A stretch of 39,467 bases of DNA from IMG/VR virus record IMGVR_UViG_3300020410_000004, positions 1 through 39,467 of that record; one strand, given 5' to 3'. Below are positions 1 through 39,467 of the stretch, piece by piece (position 1 is the first letter of the stretch; each line of letters opens with the position of its first letter). Made by a program: the position numbers and the translations under genes. Origin of the DNA: a virus. The notes beneath the pieces are model-generated. The model did not search any database, was not told the DNA's origin, and saw only the letters and a program-made list of their open reading frames with translations.

Positions 1-31
1 TGACGCATGACCGCCATTCGCTGGCGCTGGA
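1..31. repeat. Terminal direct repeat, left copy (circular closure)
   Basis: The first 31 bases are identical to the last 31 of the window (39437-39467). The small gene starting at position 7 is in the correct frame and ATGA-coupled to the gene ending at 39446, so the repeat is best read as an assembly overlap of a circular or circularly permuted genome of 39,436 bp. It is too short to be a typical biological terminal repeat, although a short redundancy cannot be excluded. Confidence 0.9.
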
Positions 32-171
32 TTGCCGCCGCCATTCTGGTGGGCATGATCTTCACCACGATCCAGCATTATGCCGGGTATCCCGGTCTGG
101 ATTACTCTCATGGGTTCCTGCAGTCAGTCAGCGCGGTGCTGGCGTGGGAGTGCGCCAAACGGGCGTGGTAG
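7..171 (+). CDS. Small membrane protein, last gene of the rightward operon
   Basis: This 54-residue protein begins M-T-A-I-R-W-R-W and has one clear hydrophobic segment at about residues 8-22, followed by a short aromatic and polar tail. It is probably a single-pass inner-membrane peptide. Its ATG overlaps the stop of the preceding gene as ATGA once the window is closed into a circle; the same ATG appears again at 39443. It ends only 17 bp from the stop of the convergent leftward operon. The family is not recognised. Two other rightward genes, at 31597 and 37151, also carry a membrane segment. Confidence 0.7.
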   Translation: MTAIRWRWIAAAILVGMIFTTIQHYAGYPGLDYSHGFLQSVSAVLAWECAKRAW

Positions 172-188
172 GGGAGGCTCTGACCGCC

Positions 189-395
189 CTAGCCATCCAT
201 CCCGACTAGGCACTGATAGCCGACAAACACCACTTCGGAATCCGGCGTTGACGGTCGGGTTTCGAGAAACGCCAGAGATGCCGCGCCGCGCGCATGGCAT
301 TGGGCCATGGCTTCGCTGGGAAGGTATTGCGCCTCTCTGTGGCACTCTGCCGTGCCAGCGCTTGCTAGGCAGACCGTGACGGCGAACAGGATCAT
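189..395 (-). CDS. Small secreted protein at the end of the lysis block
   Basis: This 68-residue protein has an N-terminal hydrophobic stretch (residues 1-13) ending in a small-residue motif (AGTA) that resembles a signal-peptidase I site. The remainder contains three cysteines (C18, C33 and C62), which fits a periplasmic protein. The ATG start at 395 gives a 4-base ATGA overlap with the lipoprotein gene upstream; a GTG at 404 is possible but overlaps more. It is the last leftward gene. It may assist lysis or cell-envelope modification, but this is inferred only from position, and the family is not recognised. Confidence 0.6.
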   Translation of the reverse strand: MILFAVTVCLASAGTAECHREAQYLPSEAMAQCHARGAASLAFLETRPSTPDSEVVFVGYQCLVGMDG

Positions 396-589
396 TCGGA
401 GCACCCCGCCCTGAGCCGTGACAGCAGCACGGCTCCGGATGCCTGAGACACAGGCCCGCCGTCTTCGATCAGCGCCCCGGCATGGCTCTTGCGGTCCTGC
501 CGGGTGCCGTCGCAGATAGCGCTGTCACTGAGAGAGGGCGCGCAGCCGATCAAGCACAGCGCCAGAGTCACCACGATCAATGCCTTCAT
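392..589 (-). CDS. Small lipoprotein, candidate o-spanin (Rz1-like)
   Basis: This 65-residue protein has a short hydrophobic signal followed by a lipobox-like L-I-G-C at residues 14-17, so Cys17 would be the lipidated residue and the mature protein about 49 residues. Its start at 589 lies inside the preceding membrane-protein gene in another reading frame (overlap 525-589), the classic embedded arrangement of Rz/Rz1 outer-membrane spanin genes. It would join the outer membrane to the inner-membrane partner and cause membrane fusion at lysis. The mature part is not proline-rich as in lambda Rz1, so the assignment rests on the lipobox and gene layout. Confidence 0.65.
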   Translation of the reverse strand: MKALIVVTLALCLIGCAPSLSDSAICDGTRQDRKSHAGALIEDGGPVSQASGAVLLSRLRAGCSE

Positions 590-743
590 GGTCCATCCTT
601 TCCAGCGTGTCGGAATACGCCTCTGCGGCCTGCACAGCGGCCCTGTGGCGCGCATCCCGTGCCCCGGACCACCAGCCCGCCCCGAAGGCCAGCACGGCGG
701 CACAGGCCAGCGCAATGGGCCAGCGCAGGAATGCCGGGATCAC
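525..743 (-). CDS. Membrane-anchored protein, candidate i-spanin (Rz-like)
   Basis: This 72-residue protein has one N-terminal transmembrane segment (about residues 7-25) and a charged, probably helical periplasmic tail with an ARDARHRAAVQAAEAYSD-type stretch. This is the layout of an inner-membrane spanin, though shorter than lambda Rz (153 residues). GTG 743 overlaps the previous stop as GTGA and follows a G-rich ribosome site; GTG 752 and 758 are alternatives. The candidate o-spanin begins inside it. The pair would act after the endolysin. Sequence similarity to named Rz families was not established. Confidence 0.6.
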   Translation of the reverse strand: MIPAFLRWPIALACAAVLAFGAGWWSGARDARHRAAVQAAEAYSDTLERMDHEGIDRGDSGAVLDRLRALSQ

Positions 744-928
744 GTCCGCCACCCCCACCGCTTGGCCAGCGCATAGGCGCCCTCTGTCGCAATGCCCACG
801 GCCCCGCCGATCACGACAGCCACCACGGCCACCACGTCAGCATCCGACGCAAGCTGCATCCCCACCGGCACGCCGAACAGCGCACCGGCCCCGTAGCGCA
901 GGACGATCCGCGCGAGTGGTCCCATCAT
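740..928 (-). CDS. Holin-like small membrane protein
   Basis: This 62-residue protein has two likely membrane helices: about residues 8-27, and 31-50, which is rich in Val, Ala and Gly. It ends in a basic-aromatic tail (KRWGWRT). A strong Shine-Dalgarno GGAGG lies 5 bases before ATG 928; GTG 934 would sit on that site, so it is rejected as the start. Its place directly before the spanin-like pair and after the endolysin suggests a class II-type holin that releases the endolysin. Other small membrane proteins at 2220 and 2494 are rival holin candidates. Confidence 0.6.
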   Translation of the reverse strand: MMGPLARIVLRYGAGALFGVPVGMQLASDADVVAVVAVVIGGAVGIATEGAYALAKRWGWRT

Positions 929-971
929 TTCCACCTCCGTGGTTGGGGCGACCGGAGCCGCCCCGAGTTGG

Positions 972-1235
972 TCACAGATGCGCCGTGGCGGCTGCGACAG
1001 CCATCATGGACGCTTTCTGAATGTCGGTGATCGCGATTGCCGCCTCACGCGCGCCCGGCCCCTTAGCATCGCGCAGCGCTTCACATTCGGAAATCAGCGC
1101 GGCGGCGATGAACTTGATCCGCTGCACATCGGCCAGACCGGACGGGTTGAACTTGTAGCGCACCAGCGCGGCGGCGGAATCGGAAACGTGGGTTTCTGCG
1201 GGCGTCTCTTCGCCCATGTGGAGTTTGATATGCAT
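972..1235 (-). CDS. Acb2/Tad1-like hairpin protein, candidate anti-CBASS/anti-Thoeris sponge
   Basis: This 87-residue soluble protein has a variable N-terminus (residues 1-26), then a pattern ending in two long helices: a YKFNPSG start, a helix with RIK, AAALI and CEAL (about 37-56), a short turn, and a helix with REAAIAIT...ASMMAVAAAT (about 62-85). This resembles the Acb2/Tad1 hairpin family as I know it, phage proteins that sequester cyclic nucleotide signals of CBASS and, in some members, Thoeris. ATG 1235 has AAGGAC 6 bases upstream. It lies between the endolysin and holin-like genes and so is probably expressed late. The family call comes from pattern recognition, not a search. Confidence 0.65.
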   Translation of the reverse strand: MHIKLHMGEETPAETHVSDSAAALVRYKFNPSGLADVQRIKFIAAALISECEALRDAKGPGAREAAIAITDIQKASMMAVAAATAHL

Positions 1236-1289
1236 GCCAGTGTCCTTGTGCTGACAGTCGCGGTTGACGCTCCGCGCGGCGATACGGCT

Positions 1290-1835
1290 TTATGCCGAAT
1301 TCCATTTAAACAGCCTCGCCAGCGCCTTGACGAGCGCCGCCAGCCAGCCCTGCGGCACCTCAGCCGGGTCCGCGTGCCTGATCGGCGGCGGGGTCAGGAA
1401 TAGCGCCTTTTCCTCCTCACGCCGACGCACAAGGCCGCGCAGCTTCGTTCCGCCCGCCTTGTTGAACCACGTCAGCGCCTCAGCCGCGCCCGCGTTATCA
1501 CCCGCATTGAAGCGGCGCAGAGCGGTGGAATTGCGGAACGCGGTCACGCCGATATTGTAGGCCAGAGACACGAACGCGCCGAATTGGTTTTCGTTCGGGG
1601 TCCGCGTGAACATGGGCCGGATTTGCGCGCCGAAGCGGTCTAGCCCTTCCGCAAGCATTTTCTCCGCCTGCTCCTGCGTCCACCTGTCTCCGGGCTGCAC
1701 GCCGGGGCCGTATCCGGCTTGATTGGTGTATCCGTAGCCGATAGTCAGAACGCCGACCGGATCACGATAGGCGGACAGTTCCAGCCCCTCGAATTCCTTA
1801 ACAAGATCGACGGTAGCTTGATTGATGCGCGTCAT
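1290..1835 (-). CDS. Endolysin, GH24 lysozyme (T4/P22-type)
   Basis: This 181-residue muramidase cleaves the MurNAc-GlcNAc bond of peptidoglycan. The GH24 triad is visible with exact family spacing: Glu16 in FEGL, Asp25 in RDP and Thr31 in LTIGYG (E-x8-D-x5-T). The body includes AFVSLAYNIG and ends near residue 148. A proline-rich linker then leads to an amphipathic, basic C-terminal helix (GWLAALVKALARLFKW). There is no signal peptide or SAR segment, so release depends on a holin. ATG 1835 is chosen over the longer reading frame because AAAGGGG lies just upstream and GH24 homology begins there. Confidence 0.92.
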   Translation of the reverse strand: MTRINQATVDLVKEFEGLELSAYRDPVGVLTIGYGYTNQAGYGPGVQPGDRWTQEQAEKMLAEGLDRFGAQIRPMFTRTPNENQFGAFVSLAYNIGVTAFRNSTALRRFNAGDNAGAAEALTWFNKAGGTKLRGLVRRREEEKALFLTPPPIRHADPAEVPQGWLAALVKALARLFKWNSA

Positions 1836-2124
1836 TGTCAGCCCCTTTGTGGCGTGGTAAGGGTAGCATGATCGCAGCGGCGTGGAAAGCAGACACGCTA
1901 GTAGGCGGAAGTGACCCACCACCCCTTGAAAGGCGACAGGAGTCACACAGCCGGAGTAGCGCCCGGCCTGCGATCAAACTACCGCTTTCCGGCGGTGCAT
2001 TCACGCTAAGGGTTGGCGAACACCCATATTCGCTGAGGCCGACTAGGATGTACCTCCCGAGCGCGGCAAACGCCTAAGGACCGGTCATGTCTGCCGTATG
2101 GAGTGCTGCCGGTCCCGCTCAACT
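1836..2124. other. Non-coding stretch between endolysin and tRNA gene
   Basis: About 290 bp without a convincing gene on either strand. On the minus strand, TTTCCA and TACCCT separated by 17 bases end near 1857 and could be a weak promoter for the endolysin. A 7-bp inverted repeat (GGACCGG at 2078-2084, CCGGTCC at 2109-2115) has a 24-base loop and no T tract. I found no clear plus-strand promoter for the tRNA gene that follows. Confidence 0.4.
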
Positions 2125-2200
2125 GCTGTTGTAGCTCAACAGGTAGAGCGCCTGCCTTGTAAGCAGGATGTTGCGGGTTCGATCCCTGCCAGCAGCACCA
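2125..2200 (+). tRNA. tRNA-Thr (anticodon TGT)
   Basis: A complete 76-base cloverleaf can be folded by eye. The acceptor GCTGTTG pairs with CAGCAGC (one G-T). The D stem is GCTC/GAGC with loop AACAGGTA, and the anticodon stem CCTGC/GCAGG has loop CTTGTAA, giving anticodon TGT at 2158-2160. The variable loop has 5 bases and the T stem GCGGG/CCTGC has loop TTCGATC. The 3' CCA is encoded. It reads ACA codons, which should be rare in a high-GC host. It lies on the strand opposite the surrounding late genes and ends 20 bp before the stop of the 2220-2534 gene. Confidence 0.95.
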
Positions 2201-2219
2201 TCACTCCCGCAGCAGCCGC

Positions 2220-2534
2220 TTAATCTCGTCCATGTCGCGCCGACCGATCCAGAAGGACTGCGCCGACCTTTTCCAAGCTTTCTATGCGCCCCTCGATATC
2301 GTCCAGCTTGTCATGCGTCTCGCCGTGCATCCGGCGGCTTTCAGCGGCAAGCGCCGTGATGCCCTGCCGAAGATCGCTTTCAGGCGTGGACTTGACCGGC
2401 CCCGAAGATTGCGCCCCCGTCGCAAACGCCCGCCGACCGTAGACCACGCCCGCCAGTATCACGCCGATTGCCATCAGTAGCTTGATCGCCTCATCAGGCA
2501 ACCAGCTTTGCGCCACGGTGATCAAATCCTGCAC
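2220..2534 (-). CDS. Membrane-anchored coiled-coil protein
   Basis: This 104-residue protein has one transmembrane segment at about residues 16-34 and a hydrophilic C-terminal half with heptad-like helix (about 52-92, LRQGITALAAESRRM...IEGRIESLEKV). The GTG start at 2534 has GAGGGAG about 7 bases upstream. It overlaps the preceding four-helix membrane protein by 41 bp. Layout and position among spike and lysis genes suggest a lysis regulator, holin partner or membrane-anchored accessory protein. No family was recognised. Confidence 0.7.
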   Translation of the reverse strand: MQDLITVAQSWLPDEAIKLLMAIGVILAGVVYGRRAFATGAQSSGPVKSTPESDLRQGITALAAESRRMHGETHDKLDDIEGRIESLEKVGAVLLDRSARHGRD

Positions 2535-2928
2535 GGTGACACTCCCTCAGATCAGCGGCGGCAAGGACGGCATAGACCGCAGTGAGAGTGTCCAGCGCGG
2601 ATACGGCTCCAGACAGCCACGGCCATAGGCTCAGGATCGCCATAACGCCGTAGAAACACAAGCCCGCCACAGCACCAATGCCCCGCAGTAGCGGCGTGCG
2701 ATGCCATGCGCCATTGACCCACAGGATCAGCAGGCGGCAGCTACCGACGCACATGGCGAATGTCGCAATGGTCACCTCCTTGAATCCGAGATCCCGCAGC
2801 GCCCACCATTGAGAAAATCGCATGCTGTCTCCGGGCAGCGCGAATGTCATCGCGATCAGCACCATTGCCGCGCTGGTCATCCACGCCCCGAAGCGCCCGT
2901 GCCGATCCAAGACTTCCAGAAAGGTCAT
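2494..2928 (-). CDS. Polytopic membrane protein (about four helices)
   Basis: This 144-residue hydrophobic protein has likely membrane helices at about residues 17-32, 50-70, 83-102 and 107-126. A basic C-terminus (RECHRAGFDHRGAKL) suggests a cytoplasmic end. ATG 2928 overlaps the stop of the 26-residue gene upstream as ATGA. Its place between the tail spike and endolysin genes makes it a holin or lysis-accessory candidate, although it is larger than most holins. The family was not recognised. Confidence 0.7.
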   Translation of the reverse strand: MTFLEVLDRHGRFGAWMTSAAMVLIAMTFALPGDSMRFSQWWALRDLGFKEVTIATFAMCVGSCRLLILWVNGAWHRTPLLRGIGAVAGLCFYGVMAILSLWPWLSGAVSALDTLTAVYAVLAAADLRECHRAGFDHRGAKLVA

Positions 2929-3005
2929 GCGCGCCCCATGACGGCAAGGGCGACGGCAGTAACACCGCCGCCTAGCTCTGCGATTATGGCGGAGAGGTCA
3001 GGCAT
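2925..3005 (-). CDS. 26-residue hydrophobic peptide
   Basis: A very small gene encoding a peptide that begins M-P-D-L-S-A-I-I and is mainly hydrophobic (GGGVTAVALAVM). It could form one short membrane helix. The evidence is a near-ideal ribosome site (AAAGGAG, 5 bases before ATG 3005) and an ATGA overlap with the membrane protein gene downstream. It may be a leader for coupled translation or a lysis-related peptide. No homologue is known to me. Confidence 0.5.
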   Translation of the reverse strand: MPDLSAIIAELGGGVTAVALAVMGRA

Positions 3006-3096
3006 GTCCGCTCCTTTGTGGCTTATTGAACGGCACCAGCACCGCATAGGCGTCGATGTAATGCCGGGAGATGGCGGTGAGGATTGCGGGGATCAT
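2998..3096 (-). CDS. 32-residue peptide coupled to the tail spike gene
   Basis: A small open frame whose ATG (3096) overlaps the tail spike stop as ATGA, and whose own stop overlaps the next small gene by 8 bases. The peptide begins M-I-P-A-I-L-T-A-I, contains HYIDAYAVLVPF and ends in a basic tail. Only the tight coupling supports it; no domain is recognisable. Confidence 0.45.
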   Translation of the reverse strand: MIPAILTAISRHYIDAYAVLVPFNKPQRSGHA

Positions 3097-5444
3097 GACG
3101 GGGTCACGCTGGCCGATCCATCAACCAAGTCCCATATGCCGGTGGCCCCGGTGGCGCGGCACACATAGCGGGCCCGGGTGTCCGTCGCCTGCACCTGCGC
3201 CCCCGCTTGCTTGATCGACGCATCGGCATTGACCGCGTGCGTCGCATCGGCGATCTGCGCCGCCGTCGCGCGCCATGCGCCAAAGAGGCTGACCGTGCCG
3301 CCGCCCGATTGAGCGGTGTCATAATCGCCCAGGACGGCACCCAGCGCCGCCTTGGCGCCGTTGGCATGAGACACACCGATCACGCCAGTGGCGCCAGACC
3401 GGCGCTCAACCTCAATTTCACCGCATCGCGCGACCGCTGTGCTGGAGGACAGCCGGAGCGCCGCCTTGTCCGTCGCGACCCCGTAGAACCGTGGCGTGCG
3501 GGAGATGTTGAGCTCGGCATCGCCAGCCGCCACCGTGACATCGATGACGTGGTTGGGTGAGCCTCCCCCACCCTGATCGACAGTGCCGTATGCACCTCCG
3601 ATAATATCCACACGACGCGCACCAGTGATATCCACTGCTGCGCCCTGACCTTCCATCGCGCAGTCATCGAGCGTGACATGCGCGCCCGGCGCCTGAATCG
3701 TCAGGCCGTGTTCCCGCGACGTGCCGGTCGTCACGACTTTGCGCATGGAAACGCGACCAACACCGCCAGCGACCCGCGAATATACCTGTAGCGATTGCGA
3801 CGTGAGGTCGTTCTCGCGTCGCGCGTCGATGTTAATGTCATCCAAGAGGATGTTATCCACCTGCCCGGCGTAGCCGATGCCCTCGGAGTTATCGACCACG
3901 ACACTGCGGTTGGTGCCCCAGCCGGAGATGCCGCGCATGGTGATGCCCTGCATGCGGGCCAGCATTGAGTAATCCTCCTGCGGCCCGCCCATTGCGATGA
4001 TTGCCGAGCGTGCGAACGTCGAATACCCGACGCAATCGCTATAGATGCTGTCGAGGGTATCCCAGTCATATTCAATTAGCGCCGGATTTGACCCCGGCAC
4101 AAACTGCAATGCGTCATCCCCCGAAAGCACATGACACTGGCTGATCCGCCAGCCGCGCCCGCCGATGACGCGAATGCCCCCTGTACCAGAGGTCGCAGCC
4201 GAGGTGGCGCTGCGGATGTTGTGCAGGGTGTTGTCGTCGCCGCCCAGAAGCATGGCGAGGCCGCCGCCACCGGCTTCAGAGTTGTAATGGCCGAGAATCC
4301 GCATGTTGCGCAGGCTGCAGCTCGACCCGAAAAGCTCGAACAGATGGCCGCTCTTGGTGGCATCATCAAAAGCCCCCCAGATGCCGCCCGAGATGTCCAG
4401 ATCATCGGCCCACGCGAAAAGGGTTGCGTGGCAGGTGATGCCAGTAATGGTCTCGGTCAGCCGGTAATCCAGTGTGAAATTGTTGCCGCTGACCGCCGTA
4501 ACCTCGGCAATGACCCCCTGCAGATAGTATTTGGCATCCGAGCAATGCCGGATCAGCAACTTGTCACCCACCACAGGGGGTGATGCAGCACCAGCCAGCG
4601 CCGCCGAGGTGACGACAAGCGAGCCACCAGCGGTGCCCGCGAGCGTCGCGGATGTGTCTCGCAGGTCGCGGCTTTTGTCGCGCTGCATCAGACGCGTGCC
4701 GCCGGACGAGACTTTGCGCATCTGCGTGCCCGGCCCCAGCGTCATCTTCAGGCCCTTGTAGGCGACCAGAGCAGTTTCGCACGAAATGAGCAGATTGTGA
4801 TCGTCGCGCAGCCCGATCCCTTCGGGCACCAATTCCTGCGAAAATCCGTTGATCTCCTCAGCGGCGTCATTGACGGGGTTATATCTGCGCCCGACGAGAT
4901 CGCGCAGCGTGACGCCATAGAGGCGGCGGCGCTGCATAGACGCCACCAGAGCAGGAGCAAAAACATCGCGGCCAGTTGGGTCGGCAGCGTCAGTGGCCCC
5001 TACTGCGGTGGCCGATGTTGAGTCATCTGCGACGTCCAGTTTCACATCGCCTGCCGTGGTCACGTCGCTATCTGTTGCGGTTGGCGCTGACTCGCGATAA
5101 ATCAAGCCGTCCTGCGCCTGCCAATACGCCCCCTCCTTGCGGGAAACCTCTGTGCTTGAAATGAGGTCGCTTGCATCATCATAAACTCGCTGAGGATCGA
5201 CCTTGACTACCTCAACCCACTCATCGCCGCCACGCTGCGCCGTAAGGGTGTAGACCCCCGGCGGAACATAGAAAGTCGCAGCGCCGTCGCTGTCCGAGAC
5301 AAGGGGCTGCGTGACGGTCGTGGTCATGGCCGCATCGCTGTAGATCGTCACCAGCGCGCTGTTCAGTTCGTTCCGCACATACAGATCGGCAAGCGGGACG
5401 ATACTGCCGTTGCCATCCCGGACGGTGCGCTTGAATAGTGCCAT
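3093..5444 (-). CDS. Tail spike with right-handed beta-helix (receptor-binding)
   Basis: This 783-residue protein probably binds or degrades a surface polysaccharide. Residues 1-85 form an attachment domain with a transthyretin- or carboxypeptidase-regulatory-like pattern (VPLADLYVRNELNSALVTIY, then GAATFYVPPGVYTL). Residues about 300-600 carry the stacked Gly/Asn/Asp pattern of a pectin-lyase-like beta-helix (CSLRNMRILGHYNSE, NTLHNIRS, GWRISQCHVLSGDDALQF). The tail end is Ala/Gly-rich. ATG 5444 is chosen because GGGGA lies upstream and the longer frame overlaps the preceding gene. No catalytic residues could be assigned. Confidence 0.85.
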   Translation of the reverse strand: MALFKRTVRDGNGSIVPLADLYVRNELNSALVTIYSDAAMTTTVTQPLVSDSDGAATFYVPPGVYTLTAQRGGDEWVEVVKVDPQRVYDDASDLISSTEVSRKEGAYWQAQDGLIYRESAPTATDSDVTTAGDVKLDVADDSTSATAVGATDAADPTGRDVFAPALVASMQRRRLYGVTLRDLVGRRYNPVNDAAEEINGFSQELVPEGIGLRDDHNLLISCETALVAYKGLKMTLGPGTQMRKVSSGGTRLMQRDKSRDLRDTSATLAGTAGGSLVVTSAALAGAASPPVVGDKLLIRHCSDAKYYLQGVIAEVTAVSGNNFTLDYRLTETITGITCHATLFAWADDLDISGGIWGAFDDATKSGHLFELFGSSCSLRNMRILGHYNSEAGGGGLAMLLGGDDNTLHNIRSATSAATSGTGGIRVIGGRGWRISQCHVLSGDDALQFVPGSNPALIEYDWDTLDSIYSDCVGYSTFARSAIIAMGGPQEDYSMLARMQGITMRGISGWGTNRSVVVDNSEGIGYAGQVDNILLDDINIDARRENDLTSQSLQVYSRVAGGVGRVSMRKVVTTGTSREHGLTIQAPGAHVTLDDCAMEGQGAAVDITGARRVDIIGGAYGTVDQGGGGSPNHVIDVTVAAGDAELNISRTPRFYGVATDKAALRLSSSTAVARCGEIEVERRSGATGVIGVSHANGAKAALGAVLGDYDTAQSGGGTVSLFGAWRATAAQIADATHAVNADASIKQAGAQVQATDTRARYVCRATGATGIWDLVDGSASVTPS

Positions 5445-5445
5445 A

Positions 5446-5919
5446 TCAGTCCCCAATGACCATGTTGCGATGCTCGAAAGCGCCAGCGAAGGCGGTGCGA
5501 TGCTCACCTGTGGATAGCGTAAGGCGGCACTCGTGGTAAAGCCGCCCGGTGACGCCCAACGTGCCGCTATCGGTGTCGGCGAAGTCGAAGTAAAACGACG
5601 CCGTGCCGGTCAACTGGACCCCGCCGCCAGTCAGCGTCTTGGTCAGCAGCGGAGTGCCCGCCCGGCTGCGCGCCACGATCCATTCGATTTCGGTGACGCT
5701 GGTGATATCCTCTTCGTCGCCGTTTTCGTCATAGACCGTGAACACGAAACGCCCGTCATTGTGCTGCGGGATTCCCGTGTCGATGTGGCGGTATAGGCCT
5801 CTCATGCAGCGGCTCCAATTAATCCGGAAAGCGCGGACGTTGTAGATCGTCGCGCTAAAGTAGCACACGCGGGGATAAGGCGCAGTAGCAATCCCAAGCT
5901 CTGACAGGCTGATCGGCAT
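5446..5919 (-). CDS. Tail-tip/baseplate accessory protein upstream of the spike
   Basis: This protein has 157 residues if it starts at ATG 5919, which follows GAGGTG and touches the previous stop. A shorter form of 119 residues would start at ATG 5805, which also has a GGAG site 8 bases upstream. The main domain begins RGLYRHIDTGIPQHNDGRF and resembles the N-terminal fold of upper-baseplate (BppU-like) proteins, with alternating strands and phrases such as EIEWIVARS and ASFYFDFADTDSGTLG. It probably links the spike to the tail tip. The start is uncertain and the assignment rests on pattern and context. Confidence 0.65.
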   Translation of the reverse strand: MPISLSELGIATAPYPRVCYFSATIYNVRAFRINWSRCMRGLYRHIDTGIPQHNDGRFVFTVYDENGDEEDITSVTEIEWIVARSRAGTPLLTKTLTGGGVQLTGTASFYFDFADTDSGTLGVTGRLYHECRLTLSTGEHRTAFAGAFEHRNMVIGD

Positions 5920-6266
5920 CACGGCACCTCGACGGCGGCGCCGCCATACTGCGCGAGGCGGCGATTTGCCTCATCCAGTGCCCTGCGGAGACGGTCAGCC
6001 TGCGCGGATCGCGTGGCCTTGCCTGCTGCGATTGCGGCGGTGGTTTCTGCTTGCGCCTTAGATAGAGCCGCATCAAGCCTGCGGGCCAGCGCCTCCGCAT
6101 CGCCCCGCGCCTTGCGGGCCTCTGCCATATCACCAGCCAGCGCGGCCAGATCGCGGCGCAGATCGGCAATTACGCGATCCGCAGCGCCAAGCCTTTGGGC
6201 AACTGCGTCCCGCTCTGCCTGCACCGCCGCGAGGTCGCGCTTTAGCTGCGTGACAAGTGCCGTCAT
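5919..6266 (-). CDS. Coiled-coil tail-region protein
   Basis: This 115-residue protein is predicted to be almost wholly helical, with Ala/Arg/Glu/Asp heptads from about residue 5 to 108 (for example LKRDLAAVQAERDAVAQRL). There is no membrane segment and there are no cysteines. It starts at ATG 6266, overlapping the previous stop as ATGA. It may be a trimeric stalk, adaptor or chaperone for tail fibres. No family name can be given. Confidence 0.65.
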   Translation of the reverse strand: MTALVTQLKRDLAAVQAERDAVAQRLGAADRVIADLRRDLAALAGDMAEARKARGDAEALARRLDAALSKAQAETTAAIAAGKATRSAQADRLRRALDEANRRLAQYGGAAVEVP

Positions 6267-6709
6267 ACATGATCCCCGATCCCGAACGCCGCGTCAATCT
6301 GCGCGTCCGTCATGCCAATGCCTGCCATCACCCTACCGAAAACCGGGTCGTTGCGCCAGATACTGCCCGCCATGTCCCAATCCTCGCGGGTGTCGCTGTC
6401 CATGCCGTCACGAAACCCGTCCCAGAAACCCGCAGCCCGCATCCGCCGCGCGAGGTCCAGCTTATCGGCCCGCGTCCCGCAGCGCACCCGGCGCATGATT
6501 TCCGCCGCGTCGGGAGGCTGGATTGCATCATCCCCCACGTCAGGCTCCGGCTCGCCCAGCGCCTGCGCCAGCGCAATGGCGTAGATCTTGCGGCCACGCT
6601 CGTTCGGATCGTCGGCCCGCGCAGTGTAGGGGTGCCAGACGCCCCGCGCCTCCACCTCGCAATTGATCGCCCCGCCGCTGCCCATCACGGCATTTCGAAC
6701 CACGCCCAT
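6263..6709 (-). CDS. Tail-fibre-region protein of unknown function
   Basis: This 148-residue soluble protein has an N-terminal beta-like part (GGAINCEVEARGVWHPYTARADDPNERGRKIYA) and a helical C-terminal part that includes ADKLDLARRMRAAGFWDGF and ends in DAQIDAAFGIGD. ATG 6709 is chosen because AGGA lies 7 bases upstream; a GTG just before it is possible. Position between putative fibre and coiled-coil genes suggests a fibre-assembly or adaptor role, perhaps like small tail-fibre assembly proteins. Confidence 0.6.
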   Translation of the reverse strand: MGVVRNAVMGSGGAINCEVEARGVWHPYTARADDPNERGRKIYAIALAQALGEPEPDVGDDAIQPPDAAEIMRRVRCGTRADKLDLARRMRAAGFWDGFRDGMDSDTREDWDMAGSIWRNDPVFGRVMAGIGMTDAQIDAAFGIGDHV

Positions 6710-7155
6710 CACAAGATCCTCACAAACAGGGTTGCGCTGTAATCTGTCGCGCCGCCGTCATCCTCGGCGTATGCATACCCAAGGCACGACCAAGTTCCGG
6801 AAAGAGATCCGGGCGCTGTGTATGTGTTGCTCAATCCGTCCTGTAGCGTGAAGGAATAACCTCCTAGAAGGTTTGCATCGCGGGCGCTGAAACGAATTCC
6901 AGCCGGTGTCAGGTTGGACCCAGCCACGCTTGCGCCAAATGCGATCACGCCATCCACTGTAAAATCCACCACAGCAAGGACATGCGTGCCAACGTCGCCC
7001 GGAGTAAGCGCAGCAATCGCGCCGTTGATCTTAGGCGCCGTAGCATCCCCCTCAGTCACAGCAATGAGGTTGTCCCGCGCTTCTAGGTGCGTGCTGCCCA
7101 AGATCGGCTTGCCTACGTCAAACAGCGCGTCAGCGTGTGGCGTGTAGGTGGTCAT
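6709..7155 (-). CDS. Tail-tip/fibre surface protein
   Basis: This 148-residue beta-rich protein begins TTYTPHADALFDVGKPILGSTHLEARDN, a form common at the N-terminus of phage fibre-domain proteins, and continues with GIRFSARDANLLGGYSF and a GTWSCLGYAYAEDDG stretch. Its ATG overlaps the previous stop (ATGA). It is probably a virion component at the distal tail, encoded just after the tip protein. Confidence 0.6.
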   Translation of the reverse strand: MTTYTPHADALFDVGKPILGSTHLEARDNLIAVTEGDATAPKINGAIAALTPGDVGTHVLAVVDFTVDGVIAFGASVAGSNLTPAGIRFSARDANLLGGYSFTLQDGLSNTYTAPGSLSGTWSCLGYAYAEDDGGATDYSATLFVRIL

Positions 7156-8948
7156 TGGTATTGATACCCCTCATCTCCGTCGATCTCGCCCGCCGCATCG
7201 GCATACCAGCCCCCGGCCTCACGTTCCTCCGCCGTCGCATCGGCATAGTCGGGACTACCGTCCGCCATATAGTAACCGAATTTGCCCACATAGGTATAGG
7301 TCTGCAGATCCAGCGCGTAGACGTGCCCGGCCTGCACCTCCGATTCCGCGATTACCTGCCACCGGCCCGAGATGCGGTTGCCTTCCGTGTCCAGTAGGTA
7401 GCTGGACATGATATCCGTGATATCCCCGATGCGGATTTCCCGGTCTTTGGCGTCAACCCGGATCGACAAAAATCGCGGCGTGGCTCGATAGCGGATCAGC
7501 AGCCGCACCGCGATTTGCACAGACTGCGCCCGCGACGTGATCCACCGCGCATAGATCTCCTTGATGACCGGCGTAACGCCCGCGCCTTCCGTGTCGGTGT
7601 CGATGACGGTATAGCGCCTCGCGAAGTTGCTCTTTTCATCGCCGCCGAACACATCGCGCGGCTCGTAATAGACGATCACCCGGGTAATCCGGTCCTCATG
7701 CGCCGCCGTCAGTTCCAGCCCGTCCAAGATGTTGGTGTCATCGTCCAGCGTGGCGACGGCCCCGGACGGCGGGCGAACCGTCAGCAGCTTGATCTCTCGG
7801 TCATACGGCTCCCACCAGACATAAAGCAGCCCCTGCTGGCTGATCTGCCCGGCAAGGTCACGCCGCCCGACAGGCTCCGTCAGGATGCGGCTGAACCGCG
7901 TGGTCGGGAAATACAGGCTATACTCCGCTTCCCATTCGGCAAGGGGGATGTATGACGTAGGTATTGCCGTCTCGAATGTCAGGATCTCCGACATGGCCTC
8001 CCATGGCGTGATGTTGAGAAACCGCGCCGTGCGCTGGACGCTATCGCCCGCCGTGTGTTCGTCCGCCTCGCTGGCATAGGCCCCGCGCGTGACGCCGGTC
8101 AGGGTGTAGAAGCTGTCCCCGTCGCTGGTGTATCCTGTGAAGGCGATAAATTCACGGTCGATCACAACCGCCCTCACGCCGTCATTGCCCAACACCTTTG
8201 TCAGGTCATCTTCCGCGCCGAACACCTGAATACCCGTGGTCTGCGCCGCGCTGATATCAACGGCAAGCTCTAGCGTGCTGGCCGGGGGGTATTGCGTCTT
8301 GTCGTCATTCAACCGCTTGAGCGGATCAACAGCGGTCAGCGTGGCGCTGCCGTCGAATGACGGTCCGTCTATGTTTTCCAACACGCTATCCCGGCGGCGC
8401 ATGTCGGCCAGAGCCTCGCCCTGATAGCCCTCATAAATGCTAACTTCGATATCCACGAGGAAGTCATTGCGCGCGTTGAACAGGCGCCAGAAGCCCCCTC
8501 GGATCGGCAGTTCAGCGCCCGCGACATAGCCGGGGCGGTCGGCAAGGTAATGATCTCCAACGTGGTCATCCCATGGGATATCCACAACGCGGATCGTTTC
8601 CTTGCCGGTCACGCCGAACGGGCTTTCCCCGTCCCGGTTGGCGCCGGGGTTGATCCGCGCCGATGCCGTCGAGACGCTGCGCACGCAAGGGATTCCGTTG
8701 GTGCGGATGTTGTCCGGATCGCTGAAATCCCCGAACAGGTCATCATGCACCGTGTCTTCGGTCAGCATCCACGAAATGGACCCCGTGCCGTTGTAGTTCG
8801 GCAAGTCCTGACACGTCGAATAGGTGTTGTAGCATTTCGGCCCGCCGCTCGCGGTGCAGGGCGCCACGCCGTAGCGATTGACGCACCGTTTCTGCCGAAG
8901 CTCGACAATGGCGCGCGGCTCCCGTCCGGGGGTTTCCGGGCTGCTCAT
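7152..8948 (-). CDS. Tail-tip/baseplate hub-like protein with N-terminal Cys cluster
   Basis: This 598-residue protein has four closely spaced cysteines near the N-terminus (about residues 22, 31, 40 and 47, within VNRYGVAPCTASGGPKCYNT). They could bind a metal or Fe-S cluster, as the lambda tail-tip protein gpL is known to do. The body has beta-rich repeats such as REFIAFTGYTSDGDSFYTL and GVTRGAYASEADEH, typical of tail-tip proteins with DUF2163-like folds, and an acidic C-terminal tail. It follows the distal-tail-like gene and probably forms the tip ring around the tail tube. Cluster binding is inferred. Confidence 0.75.
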   Translation of the reverse strand: MSSPETPGREPRAIVELRQKRCVNRYGVAPCTASGGPKCYNTYSTCQDLPNYNGTGSISWMLTEDTVHDDLFGDFSDPDNIRTNGIPCVRSVSTASARINPGANRDGESPFGVTGKETIRVVDIPWDDHVGDHYLADRPGYVAGAELPIRGGFWRLFNARNDFLVDIEVSIYEGYQGEALADMRRRDSVLENIDGPSFDGSATLTAVDPLKRLNDDKTQYPPASTLELAVDISAAQTTGIQVFGAEDDLTKVLGNDGVRAVVIDREFIAFTGYTSDGDSFYTLTGVTRGAYASEADEHTAGDSVQRTARFLNITPWEAMSEILTFETAIPTSYIPLAEWEAEYSLYFPTTRFSRILTEPVGRRDLAGQISQQGLLYVWWEPYDREIKLLTVRPPSGAVATLDDDTNILDGLELTAAHEDRITRVIVYYEPRDVFGGDEKSNFARRYTVIDTDTEGAGVTPVIKEIYARWITSRAQSVQIAVRLLIRYRATPRFLSIRVDAKDREIRIGDITDIMSSYLLDTEGNRISGRWQVIAESEVQAGHVYALDLQTYTYVGKFGYYMADGSPDYADATAEEREAGGWYADAAGEIDGDEGYQYQ

Positions 8949-9724
8949 AGCGTAAATTCCATGAGATTGCCCCCGACGCCCATACGCTGCGGCACGATGT
9001 CAGCCGCCATCCATTTGTATTGCACATCGCGCGGATAGGACGCAGGCCGGGCGCAGAGAAAATAGGGATAGCTGCGGGCATCGGCAAAGAAGTCGTCCGC
9101 ATTCGCCAAGATCCACGCCTCGGACACATGCTGGATCGGCACATCCACCTGATTGCGTGAGCGCTTGATGCTGCGGCCCGTCCATTTCCCGCTGATCGTC
9201 TCATTGGTCCGAAACTCAGTCCTGCGCGCCATGTTGGCAGGGGCGCCCTGCCCGGTGTAAGTCGTGCGCGGGAATTCCAGCGCTTCGCAGGCATACAGGA
9301 CCGCGACATAAGGCGCGACCGTGCCCGACGAAATGGACAGCCGCACCGCGTCAACTGACCTATCCTCTAGCAGCACCACAATGGGGCTATCATCGGTAGG
9401 CGTGACAAGCGGCCCCACGCTCACAAAGCCCGCGCCGAGGTCAACCTGCACTTGCACCGTAACGCCAGCCGTGCCGAGATTGTGCCCCGTGATGCCCACG
9501 GAATTGACCACCTCTGCGCTAGACAGCGTGACGGTCAGCGTTTGCGCCGCCGTGCCGGTGGCCTGCCAATAGCTGTATTCCAGAGGGCTTGCCGCGTTCA
9601 CCGCCTCATAGCCCGTCGCCGCGCTTGATGCTGACATGGTGCCGCGACGGGTTACGCTATTCCACAGCGCGCGCGGAAAGTTGGCGCCGTAAATGCCGGT
9701 AAAGCCTGCCTCAAAATAGATCAT
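8945..9724 (-). CDS. Distal-tail-like protein with galactose-binding-type beta fold
   Basis: This 259-residue protein follows the tape-measure gene (ATGA-type overlap), the usual place for a distal tail protein. Residues about 30-130 show a jelly-roll-like pattern (YWQATGTAAQTLTVTL, VVNSVGITGHNLGTAGVTV) close to F5/8-type discoidin folds. The C-terminal part (about 165-259) has an RSIKRSRNQ...IQHVSEAWILANAD stretch. It probably starts the tail-tip complex. The exact family is not fixed. Confidence 0.75.
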   Translation of the reverse strand: MIYFEAGFTGIYGANFPRALWNSVTRRGTMSASSAATGYEAVNAASPLEYSYWQATGTAAQTLTVTLSSAEVVNSVGITGHNLGTAGVTVQVQVDLGAGFVSVGPLVTPTDDSPIVVLLEDRSVDAVRLSISSGTVAPYVAVLYACEALEFPRTTYTGQGAPANMARRTEFRTNETISGKWTGRSIKRSRNQVDVPIQHVSEAWILANADDFFADARSYPYFLCARPASYPRDVQYKWMAADIVPQRMGVGGNLMEFTL

Positions 9725-11868
9725 CCGACCACCGCCCGCACGTAATTTCCCCGCTCGTATTCGTCATTGATGGTCTTCACCAGCATCTCCCCAGACGCGC
9801 CAAGCGCCCCCATGAAGCGGATCTCGGAAACGGTGCGCGTCTCCACCGCCGCAGCAGCCGCTGTGCTGCCCCCACCACCTCCGCCGCTTGCAGAGCTACT
9901 GCCCGACCCGCTAGGCGACTGGCTGGCAATCTGCGCGATAAGCGCCCCGGTGCGCGCGAGGGATGCCGCAGTGAATGCCGCAGCGACGGGAGGCCCGCCG
10001 ATCTTCATGCCCGCTTTCCACGCGTCTACCGCAGCCTCATACCCGCTGACCACGGCATTCGCGATTGCTGCGGCCTGCCCGATCTTGAACAGCTTCTCAT
10101 TGCCGCTGCGCATCAAGGACGCCAGATCGCCAAGCGCGCCCTGTGTGGCCCGCATCCGGGCTTGGTTCTCCGCGTCCACAATCGCCGCCATGCGCTCGGA
10201 ATGCTCCGCCTGCAAGCGCTCTTTGGCTTCGTTGTATTCCGCGACCGTGAGAAGCTCCGCCTCTAGCGCTGCCTCCAGCGTCTCAAGGCCTTCATTGCGC
10301 CAAGCGTCAATGGTTTCCTTTTCGGTCATCAGGCCAGCTTGCAGAGCCTCAAGGCGCGATTTCATCTGATCCGCAACGGACGAACCTCCGCCGATGGAAG
10401 GCACATCAACAGGCGTGTCTGTGCCTGCTGTGTCGCCCGTTCCGTCATCATCGTCTGCCGGGGGAGTTCCACCACCACCCCTGCCGGAATATTCCCCAAT
10501 CTGTAGCGCAGCCAGAGTGCGGCGCGCGTTTTCAAGCGTGGTCTGCAATTCATCAACAGATGCCTTTGCCGCCTCTGCATCCTCTTCCAGAGTGATGACG
10601 CGGCCCCGGCTGCGGTTCCGCCCGCTTTCGGCCTCTTCGTCTTGCAGGCGAGACTGCGCCAGAGCAAGGTTCGCCTCTGCCGCTACCAGCGCCGCCTTAG
10701 CCTCTTGCTCATATGTCTTAGCAAGGGCAACTGCCTCAGCGCCAGCATTCGGCGCGGCGGTTCCTGAGAAGGTTCCGAGCGAAGCGTTTAGCGCGTCTTG
10801 CGCTGCCTTAAGGGCATCAGTCCCGCCCTTCGCCTCCTCCGCCTTTCCACGCCATGCCGCAAGCCCCACAAGTGCCGCGCTCAGAGCACCGGCCACAAGC
10901 CACAGAGGGCCACCAAGCGCCGCCGCCGCAATCGCCATACCAGACAGGCCAACCGTCACAAGCTCGACGTTCTGCGACAGGTAGACCATGCCTTCCGCGA
11001 CAGTCGCGGCAACGCCCATCAGCATCTCAAGCCCAGCCACAGCTGCGCCAATGAAGTCTTCGGACAGGATGATGCGGGACAGATCGCCAAAGGCCGTGAC
11101 AAGCCGTTGGATCGCAGCCTGTGCTTCTTCGGACTGCGCCAGCGCGGCAATCTGCTGCGCCGCCGCTTGCAGGGCCGGGGCAAGTTCCGCCGAAAGCCGC
11201 AGCTGCACCGAACGCAGCGTCTCGCCAATCGCCTTCATCGCGGTATCGGCGGCAACGATGCTTTCCAGCATATCGGCTGAGATGATCGACCCGGACTGCT
11301 GCGCCGCATCGCCAAGCGCCGTCATCGCCGCGCCGCCGTCGCGCAGAAGCGGCAAGAGCATGGTCACATCAGAGGCCATGGCCTCCAAGTAGAACGTCAT
11401 CTGCTTTTGATTGACGCCCGCTTTCTCAAGGCTGCTGACATAGAGTTGCAGTGCCTCCGGACCAGACAAGCGGCGGAATTGGTCTGCCGTCACCCCGACC
11501 TTGGGCGCGATATTCTCGAAAAAATCCGCCATCGGCCCGGCACCGGTTGACAGGAAGTCGCCCACCCGGTCGTTCACGTCTTGCAGGATGTCGCTTAGCT
11601 TGTCCTGTTCGATCCCGGCAGTCCGCGCCGCCGCCGCCATGCGCTGGAAAGCCTCCGGCGTGGCGTTGGCACGGTCGGCAAGAATCTGGATCTCCTTGCC
11701 TGCCGCGATGCCCTGAACAGCGATAGCGCCAAGGGCGCCGACCATGGCAACGCTTGCAGCACCCGCCGCCGCCACCAGCCCCTTAAGCGCTTGCCCCGAC
11801 GCGTTCAGCGTGCGTTGCAGGTCGGTATCGTCGCCTGTGATCCTAACAAGGAGGGGCTTAAGAGCCAT
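9721..11868 (-). CDS. Tape-measure protein
   Basis: This 715-residue protein sets tail length and is ejected with the DNA. It shows the usual features: Ala/Gln-rich helix over most of the length, a hydrophobic segment at about residues 303-340 (GMAIAAAALGGPLWLVAGALS), a central coiled coil (about 380-450), a Gly/Asp/Thr linker, and a C-terminal TMP-like part (GQAAAIANAVVSGYEAAVDAWKAG). It follows the G/GT chaperone gene. At the usual figure of about 0.15 nm per residue, the tail would be near 105 nm. The start at 11868 overlaps the GT frame by 11 bases. Confidence 0.92.
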   Translation of the reverse strand: MALKPLLVRITGDDTDLQRTLNASGQALKGLVAAAGAASVAMVGALGAIAVQGIAAGKEIQILADRANATPEAFQRMAAAARTAGIEQDKLSDILQDVNDRVGDFLSTGAGPMADFFENIAPKVGVTADQFRRLSGPEALQLYVSSLEKAGVNQKQMTFYLEAMASDVTMLLPLLRDGGAAMTALGDAAQQSGSIISADMLESIVAADTAMKAIGETLRSVQLRLSAELAPALQAAAQQIAALAQSEEAQAAIQRLVTAFGDLSRIILSEDFIGAAVAGLEMLMGVAATVAEGMVYLSQNVELVTVGLSGMAIAAAALGGPLWLVAGALSAALVGLAAWRGKAEEAKGGTDALKAAQDALNASLGTFSGTAAPNAGAEAVALAKTYEQEAKAALVAAEANLALAQSRLQDEEAESGRNRSRGRVITLEEDAEAAKASVDELQTTLENARRTLAALQIGEYSGRGGGGTPPADDDDGTGDTAGTDTPVDVPSIGGGSSVADQMKSRLEALQAGLMTEKETIDAWRNEGLETLEAALEAELLTVAEYNEAKERLQAEHSERMAAIVDAENQARMRATQGALGDLASLMRSGNEKLFKIGQAAAIANAVVSGYEAAVDAWKAGMKIGGPPVAAAFTAASLARTGALIAQIASQSPSGSGSSSASGGGGGGSTAAAAAVETRTVSEIRFMGALGASGEMLVKTINDEYERGNYVRAVVG

Positions 11869-12450
11869 TCCGCTTCGCCTCTATTCTGGCGCGCAGTGCC
11901 GCGCTCTCGTCCTTTATAGCCTCAATCTCACCTTCCGTCATGCCCCCAGCGTAATCCGTCGCCATGTGCGGGCGGCGCCACTCGTATTCATGGGCAATCT
12001 CGGAAACCGTCATGGCCCACACATCAGAGGGCGGAATGCCCCATGCGCGGGCCACGCAGTAAAGCGCGGTGAAGTCTATGTCGTCCGGGCTTAGCCCTTG
12101 GCCCGGCTTGCCCGCTTCGTCTTGCCGGGGGCCTCTGGCTTTTTTCCGAAGTCCACCGCAGGCAGAACAGCCTGCACATAGGCTTGCTGAAAGCCGATGA
12201 TCTCCGTCAGGTTCTGCCCTGACACGAAGCCATAGCTTTCGTCTTCGCTGATCTCCCGGCCCGCTGCGCGCATGAATTCGTGATGCACCGCCGCGAGGTC
12301 TTCCAGATCGGCGCCGCCATGGATGCACTTGTTGGCAAGAATGACGTTGTGGATCCCGCGCGCCTTGATCCGCCGCAGAAGGGCAAGGGAGGGGGTGACG
12401 GTCAGCGTCTCCCCCTGATAGGTGAAGGTCAGTTCGCGAAAAACGCTCAT
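11858..12450 (-). CDS. Tail assembly chaperone GT fusion (-1 frameshift product)
   Basis: The extended product is about 197 residues. The first 104 come from the G frame up to Lys-Lys, then translation slips -1 at A-AAA-AAG and continues in the downstream frame through ARGPRQDEAGKPGQGLSPDD, DFTALYCVARAWGIPPSDVW and HEYEWRRPHMATD to the stop at 11858. The T part has no suitable start of its own, and its coding character begins at the slip site. Lambda gpGT recruits tape measure and tube protein during tail assembly; the same role is inferred here from gene order (tube, G/GT, tape measure). Confidence 0.85.
12091..12450 (-). CDS. Tail assembly chaperone, short form (gpG-like)
   Basis: This 119-residue protein begins SVFRELTFTYQGETLTVTPS, with a helical middle (ALLRRIKARGIHNVILA, LEDLAAVHHEFMRAAG) and a Lys/Arg-rich C-terminus after the slip site. 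It starts 1 base inside the stop of the tail-tube gene. In the lambda system the short G form is the abundant product and GT is made by about 4% frameshifting; the ratio here is not known. Confidence 0.85.
   Translation of the reverse strand: MSVFRELTFTYQGETLTVTPSLALLRRIKARGIHNVILANKCIHGGADLEDLAAVHHEFMRAAGREISEDESYGFVSGQNLTEIIGFQQAYVQAVLPAVDFGKKPEAPGKTKRASRAKG
12102..12145 (-). promoter_or_regulatory. -1 ribosomal frameshift site with downstream hairpin
   Basis: The slippery heptamer A-AAA-AAG occupies 12145-12139 on the minus strand, in the G frame (GGA AAA AAG), the same type as in E. coli dnaX. Nine bases further on, CCCGGC pairs with GCCGGG across a 16-base loop, a suitable spacing for a stimulatory hairpin; a second nested pairing (CCGGGC/GCCCGG) is also possible. 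Frame arithmetic confirms that a -1 shift enters the T frame exactly. Confidence 0.88.
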
Positions 12451-12842
12451 CAGACCACCGCAGCCTTGGTCACTTCACCGACGCTTTGCAGCGTGCCCGC
12501 GAAGGTCCGCTCGCCGTTGTAAGGCGCCCCGATGTTGTAACCGGGCTGGAATTGCCATGTGCCGGTGAAGGTTTCGAGCGCGCCGTTGGTGATGACCGCC
12601 GGAAACTGCGTTCCTGCAAAAGCCAGATCTGTCAGCGTGGACGTTTTCAGAACGCCATCCAGCGCGATTGTCACGTTCATGACGTTGAATGTCTCGTCAA
12701 GCGTGGTCGTCCATCCATTATCGCCTGCCGTGGTCACGTCCACAAGCTCGCCGTTGAATGTGACCGTCTTGGCGCGCAGTTCGTCGTTAATGGGGGTTCC
12801 ATCAATCGACACAAGGACCGCTCTACCGTTTGCCGCTGCCAT
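12450..12842 (-). CDS. Major tail tube protein
   Basis: This 130-residue beta-rich protein begins AAANGRAVLVSIDGTPINDELR and contains TTAGDNGWTTTLDETFNVMNVTIALDG, FTGTWQFQPGYNIGAPYNGE and a closing strand GTLQSVGEVTKAAVV. Size, content and position between the tail terminator and the G/GT chaperone fit a siphophage tube protein forming hexameric rings. The ATG at 12842 is preceded by AAGGAGGG. Confidence 0.85.
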   Translation of the reverse strand: MAAANGRAVLVSIDGTPINDELRAKTVTFNGELVDVTTAGDNGWTTTLDETFNVMNVTIALDGVLKTSTLTDLAFAGTQFPAVITNGALETFTGTWQFQPGYNIGAPYNGERTFAGTLQSVGEVTKAAVV

Positions 12843-12855
12843 GGTTCAGCCCTCC

Positions 12856-13257
12856 TTAGGCCGTCGCGCCGTCGCGCATTACTTCGAAATTGACCGTAAA
12901 CAAAGCCCGGTCGTGGTCATCTCTGCCGATGTATGCAACCTCACTGATCGGCACCCAACCCAAGATTAGCACATCCGGCGCCGCCTCGGCTATGGGCTGC
13001 ACAAGCGCCTCATACGCGGCGTTGATCTTCTGCCACCCGGCGTTGTAACTCTCCGCCCGCAGCCGAACCTGCACCGTTGGCTTGCGAAGGTCGATCAGAG
13101 GCCCCGGTGCGCCGCCTGTGTCGTAGCATGTCACCACGTCCTCAGGCTCAAGCGGCTCACGCCCGACATAGACCGGCCAACCTGCCACGCCACCAAAGCT
13201 GCCGAACGCCGAAAGCGCGGCAAGGTAAAGCGCGGTATCGTGGGCCGGGCTATTCAT
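12856..13257 (-). CDS. Tail terminator-like protein (gpU-type)
   Basis: This 133-residue protein begins with a helix (HDTALYLAALSAFGSFGG), then strands with WPVYVGREPLEPEDVVTCYDTGG and VQVRLRAESYNAGWQKINAAYEALVQ, and ends RALFTVNFEVMRDG. The alpha/beta order and place directly before the tube gene fit tail terminators that cap the tube and join it to the head. The ATG overlaps the previous stop by one base (TGATG). Confidence 0.75.
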   Translation of the reverse strand: MNSPAHDTALYLAALSAFGSFGGVAGWPVYVGREPLEPEDVVTCYDTGGAPGPLIDLRKPTVQVRLRAESYNAGWQKINAAYEALVQPIAEAAPDVLILGWVPISEVAYIGRDDHDRALFTVNFEVMRDGATA

Positions 13258-13661
13258 CAGAGTTCAACCCCCGGAATGGTCGGGCGGAATTTCAGCGTCG
13301 TGGTGCTGCTGGCAAGGCCAAGCTGCACAACCTCATCGCCCACTGTCAGGTCAGCCGCAGGCATGATGCCCCCAGCCGTGCCGGAAAGGTAGTAGGCGCT
13401 GCCAGCCGTCAGGATCGCGCCAAGAGCCACGTCTCCGGATTTCAGAGCCGTGACGGGCTGGCCAGTTGCCGCACCGTTCAGCGCCATGAATACCTCCGTC
13501 ACGCCCGCCGTAAACGCATCGGCATCGGCAAGCTGGAATGCATCGCTCGCGTCGGCATAGATTATTTGCCCCGCAGTGATTGCCGCGCCCGCCGTGCCGC
13601 GCGTGATGACGGCATTGGCGCCTCGGATCACGTTTGCGGCGGTAATGGTCAGGTCTGCCAT
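13257..13661 (-). CDS. Capsid cement/decoration-like protein
   Basis: This 134-residue protein is rich in Ala, Gly, Thr and Val with short strands (VIRGANAVITRGTAGAAITAGQ, GDVALGAILTAGSAYYLSGTAGG), a pattern seen in DUF2190-type or head-decoration proteins. AGGAGGG lies 6 bases before ATG 13661. Its place among connector genes rather than next to the capsid gene is unusual, so a neck or tail role remains possible. It also resembles the 16076 protein in composition. Confidence 0.65.
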   Translation of the reverse strand: MADLTITAANVIRGANAVITRGTAGAAITAGQIIYADASDAFQLADADAFTAGVTEVFMALNGAATGQPVTALKSGDVALGAILTAGSAYYLSGTAGGIMPAADLTVGDEVVQLGLASSTTTLKFRPTIPGVEL

Positions 13662-13670
13662 GATGCCCTC

Positions 13671-14066
13671 CTAGAGGCCCAGCGCCTCGGCAAGATACGC
13701 CTCGGCAAGATCAGTGATTTCGGTCAGATTCTCATTCACGGCGGATTCCAGAAACTTCGGCCCGCCGGGGTTCCAATAGGTGCCCAGACCCGATGGACGC
13801 GGCTCGCCCTTCAATGTCTGTTCCATGTTCTCATGCACAAATAGCGCATAGGCAGATGTATACCCCACCTCCGCGCCCAGCTTGATCTTCTGCGTATAGG
13901 CGCTGGCCCGGAGGTTCCCGTATTCGACCGGAACCCGCTTCTGCGATTCGCCTTGGATTTTAAGCCCAGCAGCGAATGCCGCGCGGGCAACAGCTTGCGG
14001 CGCCTTCTTCCGCATGGAGTTCAAGCGGCGGTTCAGATCGTCAAGGCCTTCCACCTCTACAGCCAT
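13671..14066 (-). CDS. Head-tail joining/tail completion protein (HK97 gp10-like)
   Basis: This 131-residue protein begins with a helix (VEGLDDLNRRLNSMRKKAPQ) and carries LKIQGESQKRVPVEYGNLRAS and VGYTSAYALFVHENME, the core motifs of the HK97 gp10/minor tail completion family, then YWNPGGPKFLESAV and a C-terminal helix. It acts at the tail-head interface. Its start overlaps the preceding gene by 10 bases. Confidence 0.82.
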   Translation of the reverse strand: MAVEVEGLDDLNRRLNSMRKKAPQAVARAAFAAGLKIQGESQKRVPVEYGNLRASAYTQKIKLGAEVGYTSAYALFVHENMEQTLKGEPRPSGLGTYWNPGGPKFLESAVNENLTEITDLAEAYLAEALGL

Positions 14067-14374
14067 GCCTTCACCAACTCCTCATCGCCATCCAGTGACG
14101 GGCTAATACCACGTTGCCGGATTTCCCGAGCCTCTTCCGGATCATCAAGAACGCCAAGCCCGATCCTGCCTGCAACCGCCACGTCTTGTGACACATAGAC
14201 AATGGCATCGGACATGACTTCGCGCCCTTGCTGATCCCGGAACAAAACGGCCCGATCCTCCCACCGGCACAGCACAGACACAGGCGCACCAAATGCGGGA
14301 TCTCCGAACCCATTCTGCCCCGCCGGGGGAAAGTAGGTCGCGGCCTGCGTCATGTCGTCTGTGTAGAACGCCAT
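14057..14374 (-). CDS. Head-closure/stopper-like protein
   Basis: This 105-residue beta-rich protein begins AFYTDDMTQAATYFPPAGQ and contains GAPVSVLCRWEDRAVLFRDQQGREVMSDAIVYV, the usual pattern of head-closure proteins (SPP1 gp16-like), where a small beta-barrel seals the head. ATG 14374 overlaps the preceding stop by one base (TAATG); the longer frame is shadow sequence. Confidence 0.75.
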   Translation of the reverse strand: MAFYTDDMTQAATYFPPAGQNGFGDPAFGAPVSVLCRWEDRAVLFRDQQGREVMSDAIVYVSQDVAVAGRIGLGVLDDPEEAREIRQRGISPSLDGDEELVKAWL

Positions 14375-14748
14375 TAGATCACCTGCACACTTGCGCGGCC
14401 CTTGCCGATACCGGCCAAGCACCCATTGGTGTCAAGCGCAAGCGCCTGCTGCCCGTATAGGGTGCCGCGTAGGCCTTCCCCCATCGTGGCGCGGGCGAAG
14501 CTTTGCTGTGCGTCCCCCAACTTGCGGCTGGTCAGTGCGCCAGTCTTTGCGCCGGGGCCAGTGCTGGCGACGATGTGAGCCGCCAGCCACTTGATGATAG
14601 CCGTCTGTTTTTCGTCCGAATAGCCGCTGAAACAAGTGCTGTCAGCCACCACAAGCGCGGCGTCATCAATCAGCGCCGATACCAGCGCCTCCGACATAGC
14701 CGTGCCGGTAATGGCAATGACTTCACTTGCTGTCGGCAGCGTCGGCAT
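14374..14748 (-). CDS. Head-tail adaptor (gp6/gp15-like, DUF4054-type)
   Basis: This 124-residue helical protein contains SEALVSALIDDAALVVADSTCF, SDEKQTAIIKWLAAHIVAST and ALTSRKLGDAQQSFARA, the helix order of adaptor proteins that form a 12-mer ring below the portal. Gene order (capsid, small protein, adaptor, stopper, gp10-like, terminator) agrees. The ATG lies inside the end of the preceding small gene (26-base overlap). Confidence 0.8.
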   Translation of the reverse strand: MPTLPTASEVIAITGTAMSEALVSALIDDAALVVADSTCFSGYSDEKQTAIIKWLAAHIVASTGPGAKTGALTSRKLGDAQQSFARATMGEGLRGTLYGQQALALDTNGCLAGIGKGRASVQVI

Positions 14749-14992
14749 TGGCGATTTCCTCGCGCAGACGATCCTCGCCCCACCGCTTATCGACCTTCAC
14801 GCCCTTGGCCTCAGCCTCTGCGCGCAGATCGTCAAGCGGATCGGCTTTGGTTTCGGGCGCGGCTTCCTCCGCAACCCTTTCGAACCGGTCAGGCATCGCT
14901 TTCAGCAGACGCTCAGAACCGGAAAAGGTGTCGCCCACGGCAAGGCGCTTCCCGCCGTGGACATGGCCCTTATGCTTGACGCGCAGCAACAT
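14723..14992 (-). CDS. Small basic protein after the capsid gene
   Basis: This 89-residue protein begins LLRVKHKGHVHGGKRLAVGD, a beta-type motif seen in small proteins encoded just after many phage capsid genes, followed by a charged helical tail rich in Ala, Glu and Asp. ATG 14992 overlaps the capsid stop by one base (TAATG). Function is not known; head completion or fibre attachment is possible. Confidence 0.7.
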   Translation of the reverse strand: MLLRVKHKGHVHGGKRLAVGDTFSGSERLLKAMPDRFERVAEEAAPETKADPLDDLRAEAEAKGVKVDKRWGEDRLREEIANADAADSK

Positions 14993-16062
14993 TACGCGGT
15001 GGAACCGTGCAGGATGCCGCAGCGCCCGTCGAAGTCCGCTTTGAGACGCGGCGCCGACGCGGCGTAGGTCTTGAAGTGATTGGTGAATCCCGAACCGGAC
15101 TGCCACTGGACCGTGGTCACGTCAGCCGCCATGGCAAGGTCGATGGTGCGCGAAGTCATCTCGACCATGACCACGTTCCCGGTTGCCAGCACGTCCGAGA
15201 AGCGAACGCGCGAGATCACGTCCTCATCCGTGACCCGTTCCATCAGTGTTTTGTCCGAGAACTCCTTGAAATCCTGACGGAAACGGAACGCATAGGCGCC
15301 GGGGACATACAGCGTGAAGGGGCCATACGCGCGGGCGGAGGTCTCAAGCTGCTGCACCATTTCGAGGATCTCGGTGTGGATATCCTCGGGCGAGACGTTC
15401 ACCGTGTCCGACCAGTCGGAAATGGTGTAGGTCTCGCGGCTGGCGAAGGTGGTCAGGCCGGGGATGGAATAGCCGCCGGTCGTGATGCCGCCGCCATTGA
15501 ACACCATACCTTCCCACGTCCGGGCCACGGCTCGGGCCATTTCTTGCCCGGTGGTCACGTCCAGCGCCGCGCCACGGGTGCGCGAGGCCAGCAGGGCGCG
15601 TTCGGAGATGCGCCAGTCCTTGTGGATCAGCGGAATCGGCACACCGTTCAGGCCGAATTCCTGCTTGTCACGCTCAGTCACGGTGTCGCCATCCATGGTG
15701 ATCCGCGCATCCGTCACTTCGGACGCGGTTTCCCATTCGGCAATCATCGTGCCCAGACCGCCGACATTGTAGGTCAGGCCCGCCGACATGAGGTCATCCA
15801 CGATCACAAGCCGCTCGCGAGCCGCTTCAATGATGGTGTTGTCCAGGTTGATCCATTCATCCTTACGCAGCGTGGCGTTCACGTTCACGCGGCGCTCGGC
15901 ATAGATGGGCTGTCCGGTGTTATCCAGCTGACCCGTGTTCACCGTGATGACGGAATGACCGGCATTGCGGCCATTGGTGGAGATGTAGGGCCGCTTGGCC
16001 AGCGCGCCGTTCTCGGACGCCAGCCCGGCGAAGTCGCCCTGCATGATGTGATCGAAAGCCAT
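14992..16062 (-). CDS. Major capsid protein (encapsulin-like HK97 fold)
   Basis: This 356-residue protein has the layout of capsid proteins of the encapsulin-like branch: an N-terminal arm (FAGLASENGALAKRPYIS), an RRVNVNATLRKDEWINLD loop, a long spine-helix region with DVTTGQEMARAVARTWEGMV, then MVFNGGGITTGGYSIPGL and the axial part ILEMVQQLETSARAYGPFTL. There is no N-terminal scaffold domain, matching a separate protease-scaffold gene upstream. ATG 16062 has AAGGAA upstream. Confidence 0.88.
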   Translation of the reverse strand: MAFDHIMQGDFAGLASENGALAKRPYISTNGRNAGHSVITVNTGQLDNTGQPIYAERRVNVNATLRKDEWINLDNTIIEAARERLVIVDDLMSAGLTYNVGGLGTMIAEWETASEVTDARITMDGDTVTERDKQEFGLNGVPIPLIHKDWRISERALLASRTRGAALDVTTGQEMARAVARTWEGMVFNGGGITTGGYSIPGLTTFASRETYTISDWSDTVNVSPEDIHTEILEMVQQLETSARAYGPFTLYVPGAYAFRFRQDFKEFSDKTLMERVTDEDVISRVRFSDVLATGNVVMVEMTSRTIDLAMAADVTTVQWQSGSGFTNHFKTYAASAPRLKADFDGRCGILHGSTA

Positions 16063-16075
16063 GTCTCAGGGTTCC

Positions 16076-16525
16076 TTATACGGCAGAGGTGTATCCGGTG
16101 ACGATTTCAGCGCGAATGCGCGCCGTCGCCCCGGTGGTGGTGACGGCTTCCAGCGCGCGGGCAACCACGTTGTCAGCCGTGGAGGCTTCGATCAGCGCGC
16201 CCGCGCCGTTGCTTTGCAGCAGATCGCCGACGCTGATGGTCTGGGATGCGGCAAGAATGGCGTAGACCGCAGACCCCTGCGCGAAGGTGCGGAAGTAGCA
16301 GTTTTCACCAATGGCGTAGTTGTCGCTGATGGTGCCGCCGATCCATTCGTTTTCAACCGCGAAGGCCGGGGAAGCGGTCCCACCGGCAACGTTGTGCGGA
16401 CGAACCCCGCCAGCGGTGCGCGCCAGAAGCATCCCCGGCGTAACGACAGCATCAGTCACTGCCGCTTCGTTCTGGACGCCAACGCCCCACAGGTCGATGG
16501 TCTTGGGAGTATCATTCGAGGCCAT
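16076..16525 (-). CDS. Head decoration-like protein
   Basis: This 149-residue Ala/Gly/Thr-rich protein with short strands (VTPGMLLARTAGGVRPH, YFRTFAQGSAVYAILAASQTISVGDLL) lies between the scaffold and capsid genes, the usual place of a capsid cement protein such as lambda gpD. AAGGAGGG precedes ATG 16525. A trimeric decoration role on the mature shell is inferred from composition and position. Confidence 0.72.
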   Translation of the reverse strand: MASNDTPKTIDLWGVGVQNEAAVTDAVVTPGMLLARTAGGVRPHNVAGGTASPAFAVENEWIGGTISDNYAIGENCYFRTFAQGSAVYAILAASQTISVGDLLQSNGAGALIEASTADNVVARALEAVTTTGATARIRAEIVTGYTSAV

Positions 16526-16528
16526 GCC

Positions 16529-17134
16529 TTAGCCCTCCTTCTTGGCGCGGGCCATGGCGACGAGGCCACGCGGCACCAGCGGTTGCACGTTGCTGTCGAT
16601 CACGTCAGCGTTGGCAGCAAAGCCGCCCTGCCCGGAGTAGTCGGCGGGACGGATCATCTGCTCCACCGCTTCCAGTTGCTCCACCGACATAGCCTTGATT
16701 TGCGCATCGGTCAGCTTGTTGGCGCTGTTGGCGGTCAGCTTGCCCACGACTTCGTGGCGGCGCAGATGCTCTGCAACCTTGTTCGCCACCAGTGCATCAA
16801 TGTCGGCATCATTCACCTTCGGCGCGGGCTGCGCCTTGCGGGACTGAACCATGGGCGCCACTTTCTCTTCGGGATCGGTTTCGGCCATGCCTTCGGGCAT
16901 CTCTTCACCTTCGCCGCCTTCCGTCTCGCCAAGTGCTGCGATGAAAGCCGCCATGACCTTGCGATCCTCGGGCGACATGGCCTGAATGGCCGCGAGTTGC
17001 TTGGCATCCAGCGCGTTGGCCTTCACCAGCGCCTTGGCCTGTTCCAGAACGTCCATGCCGTCCCCTTCACATTGACAGTTGCTTTTCATGCCCAGCGCTT
17101 TTGCCAGCGTGGACATCGCCTCATTGACCTTCAT
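16529..17134 (-). CDS. Candidate internal scaffold product (nested start)
   Basis: ATG 17134 is Met192 of the protease-scaffold protein, in the same frame, and AAAGGA lies 9 bases upstream. It would give a 201-residue scaffold beginning MKVNEAMSTLAKALG. This copies the lambda C/Nu3 arrangement, in which a protease gene contains a second start for scaffold. The position exactly at the domain border supports it, but the spacing is at the long end and usage is unproven. Confidence 0.45.
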   Translation of the reverse strand: MKVNEAMSTLAKALGMKSNCQCEGDGMDVLEQAKALVKANALDAKQLAAIQAMSPEDRKVMAAFIAALGETEGGEGEEMPEGMAETDPEEKVAPMVQSRKAQPAPKVNDADIDALVANKVAEHLRRHEVVGKLTANSANKLTDAQIKAMSVEQLEAVEQMIRPADYSGQGGFAANADVIDSNVQPLVPRGLVAMARAKKEG

Positions 17135-17707
17135 GGTCAGTGATCCTTTCTTGCTGTTGACGCGAGTGCCGCAGCCGTCTGCCGCGCTGCAAGCCCCGAT
17201 CTCCCCCGGCAGAAGCGCCAGATGGTCAGGGCGAATGTTCCGGTGAACCATGCGATAGGGCTTGCCGTTGTATTCCCCCGGCGTCATGTCATCGTCCGAG
17301 AAATACCCGGTGCTGACCTCGACCACCTGACCGGATTCAAGCTGCGCGATCAGATCGCCATACCCAAGCCGCCCGGCCTTCGCGGTGTTGATCCACGCAT
17401 CGGCCTTGAGTTTTCCGCCTTCTGCGCGGGCATTGAAGATCTGGCCAATGGTGTTGCGTTCGATAACGTCAGGCCGGTTTGCGCTGATATGCGCGCCGTT
17501 CTCCTGCGGGTGCAGCACCGGCACCGGGCGCCCGTTCCATGCGTCGGGAAACTTTGCAAACTCCGCAGCCGGGACAAGCGCGTCGTTCAACACGCCTTCC
17601 ACGATCATGACCACGGGCACTACAAGATGCTCTTGCCCCTCGAACACGTCGCGGCGCACGCCCTCAGGCGCGGCTTGGAAGTTGGCGCGGATCGCGTGGA
17701 GCGTCAT
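16529..17707 (-). CDS. Prohead protease fused to scaffold (DUF2213-type)
   Basis: This 392-residue protein has two parts. Residues 1-180 are a DUF2213-like protease (VPVVMIVEGVLNDALVPA, WNGRPVPVLHP, VVEVSTGYFSDD, RNIRPDHLALLPGE). The His in VPVLHP and the Ser in VEVSTGY are candidates for the catalytic pair. Residues about 192-392 are a helical, acidic scaffold with a Glu/Gly-rich linker. Two cysteine pairs lie at the junction (GACSAADGC and NCQC). The protease would remove the scaffold after prohead assembly. An internal start at Met192 may give scaffold alone. Confidence 0.85.
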   Translation of the reverse strand: MTLHAIRANFQAAPEGVRRDVFEGQEHLVVPVVMIVEGVLNDALVPAAEFAKFPDAWNGRPVPVLHPQENGAHISANRPDVIERNTIGQIFNARAEGGKLKADAWINTAKAGRLGYGDLIAQLESGQVVEVSTGYFSDDDMTPGEYNGKPYRMVHRNIRPDHLALLPGEIGACSAADGCGTRVNSKKGSLTMKVNEAMSTLAKALGMKSNCQCEGDGMDVLEQAKALVKANALDAKQLAAIQAMSPEDRKVMAAFIAALGETEGGEGEEMPEGMAETDPEEKVAPMVQSRKAQPAPKVNDADIDALVANKVAEHLRRHEVVGKLTANSANKLTDAQIKAMSVEQLEAVEQMIRPADYSGQGGFAANADVIDSNVQPLVPRGLVAMARAKKEG

Positions 17708-17722
17708 GTTGGCGTGCCGTCA

Positions 17723-17777
17723 CTTTGCAAATTTGCAGAACCATAGCACGGCTTAGCTAAACTGCAAAGATGCAAAG
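17723..17777 (-). promoter_or_regulatory. Promoter flanked by inverted TTTGCA operator-like repeats
   Basis: On the minus strand, TTTGCA (17768-17763) and TATGGT (17745-17740) are 17 bases apart, a good sigma70-type promoter with a start near 17733. It is framed by two 16-base arms, CTTTGCAAATTTGCAG at 17723-17738 (plus) and CTTTGCATCTTTGCAG read on the minus strand at 17777-17762. They match at 14 of 16 positions, in inverted orientation with centres 39 bp apart. Each arm is a tandem pair of TTTGCA. One overlaps the -35 box, the other the expected start site, so repression or activation is likely. Confidence 0.65.
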
Positions 17778-17878
17778 TCAGGCGCCACATCCATGGCAGC
17801 GACACTCAGGCTGAATTATTGCCCCGCAGTAGCTGCATATGGGCAAAGGCTTTGGTGACGGCTGACGCGGACCTATTG

Positions 17879-18049
17879 TCATTGCACGCCATAAACCAGC
17901 GCGAACAGCACAGGCGCGGCAAGCGCAAGCCCGGCAATGGTCAGCCGACCCCATGCGCCTTCCTTGGCGCGATCACCGGCAGCAACGGCGGTTTTCAGCA
18001 GTCCATAGACCAGCAGTGCGAACAGGGCGAAGGCGAAAATGGTAGTCAT
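17879..18049 (-). CDS. Two-helix membrane protein in the head gene cluster
   Basis: This 56-residue protein begins M-T-T-I-F-A-F-A-L-F and has helices at about residues 3-18 and 36-54, joined by a charged loop with AGDRAKEGAWGR. The ATG overlaps the MuF-like gene's stop as ATGA. The shape is that of a small holin or membrane peptide, but the place in the head operon is odd for a holin. It is the last gene before the TTTGCA-flanked promoter region. Not recognised. Confidence 0.65.
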   Translation of the reverse strand: MTTIFAFALFALLVYGLLKTAVAAGDRAKEGAWGRLTIAGLALAAPVLFALVYGVQ

Positions 18050-18927
18050 CGGAGGTTAACCTTTCTTGGATCAGCTAGGACAGGGATGAAGGCGCATCTG
18101 CAATTCACGTGCAACGGGATCATACCACGAGCCTTGTCCAGAGAATAAGGCCCTGCTGCGGCAGCATCGCGGCATTGCTGGCAAACCTGATCGTCGCCAG
18201 CCGTGGCAAACTCCGCCTCAATAAGCACGCCATCCGCCTCTGCCTCTTCATAGACGTTAAGCGATGCCTCGGCATGGGCGGCGATTACCTCGGTGCGGGC
18301 CAGCATTCGGGCGCGCGTGACGCCGATCTTCTCGACGCGATCCGTCAGGCTGCGGGCAATGTCCATCGGCCCTAGACCTTGGCTCAATCCGTTCGCAAGC
18401 TCGCGCGAGATCTGCTTGTCCATCTCGTCGGTGATGCCCTTCAAGTCGTTGAAGGTCCGCGTGTAGACCAGCCCAACGCGGTCAGCGTGGAATGGCCGGG
18501 TGAACGCATCCGTGACCCACTCAGGCGCCACCTGCGCGCCCTCTGCCCTCATGCGGGACGAGGACTGCGCAAGGCCCTTCTGGTATGCGCTCTGGATGTA
18601 GACGTTGGTCCACGCCCGCTGCGATGCCCGGCCCAGCGCCTCGCCCACGCGCACCTCTAGGATGCCCTCACTCACCTGACCTTGCAGCCAGTCCATGAAG
18701 GCGCCTACCTTCTGATCGGATCGCGGAAAGTCGAATTGCCCGGCATTGGCTTTGAGGCCGAACCCGTCTTCTTCCCCGACGCGCTCACGGATCAGGCGGG
18801 CAAGCCTGCGGAACCGGCGAACCATCTCCGCCTCGAACCTCTGGCGCAGGGTTGTGGTGCGCGTCGGGTCATAGCGCAGCGCGGCGTTGACCGTGATGTG
18901 AGAGGCGTTGCCGCAGGCTTTGCACAT
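18046..18927 (-). CDS. Head morphogenesis protein (Mu gpF-like minor capsid)
   Basis: This 293-residue protein has an N-terminal CKAC cluster, a helical middle (FRRLARLIRERVGEE, QSAYQKGLAQSSSRM), and the conserved C-terminal MuF part: ARMLARTEVIAAHAEASLNVYE, TAGDDQVCQQC and IPLHVNCRC. The C-x2-C and H-V-N-C-R-C motifs are typical of the family and may hold a metal. Such proteins are packed inside the prohead near the portal. ATG 18927 overlaps the preceding stop by one base; the longer frame upstream is shadow sequence. Confidence 0.88.
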   Translation of the reverse strand: MCKACGNASHITVNAALRYDPTRTTTLRQRFEAEMVRRFRRLARLIRERVGEEDGFGLKANAGQFDFPRSDQKVGAFMDWLQGQVSEGILEVRVGEALGRASQRAWTNVYIQSAYQKGLAQSSSRMRAEGAQVAPEWVTDAFTRPFHADRVGLVYTRTFNDLKGITDEMDKQISRELANGLSQGLGPMDIARSLTDRVEKIGVTRARMLARTEVIAAHAEASLNVYEEAEADGVLIEAEFATAGDDQVCQQCRDAAAAGPYSLDKARGMIPLHVNCRCAFIPVLADPRKVNLR

Positions 18928-19262
18928 CAGCGTGTCGGGACCAAGCCTGACGCGTCCGCGTTGTAGATGCGCGTCATTGCCGCTTTGGACGCAACGCACT
19001 GACCATCCTTCTCCCCCTCCCAAGTTGGCTGCGCAAAGTTGGCTTGATCTGTGCGAACGGCATAATGGATTTGGCAACCGGCAAGAACCATGTCACCGAT
19101 CACCACATACCAGTTTGTGCTTTTAGCGTTCGTCCGGACGCCAAGAACGTCCGCGCTATCATGGACGCCATGGACAGTCCCGAACGCCGCGCGATACTGG
19201 TTCCCATCAGGACCGATGAACCATTGATCTGTGGTGATGATGTATTTTTGACCGATATTCAT
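18927..19262 (-). CDS. Hypothetical protein between portal and MuF genes
   Basis: This 111-residue protein has a beta-rich N-terminal half (IGQKYIITTDQWFIGPDGNQYRAAFG, TNWYVVIGDMVLAGCQIHYAV) and a short C-terminal helix. AAGGGAG precedes ATG 19262. The start YIITTDQWFIGPDG suggests a small surface-binding or regulatory domain, but no family is recognised. Confidence 0.7.
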   Translation of the reverse strand: MNIGQKYIITTDQWFIGPDGNQYRAAFGTVHGVHDSADVLGVRTNAKSTNWYVVIGDMVLAGCQIHYAVRTDQANFAQPTWEGEKDGQCVASKAAMTRIYNADASGLVPTR

Positions 19263-19266
19263 GACT

Positions 19267-19380
19267 TCACTCCCTTGATACGCTTACGCGCCCCGTGTTG
19301 ATGCCCCAATTGATGACGTAGGCCGAACCCAAGATGCCCAAGGCAAGCCCGCCGCAGAAGCTGATGATGATCCACGCCAT
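19267..19380 (-). CDS. 37-residue membrane peptide
   Basis: This short peptide begins MAWIIISFCGGLALGILGSA, a single strong membrane helix, followed by YVINWGINTGRV. ATG 19380 lies one base after the preceding stop. The much longer frame upstream is not coding-like. Function unknown. Confidence 0.5.
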   Translation of the reverse strand: MAWIIISFCGGLALGILGSAYVINWGINTGRVSVSRE

Positions 19381-19381
19381 G

Positions 19382-19582
19382 TCAGTCTGAAACCGCTTCT
19401 GTCGCCAAGCGGTGCGCAAAGGTAGCGTCACGGACGTCAGGCCTGAAAATAACCTGTGGTGAATCATTCCAGCGCTCCGCCTTACCTACGACGACAAGGC
19501 GCCTGTAATCGGTTTTGCATCTTGATGCAGGGTCTGCCCCGTCGATGATATCGTAATAAACCGTAACTCTTCCCGGCCCCAT
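19382..19582 (-). CDS. Small hypothetical protein after the portal gene
   Basis: This 66-residue protein begins GPGRVTVYYDIIDGADPASR and continues RRLVVVGKAERWNDSPQVIF, an alternating strand pattern. AAGGAAC precedes ATG 19582, and the portal gene stops 5 bases upstream. No family recognised. Confidence 0.65.
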   Translation of the reverse strand: MGPGRVTVYYDIIDGADPASRCKTDYRRLVVVGKAERWNDSPQVIFRPDVRDATFAHRLATEAVSD

Positions 19583-19587
19583 GTTCC

Positions 19588-20961
19588 TTACCCCTTTGTC
19601 GCGCGCAGCGGGCGGCGCCGCTTACGCATCGCGTTGAATTGCAGCACGGCCTCGCCTTCCGGCAGCACCTCGTCTTCCGCAAACCCCGGCAGCGGCGTCT
19701 TGTATCCCAGCGTCTCCCGGAATTCCTGCGGCGTCACCAGAAGCTCCGCACCCGGCGCATTGGCATAGGTCGCGATTGCCTGCGCGTTCTTGTTTGCGAT
19801 CTCAGCCCGCGCGTCCTCGCCAAGCGTGTCATTCTCAGGCCACTGGATGCCCTGATACCCGGCAGGAAGGCAGCCATGCTGGACGCACCAGCCAATGAAC
19901 GCCTCAGCGATACTTGGCCCTGCGTATTGCTCCCGGCGCTCGGTCACGCGGCCCGTCCAGTTATTTTCGTCCTGCGATGATGCAAGTTCACCGGATTCGC
20001 TGCCGATCAGGATGCGCTTGGGCACGCCGGTTGCCCCGGCAATCATGTCAAGCTCCCGGTCGATCACGGTGGACGGGTCAGCGCCCTGCAGTCCGGGCGC
20101 GATGTTCTGCGCGTCAATGCCCCGCGTGCGAAGCCACCGTCGCAGCCCGTGCTGCATCTCCTCAATCTGAGACGTGAGTGCGGCTTGCTCCTCTGGATCC
20201 CATTGCACGTCAAGATCGGCTTTCAGCTGCATAATCATGGCAGCGTTCTGCCAATAGATTTCAGCCCCCGACCCTAGCAGCTTGTCGAGATCCATCAGCC
20301 GGTTCCAGATGCGCTCCAGTCGCGGCGTGCCGATGCTTTCATCTTCAAGCGCGCGTTCCGCGAAGTGGATCACCCGCGAGTGATGCACGATCACATCCTT
20401 CTGCCCCGCCCCCGCTCCGGTCCAGTTTACGCCAGTCGTGACGCGGTAAAGCTCAGGCTTGCCGTAGCGCGGCGATGCCGGGTCCGAGTTCCACCGCGTA
20501 ATCTGCGCCGTGCGCTCGCTGTGCGGCTGCGCATAGATCAACTTGAAGCCCCGTCCCCTCACCGGCTCATACATCGGCTGGCCACCGTCAAGGCCCATCA
20601 CGATAACGCCGTAATGACCGAGATTGCCCAGCCGGTCTGCGCGGTGCATCATGCGCCAGACTTGCAGGCGATTATCCATATCAGCGAAGGCCTTCTGGAA
20701 CGCATCATCCCCCACGGCCTCCGGTGCCTCGCGCCACGTCGCATCCGGGTAGGCATCAACGATCCGTGCCGCAATGTCCTGCCGGTTGTAGGCCGAAACG
20801 AAGTCGTCAACCGTCACATGGCGGGGATACCCCATCGTCTCGTATAGGTCGCGCTCGCCTGCGAAGTGCTGGCCTGCCCGGCTTGCCAGTTGAGCTCGGG
20901 ACGTAAGCGCGCTTTGAACCGTGATGCGCGCGGGCTTGCCCTTGTCGGTCTGGTCTGTCAC
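19588..20961 (-). CDS. Portal protein (DUF1073/phage portal family)
   Basis: This 457-residue protein forms the 12-mer DNA gate at the capsid vertex. It shows FVSAYNRQDIAARIVDAYPDA, MMHRADRLGNLGHYGVIVMG, RVIHFAERALED, IGTPRLERIWNRLMDLDKLLGS and ATGVPKRILIGSESGELASSQDE, hallmarks of the DUF1073 portal family. GTG 20961 is chosen because AAAGGTG precedes it and GTGA overlaps the terminase stop; ATG 21012 would add 17 residues inside the terminase gene. Terminase and MuF neighbours confirm the role. Confidence 0.88.
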   Translation of the reverse strand: MTDQTDKGKPARITVQSALTSRAQLASRAGQHFAGERDLYETMGYPRHVTVDDFVSAYNRQDIAARIVDAYPDATWREAPEAVGDDAFQKAFADMDNRLQVWRMMHRADRLGNLGHYGVIVMGLDGGQPMYEPVRGRGFKLIYAQPHSERTAQITRWNSDPASPRYGKPELYRVTTGVNWTGAGAGQKDVIVHHSRVIHFAERALEDESIGTPRLERIWNRLMDLDKLLGSGAEIYWQNAAMIMQLKADLDVQWDPEEQAALTSQIEEMQHGLRRWLRTRGIDAQNIAPGLQGADPSTVIDRELDMIAGATGVPKRILIGSESGELASSQDENNWTGRVTERREQYAGPSIAEAFIGWCVQHGCLPAGYQGIQWPENDTLGEDARAEIANKNAQAIATYANAPGAELLVTPQEFRETLGYKTPLPGFAEDEVLPEGEAVLQFNAMRKRRRPLRATKG

Positions 20962-22283
20962 CACGTCACCTTTGTTATATTGTTGCCAAGCATAAGCTCT
21001 GTCAGCGCCCATACTAGCGCATCTGCCCTGTCCGGGCTACCCTCGCCAATATAGCCGGATGCGGTGAAGTTGCACATCTGATCTTCTAGGTCAGCAAACG
21101 TGCCAACGTGATGCACCCGGCCTTGCTCATATAGCGCGCTGATCGGCTCTGCTCGGACTGACTTGCCCCGACTGGCAGTCACCTCCTTGAACGCCGCGTT
21201 CTTGTCCGCCGTCTTGACCGTGAAGCGCACCATGTCCCCGCCAAAGTTTCGCTCGCCCACGATGCGATCCGCGCCGTGCTTGTGATACATTTCCACCGCC
21301 ATGCGCCCCCAGCCTTCGGGAGACATTTGGCAAGTCGCATCCTCAAGGATGTAGCCGTGCCCGTCCACGCCAAGCCCGGCAACAATGATGCCGATATCAT
21401 CCCCGCCGCCGTCGCCGCGCGTGCCGGACGGGTCAACAGACACCACGATGCGGCGAAGCTCAGGCGGCTTATCGATGCGCAGCGCGTCGATGCCCGGCAT
21501 GGGCTTGCCGTCTGGCGCCTTGCGATCCTCCAGCGCCCACAGTGCCCCACTGACTTCGCTTGCCCATTCCCCCGCCTCGAAACGCAGGCGCTTGGCTGCG
21601 GACATGCCCGCAAGCACCTCGAAATACTCCGGCGGCAAGTTGTCCGAATTGTCAGCCGGGTTGACCAGCATTTCCGCATAGTCATCAGGCTTAGGCAGCG
21701 GCTCCTTGGTGCCCGGTTTCAACTTTGCCCGGAACATCTGGTAAGACCAGTGCAGCTTAGACGGTGGGTTGCAGTCGAAATAGGCCTTGAGCGCGAGATA
21801 CTTTCTACCGGTTGCCGCCGCGATCTCAGGCGCAAGCTCGCACTTCTGCGCCAACCGCGACATGGCCGTTTCGACAGACCCCCACGGGATCTGGCTGCTC
21901 TCGTTAAAGTAGAGCGTAACGTATTCCTGCCCTAGGATCTTCTCGACCCGCTCCTTGTCGTCTAGCCCCGCAATCCAGATCTGCGAATCGTTGGGAAGAT
22001 CAACATAAAAATCCGTCTTGTCGAACCGAACGCGAAGATCTGGGAAGCATAGCTTTAGAACCTTGGGCAGCGTGTCAGACCACACCGAAGTCTTGGCGTG
22101 GTTAAATCGAAAGCGGAATATGGCGTGCCGGGAGCCGGGGGCATTGATAGCGCGCTGGATGATTGCCCGGATCAGGACGAACGTCTTGCCGGACCGAGAT
22201 CCACCCCGCAACATGATGTTGCGCGCAGCACTGGACAGGAGCCGGTTAGCCTCGCGCTGCTTTGGTGTGAGCGTGGCGGTCAC
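20958..22283 (-). CDS. terL: Terminase large subunit (TerL)
   Basis: This 441-residue DNA-packaging motor has Walker A GGSRSGKT at residues 27-34, a Walker B-like strand YVTLYFNE at 121-128 (Asn-Glu instead of Asp-Glu) and the RNase H-like nuclease with VVSVDPSG (Asp284), GERNFGGD (Asp350) and SPDRADAL (Asp418/421). It starts at GTG 22283, overlapping the TerS stop as GTGA. Length and motif order are typical of Terminase_3/6-type TerL. Packaging mode (cos, pac or other) cannot be told from the sequence alone. Confidence 0.95.
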   Translation of the reverse strand: MTATLTPKQREANRLLSSAARNIMLRGGSRSGKTFVLIRAIIQRAINAPGSRHAIFRFRFNHAKTSVWSDTLPKVLKLCFPDLRVRFDKTDFYVDLPNDSQIWIAGLDDKERVEKILGQEYVTLYFNESSQIPWGSVETAMSRLAQKCELAPEIAAATGRKYLALKAYFDCNPPSKLHWSYQMFRAKLKPGTKEPLPKPDDYAEMLVNPADNSDNLPPEYFEVLAGMSAAKRLRFEAGEWASEVSGALWALEDRKAPDGKPMPGIDALRIDKPPELRRIVVSVDPSGTRGDGGGDDIGIIVAGLGVDGHGYILEDATCQMSPEGWGRMAVEMYHKHGADRIVGERNFGGDMVRFTVKTADKNAAFKEVTASRGKSVRAEPISALYEQGRVHHVGTFADLEDQMCNFTASGYIGEGSPDRADALVWALTELMLGNNITKVTW

Positions 22284-22798
22284 AATTCCGCGTCATCTTG
22301 GCTGACCGTCAGGTTGATTGCCCCGGTGTTGTGAACCTGCTCACGGAACGCCTGCACATTGACGTGCTTGCCGATCAGCTCAATCCGCTTGATGCGGTCG
22401 GACAGCTTTATCTTGACCGTCTGGCCCGCTTTGACGCCATCAACCATATCCTCGTGAACGTCGATGCCAGCGACAAGCCCTTGCCGCCAAATCAGCGGCC
22501 AGTCCGCAACCGGCTTGATTGCGCCCGCCTCATCGAGGATGTCGGCGAGGTCCGCCGTGGCTTCGTCCGCAAGGCGGCGCAGCACCCAGTCAGCGTCAAT
22601 CTCCGTGCGCTTGGCGCGAGCGGCAGAGGCAGCAGCGATGAATTCGGAAACCTTTCGGTTTGCTAATAGCTGTGCACCCCTGACCGTCGCCCCTTTGGCG
22701 CTGTATCCTGCGCGGATCGCGGCCTGCGTGGCGTTGAGGTCGATCAGGTATTCCCGGCAGAAAGCCTCTTGCTTGGGTGTTAGGTCTCGCTCCGCCAT
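22280..22798 (-). CDS. terS: Terminase small subunit (TerS)
   Basis: This 172-residue protein begins LTPKQEAFCREYLIDLNATQAAIRAGYS, the signature of the Terminase_2 small-subunit HTH, which recognises the packaging start on phage DNA. A helical oligomerisation part follows (about 65-150), with a C-terminal tail for TerL contact. ATG 22798 is followed directly by this domain. It lies immediately upstream of TerL. Confidence 0.93.
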   Translation of the reverse strand: MAERDLTPKQEAFCREYLIDLNATQAAIRAGYSAKGATVRGAQLLANRKVSEFIAAASAARAKRTEIDADWVLRRLADEATADLADILDEAGAIKPVADWPLIWRQGLVAGIDVHEDMVDGVKAGQTVKIKLSDRIKRIELIGKHVNVQAFREQVHNTGAINLTVSQDDAEL

Positions 22799-22919
22799 GT
22801 GCCTGCCTTCGTTATGTCCGGGTCTCTGGCCGGGAGTTCAGCCTCGTGTCCCGGCTGCGGTGATAGGGCTAACGAGAATACCCGCGTCCTCCGCCTGCGC
22901 GCTGGCCTTTGCCCGCCAG

Positions 22920-23126
22920 TCAGGGCGTCTCAGTTGCGTCCAGCATAGCGCGGAATGCGCGTGTTTCAAAGCCCTGTTCGTGCAGGTGTGCACCTCGTGG
23001 GGCTGCGTTGGAAAACATCGCCTCGATCTGCGGCACGGTCATACCGAACGGCTTGGGCAGCACAGCAGCGCGCATGGCGTCGTATTGGTCTGCTCCCATG
23101 GTTGGGCTTGCGGGGTGCTTGGGCAT
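22920..23126 (-). CDS. Small protein with possible +1 frameshift extension
   Basis: This 68-residue protein contains MGADQYDAMRAAVLPKPFGM and APRGAHLHEQGFETRAFRAM, ending ATETP before TGA. Directly after the stop, the +1 frame continues in coding-like sequence (DWRAKASAQAEDAGILVSP) for 27 residues to a stop at 22838, so a 95-residue form is possible. The stop context is CCC-TGA-C. ATG 23126 has GGAAG 7 bases upstream. Function unknown; it overlaps the zinc-binding protein gene by 88 bases. Confidence 0.6.
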   Translation of the reverse strand: MPKHPASPTMGADQYDAMRAAVLPKPFGMTVPQIEAMFSNAAPRGAHLHEQGFETRAFRAMLDATETP

Positions 23127-23302
23127 TCCAATTCTTCCATCCATAGCTTCACCCATTCCTTAAAGGCGTTGCCCGCAGACCTCGCATCTGCCTCCGTTTT
23201 CCCAATCGACCCTCCCCGGCACCCGCAGGAGCAAGGGTCATCTTCCATCGGCTTGAATGGCCGCACCTCTTCACACTGACTGCATAATATAAAGCCCGTC
23301 AT
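23039..23302 (-). CDS. Cys-rich small zinc-binding-like protein
   Basis: This 87-residue protein has an N-terminal C-x2-C (LCSQC) and then CSCGC (residues about 24-28), a likely zinc ribbon, followed by a helix (ADARSAGNAFKEWVKLWMEEL). ATG 23302 overlaps the previous stop as ATGA. The last 30 residues overlap another gene and may be poorly constrained. It is probably a small DNA- or protein-binding accessory factor. Confidence 0.6.
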   Translation of the reverse strand: MTGFILCSQCEEVRPFKPMEDDPCSCGCRGGSIGKTEADARSAGNAFKEWVKLWMEELECPSTPQAQPWEQTNTTPCALLCCPSRSV

Positions 23303-23481
23303 CCCCGTCCCTCCAGTTCCTCAAACCGCTCCATCAGCCTGTCATGCGCTGCTGCGCGGTCCTCTGCCGTGGCGTGGCGGTGGTAGGCGGAGAGTGCCTC
23401 GCGCAGAAGCTGGTGCGCGGCCTTGCGCTGTGCCCCGGCTCTGTTGCGGCGGGTCTCGACGCTCTTGCTTGCGTGGGTCAT
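23299..23481 (-). CDS. Small basic helical protein
   Basis: This 60-residue protein begins THASKSVETRRNRAGAQRKA and is Arg/Ala/His-rich and helical throughout. ATG 23481 lies 2 bases after the previous stop, with a weak GAAAG site. Possibly DNA-binding because of its charge; not recognised. Confidence 0.55.
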   Translation of the reverse strand: MTHASKSVETRRNRAGAQRKAAHQLLREALSAYHRHATAEDRAAAHDRLMERFEELEGRG

Positions 23482-23483
23482 GG

Positions 23484-23885
23484 CTATACTTTCTTTTCCA
23501 GCATGCACGACGCGCATTCAAGCATTTCCCGCGCCCACTCGATCTGTGCATCTGTTTCAGCATCGCTCCACACATGAACGGCCCCAACGCCTCGCGCCAC
23601 CACAACAAGCTTTGCGTCGTCATCGCTGGCCATGCCAGAGACACGGGCGCGGGCGAAGTCGATTGACCCGTTTCCCTGCACGTCAGAGAAAGGCGCCACC
23701 TCGTCAGGGCTGCGATCCGGCGCTGAACCGGTGGCATCGAACCATGCCCCGTTTTCGGCTTCTGCAATTTCTCCGCAGCTTGCACATTCCGCCGTGCCGT
23801 CTTCGCACAGATGAAACGTGCTGCAATCGCAGGCGCAGACGAAGATCCGGCGGCGCGCTGACGGGAATGCGATGATGTCTGTCAT
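23484..23885 (-). CDS. Zinc-ribbon-containing accessory protein
   Basis: This 133-residue protein begins TDIIAFPSARRRIFVCACDC and continues FHLCEDGTAECASCGEIAEA, giving cysteine pairs suited to one zinc ribbon (C-x-C, C-x2-C). The C-terminal half is a beta-helical domain (DDAKLVVVARGVGAVHVWSD) with a further C-x2-C near the end. GAGGAGG precedes ATG 23885. The N-terminal form is known from small phage accessory proteins; function unknown. Confidence 0.68.
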   Translation of the reverse strand: MTDIIAFPSARRRIFVCACDCSTFHLCEDGTAECASCGEIAEAENGAWFDATGSAPDRSPDEVAPFSDVQGNGSIDFARARVSGMASDDDAKLVVVARGVGAVHVWSDAETDAQIEWAREMLECASCMLEKKV

Positions 23886-23938
23886 CCCTTGGCCTCCTCT
23901 TGGGCGATGAGGGAGCGGAGTGCGTCGAGGCGGGTCAT
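23882..23938 (-). CDS. 18-residue coupled mini-gene
   Basis: A minimal frame (M-T-R-L-D-A-L-R-S-L-I-A-Q-E-E-A-K-G) joined by ATGA overlaps both to the gene before (stop at 23935) and the gene after (start at 23885). The last codons carry the GAGGAGG ribosome site of the next gene. It may only serve to couple translation, or it may be the remnant of a longer protein. Supported by layout alone. Confidence 0.4.
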   Translation of the reverse strand: MTRLDALRSLIAQEEAKG

Positions 23939-24231
23939 TTGCAGTCCTCTCGGAATGCGGCGATTGCCTCGACCAGCTCGGCGCCACGCGGCCCGGCGAA
24001 GTTCTTGGCGAACCATTCCGCAGCATCCGCCATCCGGTCAGCGGCGATGCGCTGGCGGGCAAGTGCGTGGGCGGCGGCTATCAAGCGGGCGTCGGCTTCG
24101 CTGTATGCCTCCGCATGGTTAAATCCCGGAATCGTTTCGATGTAATAGGTATACCCGTTGTCATCGACAGACCAAGGCCCCGGCGTAGCCGCGTCCAGCA
24201 GCCGTTGCAGTTCTTCCGTGGTCAGGCTCAT
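23935..24231 (-). CDS. Ead/Ea22-like small accessory protein
   Basis: This 98-residue protein begins SLTTEELQRLLDAATPGPW, a form common at the start of phage ead/Ea22-like proteins, then has SEADARLIAAAHALARQRIAAD and a final helix. AAGGGAG lies 9 bases before ATG 24231 and the start overlaps as ATGA. The role of this family is unknown; members are typically early accessory genes. Confidence 0.65.
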   Translation of the reverse strand: MSLTTEELQRLLDAATPGPWSVDDNGYTYYIETIPGFNHAEAYSEADARLIAAAHALARQRIAADRMADAAEWFAKNFAGPRGAELVEAIAAFREDCK

Positions 24232-24413
24232 TTCGCTTCTCCCTTCAAGCGCCGATACCGGGCGCGCTTCTTGCAGTTGACGCTGTAGTATTCCGCACGG
24301 GCCGACGCGATGAACAGAACTCCGCACCCGCAGGCGCAGAGATGGGCCGTGCCGCGAACAACGTCGCCGGGGCGGATGTCAGAGACGCGCTTGCCGGGGG
24401 TGCGCCCGCTCAT
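24228..24413 (-). CDS. Small zinc-finger-like basic protein
   Basis: This 61-residue protein has CACGCGVLFIASARAEYYSV followed by NCKKRARYRRLKG. The CxCxC and later single Cys resemble treble-clef or FYVE-like small phage zinc proteins, and the basic C-terminus suggests nucleic-acid binding. It overlaps as ATGA with its upstream neighbour. Confidence 0.6.
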   Translation of the reverse strand: MSGRTPGKRVSDIRPGDVVRGTAHLCACGCGVLFIASARAEYYSVNCKKRARYRRLKGEAK

Positions 24414-24910
24414 GTCAGGCGCTCGATCTTGGCAGTGCCCTCCGGCTCGCCGTCGATCATGTCGAAAGTGATGCGGTGCCGGTCGATGTCAGAGCGGCTC
24501 GCCGTCCACAGGTTGGACTTGACGTTGCCATACAGCGTCACCGTCTCGCGCTTGGGTTCGGGGCGGACGCGGTAGGCGTAGCTAGAAATCCACTCTGGCG
24601 GGCTGTCTGTAATCCAAAACGATTGACTTATGTCACCCTCAAGACACTCGATCACCTTCCCCTCATGCGCGGCAAGCATCAGAGCGCCCTTCTCTGCGTC
24701 GGTCATGTCGCCCCACGTCTTTGGGGCGTCGCAGGCGCGGGATATGAGGCGGAAGGCGGCGCGATCCGTGTAAGGGTTATCACCGTTGCTGCCCGTCCCG
24801 TAATACAATCCATCACGGATCTCAGTCACAGTAGTAACTCCCTTTCCGGGAAGGTACTCCACCACGTCGCCGGGCTGCACGTTCAGTTCCTTGAGGGTCT
24901 TTCCGGTCAT
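24410..24910 (-). CDS. Hypothetical accessory protein with SH3-like N-terminus
   Basis: This 166-residue protein begins TGKTLKELNVQPGDVVEYLPG, a small barrel-like motif, followed by ACDAPKTWGDMTDAEKGALML and an EWISSYAYRVRPE beta part. ATG 24910 is preceded by GGAG at 6 bases (a second ATG is at 24922). A GC-rich hairpin lies just upstream. Function unknown. Confidence 0.62.
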   Translation of the reverse strand: MTGKTLKELNVQPGDVVEYLPGKGVTTVTEIRDGLYYGTGSNGDNPYTDRAAFRLISRACDAPKTWGDMTDAEKGALMLAAHEGKVIECLEGDISQSFWITDSPPEWISSYAYRVRPEPKRETVTLYGNVKSNLWTASRSDIDRHRITFDMIDGEPEGTAKIERLT

Positions 24911-24928
24911 GTCGTTCTCCATGGGTTG

Positions 24929-24948
24929 CCCCGGCGCTGGGGCCGGGG
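24929..24948. terminator. GC-rich hairpin before the 24410 gene
   Basis: A perfect 7-bp stem (CCCCGGC at 24929-24935, GCCGGGG at 24942-24948) with a 6-base loop lies in the short gap between two leftward genes. No T tract follows it on the minus strand, so it is at best a weak terminator or an mRNA-stability or attenuation hairpin. Confidence 0.35.
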
Positions 24949-24958
24949 TGGGGGGTGG

Positions 24959-25267
24959 TTATTGCATACAGCGGGGCAGAGTTGGCGTGTGCCGATAGTG
25001 GTGGAATGCGCTGGGGCGGTAATCAACCGGGCCATAATGGCTGGCGGGGCGGGCATCAGCTATGCCGAGATCCACAGCGACCGCGTGTGCCTCGCGCATG
25101 GCTTTATCGATATCCATGCCAAGCCACGTCAGGTCTGCGCCGTTCTTCTGGATCTGGCGAGGCGTCATGTCTTCATAAGATTTTCCGCTCAAAGTCGCTT
25201 GACGTTTGCGCATCGAAATCAGAGAGGCGATCAAACGCTTCATGCGCTCAAGGTCTTCAAGGTCCAT
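24959..25267 (-). CDS. Hypothetical helical protein
   Basis: This 102-residue protein begins DLEDLERMKRLIASLISMRK, then has SYEDMTPRQIQKNGADLTWL and AMREAHAVAVDLGIADARPA. GGAG lies 9 bases before ATG 25267. A promoter candidate is just upstream (25317-25345). Not recognised. Confidence 0.6.
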   Translation of the reverse strand: MDLEDLERMKRLIASLISMRKRQATLSGKSYEDMTPRQIQKNGADLTWLGMDIDKAMREAHAVAVDLGIADARPASHYGPVDYRPSAFHHYRHTPTLPRCMQ

Positions 25268-25316
25268 CTGCGTTACTCCGGGTTCCGGCACCGCACCGTG
25301 CGCTGCCTATGCCCTC

Positions 25317-25345
25317 ACAATGCGCCATCACGGGGCTACCGTCAA
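25317..25345 (-). promoter_or_regulatory. Putative leftward promoter
   Basis: On the minus strand TTGACG (25345-25340) and CATTGT (25322-25317) are separated by 17 bases, in the 92-bp gap between the winged-helix gene and the 24959 gene. The -35 box is strong (5 of 6), the -10 box weak (3 of 6). Confidence 0.42.
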
Positions 25346-25359
25346 CAGGTTTTTACCCA

Positions 25360-25629
25360 TCACCCCGCATTTTCGGTAACATCCTCCACCAGCCGATACA
25401 CGGCCTTGGCCCGGCAATCCCCGCCGCGATCCGTCAGGATGGTAAGGCCCGCGTCCCGCAGCGCCTGAAACGCGGCCCGTAGCGTCGTCTCCTGCACTCC
25501 AAGCCGCTGCCGCAGTTCGTCCCGCGTCAGCACCGCTTGGCGCAGCACACGCAACAGCCGGTGCGCCGTGCCGCCCTTGCGGATTATGCCGGTCGGCAGT
25601 TCGACAACCCCGACCACAGGCCGCGTCAC
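25360..25629 (-). CDS. Winged-helix DNA-binding protein
   Basis: This 89-residue protein has a winged-helix pattern: TAHRLLRVLRQAVLTRDELRQ, LGVQETTLRAAFQALRDAGL (recognition helix) and a wing near ILTDRGGDCRAKAVYRL. It is a probable regulator or replication-linked factor. GTG 25629 is the only reasonable start after an in-frame TAA at 25668. The upstream 47-residue gene is in the same frame, and the 12 codons between look coding-like, so the two may once have been one protein. Confidence 0.65.
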   Translation of the reverse strand: MTRPVVGVVELPTGIIRKGGTAHRLLRVLRQAVLTRDELRQRLGVQETTLRAAFQALRDAGLTILTDRGGDCRAKAVYRLVEDVTENAG

Positions 25630-25665
25630 TCTCTGCGGGCCTTGCTGGTGCCGTTCCTCCCGGCA

Positions 25666-25809
25666 TTATTCCGGCCGGCGTAGGGCCAGCCATGCGCGGG
25701 CAAGCTCATCCTCGTCTCCGCTCCGGATCGGGCCGTGCGCTGGCTTGGAGGGCGTGCAGGCGCTGAGACGGGGCTGCGCGCTTGTGTGGGTGCGGGGTGT
25801 CTGGATCAT
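25666..25809 (-). CDS. 47-residue protein, possibly the former N-terminus of the winged-helix protein
   Basis: The ATG overlaps the previous stop as ATGA. The protein begins M-I-Q-T-P-R-T-H-T-S, is Pro/Arg-rich, and ends with a helix (DEDELARAWLALRRPE). Its TAA is in frame with the following winged-helix protein, and no other start occurs before GTG 25629. No domain recognised. Confidence 0.5.
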   Translation of the reverse strand: MIQTPRTHTSAQPRLSACTPSKPAHGPIRSGDEDELARAWLALRRPE

Positions 25810-26063
25810 TGCTGCGGCCCATCTGCCAGAGCGCGCACGGCGGCGCGGGCCAAGGCGCGGAAGCGGTCTCGCGTCACGGCGCTATTTTGCCACTTGGTTT
25901 CCCCTGCATTCGGATGCTGAGAAACGCAGATAGCTTTTGCGACGTGATCTAAATTTGCCTGCGCCACCGCCACTGCTACCGTGGGGCAATACGCCGCTCT
26001 CAAGGCGTCTGCCAACGCTTTCCGCCGATATTCATCCCGCGCGTTCGTTTGATCAATGGTCAT
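25806..26063 (-). CDS. Hypothetical Ala-rich helical protein
   Basis: This 85-residue protein begins TIDQTNARDEYRRKALADAL, then AVAQANLDHVAKAICVSQHP and a final helix RDRFRALARAAVRALAD. AGGAG precedes ATG 26063. The pattern resembles small phage early proteins of the Ead type, but the assignment is weak. Confidence 0.58.
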   Translation of the reverse strand: MTIDQTNARDEYRRKALADALRAAYCPTVAVAVAQANLDHVAKAICVSQHPNAGETKWQNSAVTRDRFRALARAAVRALADGPQQ

Positions 26064-26101
26064 GATCTTTGCTCCTGTTGGGTCTTGGGGGTCGGTGGCG
26101 G

Positions 26102-26329
26102 TCACTTTTCAGCCCTCATGTCTGCATTGCAGCGCGGGCACGGCGTACCTCGGCGCATTTCGGAATCTGGCCTGCTGTCATTGATCCAACCGCTTTCCCA
26201 GCCGCACCGGCATTGGTATTTCGCCACCTGCTGACCGTCTGGCGCTTCTCCGGCATCGATAAGCTTTGCCATGACGCGGGGCTTCGCGCGCGGCGGCTTG
26301 GTAAAAAGCTCTGCTTGTTTCGCTTTCAT
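26102..26329 (-). CDS. Small zinc-ribbon protein
   Basis: This 75-residue protein has a basic N-terminus (KAKQAELFTKPPRAKPR), then YQCRCGWESGWI and TPCPRCNADM, two C-x-C/C-x2-C pairs of a zinc ribbon. ATG 26329 overlaps the stop of the P-like gene as ATGA. It may bind nucleic acid or a polymerase subunit. Confidence 0.65.
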   Translation of the reverse strand: MKAKQAELFTKPPRAKPRVMAKLIDAGEAPDGQQVAKYQCRCGWESGWINDSRPDSEMRRGTPCPRCNADMRAEK

Positions 26330-26919
26330 TCCGGATCCACCCTCATACAATCGCCCTTCATCGCTTCATCCACGGCGGCGCGGCGCTCCGCCGCAGATTT
26401 GCCGGGGAACATCTCGTCAATCATCGCCTGCATTCGGTCTTTCTCCTCCTGCGTGGCGCGGCGCATCATCGGCGGGCGCTTTGGTTCTGGCCCTTCAAGC
26501 GCAGCGATCATGTGGCGGCGCGGGCTGGCGAGGGCGTTGCAAATCTTCTCCAACTCCTCCCATGACGGGAACCACTTCCACGCACGGCGCAGCAGCGTAT
26601 CCTTGACCACATCGGCGGGATAGGCGCGCAGACGGCTGGCAAAGGCCGTGACCATCAGTTCCGCATCAAGACCTTCGCGGCCCCTTCCAGCGGTCAGCAC
26701 CGAAAGCTCAGCAAGCCATTCTTCGATCCACTCGACGGGCGCGGGCTCAATCATCATCCGAAGGTCCGCCAACGCGGCGCGGCGCTGATCTTCCCCGCCG
26801 AAGGCTTCGCAGGACACCGCAACGTCATAGCACGGCCCACCGGGCGGGAATCGCGTCTCATATCTGACGCTCAGCTTTGCGCCGCGCGACAACGCTTGCG
26901 ATACTGCTACCGCGTCCAT
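26326..26919 (-). CDS. Replication protein, lambda P-like candidate helicase loader
   Basis: This 197-residue protein follows an O-like initiator gene, the place of lambda P. It contains LSVRYETRFPPGGPCYDVAV, a helical region MVTAFASRLRAYPADVVKD and the phrase RAWKWFPSWEELEKICNALA. The C-terminus is acidic-basic helix (QEEKDRMQAMIDEMFPGKSA). The start at ATG 26919 lies 62 bases inside the initiator gene; its ribosome site is weak. Loading of the host DnaB helicase is inferred from gene order. Confidence 0.6.
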   Translation of the reverse strand: MDAVAVSQALSRGAKLSVRYETRFPPGGPCYDVAVSCEAFGGEDQRRAALADLRMMIEPAPVEWIEEWLAELSVLTAGRGREGLDAELMVTAFASRLRAYPADVVKDTLLRRAWKWFPSWEELEKICNALASPRRHMIAALEGPEPKRPPMMRRATQEEKDRMQAMIDEMFPGKSAAERRAAVDEAMKGDCMRVDPE

Positions 26920-27667
26920 ATCCCGTGGCGTTCGCTGTGCCAGACGGGCCGCGATTCTTGATGTATCGCCATGCGATCTGCTCAACCCGGTTCCTCCATG
27001 CCGCTCGCCATCCGCGCAAAGACTTCCGGGATTTTGCGTCTGGGAGGTCTGACCAGTATGCATGGAAGTCAAACGCGATAAGTCCAATTTCTTCATCGTT
27101 CAGGCCCTTGGATTTTGCATAGAAGATCATGTCGTCGTCTGGCGCCCAGTTCTCTGGCAATCGCGCCTTGGCCGGTGTTGCTAGTTCTGCGAACAGATCG
27201 ACCTGATTTGCGGCGACGGGCAGCGGCGCAGCCGCGTCCCCCTTCTTACCATCTGGTTTAATATCTGGTTTACTATCTGGTATAGGTTGGCGATCCTTAG
27301 CCAATCCATTGGCGATATTTCGACACTCCATTGGCGATCCTTGACCAATGGCGTCGTCTACCCAAGACGCCGTTACGGTCGGGCTATACCAGTTGGTGCG
27401 GTCGTAGCTCGCGCGGTTGTAGTCGCCCTTCACAAGCAAGCCGTCATCGATCAGGCGGACAATCGCCGTCTTGATCTGGCTCGCGGTCAGGTAGGGGAAA
27501 AGCTCCGCAAAAGCCCGCGTGCTGTTGTAGGTCCAGACGTATCCGTCCATGACGTGCTTTCGGTTGGCGCGGTTCTTCTCTGCCCAGAAAAGCAGGTTCT
27601 GGTAGATCACGGCGGCGTTCAAGCCAACGCGCGCCGCAATCTCAGGATCGAACGTGTGCAGGCTCAC
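26858..27667 (-). CDS. Replication initiator, lambda O-like, with winged helix
   Basis: This 269-residue protein begins SLHTFDPEIAARVGLNAAV and has a winged-helix pattern with YNSTRAFAELFPYLTASQIK and AIVRLIDDGLLVKGDYN (about residues 1-95). A low-complexity linker (IPDSKPDIKPDGKK) follows, then a C-terminal domain about 170-245 with IAFDFHAYWSDLPD and WRAAWRNRVEQIAW. The linker-coding DNA carries repeats like the lambda origin. GTG 27667 is chosen because the family-like sequence begins there. It would bind the iterons and recruit the P-like protein. Confidence 0.75.
   Translation of the reverse strand: MSLHTFDPEIAARVGLNAAVIYQNLLFWAEKNRANRKHVMDGYVWTYNSTRAFAELFPYLTASQIKTAIVRLIDDGLLVKGDYNRASYDRTNWYSPTVTASWVDDAIGQGSPMECRNIANGLAKDRQPIPDSKPDIKPDGKKGDAAAPLPVAANQVDLFAELATPAKARLPENWAPDDDMIFYAKSKGLNDEEIGLIAFDFHAYWSDLPDAKSRKSLRGWRAAWRNRVEQIAWRYIKNRGPSGTANATGYGRGSSIASVVARRKAERQI
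27251..27352. other. Candidate replication origin (iterons plus AT-rich repeats)
   Basis: Inside the initiator gene, TTGGCGAT occurs at 27287, 27309 and 27331, spaced exactly 22 bp, about two helical turns. Copies 1 and 3 are partly palindromic (TTGGC...GCCAA and ATTGG...CCAAT). Next to them ATCTGGTTTA occurs at 27251 and 27263, and the variant ATCTGGTATA at 27275, spaced 12 bp and AT-rich like an unwinding element. Lambda has its origin in O in the same order. Initiator binding is inferred. Confidence 0.72.
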
Positions 27668-27668
27668 G

Positions 27669-28058
27669 TCAGAGATCCAGTGCGCTGAGGATGCGGCTTT
27701 CGTAGTCCTCTTGGGCTGCGGCCTTGGCGGCGTCCTTAGAGGAGAAGTCAATCCACTCCGTTTCCAGTGCAGATATGGCTTCAAGCTCTAAGCCATCTTC
27801 ATACACCTTGATGGAATATTGAGCTACTGGCGTAATGCAAAACTCGTCTTCGCAGTCGATGACTGGTTCCCACTCCAGAGGCTTGACCTTGGGCGCGGCG
27901 CGGGTGTTCCATCGATCCCGGCCACGCTGTTTTGATCCGTCAGACGCGCCGGAGCCTTCTGCCCCGCATTGGCAGCGAACCCACGTTTCGTCTATGCCTT
28001 GGCGCAGATCAGTGCCGCCGCAGAACGGGCACGGTTTCAGTTCTGGAATTTCAGGCAT
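27669..28058 (-). CDS. Lar-like restriction-alleviation protein
   Basis: This 129-residue protein begins PEIPELKPCPFCGGTDLRQG and continues TWVRCQCGAEGSGASDGS then RDRWNTRA, the Lar-family zinc motif (CPFCG, CxCGA, WNTR). The Lar protein of Rac prophage is known to modulate host type I restriction-modification and protect unmodified DNA. A C-terminal part of 60 residues (EFCITPVAQYSIKVYEDG) is additional. ATG 28058 has AAAGGGG upstream, within a hairpin. The anti-restriction role here is inferred from the family. Confidence 0.75.
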   Translation of the reverse strand: MPEIPELKPCPFCGGTDLRQGIDETWVRCQCGAEGSGASDGSKQRGRDRWNTRAAPKVKPLEWEPVIDCEDEFCITPVAQYSIKVYEDGLELEAISALETEWIDFSSKDAAKAAAQEDYESRILSALDL

Positions 28059-28061
28059 GGA

Positions 28062-28083
28062 TTGCCCCTTTCGGTTGGGGCAA
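28062..28083 (-). promoter_or_regulatory. Hairpin sequestering the Lar-like gene's ribosome site
   Basis: A 7-bp stem (TTGCCCC pairing with GGGGCAA, loop of 8 bases) lies directly before the Lar-like ATG, and the 3' arm contains the AAAGGGG Shine-Dalgarno. Translation may be temperature- or coupling-dependent. A weak promoter (TTGAGA, 17 bases, GACAGT on the minus strand) lies just upstream. Confidence 0.45.
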
Positions 28084-28165
28084 GGCTTGACTGTCGGCAC
28101 CACCCGGACTAGTCTCAACCTTGCAGTTTGGTTGTTGCACCCTAGCTCTTTACCAGAGAGATGGC

Positions 28166-28192
28166 AAGGCCCCGGTTTCCCGCCGGGGCCTT
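28166..28192. terminator. Strong perfect hairpin, candidate terminator
   Basis: AAGGCCCCGG at 28166-28175 pairs perfectly with CCGGGGCCTT at 28183-28192, giving a 10-bp stem with a 7-base loop, just after the stop of the 28195 gene. No long T tract follows on either strand, so it is either a partial terminator that sets the ratio of early replication genes or an mRNA 3' protection hairpin. Confidence 0.6.
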
Positions 28193-28194
28193 AG

Positions 28195-28350
28195 TCATTT
28201 CTGCGGCAACTCCACGCCCAGTGCCTTGGCACGGGCTATCAGCGCCGCCCGCTCACCGTCCCGCTCCGGCTGGATACGGGCCACGCAGACCGCATCCCAC
28301 CAGCCTAGAAGTTCGCGCGGCGAGAGCTTGGGGATTTCGTCCGTTGTCAC
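28195..28350 (-). CDS. Small hypothetical protein before the hairpin
   Basis: This 51-residue protein begins TTDEIPKLSPRELLGWWDAV, then ERDGERAALIARAKALGVELP. GTG 28350 overlaps the preceding stop as GTGA and has AAGGAGG 11 bases upstream; an ATG at 28377 would add 9 residues. Helical; not recognised. Confidence 0.58.
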   Translation of the reverse strand: MTTDEIPKLSPRELLGWWDAVCVARIQPERDGERAALIARAKALGVELPQK

Positions 28351-28694
28351 TCCCCAAGCGCCTCCTTCAGTCGCCACAAGGCATCGCTTGAAACGTCATT
28401 TCCGGCAAGGAATGCGCGCACTTCATCACGAAGGCTTTCAAGGGCGCTCTCCGCTTCATCCTTCTCGCTTTCGATCTCTTTCAGCTTCTCCTCTGCCTCT
28501 TTGGCCCTTTCCTCAGCCTCCTCCGCTGCGGCGTCCATTTCGTCAATCTGCTCCTGAAAGTCCACGCCCCACTCTGAGGACGTCCAGACACCGCAAAACT
28601 CCGAAGGGAATGGGACGGTGAACGTTGCAGTGCCGATCTGCAAGCTGTTGCGGAGTATTGATCCATCCAGCCTGATCTCGATTTCATCGGTCAT
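28347..28694 (-). CDS. Acidic coiled-coil protein
   Basis: This 115-residue protein has a beta-type N-terminus (EIEIRLDGSILRNSLQIGTA, VPFPSEFCGVWTSSEWGV) and a long Glu/Lys/Ala coiled coil (about residues 47-95, AEEAEERAKEAEEKLKEIES). ATG 28694 overlaps as ATGA with the gene before. It may be an oligomerisation partner of early proteins; not recognised. Confidence 0.62.
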   Translation of the reverse strand: MTDEIEIRLDGSILRNSLQIGTATFTVPFPSEFCGVWTSSEWGVDFQEQIDEMDAAAEEAEERAKEAEEKLKEIESEKDEAESALESLRDEVRAFLAGNDVSSDALWRLKEALGE

Positions 28695-29032
28695 GATGCT
28701 GCCCGCCCAGACGCAAGGCCGATCCTGATCTGATAGGCGCACAGCATTCCAACGGCGCGATCTTCGGCCATCACGCCGCGCCGCGCTGCTGATCCAAGGT
28801 CTCGCACAAGGGTTTTGGGGTATCCCATCTTTGCTGCGGCGCAGGCAACGTCCTCCTGCGCTTCGCTGACGCGCTGCCCTACGACATGCTCTTCCGCATA
28901 CCTTTCGGCAAAGCGGATAAGCTCCCGGCTTGTCGCATCCCATAGGCGGGCTTTCACGTCGATATCTTCTTGAGATTCTTTCAGTCTGTGCGATATCATC
29001 GCATCCTCCATTGTGCTGACTTGCAGGCTCAT
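28691..29032 (-). CDS. Hypothetical helical early protein
   Basis: This 113-residue protein begins SLQVSTMEDAMISHRLKESQ and has ATSRELIRFAERYAEEHVVG and EDVACAAAKMGYPKTLVRDL. ATG 29032 overlaps the previous stop as ATGA and AGGGAGG lies upstream. The longer frame is shadow. It may be a DNA-binding helix bundle; not recognised. Confidence 0.62.
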   Translation of the reverse strand: MSLQVSTMEDAMISHRLKESQEDIDVKARLWDATSRELIRFAERYAEEHVVGQRVSEAQEDVACAAAKMGYPKTLVRDLGSAARRGVMAEDRAVGMLCAYQIRIGLASGRAAS

Positions 29033-29253
29033 ACGTCCCGCGCCTCCCTGTCGTATTCCAACTGCATTGCGCGCTCCACCGAAGCGCCAGCCTCTGCCAG
29101 ATCTTGCAGCGGCGCTTTGGCCCCGCGCTGGCCCGCCATCAGCAGCTTCTTCACCGCGTGCGCTCGTGCCGGGCAGGTGACGCCGTAGGCTTCGAGGATA
29201 TCGTAGACGTCCACGGTTTCGCTGCGGATTTTGCGGTGGTATTTGCTGGTCAT
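29029..29253 (-). CDS. Conserved phage hypothetical protein
   Basis: This 74-residue protein contains SETVDVYDILEAYGVTCPAR, AHAVKKLLMAGQRGAKAPLQ and ERAMQLEYDRE. A protein of this form (VDVYDIL...VTCPAxxHAxKKLLMxGQRG) is widely found in the early regions of phages, but its function is not known to me. GGAGG lies 7 bases before ATG 29253. Confidence 0.75.
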   Translation of the reverse strand: MTSKYHRKIRSETVDVYDILEAYGVTCPARAHAVKKLLMAGQRGAKAPLQDLAEAGASVERAMQLEYDREARDV

Positions 29254-29606
29254 GCTGTTGCCTCCGTGATTGCGACGTAAACAGCGCCGCCCTTGATCTT
29301 TTCGCCGCGCGTGATGGTGATAGACCAACGCCGGTCATCGACGCCGGTTGCCGCTGCAATGCCGTCCAGCCCCGATTTCATCGCCGCCAGCATGTTGTCT
29401 AAATCCCCGGTGTTGCGGGGCGGGTGGAACGTGATGGAGACGTGCAGAGCCGCCGCAGGTATCTGCCTGATCCCCGCAGCCATGGCGGCATACTGGCAGT
29501 CAGCCTTGTATTTCGCGGCGGCAGCAGCCTTTGTGCGCCAGTGCGCGCGAGAGTTGGGGGATAGGTCGCGCGGGAACCATGGCAGGGTGACAAACCAAAT
29601 GTTCAT
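29250..29606 (-). CDS. rusA: Holliday junction resolvase RusA-like
   Basis: This 118-residue endonuclease cuts Holliday junctions. It begins NIWFVTLPWFPRDLSPNSRA (LSPNSR motif) and has the acidic residues NTGDLDN (Asp68 and Asp70) and TGVDD (Asp90/91), matching RusA's catalytic Asp set. Length fits RusA (about 120). It overlaps as ATGA with the HTH gene before. It would resolve recombination or replication intermediates before packaging. Confidence 0.9.
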   Translation of the reverse strand: MNIWFVTLPWFPRDLSPNSRAHWRTKAAAAAKYKADCQYAAMAAGIRQIPAAALHVSITFHPPRNTGDLDNMLAAMKSGLDGIAAATGVDDRRWSITITRGEKIKGGAVYVAITEATA

Positions 29607-30412
29607 GCGCTGGCCCTCATGGCTTGGGCGAGGTGCGGCTCTAGCGCGGTCAGGACAGCCACGCGGGCCGGGTCAATCTCAAAGGCGCGGCTCAGCAGCA
29701 TGGCCACGGTGTCGTTTGGCGGGACGTATGATCGCGATGGAAGCGGCGCCTGGCATGGCTTCGGGGCTGCTTTTTCCCGCGCGCACTGCAGCATCCGCTC
29801 AGACGCCTTGGCCGGGGTGTAATTGACCGGCAGTCCGTTTTTGCGGCGGATGGCGCCGACAATGGTGCTGCTGCATCCCAGACGCAGGGCAATGGCCTTA
29901 TCGGTCAACCCATCGTCGTAAAGCGCCAAAACCTTGGCACGGTCAACCGCGTTCTTGTGCCGGTTGGTGGTGAGGCCAAGACGGCACCGGACGCGCTCCA
30001 CCTGCCGCGCATTTATGCCCAGCCGCTCACCGATCTCACGATCTAGCAGGCCTTTGGAATGCAGCGCACGAACCTTGTTCTCCCGGCTCTTCGTGATGCG
30101 CGGCGTATTCCATTGGTATCCGTTGGTATCCAGACCCATGGCGTAGCGCCGCGTTTTGACCGCGCTTTTCTTGAGCCCCATTGCATCCGCAATCTGCTGA
30201 TCCGTGAGGCCTTGCGCGTGAAGCTCTCGAAAGCGAACCTGACTTTCCGCGACCGATTCCGGTGAACGCTTGGATTTCAGGCCAAGAGCAACGCGGCGCT
30301 CTCTGATCGTGGTGCGAGACACGCCAAACGCGGCGGCGATCTCCGCATCCGTCGCGCCAGCCTCGCACATGCGGCGAATGGCTTCGTCACGCTCTCGTTT
30401 CGGGGCGCTCAT
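29603..30412 (-). CDS. Protein with four tandem helix-turn-helix repeats
   Basis: This 269-residue protein has four HTH units of about 36 residues spaced about 50 residues apart, starting near residues 11, 60, 113 and 160 (for example EAGATDAEIAAAFGVSRTTI, AQGLTDQQIADAMGLKKSAV, SKGLLDREIGERLGINARQV, DDGLTDKAIALRLGCSSTIV). Each ends Arg-rich with a GL motif. A C-terminal part with PARVAVLTALEPHLAQAM follows. An array of homeodomain-like units could contact four DNA sites in series. It lies in the early operon, so a transcription, replication or genome-organisation role is likely. Not a standard known family. Confidence 0.85.
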   Translation of the reverse strand: MSAPKRERDEAIRRMCEAGATDAEIAAAFGVSRTTIRERRVALGLKSKRSPESVAESQVRFRELHAQGLTDQQIADAMGLKKSAVKTRRYAMGLDTNGYQWNTPRITKSRENKVRALHSKGLLDREIGERLGINARQVERVRCRLGLTTNRHKNAVDRAKVLALYDDGLTDKAIALRLGCSSTIVGAIRRKNGLPVNYTPAKASERMLQCAREKAAPKPCQAPLPSRSYVPPNDTVAMLLSRAFEIDPARVAVLTALEPHLAQAMRASA

Positions 30413-30669
30413 TCCTCCCCCCGCATGATCTTGAGCGCCATGCTCACCGATGCCTTGCTGACGCCCAGACGCGCGCCGATCTGAGACAGGCTGAGGCCTT
30501 CGCTTTTCAGCTTCGCGGCCAAGTCCCAGTCGAACCCGCGCTTTGCCCCGCGCTTTTCTCCGGGCGCACCAACGCGGCGGCGGGGCACCTTTTCACCCTC
30601 ATCCCACAGCGCCGCAGCGGCGCGGCTTTCCTCGCGCGCCATGGCAATCATTCGGTCAAGCCCGGTCAT
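30409..30669 (-). CDS. Single-HTH small DNA-binding protein
   Basis: This 86-residue protein has an N-terminal helix, a basic middle (RRRVGAPGEKRGAKRG) and a C-terminal HTH (DLAAKLKSEGLSLSQIGARL, then GVSKASVSMALK). The HTH matches the units of the four-HTH protein encoded immediately downstream. ATG 30669 overlaps as ATGA. It may be a regulator or a co-binder on the same DNA. Confidence 0.75.
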   Translation of the reverse strand: MTGLDRMIAMAREESRAAAALWDEGEKVPRRRVGAPGEKRGAKRGFDWDLAAKLKSEGLSLSQIGARLGVSKASVSMALKIMRGEE

Positions 30670-30917
30670 TCGCCCATCCCCAGCGCGTCGAGATACATCT
30701 GCGTCACGGCTTCATATTCCGCCCGCTGATTCGGGTCAGTCGCCCGAATTTTCAGGACGCTGCGAACGGGCCGCGTCATGAAGCCCCGCGCCTTCATCTC
30801 CGCAAAGATCTCCTTTTCCACGGCCTTGTATTCCGCGATATCTGCGCGCACCGCCTCGATGCGCTCGATGAATTGGCGCAGTTCCGCGCCGGTTGTGCTG
30901 ATATGTGATCCGTCCAT
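30666..30917 (-). CDS. GapR-like DNA-binding protein (DUF2312)
   Basis: This 83-residue protein shows the DUF2312 pattern: STTGAELRQFIERIEAVRAD, EIFAEMKARGFMTRPVRSVL, then AEYEAVTQMYLDALGM. GapR in Caulobacter is a small helical protein that clamps overtwisted DNA and aids topoisomerases ahead of replication and transcription. GGAG lies upstream of ATG 30917; a much longer frame (to 31313) is shadow. A phage homologue could organise or protect replicating phage DNA, or displace the host protein; that is inference. Confidence 0.85.
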   Translation of the reverse strand: MDGSHISTTGAELRQFIERIEAVRADIAEYKAVEKEIFAEMKARGFMTRPVRSVLKIRATDPNQRAEYEAVTQMYLDALGMGE

Positions 30918-30939
30918 GTCTGTCTCCGAAACTCTTTCA

Positions 30940-31107
30940 CTACTGTTTAGGTTGTGTCCGGCAATCGGAAGCCGACCGCCGAACAAGGCGCTCAAGAAAC
31001 GCTCTGATTTCGCTGGATAGGTCAGACCCACGAGCGGCACATGCGCGCTGGTAAGCCTCCCGCTCAGCTTTGGTCGCTCGGACCTTGATGAAGGTTGTTT
31101 TTGCCAT
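30940..31107 (-). CDS. Ribbon-helix-helix repressor-like protein (Arc/CopG type)
   Basis: This 55-residue protein begins AKTTFIKVRATKAEREAYQR and has RGSDLSSEIRAFLERLVRR, the strand-helix-helix layout of the Arc/CopG/MetJ class. It is the first gene of the leftward operon. The ATG at 31107 has no Shine-Dalgarno sequence but lies 6 bases after an AATAGT -10 box, pointing to a leaderless mRNA. Two CATGTGGGCAC repeats overlap its promoter. Autoregulation and control of the divergent operons are inferred. Confidence 0.82.
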   Translation of the reverse strand: MAKTTFIKVRATKAEREAYQRACAARGSDLSSEIRAFLERLVRRSASDCRTQPKQ

Positions 31108-31142
31108 GTGGGCACTATTGCATGGGGCATGTGGGCACGCAA
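31105..31142 (-). promoter_or_regulatory. Leaderless leftward promoter with two operator-like repeats
   Basis: On the minus strand TTGCGT (31142-31137) and AATAGT (31119-31114) are separated by 17 bases, and the expected start of transcription falls on or next to the A of ATG 31107. The direct repeat CATGTGGGCAC occurs at 31105-31115, over the -10 box and start codon, and at 31128-31138, next to the -35 box. These are natural operators for the RHH protein encoded just downstream. Confidence 0.6.
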
Positions 31143-31155
31143 GGCATTTTTCCGC

Positions 31156-31184
31156 TTGCTATGCCGTGGCCACGTTGCTAGTGT
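31156..31184 (+). promoter_or_regulatory. Putative rightward promoter
   Basis: TTGCTA (31156-31161) and TAGTGT (31179-31184) are separated by 17 bases, 33 bases before the first rightward gene at 31217. The spacing is ideal but both boxes are weak. It lies back to back with the leftward promoter, so one regulator could control both. Confidence 0.45.
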
Positions 31185-31216
31185 TGCGTAACGGATCAAG
31201 CCAAAAGGGGGACAAC

Positions 31217-31600
31217 ATGACCGACACAAGCACAGAGGCCGTGGAGCTGACAGTTCAGCGGATGGCAGCGATCCCGCTCGGCATGAGCCTGATCGAATGG
31301 AACGATCTGTCAAACCAGATTCTGAACCTCGCCGCCGAACGCGATGCCGCTGTCGCCCGCGCCGACGCGCTGGAAGCCGCCATGAAAGAAGCCCGCGCCA
31401 TGCTGGAAGGCGAGCCGGAATATCACTTTCAGGGCATGGGCTGCGGCCTCGAGGATCGCTGCATCACCGACCGCTATGAGGCGATGCGATTCGGCTGGGA
31501 GCAGGCGATGGAGCGAGTTTATGGGGAACATATCAATGACGCCAAAGAGATATGCGATGCCGCCCTCACCCCTCCAGCCTCACAGGAGCCGAAAGCATGA
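31217..31600 (+). CDS. First rightward gene, Ead-like accessory protein
   Basis: This 127-residue protein begins TDTSTEAVELTVQRMAAIPL and has a coiled-coil middle (NLAAERDAAVARADALEAAM) and a CITDRYEAMRFGWEQAM part. AAAAGGGGG precedes ATG 31217. Its N-terminus and coiled-coil phrase recur in the proteins at 35309 and 38062, so the three are paralogues. Accessory role unknown. Confidence 0.7.
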   Translation: MTDTSTEAVELTVQRMAAIPLGMSLIEWNDLSNQILNLAAERDAAVARADALEAAMKEARAMLEGEPEYHFQGMGCGLEDRCITDRYEAMRFGWEQAMERVYGEHINDAKEICDAALTPPASQEPKA

Positions 31601-31861
31601 CCTACCCCGCCACATGGCACCGCGACATTCGCACAGCCCCCGGGCCGTTCACCGACGAGCAGCGCGCCGAATTGCAGCGCGTAGCCGATGAATACCGCGC
31701 CGAAATGCGGGCCAAGCGCGCCGCCTCTGCCGCTCTGATCGGCCCCCGAAAGCCCGCGCCGCGCCGCCGTCAATGCCGTTGCGATTGCCGCCGCCGTCAT
31801 CACGGTTCTTTGGGTCACGGCCCTTGTCCTCGAAACCATCAACTCTTGTGGAGTATGCTAA
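31597..31861 (+). pseudogene. Membrane protein gene with frame disruption at a C5 tract
   Basis: The ATG overlaps the preceding stop (ATGA) and codes for TYPATWHRDIRTAPGPFTDE, QRVADEYRAEMRAKRAASAA. Coding-like sequence then moves to the +1 frame, which gives AAVNAVAIAAAVITVLWVTA, a clear membrane helix, and stops at TAA 31859, overlapping the next ATG as TAATG. The +1 frame is blocked by TGA at 31736 upstream, and a run of five C at 31743-31747 lies just after it. Either an extra C breaks the gene, or a +1 slip makes a membrane-anchored protein of about 87 residues, or the base is a sequencing error. Confidence 0.55.
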
Positions 31862-32109
31862 TGAAACCCTCTGACCACCTCGACCGCCAGACGCAGTGCG
31901 CAATGATGTTGTCCGACGCCATGACAAAATTCCTGCGCTACCACCCCGACGCGCCGTTGTCTGTGCTGGAAAACGCCTGCCTCGACGCGCGCAGCGATGC
32001 ATCCGCGATCTTGGATCTGGTGCAATCCGCCCGCGCCGCAGCAGACGCGGTGCCCGATGACGCGACCGACGACATGGCCGCAGCTATGGCAAAGGGGCTG
32101 GCACGATGA
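31861..32109 (+). CDS. Hypothetical helical protein
   Basis: This 82-residue protein begins KPSDHLDRQTQCAMMLSDAM and has ENACLDARSDASAILDLVQS. GGAG precedes ATG 31861, which overlaps the +1-frame stop of the preceding gene. The next gene starts inside its last codons (ATGA). Not recognised. Confidence 0.62.
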   Translation: MKPSDHLDRQTQCAMMLSDAMTKFLRYHPDAPLSVLENACLDARSDASAILDLVQSARAAADAVPDDATDDMAAAMAKGLAR

Positions 32110-32816
32110 CCGGCAAGACGGAAACCCCGAAGCCCACCGGCCTCGACCTGCTGCGCGAGCCGTTCCCTGCGCACCAGATCTCCAAGCTGCCCAAGCCGAC
32201 CAAGCAGCAAACGGACGCGGTGCGCAACGACTTCAAGGCGGGCATTCGCTGCGAAGTCTGCGGCCTGTGGCATCATCCGAAGGTCGTGCACCTCGACTAC
32301 GTTGGGCACGCGGCGCTCACGTCACGGCTGCTGGACTGCGATCCGGCGTGGAATTGGGAACCGGTGGCTTTCAGCGACAAGGGAACTCCCCTGCTGGACG
32401 AACACGGCGGCATGTGGATCCGGCTCACGGTCTGCGGGCAGACGCGCCTTGGATACGGCCACCCAGACGGCAAGAAGGGCGGGGACGCGATCAAGGAAGT
32501 GATCGGCGATGCGCTGCGGAATGCTGCCATGCGGTTCGGCGCGGCGCTGGACCTGTGGCACAAGGGCGGCGATCTTCACGGCCCGGATGATGCGCAGGAC
32601 GAAGCGCCGCCGCCCCGCGACACCGGCCCAAGCCAAGAGGCGATTGACACCGCCTGCACCAGCCTGACGAACGCCGAGACGCTGGAACAACTGCGGGCGA
32701 TCTGGTCCGACCTTCGCGCCATGCAGGCCGTGCCAGCCGTCCTTGACGCCAAAGACCAGCGCAAGGCCGCGCTGGAACAACCGCAATCGCAGGCAGATCC
32801 CGACTGCCCATTCTGA
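32106..32816 (+). CDS. Rad52-like single-strand annealing protein (candidate)
   Basis: This 236-residue protein contains LLREPFPAHQISKLPKPTKQ, a C-x2-C with CEVCGLWHHPKVVHLDYVGH, GGMWIRLTVCGQTRLGYGHP and KKGGDAIKEVIGDALRNAAM, then RFGAALDLWHKGG. The GDAIKE...GDALRNAAMRFGAALDLW part matches the core of Rad52/Sak-type annealing proteins as I know them. The C-terminus ends DPDCPF, an acidic-Phe tip like that of SSB proteins. It would pair single strands in recombination-dependent replication. Its neighbours NinB-like and YbcO-like support this. Confidence 0.75.
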   Translation: MTGKTETPKPTGLDLLREPFPAHQISKLPKPTKQQTDAVRNDFKAGIRCEVCGLWHHPKVVHLDYVGHAALTSRLLDCDPAWNWEPVAFSDKGTPLLDEHGGMWIRLTVCGQTRLGYGHPDGKKGGDAIKEVIGDALRNAAMRFGAALDLWHKGGDLHGPDDAQDEAPPPRDTGPSQEAIDTACTSLTNAETLEQLRAIWSDLRAMQAVPAVLDAKDQRKAALEQPQSQADPDCPF

Positions 32817-32827
32817 GGAGATATACC

Positions 32828-33523
32828 ATGACCGACCAACTCCCCCCGCGCACGCACAACAATCCGCCCGATCCCATCGACGATCTGACCGGCGCATACG
32901 AAGGCACGCGCCTTGAGGCCGAAAACTGGCTGGACGGCCAGAAGGTCGAAGACGAAGCCGCGATGAAGGCCGTCGATGCACTGCGCAAGGAAATGCGCGA
33001 ATACCGGCTGGCTCTGGAAAAGGGCCAGAAGTCTGCAACAGCACCTCTGCACGACGCCTATAAGGCTGAGCTTGCCCGGTGGAAGCCGACGATTGACGAC
33101 GCCAAGACGATTGAAGGCGGGCTTGTCGCGCTGGTGGACGGATACAAGCAGAAGCTTGCCGCTGAGAAGCGCGCCGCCGAGCGGGCCGCATGGGAAGCCG
33201 CAGAAGCCAAGCGCCGCGAAGCCGAGGCCAAGGCGCGTGAAGCCGACAAGGCCGATATCAACGCGCTGCGCGAAGCCGAGGAAGCCAAGCGCGAGGCACT
33301 GGAAGCGGAGAAAGCCGCACAGGCCGCGCGCAAGGACCGTGAGGCCGTCAAAGGCCTACGCACAGTCAAGGAGAGCGTGGTGGTCGATCCCGTCGCGCTG
33401 GCCCGGCACCTTTGGCAGCATGACCGCGAGGCGCTGGAAGCGTGGCAGGCTGAACGCGCGCGCAAGCTGGGGCTGAACATCCCCGGCGTAGTGGAGATCC
33501 GCGAGCGGCAGGAGGCGTTCTGA
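32828..33523 (+). CDS. Coiled-coil protein of the recombination module
   Basis: This 231-residue protein begins TDQLPPRTHNNPPDPIDDLT and has a long charged coiled coil (about residues 100-185, KRAAERAAWEAAEAKRREAE), then KGLRTVKESVVVDPVALARH. Proteins with this HNNPP-type start are commonly encoded beside phage annealing recombinases. The ribosome site AGGAGATATACC before ATG 32828 is exceptionally strong. The role as a recombination partner is inferred. Confidence 0.72.
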   Translation: MTDQLPPRTHNNPPDPIDDLTGAYEGTRLEAENWLDGQKVEDEAAMKAVDALRKEMREYRLALEKGQKSATAPLHDAYKAELARWKPTIDDAKTIEGGLVALVDGYKQKLAAEKRAAERAAWEAAEAKRREAEAKAREADKADINALREAEEAKREALEAEKAAQAARKDREAVKGLRTVKESVVVDPVALARHLWQHDREALEAWQAERARKLGLNIPGVVEIRERQEAF

Positions 33524-33699
33524 TGACCGACGCTCAGATCTTCGCGGCCTACATCGAACGCGAGAAGGCCGCCGCCGCCACACCGCAGGGGCAGGACGTG
33601 GAGGCCATCATGGACGCACTGGCGCTGGAGACGGGCGAGCGGCTGCAACGGGTGCGGTTTGTGGTGGCGGAGTTCACCATCCACCACGGGGCCGGGTGA
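33523..33699 (+). CDS. Small hypothetical protein of the recombination module
   Basis: This 58-residue protein begins TDAQIFAAYIEREKAAAATP and contains MDALALETGERLQRVRF, ending VVAEFTIHHGAG. The ATG overlaps the previous stop by one base (TGATG), and its own stop overlaps the next ATG. Not recognised. Confidence 0.65.
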   Translation: MTDAQIFAAYIEREKAAAATPQGQDVEAIMDALALETGERLQRVRFVVAEFTIHHGAG

Positions 33700-34151
33700 T
33701 GCCGACCCGGATCATACGCGAGCCGCGCCACGTCGATGCGCTGGCCGATCTACTCAGGGGGCGGAAACTCCCCCTGACCGTCTCTTGGTCGCAGGGAGCG
33801 CCGCGCACCGGGGCGCAGAACCGGCTGGCGCAGCGTTGGTTCACCGACATTGCCACGCAGCTAGGCGACAGGACACACGAGGAAGCCCGCGCGGAATGCA
33901 AGCTGATGTTCGGCGTGCCGATCCTGCGGGCCGAGAATGAGGCGTTCCGGCTGTCCTATGACCGCGTTTTGAAGCGCCTGCCCTATGAGGAAAAGCTCGC
34001 CGCCGTCATGGCGTTTGACCTTCCCGTGACCCGGATGATGACGCTGAAACAGATGTCGGCATTCATCGACGCCATGGAACGGCACTGGCGCGCGCAGGGC
34101 GTGCACCTTACCGATCCTGCGGCGCTTAAATATGAGAGTGAGTTCGCATGA
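33699..34151 (+). CDS. ninB: NinB-like recombination protein
   Basis: This 150-residue protein resembles lambda NinB (Orf), which binds single-stranded DNA and assists annealing recombination. It contains GAPRTGAQNRLAQRWFTDIA (QNR motif), a central beta part and MTLKQMSAFIDAMERHWRAQ followed by GVHLTD, the NinB end. Length (about 150) fits. The start is TGATG-coupled. Its place between the annealing protein and nuclease genes agrees. Confidence 0.82.
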   Translation: MPTRIIREPRHVDALADLLRGRKLPLTVSWSQGAPRTGAQNRLAQRWFTDIATQLGDRTHEEARAECKLMFGVPILRAENEAFRLSYDRVLKRLPYEEKLAAVMAFDLPVTRMMTLKQMSAFIDAMERHWRAQGVHLTDPAALKYESEFA

Positions 34152-34534
34152 AACGCTCCCCCATGCCACGCGGCAACTCCACGCTCAAGCGGGGCAAGGG
34201 GCTGGCGAAGCGATCTGCGAAGGCGCCTAAACCAAGCGCGCCGGAGGAGCGCCGCCCGCTGCGCGAGAACGCCCGGGGCCAGCATTGCACCCTCCGCCTG
34301 CCCGGTTGCCTGCCGGGCACGGAAACCGTTGTCCTGTGCCATATCCGGCGGAACGGCTGGGGAGGCATGTCCAGCAAGCCCCACGACGCCTTGGCATTTT
34401 TCGGCTGCGCGTCGTGCCACGCCAAGGAAGAGAGACACCACCCCGACTGTACCGATGCGGACTTGTTGCGTGCTCTCGGCGAAACTATTATGATGCAGCT
34501 GCAAAGCGGAATACTGAGGGAAGTAGATGATTGA
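34148..34534 (+). CDS. YbcO-like nuclease (DUF1364)
   Basis: This 128-residue protein has a basic N-terminus (about 1-40, KRSPMPRGNSTLKRGKGLAK) and a core with GQHCTLRLPGCLPGTETVV, LCHIRRNGWGGMSSKPHD and ALAFFGCASCHAKEE. The Cys/His pattern (C-x4-C, CHI, C-x2-CH) matches the DUF1364/YbcO family, HNH-like DNases. It may resolve recombination structures. The ATG overlaps the NinB stop (ATGA). Confidence 0.82.
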   Translation: MKRSPMPRGNSTLKRGKGLAKRSAKAPKPSAPEERRPLRENARGQHCTLRLPGCLPGTETVVLCHIRRNGWGGMSSKPHDALAFFGCASCHAKEERHHPDCTDADLLRALGETIMMQLQSGILREVDD

Positions 34535-35162
34535 ATGGACTGACTGGCACGAAAAGCATTCTGAAAAGATTCTTCTAATTCCCGGCGTGGATTGCTGGAT
34601 ATGGATCGCAGGGAGGACAGCCGGGAAATCTCACGGTCGCGTCAGATACAACCGGGGAGAAAGGCATTACTCCGAGTACAGCCATCGCGCCGCGTTTATC
34701 GAGGCCAAGGGGGAGATCCCAGACGGATGCATAATCTGTCATGCATGTGGCGTCGGGTTGTGCGTGCGACCGTCTCACCTGTATGCTGGATCGTTCAAAG
34801 ACAACGGCCGCGACATGGCCACGATGAAAACCTTCCCCAAAAGCCTATCAGACGCGTCTGTCTTAGAAATCAGAACCATGTACCGAGATGGCGCTAAGCT
34901 CTCAGATATTTCTAAGAGATACGGGATAGCGTTCGGCACCGTTTACCCGATTGTAACTGGCAAGTCGTATAGATACGCGCCGTTCCCTGATGGCCTTGTG
35001 ACGGGAGAGAGAGCCCGCAAGCCTCTCACCAAAGAGGAGGTTTCTGGCATACGAGAAATGCTTGACCGCGGCGAAACTCAAACGGTTATATCGCAAAAAT
35101 ACAATATCGCACAAAGTATTGTTAGCCGTATCAAGACCGGAACAAGGCACGCGAACCGGTGA
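34527..35162 (+). CDS. HNH homing endonuclease with C-terminal HTH repeats
   Basis: This 211-residue protein has an HNH core with YSHRAAFIEAKGEIPDGCII, CHACGVGLCVRPSHLYAGSF and KDNGRDM (about residues 50-95), then two HTH-like units (SLSDASVLEIRTMYRDGAKL and LTKEEVSGIREMLDRGETQT). This is the pattern of free-standing phage homing endonucleases. The gene is AT-richer than its neighbours, a sign of recent arrival. It starts inside the last codons of the YbcO-like gene. Its target may be a neighbouring site in relatives. Confidence 0.85.
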   Translation: MIEWTDWHEKHSEKILLIPGVDCWIWIAGRTAGKSHGRVRYNRGERHYSEYSHRAAFIEAKGEIPDGCIICHACGVGLCVRPSHLYAGSFKDNGRDMATMKTFPKSLSDASVLEIRTMYRDGAKLSDISKRYGIAFGTVYPIVTGKSYRYAPFPDGLVTGERARKPLTKEEVSGIREMLDRGETQTVISQKYNIAQSIVSRIKTGTRHANR

Positions 35163-35166
35163 CACC

Positions 35167-35250
35167 ATGAAGCGGACATGGGAAGCCAAGCACGGGCCGG
35201 ACCATGGGTTTCTGCCGCTGGTCAGGCGGCTGATCTATGGCGCAGAATAA
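35167..35250 (+). CDS. 27-residue open frame after the HNH gene
   Basis: A short peptide (MKRTWEAKHGPDHGFL, then PLVRRLIYGAE) starts 4 bases after the HNH stop. There is no good ribosome site. It may be the remnant of a gene disrupted when the endonuclease gene arrived, or a real small gene. Not recognised. Confidence 0.4.
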   Translation: MKRTWEAKHGPDHGFLPLVRRLIYGAE

Positions 35251-35253
35251 CGC

Positions 35254-35281
35254 TTGACTGCCGCCGCCGTGGTGCTATCGT
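35254..35281 (+). promoter_or_regulatory. Putative rightward promoter after the HNH gene
   Basis: TTGACT (35254-35259) and TATCGT (35276-35281) are separated by 16 bases, 27 bases before ATG 35309. The -35 box is 5 of 6, the -10 box 4 of 6. It would drive the accessory genes from 35309 onward even if transcription fails through the HNH insertion. Confidence 0.5.
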
Positions 35282-35308
35282 ATTCACATGGAAGCAATGG
35301 AGAACGAT

Positions 35309-35647
35309 ATGACGGACACAAGCGCAGGTGCCGTGAACGCGCTGATTTCTGATCTCTGCCACGACTACGCCGATGATCTTGAGCGCCGAGCATCCGACAT
35401 GGTGCGCTCGCTCGCCGCCGAGCGTGACCGGCAATATGACGAGAACGTCACTCAGATCATGAAGGTGGCCGCGCTGGAAGCTGAGGCTCAGAGGATGCGG
35501 GAGGCGCTGGAATGGTATGAAGAGAAGGCCCGCCTGTGCCGCCTGATCCACAATGAGGGCGAGGCAGCACGCCAAGCTCTCCATCGCGACGGGGGAGCCA
35601 TTGCCTGCGCCGCCCTGACCCCGCAACCCGAGGAACCCCGCACATGA
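35309..35647 (+). CDS. Ead-like accessory protein, paralogue
   Basis: This 112-residue protein begins TDTSAGAVNALISDLCHDYA, has a coiled-coil middle and ends with MREALEWYEEKARLCRLIHN and RDGGAIACAALTPQPEEP. The last 45 residues are nearly identical, at DNA level too, to the end of the 38062 protein. GGAG precedes ATG 35309. Confidence 0.7.
   Translation: MTDTSAGAVNALISDLCHDYADDLERRASDMVRSLAAERDRQYDENVTQIMKVAALEAEAQRMREALEWYEEKARLCRLIHNEGEAARQALHRDGGAIACAALTPQPEEPRT
35501..35634 (+). repeat. Duplicated segment, copy 1 (134 bp)
   Basis: This stretch of the accessory gene matches 38389-38522 with only about six mismatches by eye and no gap. The frame is kept, so both encode the same C-terminal domain. 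It looks like a recent duplication or gene conversion. Confidence 0.9.
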
Positions 35648-35796
35648 CCGATCTTAGCCGCACAGCGGTATACATGGAACCCTCCGACAAGGCAGAGATT
35701 GCCGCCGCCGCCAAGGAATCGGGCCGCAGCGTATCGTCATACCTGCGCTGGGCCGCTCTGGCCAAGGCGCGCGAGACACAGGAGCAAGGGAAATGA
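35644..35796 (+). CDS. Small ribbon-helix-helix-like protein
   Basis: This 50-residue protein begins TDLSRTAVYMEPSDKAEIAA, then SGRSVSSYLRWAALAKARE, a CopG/MobC-like strand-helix-helix pattern. The ATG overlaps the preceding stop as ATGA. It may regulate the accessory genes or act as an antitoxin-type DNA binder; no toxin partner is evident next to it. Confidence 0.68.
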   Translation: MTDLSRTAVYMEPSDKAEIAAAAKESGRSVSSYLRWAALAKARETQEQGK

Positions 35797-36086
35797 GTGA
35801 GACGCTTTATCTGAAATGGGGAACCGTGAAGGGCTGGGAGGATCTGTCCGATGCCTCTGCCGCCGCTCTGCAAAAGTGGGCAGACTTTGGCGTCAGCATG
35901 AGCGCCATGACGCAGCGCGACACGACAGAACAGAAGCAGGCCCTATGCGATGCGATTGACGTGGTCGCATCGGGCGGCGGCGTGATCTGGAATGACTGGA
36001 ACGGCGAGGAAATGACCGCAGACGCGGCCAAGGCTTACGTCATGGGCTACGGTCATCGGAGCGAGACACAGGGAGATAAGCAATGA
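35793..36086 (+). CDS. Hypothetical small accessory protein
   Basis: This 97-residue protein begins SETLYLKWGTVKGWEDLSDA and contains DTTEQKQALCDAIDVVASGG and a VIWNDWNGEEM part. ATGA-coupled at both ends. The SETLYLKWGTVKGW start suggests a small alpha-beta fold; not recognised. Confidence 0.66.
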   Translation: MSETLYLKWGTVKGWEDLSDASAAALQKWADFGVSMSAMTQRDTTEQKQALCDAIDVVASGGGVIWNDWNGEEMTADAAKAYVMGYGHRSETQGDKQ

Positions 36087-36448
36087 CGTTTGAAGTTGGC
36101 AAGGAATACCCGACGCGGGGAGCTGGAGCTGCGAGGGTGATGGAAGTTGAAGAAACCAACGGCTGTCTCCTAGCAAGGCATAAAGACGGAAGATTTTTTT
36201 GGCATTACCCAAGCGGGGTAAATTGCGCAGGAAGCGGCGAATACGACCTGATCGCGCCCGCCGCAGAGCCGGAAGGCCCCGCCGCCGAGGCCAAGAGCCT
36301 GCGCGACGAGTTTGCCATGGCGGCGCTGACGGGTATTATATCCGGCTGGGGGCCGGGTGCCCCACTGAGCGCGGATAGAGCCGCAGCAATGTCATACGGA
36401 ACCGCCGACGCCATGCTTGCCGAGCGCGCGAAAGGCGGTGCGGAATGA
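36083..36448 (+). CDS. Accessory protein with SH3-like start and DUF-type C-terminus
   Basis: This 121-residue protein begins TFEVGKEYPTRGAGAARVME, then HKDGRFFWHYPSGVNCAG, and ends with LRDEFAMAALTGIISGWGPG. The last motif (LRDEFAMAAL) is common in phage early accessory proteins. Coupled by ATGA at both ends. Function not known. Confidence 0.68.
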   Translation: MTFEVGKEYPTRGAGAARVMEVEETNGCLLARHKDGRFFWHYPSGVNCAGSGEYDLIAPAAEPEGPAAEAKSLRDEFAMAALTGIISGWGPGAPLSADRAAAMSYGTADAMLAERAKGGAE

Positions 36449-36798
36449 CCAATGCCCATATGCCAGCGCGGATGTTCGTGGAAAGAGACTGGCCAGACGG
36501 GTCAAGCAGCTTTTGCTATGTTGCAAGCGAAATCGCATACGATGAAGACGACACGGAATACGTCCGCGCGGATCTCACCCAGCAATGGCGCACCGACATG
36601 GAAAACGCGCCGAAGGACGGAACGTGGAGGCTGGTTTGCCAGTCGCGCAACGGCATCATCAGAACCGCAACGTGGAGCGATACCTACGACGCTTGGCTTA
36701 CCGCTGGATCAAGCTGCATGTCGTTTGTCGCAGAGGTCACGCACTGGATGCCCCTTCCCCAGCCCCCCGCCACCCCTGAGACGGAGACAGACGCATGA
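36445..36798 (+). CDS. DUF551-like accessory protein
   Basis: This 117-residue protein has an N-terminal domain with DWPDGSSSFCYVASEIAYDE and a C-terminal half with MENAPKDGTWRLVCQSRNGI and VTHWMPLPQPPATPE, the DUF551 form (W..APKDG...HWMPLP). Such proteins are widespread in phages and of unknown function. ATGA-coupled. Confidence 0.7.
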   Translation: MTNAHMPARMFVERDWPDGSSSFCYVASEIAYDEDDTEYVRADLTQQWRTDMENAPKDGTWRLVCQSRNGIIRTATWSDTYDAWLTAGSSCMSFVAEVTHWMPLPQPPATPETETDA

Positions 36799-37154
36799 CC
36801 GAAGCAGCGAACAAACCGAAACGCACCCTCTGGGCTGTCTACAGCAACACCGATCTGACTGAGGGGCGTGGGCATGAATACGTAGAGGGCCTCTGTGAAT
36901 CTGAGGCCACAGCAATCCGCGTCGGCGCCAAAGGATATATTCAGGGCCTCGACTGCCCGATCAAAGAGATTCCAGTTTTGGAGGTGGACGGCAAGGAGAT
37001 GTTGATGCTGTGTCACGTGCCATTTTTGCGCGCCACATCTCAAGACCTTCATGAGCAAAAGAAACGGGATGCGCGCCGCGCGCTGGTCGAAAAGGCCCGA
37101 GCCGCTGGCCTGAGCGATGACGAGATCCGCGCACTTGGAGGTGACGTGAAATGA
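36795..37154 (+). CDS. Hypothetical accessory protein
   Basis: This 119-residue protein begins TEAANKPKRTLWAVYSNTDL, with ATAIRVGAKGYIQGLDCPIK and KKRDARRALVEKARAAGLSD. The C-terminal helix is basic. ATGA-coupled at both ends. Not recognised. Confidence 0.65.
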   Translation: MTEAANKPKRTLWAVYSNTDLTEGRGHEYVEGLCESEATAIRVGAKGYIQGLDCPIKEIPVLEVDGKEMLMLCHVPFLRATSQDLHEQKKRDARRALVEKARAAGLSDDEIRALGGDVK

Positions 37155-37414
37155 CCCTCGACCACACCGCCACCATCGCCGACATAGCGCGCCACACCGC
37201 AGAGGCGCAGCGGCAGGACGCCATGGAGGCCGGGAAAGCCCGTCGCCTGCCCCCTCTCAGCCCCGCCGATCTGGATGCGGAATACCGCGCATACAAGGGG
37301 CCGTGGGCGCATCCCCCGCGCCGCCGGGAACGCCTGCCCTCCGGCTGGTGGATCATCCCCGGCGTGCTGGTCACTGCCATTGCGACGGCTCTTGCTCTGT
37401 GGGTGGCGTCATGA
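37151..37414 (+). CDS. Tail-anchored membrane protein
   Basis: This 87-residue protein has a soluble N-terminal half (ATIADIARHTAEAQRQDAME, DLDAEYRAYKGPWAHPPRRR) and one C-terminal membrane helix (GWWIIPGVLVTAIATALALW). The layout matches the frame-disrupted gene at 31597. ATGA-coupled to the next gene. Function unknown. Confidence 0.65.
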   Translation: MTLDHTATIADIARHTAEAQRQDAMEAGKARRLPPLSPADLDAEYRAYKGPWAHPPRRRERLPSGWWIIPGVLVTAIATALALWVAS

Positions 37415-37803
37415 AGGCGCTTTCAATCCGCCAACCGTGGGCCGACGCGATCATCTGGCACGGCAAGGACGTCGAAAACCGCAGCTGGCCGACACGATAC
37501 CGCGGCCCGGTGCTGATCCATGCCGCCAAGGCATGGGGCAAGGCGGAGCGCGCAGACCTCGCGTTCGTAGAAGACATGACAGCCACCAAGCTCGAAGACA
37601 CTGAGCGGCCCCTCTTGGGCGGCATCATCGGGCGCGCCGAGATCGTGGACTGCGTCGAAGACATGGACAGCCGGTGGTTCTTCGGCCCCTACGGCTTCGT
37701 CCTGCGGAACGCGGAGGCGCTGCCCTTCCAGCCCTGCCGAGGCGCGCTCGGTTTCTTCACCCCCAGCATCATCACCCCGGCGCAAGCCGACCAGTCCAGC
37801 TAA
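37411..37803 (+). CDS. ASCH-domain protein
   Basis: This 130-residue protein begins MKALSIRQPWADAIIWHGKD and has VENRSWPTRYRGPVLIHAAK and GGIIGRAEIVDCVEDM, the ASCH (PUA-like) signature, then SRWFFGPYGFVLRNAEALPF. ASCH domains are RNA-binding or RNA-related; phage versions often replace host regulators or modify RNA. ATG 37411 overlaps the previous stop. Confidence 0.88.
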   Translation: MKALSIRQPWADAIIWHGKDVENRSWPTRYRGPVLIHAAKAWGKAERADLAFVEDMTATKLEDTERPLLGGIIGRAEIVDCVEDMDSRWFFGPYGFVLRNAEALPFQPCRGALGFFTPSIITPAQADQSS

Positions 37804-37823
37804 CCACGCCAGGAGGAACCACC

Positions 37824-38045
37824 GTGGCAGCATATGTGAAGCAACAAGATCAGATCGTTCTGATCCTCTCGAAGGCCGAGGCGTCGGCCCTGAACGACAG
37901 GATCTTGCAGACGCAGGACGGGTGGGAAGTGGCCGCTGAGGCATTTCCTCAAAACGGCATGAAGGCTTCGGCTCTTGCCCGGGCGCAGCGCGCCCTTTCC
38001 ATCGCCTGTGAACCCGGTTCGCGCTCTGGCGCGGCGATACAGTAA
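37824..38045 (+). CDS. Small hypothetical protein
   Basis: This 73-residue protein begins at GTG 37824 with GGAGG 7 bases upstream: AAYVKQQDQIVLILSKAEAS, then AQRALSIACEPGSRSG. Alternating strand and helix. Not recognised. Confidence 0.65.
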   Translation: MAAYVKQQDQIVLILSKAEASALNDRILQTQDGWEVAAEAFPQNGMKASALARAQRALSIACEPGSRSGAAIQ

Positions 38046-38061
38046 CCCCCCGGAGCCACCC

Positions 38062-38535
38062 ATGACCACACCTGACACCAGCACAGAGGCTCTTTACGAG
38101 GGGCCGTGCGAGGCCGGATGCAGCCATTACCACGGCGGGGAAGTCCGCCACACTCCCGGCTGCGGGCATTACCCCAACAGCCTGACCAAGGCCTTTGAGG
38201 ATCAGATCTCCGCCCTTGCCGCCGAACGCGATGCAGAAAAAGCCAAAATCGCAAACCTGCACATCGTTTCGGACACATTTCTCAAGACCGCGAACGAGCA
38301 ATTTCACCGCGCGGAGCGACTTGAGCGCGACTTGACTGCATCTGTCGCCCGCGCCGACGCGCTGGAAGCCGAGGTGCAGAAACTGCGAGAGGCGCTGGAA
38401 TGGTATGAAGAGAAGGCCCGCCTGTGCCGCCTGATCCACAATGAAGGGGAGGCAGCACGCCAAGCCCTCCATCGCGACGGGGGAGACATCGCCCGCGCCG
38501 CCCTGACCCCGCAACCCGAGGAGAAGAAAGCATGA
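38062..38535 (+). CDS. Ead-like accessory protein with His/Cys N-terminal part
   Basis: This 157-residue protein begins TTPDTSTEALYEGPCEAGCS, with a C/H-rich stretch (HYHGGEVRHTPGCGHYPNS) that could hold zinc. A coiled coil with ASVARADALEAEVQKLREAL follows, and the same C-terminal domain as the 35309 protein. It combines segments also found at 31217 and 35309, so it is a mosaic paralogue. Confidence 0.72.
   Translation: MTTPDTSTEALYEGPCEAGCSHYHGGEVRHTPGCGHYPNSLTKAFEDQISALAAERDAEKAKIANLHIVSDTFLKTANEQFHRAERLERDLTASVARADALEAEVQKLREALEWYEEKARLCRLIHNEGEAARQALHRDGGDIARAALTPQPEEKKA
38389..38522 (+). repeat. Duplicated segment, copy 2 (134 bp)
   Basis: Matches 35501-35634 with about six mismatches by eye. 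Both copies lie at the 3' end of paralogous genes, and the offset of 2,888 bp is exact, without gaps. Confidence 0.9.
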
Positions 38536-38795
38536 GCGATCAATCAGAATACATCAAAATCCAAGCAGCAGAAACCGAACTGAATACTGCAATTCATCGG
38601 CAGGAGTTTTCTTTGGTCGCGCTTCTTGGGCTAAGTCCGAAGCGCGAAGGGTCGCAGTGGTGCATCCTATGGGGCGATGATTTGCAGACTGGCGTATCGG
38701 GCTTTGGTGATACCCCGACGCTCGCTGTCTATGCGTTCAACAAAGCGGTAGCCGCAGAAAAAGTTGGGCGCAAATCAGAGGAGCCACGCACATGA
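38532..38795 (+). CDS. Hypothetical accessory protein
   Basis: This 87-residue protein begins SDQSEYIKIQAAETELNTAI and has GSQWCILWGDDLQTGVSGFG followed by TPTLAVYAFNKAVAAEK. The GSQWCILWG strand then helix suggests a small alpha-beta fold. ATGA-coupled at both ends. Not recognised. Confidence 0.66.
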   Translation: MSDQSEYIKIQAAETELNTAIHRQEFSLVALLGLSPKREGSQWCILWGDDLQTGVSGFGDTPTLAVYAFNKAVAAEKVGRKSEEPRT

Positions 38796-39244
38796 CCACG
38801 GATCACACCCCCGACCCGCTCGCCCTCGTCGCTGCGGCATATCAGGACGCGGCGCAGGCCATGTCATACGCATGGGATTGGAACGAGGCGGAGAAAAGAA
38901 TCCGCGCCCGCACCCCCGACGACGCCCGCGCAGCTTATAACGCTGCAATGGCGCAGGCACGGGCAGAGGGGCGGCGGGAGGGGCTGGAAGAGGCGGCGGC
39001 TTTCATTGAGGCCGACAAGAGCGAAGAACCGTATGGCATCGACGAGATATTCGCGTGCACGGCAGAACAAATCCGCGACCTGTCCGACGCCCCGGCGCCC
39101 GCTGTCACGGTGGCGGAGGCGGCGCGCACGATCAGCGCAGACCCCCAAGTCGTTCGCGGACTGGCCAACTGGTTCGGGAAAAGCGAGGCCTTCGTTTTGG
39201 AGGGCCTGCGCGCTCTGGCAGAGGGAGGGGCGGGCCGTGGGTGA
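38792..39244 (+). CDS. Ala-rich helical accessory protein
   Basis: This 150-residue protein contains AAYQDAAQAMSYAWDWNEAE, AQARAEGRREGLEEAAAFIE and a Glu-rich middle, then AEAARTISADPQVVRGLANW. The long helix with EGRREGLEEAA is common in phage early proteins. ATG 38792 overlaps the preceding stop. Not recognised. Confidence 0.66.
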   Translation: MTTDHTPDPLALVAAAYQDAAQAMSYAWDWNEAEKRIRARTPDDARAAYNAAMAQARAEGRREGLEEAAAFIEADKSEEPYGIDEIFACTAEQIRDLSDAPAPAVTVAEAARTISADPQVVRGLANWFGKSEAFVLEGLRALAEGGAGRG

Positions 39245-39446
39245 CAGCTACAAATCAAACGCGACCGTTGGAATTCGAGATGGCCTCGTTTGCATCACGG
39301 TATCTGCGCCGGGCGTTCCCGATGCCGTGCTGCGTCTGCCAAAAGGCATAGCCCTAAAGATGGGGCAACAGATTCTTGATGCAGCGCGAAGGGCTGACGC
39401 ATCTTGGCCCGCCCCGCCCGCCGCGCAGGAAGGCGGTGACGCATGA
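39237..39446 (+). CDS. Small hypothetical protein near the right edge
   Basis: This 69-residue protein starts at GTG 39237, inside the last codons of the preceding gene and after GAGGGAGGGG. It contains GDSYKSNATVGIRDGLVCIT, VSAPGVPDAVLRLPKGIALK and GQQILDAARRAD, a strand-strand-helix pattern. Its stop overlaps the ATG of the gene that continues at position 7 of the window. Confidence 0.68.
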   Translation: MGDSYKSNATVGIRDGLVCITVSAPGVPDAVLRLPKGIALKMGQQILDAARRADASWPAPPAAQEGGDA

Positions 39447-39467
39447 CCGCCATTCGCTGGCGCTGGA
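39437..39467. repeat. Terminal direct repeat, right copy
   Basis: Identical to bases 1-31. It contains the start (39443) of the small membrane protein gene completed at 7-171. Removing one copy gives a 39,436-bp circle with uninterrupted gene coupling. Confidence 0.9.

Follow-up and report, generated by a model that had tools for sequence, protein, structure and literature searches.

It was found that an 87-aa ORF reads from 1235 to 972 on the minus strand of the window, by which I mean the whole stretch of DNA that was analysed, a virus record of 39,467 bases. The sequence-only reading had placed an 87-residue protein here without stating the strand; the protein was confirmed, and the plus-strand frame at 972-1235 encodes a different sequence. 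The sequence of the protein is MHIKLHMGEETPAETHVSDSAAALVRYKFNPSGLADVQRIKFIAAALISECEALRDAKGPGAREAAIAITDIQKASMMAVAAATAHL. Between 189 and about 30.7 kb, the genes called lie on the minus strand, and recognizable packaging, head, and tail genes lead into the lysis genes, among which the ORF is found (Table 1). An endolysin gene lies immediately upstream. It had been proposed that the ORF is located between endolysin and holin-like genes. The endolysin is clear (PF00959, 3e-42), but the holin and spanin calls downstream of the ORF are weak. The placement among lysis genes itself holds and recurs in relatives. The Rz1-like ORF has a relative of 53% identity downstream of the acb2 gene in another locus (L007). 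In the window, the Rz-like and Rz1-like ORFs form an overlapping pair in different frames (392-758, minus strand). A tRNA-Thr gene lies on the opposite strand in the late region, between the endolysin gene and two small hydrophobic ORFs. The window evidently comes from a phage of Rhodobacteraceae, as relatives are found in Oceaniglobus, Paracoccus, Oceanicola, and one uncultured bacterium of the Rhodobacteraceae.

Table 1. Features around the 87-aa ORF, in window coordinates
Feature	Position	Strand	Evidence or remark
Rz1-like lipoprotein ORF, LIGC lipobox	392..589	-	sequence; overlaps the Rz-like ORF in another frame
Probable Rz-like i-spanin	525..758	-	weak, phrog_1327 E 0.0025
Small hydrophobic ORF, holin-like from its position alone	740..934	-	no convincing family match
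Likely Acb2-type sponge gene, 87 aa	972..1235	-	PF24729, AF2, relatives, tree
5′ leader, three tandem hairpins, moves with the gene	1236..1299	-	covariation; model R1
Hairpin 3	1236..1255	-	77% of cells paired, 2/5 pairs compensatory
Hairpin 2	1259..1276	-	5/5 pairs compensatory, 100% of cells paired, none broken
Hairpin 1	1285..1297	-	4/4 pairs compensatory, 82% of cells paired
Endolysin (phage lysozyme)	1290..1835	-	PF00959 3e-42; phrog_7 1e-56
tRNA-Thr (TGT)	2125..2200	+	

Family and predicted fold of the 87-aa protein

The protein matches the Pfam model of the Acb2/Tad1 hairpin (PF24729) at 40.2 bits, well above the curated cut-off of 27 bits. The same model recovers T4 Vs.4/Acb2 at 70.3 bits as a positive control, finds no match in 14 control genomes, and is matched by 9/9 sequences of the first alignment and by all relatives tested. 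No PADLOC or NCBIfam model matches the protein, and a tblastn search with it gave no match in the annotated phage collection. With a divergent relative as the query, Flavobacterium phages were matched at 35%. The protein has conserved counterparts of 49-91% identity in 13 further distinct loci. AlphaFold2 (AF2) predicted β-strands at residues 2-5 and 13-16, forming an N-terminal β-hairpin, then a short helix (19-24) and two long antiparallel helices (35-56 and 62-83), which make a helical hairpin; the pLDDT rose from 90.5 to 96.0 when 40 sequences were used instead of 9. Thus, the Acb2/Tad1 hairpin pattern noticed in the sequence-only reading was borne out by the Pfam match and by the predicted fold. 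The RIK (39-41) and REAAIAIT (63-70) motifs lie in the helices to which they had been assigned. The "proline-glycine start" is absent; the actual motif is FNPSG at residues 29-33, behind an N-terminal part of 28 residues.

In the BFVD library of viral structures, the two best matches of the model are Acb2/Tad1 hairpin proteins (probability 1.00). A Foldseek search of the monomer against the PDB, which is uninformative for a short hairpin, gave 7uq2 at E 8.5 and 5.1, not significant and among unrelated helical proteins. Against PDB sequences, neither direct phmmer nor a 9-sequence profile found Acb2. A profile of 40 relatives weakly found Acb2 and Tad1 entries (E 0.03-1.1, among some noise), namely 9ptq "Acb2 homolog 43", 7uq2 Vs.4, Tad1 chains, and p26. 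Altogether, membership in the Acb2/Tad1 hairpin family is firm.

Is the protein an Acb2 or a Tad1? Tad1 (PDB 7UAV, 8KBE) shares the Pfam hairpin and has N-terminal β structure, a four-stranded sheet in a protein of about 125 aa (PMC12043709). The predicted β-hairpin is placed ahead of the helical hairpin as that domain is in Tad1, and the profile search weakly brings up Tad1 chains, so that the protein could be taken for a minimal form of Tad1, its N-terminal β element reduced, that acts as a sponge of the Thoeris signal (gcADPR). However, this is improbable, as the protein has 87 aa and only two short strands, and its relatives without the extension (L057, L058, and the L078 group) are plain hairpins of Acb2 size. 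The 87-aa protein is Acb2-like in size and probably not a Tad1, whose N-terminal β-domain is larger.

A phylogenetic tree opposes 14 sequences with an MH...-type N-terminal extension to 27 FNPS-type proteins, the branch between them having a support of 98/99. The window gene therefore falls in a new, distinct clade of the Acb2 family characterized by the extension. The FNPS-type Acb2-like proteins of viral contigs (MTKGEYRVGINFNPS..., L078-L156) are its nearest relatives outside the clade, at 33-41%. They share the FNPS motif, Lys41, Arg63, mostly Thr70, and the interface Ala residues; they lack the β-hairpin extension and have Gly for Arg26 and Lys for Ala81. In two of these loci, a Tad2-like protein (PF11195) is the immediate neighbour of the FNPS-type sponge, placing two sponge families side by side.

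T4 Acb2 (Vs.4, PDB 7UQ2) has the same PF24729 hairpin at 21% identity and lacks the added β-hairpin. In T4 Acb2, Y8 and F82 stack on the ligand, Y8, H11, K23, and R79 make polar contacts, and L29, A66, A73, and A77 form the hexamer interface (PMC10097602). By sequence alignment, Y8, H11, K23, R79, and F82 correspond to F29, S32, K41, A81, and T84 of the window protein, and the interface residues to L47, A68, A75, and A79. F29 keeps the aromatic character of the base-stacking Y8 ahead of the hairpin, K41 matches the phosphate-binding K23, and at the interface L47 and A75 are conservative. F29, K41, R63, A68, and A79 are invariant in 40/40 sequences, and the clade keeps the T4 hexamer-interface positions as well as the Thr and the Lys. 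T70, which is invariant within the clade, corresponds to T68 of T4 Acb2, where a T68M change lowers binding (PMC12657230). The basic residue of T4 R79, a cGAMP contact, is absent: Ala is found at position 81 in 12/13 clade members counted, including the window, and Lys in 27/27 wider relatives. This position is one pocket contact and does not define the family by itself. T4 F82, a second residue in contact with cGAMP, is likewise not kept, Thr84 standing in its place; both replacements speak against the Acb2 reading. Conversely, Arg26 is invariant in the clade, where the wider relatives have Gly. From the sequences, the gain of Arg26 and the loss of the basic residue 81 may reflect a moved phosphate contact.

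The Acb2 of Pseudomonas phages (p26; PDB 8H2J, 8IXZ) has size and hairpin in common with the window protein. The Arg/Thr pair of its last helix (R67/T74) corresponds to R63/T70, and its Lys26 to Lys41. R67, the PaMx33 residue that matches R63, is presumably a contact of cyclic trinucleotides. As differences, its C-terminal Arg and its Tyr11 are replaced by Ala81 and Phe29, and the segment separating these two pocket residues is three residues shorter. Since Arg63, Thr70, and Lys41 are retained and the basic residue at the T4 Arg79 position is lost, the window protein might prefer cyclic trinucleotides over dinucleotides of the cGAMP type, as these residues weakly suggest.

Loci of the clade and the structured 5′ leader

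In the clade, 12 of the 14 distinct loci lie in lysis or head/packaging modules. Six adjoin lysis genes, either an endolysin or amidase gene (the window, L002, L003, L007, and L010) or a holin gene (L023). Another six belong to head/packaging modules, after the major capsid gene (L005, L006, and L022), after the terminase gene (L004 and L062), or before the head-tail connector gene (L001). The remaining two (L021 and L024) lie elsewhere. In the wider FNPS family, early genes predominate among the neighbours (excisionase/HTH, PhoH, ribonucleotide reductase, and ssDNA-binding protein), a few endolysins also being present, and T4 vs.4 adjoins regB, not lysis genes. Thus, late-module placement is a trait of the clade, not of the whole family. 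The CATOSB01 assembly has seven sponge copies (L010-L016), identical where translated, as a Mu-like transposing phage might leave.

The recurrent position beside endolysins or holins (6/14 loci) could also mean that the hairpin fold is reused in the lysis cassette for a role other than that of a sponge, for example as an antiholin or a lysis-timing factor. This is unlikely. Head/packaging modules are equally frequent, the sequence shows no obvious membrane segment, and the interface and binding positions of a sponge are conserved. Moreover, a related phage (L176) has retained its lysozyme and lost most of the sponge gene. Its naturally decayed copy (12509-12645), reduced to the leader, the ATG, and roughly the final 14 codons, precedes the intact start of a lysozyme gene whose product resembles that of L003.

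When the window was compared with L001, L002, and L007, DNA similarity was found to begin about 50-70 bases before the ATG and to end at or just past the stop codon. Because the similarity is confined to the leader and the gene, the sponge gene moves between unrelated phages as a single-gene cassette, often with its leader. A leader of roughly 64 bases before the ATG is present in 7/14 clade loci (the window, L001, L002, L003, L004, L007, and L023), and it has three tandem hairpins. The loop of hairpin 1 holds the stop codon of the endolysin gene (1290-1292). Hairpin 2 is CGCGG-AGCGTCAA-CCGCG, with a covarying stem and a conserved loop, AGCGUCA, which is shortened in L004. Hairpin 3 holds the Shine-Dalgarno sequence AAGGA (1247-1243), seven bases upstream of the sponge ATG, within a 10-base loop, and its stem finishes at the start codon. 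GUC of loop 2 could pair with GAC of loop 3, and both are missing in L004.

From the alignment alone, RNAalifold recovers all three hairpins, with 11/14 pairs compensatory. The leaders show 86.7% pairing, vs. 65.5% after shuffling and 48% or less after sliding, and a covariation of 0.619 vs. 0.231 (shuffles) and 0.156 (slid). These numbers are not probabilities, since there are few sequences, some of them related, and similarity guided the choice of the alignment. Folding energies of single leader sequences are mostly no better than those of shuffles, and the case for the structure is one of covariation. A model of the leader (R1), run on 43 sources, matches the acb2 start in seven distinct lineages at 58-83 bits, and no other match exceeds 22 bits; the other seven clade loci lack this leader. 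In 397 genomes of the host family, the leader gives only two strong matches, both at acb2. A search of Rfam (4227 families) gave no match to the leader; it returned the tRNA and, overlapping it, a single match below threshold.

That the leader is a coding extension of the gene was rejected, as there is no in-frame upstream start codon in the window and the alignment has gaps of 1 and 2 bases. A plain intrinsic terminator is not favoured, as a T run follows hairpin 2 only in L004 and L023, and the loop is conserved and the tail is not. Once in the host-family genomes (L187 in G330:C54, around 5010-5313), hairpins 1 and 2 precede a 73-aa ORF that is unrelated to the sponge gene and lies in a lysis region, upstream of muramidase-like and spanin-like genes. 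The leader element may therefore belong to cassettes and not only to the sponge gene. Given the Shine-Dalgarno sequence in a hairpin loop and an AGCGUCA loop able to form the GUC-GAC pairing, I tentatively propose, as a possibility that is far from certain, that the leader is a cis-acting RNA setting the timing or strength of translation of a mobile counter-defence gene from a late transcript.

Interpretation as a probable Acb2-type sponge

The family, the predicted fold, the interface and binding positions, the gene order, the recurrence in late modules, and the transfer with a leader are what was observed at these loci. A sponge function is likely. The best explanation, to which I give a probability of about three in four, is that the 87-aa protein is an Acb2-type sponge that forms a hexamer, binds CBASS cyclic oligonucleotides, and is made late. 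The helical hairpin protein would probably assemble into a hexamer, which would bind the cyclic oligonucleotide alarm signals of the host CBASS without degrading them, and possibly those of type III CRISPR as well. Effectors such as nucleases and membrane breakers would then be kept unfired until phage release, to the presumed benefit of the phage. It is probable that the sponge is made from a late transcript, because its gene directly follows the lysozyme gene and precedes the remaining genes of the lysis region, all on one strand. That the gene is instead a passive remnant that has lost binding, as the loss of the T4 Arg79 equivalent and the decayed copy in L176 might hint, is very improbable in view of the residues that stay invariant across 49-91% identity, the intact reading frames in 14 loci, the conserved Shine-Dalgarno sequence, and the leader conserved in seven.

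Genes of the CBASS type are present in the host family. SMODS was found in 39/387 genomes and SAVED in 21; in 16 genomes, the two lie no more than 6 kb apart. PF24729 proteins are present in 18/397 genomes of the family, and their co-occurrence with SMODS in the same genomes is not significant (4/18, p about 0.10).

What is new is a clade located in lysis and head/packaging modules, a leader of covarying hairpins, and swapped binding residues. To my knowledge, the structured leader is the first conserved RNA element known to be attached to an anti-CBASS gene. If it acts as proposed, the leader would serve as a portable module of expression, allowing the sponge gene to work wherever it is inserted in a phage genome, and it might conceivably sense the state of infection. 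The swap of binding residues, Arg26 gained and the basic residue 81 lost, offers a concrete test of specificity. One would expect a phage to need its sponge early, ahead of the accumulation of alarm signals. Capsid mutations that evade CBASS have been reported (PMC10419184). The clade, with its repeated placement in late modules, raises the question of whether late products set off some CBASS signalling, which would then have to be restrained until lysis.
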